Part shown: one piece after another, positions 1 to 6,667 of the stretch
Position numbering within the stretch: position 1 is the first letter of the stretch
Layout: every line of letters begins with the position of its first letter
Source: Candidatus Wolframiiraptor sp. EX4484-121
Lineage (GTDB): Archaea; Thermoproteota; Nitrososphaeria_A; Caldarchaeales; Wolframiiraptoraceae
Direction of reading: 5' to 3'
Length of the DNA stretch: 6,667 nucleotides
Assembly: GCA_002255105.1 (NCBI GenBank)
Contig: NJEK01000044.1
Span: 1 to 6,667, forward strand
Position numbers and translations under genes: made by a program
Notes under the pieces: generated by a model
Databases searched by the model: none
What the model saw: the letters and a program-made list of their open reading frames with translations, nothing else
What the model was told of the DNA's origin: nothing

Positions 1-2039
1 GGATAATAGAGTATTAACCCATTCTCCGCCAAGAACCTCATCGCGGCTGGAAGCTCCTTTGGATAAATTGAGATCGCGGGAACCCCGAGCAACGCCGCCT
101 CCTGCGTCATGGTTCCGCCTCCGCCTATGAAGATCGTGGAGTAGTAGATCAGAGATTGTCCGAATATCGGCTTATCGATCACCAAAACCCCTTCACCCTT
201 TAATGATCTACGAATGATCCTCGACTGCCCACGATATCTACATAGGATCACAAGCCTCAATCCCTCCAAGATTCCGGACAAGCTTTCGACAAAGTTCAGG
301 AACCGCTCATCTCTCATCCTCAAGTATGAGGCCATGGTCTCGGGCATCCTCAGAAGAATATACTTACCCTCCTCTAATCCGAGTTCCTTTAGCTGCTCCC
401 TTGACGGCTTGAAATCCTTCAGCCAGAAGCATGGGTCCAGAGCCCTATAATGTCTTATCCTCTTCGGATGAGCTCCTGCGTCGATCCACTCATCGTCAGG
501 AATTATCCAGGGGGTAAGCACCTTCTCAGAGATAGGGGCCACGAGCTTATTCACGGGCGAGTGCGGGGTGTCCGAGATCAGGATGTGAGGTATTCCCAAT
601 CCATAGGAGATCCTCGAAGCCTCAACGGACCCGCTTGAGAACGTAATATCCGGCTGAAGCTCGATCACGTGATCTAGGAGCCTTCCCAAGCGATCTATAC
701 TCGCCCTGAGCTTCCCCTCCAAGCTCCCACCGCCCCAGGAGCCTATCTTAACGATCTCCCAATCGCTGGAGAACTTCTCTAAGAGGCCATCAAGCTGGAT
801 GTAGTGCCGTGAGGTCATTATCGACTCATGGCCCAGCTCCCTCAAGGTCTTCGCGAGGCTCGTGAAGAGGAAGAGCTGCTTGAACTCCTTTGCAATCCTC
901 CTATCTACCGAGACGTTTGCGTCGACGAGGTCTAGGGGAAATGGTAGACCTGTAGCTGGGTTGGCGTTCTCCATAAGATATGCTAGAGTTGATTCCAGAT
1001 CCACTCCCCTCCCAAGCTCTATGCATGTTGGTGGAGCATGTGGAGATAATCTGACATAGATTCTTCTAACCCCGACAACCTCCCTAAAGATCTCTTCCTT
1101 AACCTCCCCCGCAGAGCCTTTCGGGGCCAGATCCGTGATTATCTGAGTCCTAAGCTTCTTATCGACATGGCCCAGCGCCCTCTCCAATTTCTCATCCTCT
1201 GGGAGACCCTCGATCTCTCGCTTAACCTCCTTAAACCATCCCTTAAGGCCATTATAGTGCAGGTAGCTCCACCTATCGCCGAGGAGATCCCTATAATCGA
1301 AATATTCCCCAGACCTCATCAAGCTTCTTAAGATGGATCTATCATTCTTATTCAAGGTCTCTTCCAACCTCCAATTCCTAGACAGTAGCCAGCCATCTAT
1401 CGCCGCCGTTCTAATGCGCTTGATGACGCCTATGGTCTTGCCGCTATCCATCAGCCTTCTACTCTTCTCATAGACTTCTCTCACGAGTTCCCATCCAACA
1501 ATCTTGAACCCCAATCCTAGAAGCTCCTTATCCTTTATCTCGCTACATCTAGCCCTAAATCCATAGAATGATCCATCTATCATCATCAGATCGACCTCAT
1601 ACTTCTCAATACATCTAAGCGCGAGATCCCTCTCAAGGAGCGTTCTCATCAAGCTTAGAAGCTTCCTCGTATATAGGGAGCTACCTGTTTGAGGCGCCAT
1701 TATGTATCCGGCGGCCATGCTCTCGTCGTCGTCATCCGATATGATCTCCCCTCCATCGAAGACCATGTAGCATCCCGTGTAGACCCCTATCCTGTATCCG
1801 AGCCTCTCGCTGAGCCTTGGAGAGGATGAGCCGTCGACCACCCCCACCCTCAGATCCCCGGCCAACCCAGCTGGAATGGGCCTGAACCTTAGATGTCTCT
1901 TAAGCTCCAGAATCCTCTCCCTCTCCTCCCTAAGCTCCTCGGCGACCCTCCTCGCGGCCCTCCCGGCAAGCTCGAAGAACTCCTCCTGAAGCCTCGGCGG
2001 GAGCCTTGAGATAGCGCTCTCCTCAAACCCCTCGCTCAT
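1..2039 (-). CDS. nurA: NurA nuclease fused in frame to a DUF354 glycosyltransferase-like domain (3' end beyond the window)
   Basis: One continuous minus-strand frame of 679 codons runs from ATG at 2039 to the left edge with no stop. Residues 1 to about 385 read as NurA, the 5'-3' nuclease that works with the HerA translocase in DNA-end resection. Visible motifs are VVDGSSSP (D69), ERDLAL (E136) and LMMIDGSFYG (D155), which supply the metal-binding acidic residues; E136 and D155 have the family's 19-residue spacing. The C-terminal NurA motif reads GLPFPLDLVD (364-373), where relatives usually have Y-P-x-P-L-x-x-A-H, so Tyr and His are replaced by L365 and D373. From about 386 the chain becomes DUF354 (PF04007, GT-B fold, MurG/epimerase-like): LRELGHE (399-405), GGGSLEGK (436-443), DTPHS (490-494), YRALDP (531-536), GGGGTMTQEAALLG (639 onward). 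DUF354 proteins are about 340 residues, so about 50 residues probably lie outside. The ATG is the only start in its frame before a stop at 2127-2129, apart from a GTG at 2057. Domain calls are firm; the fusion's function is unknown. Confidence 0.85.
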   Translation of the reverse strand, partial: MSEGFEESAISRLPPRLQEEFFELAGRAARRVAEELREERERILELKRHLRFRPIPAGLAGDLRVGVVDGSSSPRLSERLGYRIGVYTGCYMVFDGGEIISDDDDESMAAGYIMAPQTGSSLYTRKLLSLMRTLLERDLALRCIEKYEVDLMMIDGSFYGFRARCSEIKDKELLGLGFKIVGWELVREVYEKSRRLMDSGKTIGVIKRIRTAAIDGWLLSRNWRLEETLNKNDRSILRSLMRSGEYFDYRDLLGDRWSYLHYNGLKGWFKEVKREIEGLPEDEKLERALGHVDKKLRTQIITDLAPKGSAGEVKEEIFREVVGVRRIYVRLSPHAPPTCIELGRGVDLESTLAYLMENANPATGLPFPLDLVDANVSVDRRIAKEFKQLFLFTSLAKTLRELGHESIMTSRHYIQLDGLLEKFSSDWEIVKIGSWGGGSLEGKLRASIDRLGRLLDHVIELQPDITFSSGSVEASRISYGLGIPHILISDTPHSPVNKLVAPISEKVLTPWIIPDDEWIDAGAHPKRIRHYRALDPCFWLKDFKPSREQLKELGLEEGKYILLRMPETMASYLRMRDERFLNFVESLSGILEGLRLVILCRYRGQSRIIRRSLKGEGVLVIDKPIFGQSLIYYSTIFIGGGGTMTQEAALLGVPAISIYPKELPAAMRFLAENGLILYY

Positions 2040-2063
2040 CCGCAGAGATTGTTCCACCTCTTG

Positions 2064-2077
2064 GGATAAAGGTTTCT
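2064..2077 (-). promoter_or_regulatory. Putative archaeal promoter (BRE/TATA) of the NurA-DUF354 gene
   Basis: On the minus strand a TATA-like CTTTATCC (2071-2064) follows GAAACC, a plausible TFB-recognition element. A start point about 26 bases after the box would fall near 2041, almost on the ATG at 2039, so the transcript would be leaderless or nearly so. A possible ribosome-binding sequence GAGGTGG (2060-2054) lies 14 bases before the ATG, which is rather far. Assigned by inspection only. Confidence 0.4.
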
Positions 2078-2087
2078 GAGAGTCCTC
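2070..2087 (-). repeat. Copy A of an imperfect 18-bp upstream element (GAGGA-N3-TCAGAAACCT)
   Basis: Read on the minus strand this is GAGGACTCTCAGAAACCT. It matches 15 of 18 positions of the element at 4932-4949, in the same orientation relative to a minus-strand gene. Here it directly abuts the TATA-like box of the NurA-DUF354 gene, a position suited to a regulator site. With only two copies, it could be coincidence. Confidence 0.3.
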
Positions 2088-2149
2088 CGAAACTGGTAAT
2101 TCTAAAGGGGATGCTATTGAGTGGGATTATTTCGGCCTCTCCACAACTC

Positions 2150-2157
2150 ATATAAAT
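2150..2157 (+). promoter_or_regulatory. TATA box of the HEPN/MNT operon
   Basis: ATATAAAT is centred about 27 bases before the ATG at 2181. Archaeal transcription starts about 26 bases downstream of the TATA centre, so the transcript would begin at or next to the start codon and be essentially leaderless. The AAGGAGGGA at 2172-2180 abuts the ATG too closely to be a normally spaced ribosome-binding site, which agrees with leaderless initiation. Confidence 0.5.
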
Positions 2158-2180
2158 CATAAGAGATAGTCAAGGAGGGA

Positions 2181-2573
2181 ATGGAGAAGTATTCGGCGGT
2201 CTTGAGGAGGAGGGCTAGAGCCTTCTTGGAGAGCGCTAAAGCCGACTTCAATAGGGGAGATTACGACCTCGTCCTCTTCCACGTCGAGCAGTTCCTACAG
2301 CTTTACGCCAAGTATTTACTCTATCTGAGCCTCGGAGACTATCCAAAAACCCACTCCCTAACGAGACTATTGAAAGATCTCAAGAGGGTTCGCCGAGAAG
2401 ATCTCTTGAAAAAATTCTATGATGAGAACCTCGAGATGATAAACCTCCTCGAAGAGGCCTACATAACATCTAGGTATCTCCCGAGGGAGTATGATCAGGA
2501 GATAGCGAGGAGGGTTCTAGAGTTCGCCGAGAGAGCCTTAGAGGTGATGGAATGGCTCGAAAAACATTCATAG
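2181..2573 (+). CDS. HEPN domain protein (partner of MNT nucleotidyltransferase)
   Basis: This 130-residue, almost wholly helical protein has the layout of archaeal HEPN-domain (PF05168-type) proteins. The first helices carry AFLESAKADFNRGDYDLVLF (14-33) followed by H34, then KTHSLTRLL (56-64), then the conserved segment AYITSRYLP (93-101) and a C-terminal helix to residue 130. HEPN proteins are commonly ribonuclease toxins paired with a minimal nucleotidyltransferase (MNT) antitoxin, and an MNT gene follows here with a 22-bp overlap, so translation is probably coupled. The catalytic R-x4-6-H motif of active HEPN RNases is not visible: after R98 and R102 there is no His at the required spacing, and the only other histidines are H34, H58 and H129. 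It may therefore be a non-nuclease member or use other residues. The family and pairing are well supported; toxicity is inference. Confidence 0.85.
   Translation: MEKYSAVLRRRARAFLESAKADFNRGDYDLVLFHVEQFLQLYAKYLLYLSLGDYPKTHSLTRLLKDLKRVRREDLLKKFYDENLEMINLLEEAYITSRYLPREYDQEIARRVLEFAERALEVMEWLEKHS
2541..2547 (+). promoter_or_regulatory. Ribosome-binding site of the MNT gene, inside the HEPN gene
   Basis: GAGGTGA, a near-perfect complement of the archaeal 16S 3' end, lies four bases before the ATG at 2552. It supports that start and thus the 22-bp overlap with the HEPN frame. Confidence 0.6.
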
Positions 2574-2905
2574 ATCTGTTAATCGAGGGCGCCGAGGAGA
2601 GGAGCAGATTTTTCCGCGACTTCATCAAGTATGCTGAGAAGGTTAAGGAGATTGTTAAGCAGAGGGATCCCGATGCGAGGGTAATGCTATTCGGAAGCGC
2701 GGTGAAGGGAGAGCTCAGACCTGATAGCGACATAGACTTACTGATAATCACGGATATCGCGGAAGAACTCGACGAGAGGATCGGACTCAGAATGGAGGTC
2801 ATGAAGATTTTAGGTGAGGGGAGTCCATTCGAGATACATATAGTCACCGCCGAAGAGTATGAGGGTTGGTATAGGAGGTTCATCGACCGATTCCTCGAAC
2901 TATAA
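2552..2905 (+). CDS. Minimal nucleotidyltransferase (MNT), likely antitoxin of the HEPN protein
   Basis: This 117-residue protein of the DNA polymerase beta-like nucleotidyltransferase superfamily (PF01909) has the signature LFGSAVKGELRPDSDIDLLI (46-65): the GS of the nucleotide loop (48-49) and two metal-binding aspartates, D60 and D62. The third acidic position on the following strand is probably E94 in FEIHIVT (93-99), a common archaeal variant. An N-terminal helix (about 5-38) precedes the fold. In studied HEPN/MNT pairs the MNT protein neutralises the HEPN toxin, in some by transferring AMP onto a tyrosine of the HEPN protein. The catalytic residues here are intact, so it could be an active transferase. 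However, the partner lacks the usual R-x4-6-H motif and its associated tyrosine, so the modification target is unclear. It is co-transcribed with and overlaps the HEPN gene. No clear T-run terminator follows. Confidence 0.88.
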   Translation: MARKTFIDLLIEGAEERSRFFRDFIKYAEKVKEIVKQRDPDARVMLFGSAVKGELRPDSDIDLLIITDIAEELDERIGLRMEVMKILGEGSPFEIHIVTAEEYEGWYRRFIDRFLEL

Positions 2906-3047
2906 GTTCTGGATCACCTCCCACTCCTTGCATGAGTATTCCCAGCATCAATGTGTTTAACCGGCTTGAGCGATGTTAAATCCTTGTGTAGGAGCCTGAG
3001 AACTCAAGTCGATTAAGTATTATAAAAATAAGTGATGTTTTGGAGAC
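2906..3047. other. Convergent intergenic region between the MNT gene and the surface-protein gene
   Basis: These 142 bases separate two genes that point at each other. Apart from the A/T-rich tract at 3021-3031 I see no hairpin longer than 4 bp, no coding frame of note and no recognisable RNA. Confidence 0.5.
3021..3031 (-). terminator. Oligo-T terminator of the surface-protein gene
   Basis: On the minus strand TTATTTTTATA begins 17 bases after the TGA stop at 3048-3050. U-rich runs without a hairpin are the normal archaeal intrinsic terminator. The same tract read on the plus strand (TATAAAAATAA) also resembles a TATA box, but no plus-strand gene follows it. Confidence 0.5.
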
Positions 3048-4853
3048 TCACTTCAAGAGGGCTTTCAAGATCTTCGTGGGTGCCGTGACGGCGAGGGCTA
3101 TACATGATAGGACTATTATTGATGAGGATATCATCATGAGGGTTGGAAGCGCTGTTACCTCCGCCAAGGCGAAGAGTATCAACCCGAATAGAAGGGATAT
3201 GGCTGGATAGATTGGTGTAGCTGAGATCTTCCCAGCCCTCCGCTTCAAGATCAGGGCTACGATTATGAATGGCGGAGCGAAGTAAATCAGTCCTATTAAG
3301 GAGCTTGCAACCAATCCGGCTAAAAGGACTGCTAATTCTGATGTGGCTGAGAGGGGTTCGGCTAACGACCTCGAAAACTCCAAAATCGATAGCAGCGGAT
3401 AGATTGAGGCTCTTATCATGCTCCTTAAAACCTCATTTTCATGCTCAGCCCTTGCCACATATGGACTCCATGAATAATAGAATGCGTTGAAGACGTTCAT
3501 GAAGTTCCTTCCGGCGAATGTCTTCATGACGAATCCATCCCTAAATCCCCTCAATACCTGAACCTGTGGGGCGAGATCCGATCCAAAGGCCGCTGTCGCG
3601 ATTAAGCATCTCGGTCCCCCGGCCTGCGTAACCGTTGGGGTCACGGTCGACGTAACCGTTTCGGTCTTGGTCTCCGTCCTTATCTCCCTCTCCCTAACCG
3701 TCTCGGTAACGGTTCTCGTGACGACCGGCCCCCTGACCGTAGTCGTCTCTCTGACCGTAGTTGTCTCCGTAATAGTCTCGGTGATAGTTGAGGCTCCGGC
3801 CGTCTCCGTTATGGTCTCGGTGGCCGTCGAGGTAACCGTAGAGGTGACTGTGCTCACCGTTACCGATGGGGTGGGTGTGGTCGTCGTGGTGACCGGTGGA
3901 GCTGCTGTAGCTCCGGTGACGCCGAGCGCCAAGGTCTTATAATCGCTGATATAAGTGAGCCATAGGCCACCGACCTTAACTGCGTGGGATGCGCGTACCT
4001 TAACGTTGGAGACCCCGACATCCGCCGTCTCCGAGGCCGTTAGGGTTAATGTTGAGTCGAAGGGCGGTGTGCCTGATGGGGGGTTGAAGGAGGCCGTTAC
4101 ACCCGATGGAAGATCCGACGCCGATAACCCTACTTCCTCCGGGTAATCTCCTGTAACGTGGACCGTTATCGCGCCAGACTCACCCCGGTTTATATCGAGA
4201 CTATCAGGCTCCAAGCTCACAATCATCTCGTATCTCACCGTCATGTAAAGCTCTGCCCAGGCAACCCAATCTTGACCGGAGGACTCTCCCGCATCCACTA
4301 TAAGCTTGAGAGTATAGGTGTTGCCCCGCGCTGTATTTGGGACATCTACCTCGAAGCTTCTCACCCCGTCAGCATATTCTAAGTCGAAGGTGGTTAATAC
4401 GATACTGTCTCCTAATCTGATCTCTATCTTAACCTTTCCGGCGGTTCCCCCTTGGATGAATCCAACCTTCCCATAGAGGGTGGCCCCTCCCCCCGGGATG
4501 TAGATGTTGGAGTATGCTCCCATAATCCAGCCGTGGGGCTCCCATCTCGGATGAGTCTCCAAGATCTTCGAATAAGTTTTCCCATCATTGAGCACAACAT
4601 TATCCTTATACATGGCGAATCCTCTATCATCTGTGTCGGGCCCTCCAAACTCGATGGTCTCGCCCTCCGTCGGGGTTCCCGAACTCCATTCAGCCCCCTC
4701 AGCAAGCTCTATAAAGTCATATTCCTTGAAGGGTATGCTGTAGGCCGCGTTTACGCTGCTCAGATTTTGTATGAGCAACGCCATAGAGGTTGCCAGCAAC
4801 AGGAGGATACTCAATAAACTTATAGTCCTATTCAGGTTTAACCTCTTACCCAC
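3048..4853 (-). CDS. Exported surface protein: beta ectodomains, Thr-rich stalk, CFI-box domain, multi-helix membrane C-terminus
   Basis: This 601-residue protein probably sits in the cell envelope. A basic N-terminus and hydrophobic stretch (10-28) with AVNA-like small residues near 33-37 look like a signal peptide or anchor. Residues about 42-205 form a beta-rich domain with carbohydrate-binding-like character (RGFAMYKDNVVL, 77-88; SSGQDWVAWAELYM, 191-204). Residues 210-312 look like an Ig-like/NEW3-type domain. Residues 320-410 are a Thr/Val/Glu-rich stalk of TVTST/TETIT repeats, probably extended and glycosylated. C416 opens CLIATAAFGS, the CFI box, with the usual downstream RGFRDGFV and YYSWSPYVA, followed by hydrophobic helices at about 507-536, 549-568 and 570-590. 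Start: GTG at 4853 is forced because an in-frame TGA lies three codons upstream (4860-4862); no strong Shine-Dalgarno sequence is present, so a short-leader transcript is likely. The substrate or partner is unknown; the CFI box is suspected, not proven, to be a sorting or processing region. Confidence 0.85.
   Translation of the reverse strand: MGKRLNLNRTISLLSILLLLATSMALLIQNLSSVNAAYSIPFKEYDFIELAEGAEWSSGTPTEGETIEFGGPDTDDRGFAMYKDNVVLNDGKTYSKILETHPRWEPHGWIMGAYSNIYIPGGGATLYGKVGFIQGGTAGKVKIEIRLGDSIVLTTFDLEYADGVRSFEVDVPNTARGNTYTLKLIVDAGESSGQDWVAWAELYMTVRYEMIVSLEPDSLDINRGESGAITVHVTGDYPEEVGLSASDLPSGVTASFNPPSGTPPFDSTLTLTASETADVGVSNVKVRASHAVKVGGLWLTYISDYKTLALGVTGATAAPPVTTTTTPTPSVTVSTVTSTVTSTATETITETAGASTITETITETTTVRETTTVRGPVVTRTVTETVREREIRTETKTETVTSTVTPTVTQAGGPRCLIATAAFGSDLAPQVQVLRGFRDGFVMKTFAGRNFMNVFNAFYYSWSPYVARAEHENEVLRSMIRASIYPLLSILEFSRSLAEPLSATSELAVLLAGLVASSLIGLIYFAPPFIIVALILKRRAGKISATPIYPAISLLFGLILFALAEVTALPTLMMISSSIIVLSCIALAVTAPTKILKALLK
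3624..3896 (-). repeat. Thr-rich stalk-coding low-complexity region
   Basis: About 90 codons encode an irregular TVT/TET array. The DNA is correspondingly repetitive, in units near 6 and 18 bp, and gives a spurious Val-rich open frame on the opposite strand. Such tracts commonly change length by slippage or recombination, altering how far the ectodomain reaches from the membrane. Confidence 0.75.
3733..3768 (-). repeat. Tandem 18-bp duplication in the stalk
   Basis: CTGACCGTAGTCGTCTCT (3733-3750) is followed at once by CTGACCGTAGTTGTCTCC (3751-3768), 16 of 18 positions identical. It encodes two consecutive RETTTV-type hexapeptides (residues about 362-374). The near-identity at synonymous positions suggests recent duplication. 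Confidence 0.8.
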
Positions 4854-4884
4854 ACCTAGTCACGGTCTCGGGGCTCTCTGCACG

Positions 4885-4892
4885 CTTATAAA
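4885..4892 (-). promoter_or_regulatory. TATA box of the surface-protein gene
   Basis: TTTATAAG on the minus strand is a near-consensus archaeal TATA box centred about 35 bases before the GTG at 4853. Transcription would start near 4862, leaving a leader of about 9 nucleotides. Confidence 0.6.
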
Positions 4893-4931
4893 CATTAGAC
4901 TCTCGGGAATTTCATGGTAATACTTCGAGAC

Positions 4932-4949
4932 AGGTTTCTGACGATCCTC
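4932..4949 (-). repeat. Copy B of the imperfect 18-bp upstream element
   Basis: The minus strand reads GAGGATCGTCAGAAACCT, matching 15 of 18 positions of the element at 2070-2087. It lies 40 bases upstream of the TATA box of the surface-protein gene, so its spacing to the promoter differs from that of copy A. Confidence 0.3.
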
Positions 4950-5083
4950 ATGAATAATCTCAAGCTCATTTCCCTTCTTAGATGAGAATCTTCCCGAAAG
5001 GGCGCCAAACTTCAAAGGATATTTCACTTATTAACGAACATCATACATCAATCCCCTCCTCTTCACGATAAATTCTTAAGAGC

Positions 5084-5090
5084 CTTATAT
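5084..5090 (+). promoter_or_regulatory. TATA box of the small membrane protein gene
   Basis: CTTATAT is centred about 29 bases before ATG 5117, so transcription would start near 5113-5114. This favours ATG 5117 over TTG 5099, which would lie upstream of the predicted transcript start. Confidence 0.45.
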
Positions 5091-5100
5091 CGAGTAAATT

Positions 5101-5108
5101 GGAAGGTG
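5101..5108 (+). promoter_or_regulatory. Ribosome-binding site deciding the ATG 5117 start
   Basis: GGAAGGTG is spaced eight bases from ATG 5117 and overlaps the competing TTG start at 5099-5101. It is partly redundant if the transcript starts near 5114, in which case the mRNA would be leaderless. Confidence 0.35.
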
Positions 5109-5116
5109 CCGTATCC

Positions 5117-5443
5117 ATGGGGAGGAGGCTCGCGGCCTCGATCTCGATCACAAGCGGCGCTTTAACGATCCTGAATGCTTGGAGTCTCTTCCAGCAATCG
5201 TCATTCTACTTCGCCGTCGCGTGTTATCTGCTCGCATTTGGCTCACTCAACATCCTCGCCGCGGCTTTCCTCCTGATTTACGGGAGGCGCGAGGCTTACT
5301 GGGGGTCGTTGATCGAAGCGTCCTCGATCCTAGCGTTTCTCTCGTTCGCGCTATCGCGAGCCACCCATCTGTTTATACCGGCATTGATCGCTTTCTACCT
5401 CGGAGCCATCGGCGGAATGCTATCGGTTGCCAGCGGAACTTGA
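5117..5443 (+). CDS. Small four-helix membrane protein of unknown function
   Basis: The product is 108 residues when started at ATG 5117. I do not recognise the family. It begins with a basic MGRR and has four predicted membrane helices at about 6-24, 31-55, 62-80 and 84-104, with a short RR-containing loop at 57-58 and a polar turn at 80-84. This suggests a compact integral membrane protein with both ends probably on the same side. A longer form starting at TTG 5099 is possible (114 residues), but the TATA box at 5084-5090 places the transcript start after it, and GGAAGGTG (5101-5108) sits eight bases before ATG 5117 as a ribosome-binding site. The last 24 bases overlap, tail to tail, the end of the HerA-like gene. 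It is divergent from the surface-protein gene, so a shared role at the envelope is possible but unproven. Confidence 0.65.
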   Translation: MGRRLAASISITSGALTILNAWSLFQQSSFYFAVACYLLAFGSLNILAAAFLLIYGRREAYWGSLIEASSILAFLSFALSRATHLFIPALIAFYLGAIGGMLSVASGT

Positions 5444-6667
5444 TCCTTCATCATCGTTTATCTGGAAGCTTATGAGCAATGGGGTTGGGGAGGGATTCAT
5501 CCTACCTAGGAAGTAGAAGTGGCCTTCAGGGAGGGTTAGGAGGGTTTCGGGCGAGATGTAGTAGGATGCGGCGAGCTTTTGAGCCTCCTCAAAGTCTAGT
5601 GGATGGATTCTGCCGATGAATTGTGTATTCAAATTCCTCCTAACGGCCGAGTTTAATCCTATCTCACCGGCCATTCCCTGCGACAGGATCACTATAGACA
5701 ATCCATAGCTTCTGCCAAGAGCGCAGAGATCTATTATCAAGTCGGTCGTTTCCCTCTCAAGTCCTCTCGGCTGCCAGGGGGCGTATTGCGGCCCCTCATC
5801 TATTATCAACGCCACATCTAATCTCTGCTTCCTCTCCATCAACCTCTTCAAGTACCGGGTTATCGAGTAGAATGCCGCGAGCTTCTGCTCCTTCTCACCC
5901 TTACTCATATCTATCACGACCAAGCCCTTATCCTTCGCCTCGGCTAGGATCTCCCAAGGCTCCATGGTTCCGAGGAATTTCTCCAGCTCCTCCTCGGTTA
6001 TGAGCTCGAAGGACGCCTCCAACCTCTCGAGCCAGAGCTGAGCGGTCTCCGACTTCAACTTACTCCCCTGCAATTCGAGGATTGATTTCGCCTTCCTATA
6101 CAGTAGTTCTCTGGCCTCGGATGGGCTTCTCCCCCTCCACTCAACGGTCCTCAAAGCCCTCTCGAATGCTCCGGCGACAGGGTTCTCCTCCCTTCCATGG
6201 TATCCGAAGTTCTTGGTGAGCTGGCTGAAGTAGCTTAGAACCGTGAAGTCATCTACCTTGATCCTATCCAGGAGGATCACGGGCTCAAAGTATGGGGCGT
6301 AGTCGCTCCCCTTCCAATCCATTATTATCAAGCTGTAGTCGGCCTTTCGGAGGAGCGGTATTATCTCATATCTCGCAAGATAGGATTTGCCCGAGCCCGT
6401 GACGCCGAAGATCCCGATATGATAGTTTATGTATTGTTTCAGGATCGGGACCCTCCAGTTCGGCCTACCCCAGTAGTGGCCTATCGTTAGATCGGATCTC
6501 TTGCTTAGAAGCCTCATGGGGTCATCTTCATCCGAGAATAACTCGACGGTCGATGTTGGGGCGATTATCAGCTTATTCTGCTCTATCCCATCTTCTCCAA
6601 CCATCCCGATCACCTCGAGGTTGAAGGTGTAGTATTCTTTGGCGCTGCTCGGAACCCTCCCCCTCCT
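5420..6667 (-). CDS. herA: HerA-like hexameric DNA translocase ATPase (5' end probably beyond the window)
   Basis: This is a HerA/FtsK-superfamily P-loop ATPase (DUF87 type) that pumps DNA and is classically paired with NurA. Counting from GTG 6613, Walker A is GVTGSGKS (70-77), Walker B is VALIIDEGPQYAP (267-279, with D272/E273), a sensor-like SQG is at 311-313 and a probable arginine finger is in AVRRNLNTQFIGR (323-335). The segment 145-260 is a helical insert. The frame stays open for 18 more codons to the right edge (ending KEYYTFNLE before the GTG), and VIGMVGEDG resembles the end of the N-terminal HAS-barrel of HerA. The true start is therefore probably outside. Alternatively, ATG at 6604 is preceded four bases away by GAGGTGAT, an excellent ribosome-binding sequence, giving a complete 394-residue protein lacking the barrel. 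The 3' end overlaps the small membrane gene by 24 bp. The ATPase call is firm; pairing with this window's NurA is inference. The symbol denotes the family. Confidence 0.82.
   Translation of the reverse strand, partial: RRGRVPSSAKEYYTFNLEVIGMVGEDGIEQNKLIIAPTSTVELFSDEDDPMRLLSKRSDLTIGHYWGRPNWRVPILKQYINYHIGIFGVTGSGKSYLARYEIIPLLRKADYSLIIMDWKGSDYAPYFEPVILLDRIKVDDFTVLSYFSQLTKNFGYHGREENPVAGAFERALRTVEWRGRSPSEARELLYRKAKSILELQGSKLKSETAQLWLERLEASFELITEEELEKFLGTMEPWEILAEAKDKGLVVIDMSKGEKEQKLAAFYSITRYLKRLMERKQRLDVALIIDEGPQYAPWQPRGLERETTDLIIDLCALGRSYGLSIVILSQGMAGEIGLNSAVRRNLNTQFIGRIHPLDFEEAQKLAASYYISPETLLTLPEGHFYFLGRMNPSPTPLLISFQINDDEGSSSAGNR

Follow-up and report, generated by a model that had tools for sequence, protein, structure and literature searches.

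The nurA-DUF354 frame and its surroundings

We analysed a window (the whole stretch of DNA presented above, 6,667 nucleotides) whose left part carries, on the minus strand, a frame with no stop from position 2057 to position 3 that runs to the left window edge. Translation can start at an upstream GTG at 2057 or at an ATG at 2039, the latter giving a product of 679 residues. Pfam searches find two domains in this product. Residues 122–378 match the NurA nuclease family PF09376 (E 2.6e-9, profile positions 65–254 of 254) and residues 391–676 match DUF354, PF04007 (E 2.4e-40, profile positions 15–303 of 349); with 37.4 bits against a gathering cut-off of 21 and 139.1 bits against a cut-off of 22, both halves score above the threshold of their family. 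Translation and profile search thus confirm the preliminary description of this DNA, which had reported a stop-free frame from 2039 to the left edge coding for NurA and then DUF354.

A scan of a genome collection for loci coding both halves yielded two, L001 (JAGGTD010000050.1) and L002 (JAGGRY010000022.1), both from Thaumarchaeota archaeon MAGs and orthologous to the window at 81–90 % DNA identity. The nurA part of the frame (882..2039, minus strand, residues 1–386) is supported by PF09376, by DNA identities of 86 % and 83 % in the pieces that include nurA and by protein identities of 88 % and 87 % to the relatives G001 and G002 over residues 1–387/388. The DUF354 gene (1..881, minus strand) is represented from its residue 11 onwards, the K of SPKQ; it shows PF04007, DNA identities of 84 % to L001 and 81 % to L002, and protein identities of 83 % to G001 and 84 % to G002 over residues 378/386–679. 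The protein matches of both halves are far beyond chance, and neither half contains a frameshift or a stop. The 3′ end of the DUF354 gene lies beyond the window edge, and the gene lacks a start codon of its own as well as the first beta strand. From the MAFFT alignment and the coordinates of the two loci, the junction lies at 881..882 (minus strand), between residues 386 (F) and 387 (K), within the interval 840–980 where it had been expected.

The partner ATPase of NurA is encoded at the other end of the window by herA (5420..6667, minus strand), recognised by the Pfam DUF87 HerA central domain and with its 5′ end off the window. Positions 5099–6667 share 90 % DNA identity with L001, and the neighbourhood of herA is the same in that locus. 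Divergent from nurA is a gene for a HEPN-domain protein (2181..2573, plus strand; PF05168, E 4.1e-30), a conserved neighbour in both L001 (5471–5863) and L002 (464–856). It overlaps a gene for a minimal nucleotidyltransferase, or MNT (2552..2905, plus strand; PF01909, E 4e-16; L001 5139–5492, L002 132–485). The two overlapping genes (2181–2905, plus strand) sit between nurA and herA, as they do in L001, and the only match that NCBIfam gives for the pair is a sub-threshold one to the MntA antitoxin. Between the MNT gene and a small ORF lies a gene (3048–4853, minus strand) whose 601-aa product has a CFI-box domain at its C-terminus. Positions 2921–5098 have no counterpart at the same place in L001, and the CFI-box gene is absent there; a related stretch (70 % DNA identity over 442 bp) is found near the end of the L001 locus.

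The block absent from the window

In both L001 and L002 nurA is complete (420 aa), ends in INPQKEE and is closed by a TAG stop. The DUF354 gene follows in tandem, as a listed ORF of 353 aa in L001 (counted from an upstream TTG) and of 351 aa in L002, and its MRIW start ATG lies 9 bases past the nurA stop in L001 and 8 bases past it in L002. The tandem pair occupies 5995–8322 in L001 and 988–3314 in L002; eight further genomes also have the genes in tandem, and in others they are apart. In the DNA alignment the window lacks one clean block relative to these loci, 138 bp against L001 and 137 bp against L002, with flanks that align on both sides. The block spans the last 32 codons of nurA with their stop, the spacer, and the first 10 codons of DUF354 if these are counted from the MRIW ATG. 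Its removal keeps the reading frame and cuts between codons, for which the chance is 1 in 3. It is the only large gap in this gene pair between the window and the two loci. Elsewhere the comparison with L001 shows 5 gap positions in the piece 882–2920 and 1 in the piece 5099–6667.

The BLASTN pieces against L001 cover 882–2920 at 86 % and 4–882 at 84 %, and because they meet at position 882 any microhomology amounts to at most 1 bp. A stretch of 401 bp surrounding the block in L001 holds no direct repeat. In the window itself there is an imperfect 16-nt repeat pair (711–726 and 1004–1019), located away from the join. We considered a 9-nt inverted repeat near the block in L001 as a cause and dropped it, since 38 of 119 L001 windows of that size contain one. 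Repeat-mediated deletion likewise found no support. With microhomology of at most 1 bp and no direct repeat at the breakpoints, neither a repeat-driven deletion nor an overlap-driven misassembly is specifically indicated.

The block removes conserved positions from both proteins. From NurA it takes E391 and E393, which are invariant, and N415–K418, which are nearly invariant, among 29 proteins in P0007 numbering. The acidic residues D71, E138 and D157 (same numbering), which we take to be the active-site residues, are invariant in the 29 proteins and present in the window. An NPQK sequence near the C-terminal end occurs in 81 of 83 NurA matches and is absent from the window; this tail is a feature of the NurA matches assembled here and lies outside the Pfam definition. 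In the models, the near-universal tail of these archaeal NurA proteins is placed at low confidence. We regard it as a candidate peptide for docking to HerA or to DNA.

DUF354 loses the invariant residues D6, L8 and P10, located in and just after beta strand 1. Neither the N-terminal motif W-x-D-x-L-[ST]-P-[KR]-[QH] nor the first strand is found in the window, and the shortening at KQLFLF that the preliminary description had noticed is real, everything before the K-Q of the motif being gone. The motif is carried by 108 of 116 sequences picked by motif, a set that includes the window and leaves out five further DUF354 rows that the motif pick missed. The other eight comprise three with substitutions, four that start within or after the motif, and the window itself.

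Separate genes in relatives

To find a second protein of this architecture, 5.8 billion sequences were searched with a length window admitting a fusion, and the best 7993 candidates were scored. None of the 85 resulting matches is a fused protein; their maximum length is 474 aa, and coverage of the query never exceeds 61 %. The closest NurA among these matches, P0002, is 97 % identical over residues 1–386 and shares the nurA ATG start of the window. Past the join it continues as ADEVEVRLLLD, which is normal NurA sequence. The last six residues of P0002 read LSLIHI, presumably a translated Nextera adapter at a contaminated contig end, so that only 11 residues past the join are usable. Among the DUF354 proteins retrieved, none is nearer than 87 % to the window. 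At least 12 NurA and DUF354 matches pair by source and by the length of their contigs (for example P0003/P0131 with 7,194 bases and P0020/P0087 with 18,457 bases), which suggests that the same contigs carry two separate proteins.

We also examined 61 genomes around L001, 56 of which have a match. No row spans both halves in any of the 61. Some NurA rows extend past residue 387 by up to 28 residues, reaching 415 in G044, 408 in G024, 405 in G043, 401 in G032 and 390 in three more. The one of these rows that was read, G044, with a frame of 645, proved to be a separate NurA of 421 aa. A family search finds the DUF354 domain in 54 of the 61 genomes, each with a single match above the cut-off; two of them have a second, sub-threshold match, and no frame is longer than 502 aa.

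Ten of the 61 genomes (G001, G002, G003, G004, G007, G010, G013, G016, G019 and G021) have the two genes side by side. All ten pairs have a stop codon between the genes, TAG in nine and TAA in one, with its first base 22–27 bases before the D-[IA]-L-S-P-K-Q codons. The spacing from this stop to DUF354 keeps the nurA frame in four genomes and falls into the other frames in four and two. As all three frames occur, the relatives keep no fusion frame; stops and three-frame spacing would not be expected in a lineage selecting for a fusion. Four of these genomes have open frames shared by both genes (776, 811 and 782 aa in G001, G010 and G013, and 490 aa in G019, whose contig is cut). We rejected them as natural fusions, because a TAG separates the genes in each and the frames found by the family search are of normal length, 352–355 aa. 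We know of no functional link between nurA and the DUF354 gene.

Beyond these genomes, the protein search gave two distant DUF354 matches on plasmids, both haloarchaeal, and near DNA matching gave no match in phages. Viral contigs returned five pattern matches, none a confirmed relative, and a 30-mer across the join had no exact match there. The titles and abstract openings surveyed for NurA, HerA, DUF354, glycosyltransferase and archaea mention no NurA-DUF354 fusion. The search of related genomes for the same architecture, proposed at the outset, has thus produced no fused protein among 85 protein matches and 61 genomes, and no established fusion family or independent genome with the architecture is found in that material. 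Close relatives with two separate intact genes, named beforehand as the observation that would speak against a genuine enzyme, are found in L001, in L002 and in the other adjacent pairs (10 of 10), with the parts missing from the window present.

One metagenome protein deserves separate mention. P0061, of 390 residues and represented by a single sequence, opens with LESRPLPNPELGVGITYGELELINPRK; its residues 1–40 read like the tail of a NurA and continue into DUF354 in frame without a stop. Among the best 120 of its 1,671 matches, a set that includes P0061 itself, only two others, P0062 and P0103, begin well ahead of the DUF354 motif, and they do so with other sequence; five rows missed by the motif pick were judged on length only (352–361 aa). 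Since the NurA tail and the first strand of DUF354 are both retained, the join in P0061 differs from that of the window. Loss of the separating stop may not be unique to the window, and in P0061 it may reflect stop loss, a frameshift or an error.

Origin of the joined frame

The dN/dS of the window against L001 is 0.086 for NurA and 0.097 for DUF354, and against L002 it is 0.081 and 0.080; the control pair L001 and L002 gives 0.051 and 0.086. Restricted to 60 codons each side of the join, the values are 0.038 and 0.099 for the window versus L001, compared to 0.019 and 0.056 for L001 versus L002. The window ratios are low and mostly slightly above those of the control pair. Because dS is 0.7–1.1 (2.5 in one 60-codon control) and the codons are few, we read no relaxation into these numbers, with which a slight relaxation of selection on the window halves would nevertheless be compatible. 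By these ratios both halves look as if they had been maintained as genes until recently. Low dN/dS is compatible with all three origins, artefact, recent deletion and working fusion, and is not decisive alone.

Taken together, these results make it highly probable that an adjacent, separately translated nurA and DUF354 gene became one continuous frame through a single clean loss of about 138 bp. We propose that an internal block was lost, in the cell or in the assembly, in an event that would be private or very recent, and that the frame would not represent an evolved two-domain enzyme; the recent date is our inference. Some observations sit less easily with block loss. The join is in frame and on a codon boundary, it has no repeat and at most 1 bp of microhomology, the low dN/dS of both halves would also suit a working fusion, and P0061 offers a stop-free NurA tail with DUF354. 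Three readings had been offered initially, a real two-domain enzyme, a deletion joining neighbouring genes and an assembly error, with a leaning towards a join. That leaning has stood, given the intact separate genes in relatives; the real enzyme has found no support, given the lack of a second example in these searches and the loss of conserved residues.

Block loss has two sub-cases, and we lean slightly towards the artefact. It stands at about even chances that the genome has two intact genes and that about 138 bp were dropped during contig building or by chimeric molecules. The 97 %-identical NurA of P0002, intact past the join, points this way, as does the absence of stops and frameshifts in either half; otherwise two conserved genes would have been damaged at once. 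Against an artefact, the join offers no repeat or overlap to explain a graph or overlap error, it is in frame, and the few small gaps elsewhere relative to L001 indicate that the contig is not generally poor. A real private deletion in one strain, leaving a joined gene that is largely non-functional or impaired, is a serious possibility that we rate somewhat below even. The otherwise clean sequence and the in-frame join, stop-free to the window edge, would be consistent with it, but it requires damage to two conserved genes, and PMC12977600 reports that nurA and herA are essential in S. islandicus and that they could not be disrupted in T. kodakarensis.

A functional enzyme combining the NurA nuclease with a DUF354 sugar-nucleotide domain, for which the long in-frame ORF, the low dN/dS of both halves and the adjacency of the genes in 10 of 61 relatives could be cited, is very unlikely: no second case exists among the 85 protein matches from the best 7993 scored candidates or in the 61 genomes, DUF354 has lost its start, its first strand and invariant residues and NurA its NPQK tail, and the intact 97 % sister, the damage to two conserved genes and the reported essentiality of nurA in S. 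islandicus make it the least likely origin. It is hardly to be expected that the deletion is fixed in a lineage and the joined protein made, with the C-terminal end of NurA swapped for a sugar-nucleotide-binding domain. Such a protein, if real, would form a physical bridge from the resection of DNA ends to the metabolism of the cell surface or of nucleotide sugars.

Under block loss, the consequences for the products can be anticipated from the intact proteins. With its first strand lost, DUF354 would probably fold badly, if at all. A NurA that lacks the C-terminal extension would probably keep its catalytic core and be impaired in dimerisation or in the handling of HerA or DNA. Where the genes are intact, as in the relatives, the expected role of NurA is to process DNA ends together with HerA, whose gene lies 3.4 kb away; DUF354 would act on sugar nucleotides as an enzyme in its own right, with a GT-B-type fold, 'GT-B' being our own label for the fold.

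The architecture is best explained as neither established nor likely to be a functional enzyme, and not as a new kind of enzyme. Loss of one block between tandem genes can mimic a new enzyme in sequence data, and recognising it here spares domain catalogues a doubtful nuclease-glycosyltransferase architecture. Two further results, a conserved nurA-DUF354 pair in one archaeal group and a near-universal NPQK tail, are modest but testable.

For comparison with known systems, the two families were modelled apart, from intact relatives, since a joint alignment (A1) to P0001 set DUF354 rows on the NurA half. NCBIfam has no profile matching P0001, P0007 or the L002 DUF354 protein, and phmmer found no match to P0007 among PDB sequences. 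Relative to the NurA nuclease (PF09376; 2YGK, 9X1M), the NurA of the window lacks its final 32 residues, among them E391, E393 and the NPQK tail. Relative to PF04007, residues 387–679 match, and residues 1–10 of DUF354 (beta strand 1 with W-x-D-x-L-S-P) and the start codon are gone. DUF354 is described as a predicted glycosyltransferase with few conserved catalytic residues and a function called obscure in PMC4520260. The model of the intact L002 ortholog (pLDDT 91) has fold matches at a TM of about 0.6–0.8, and its nearest solved folds are 8SXW, a UDP-diacetamido-dideoxyglucuronic acid 2-epimerase, 4NEQ, a UDP-GlcNAc 2-epimerase, and glycosyltransferases. The closest likeness of the whole locus is to the tandem nurA-DUF354 pair of L001 and L002, which has the same gene order with HEPN/MNT beside it and, in L001, herA nearby (L002 ends before herA). 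In that pair, a stop codon and a spacer part the two genes, whereas the window lacks both.
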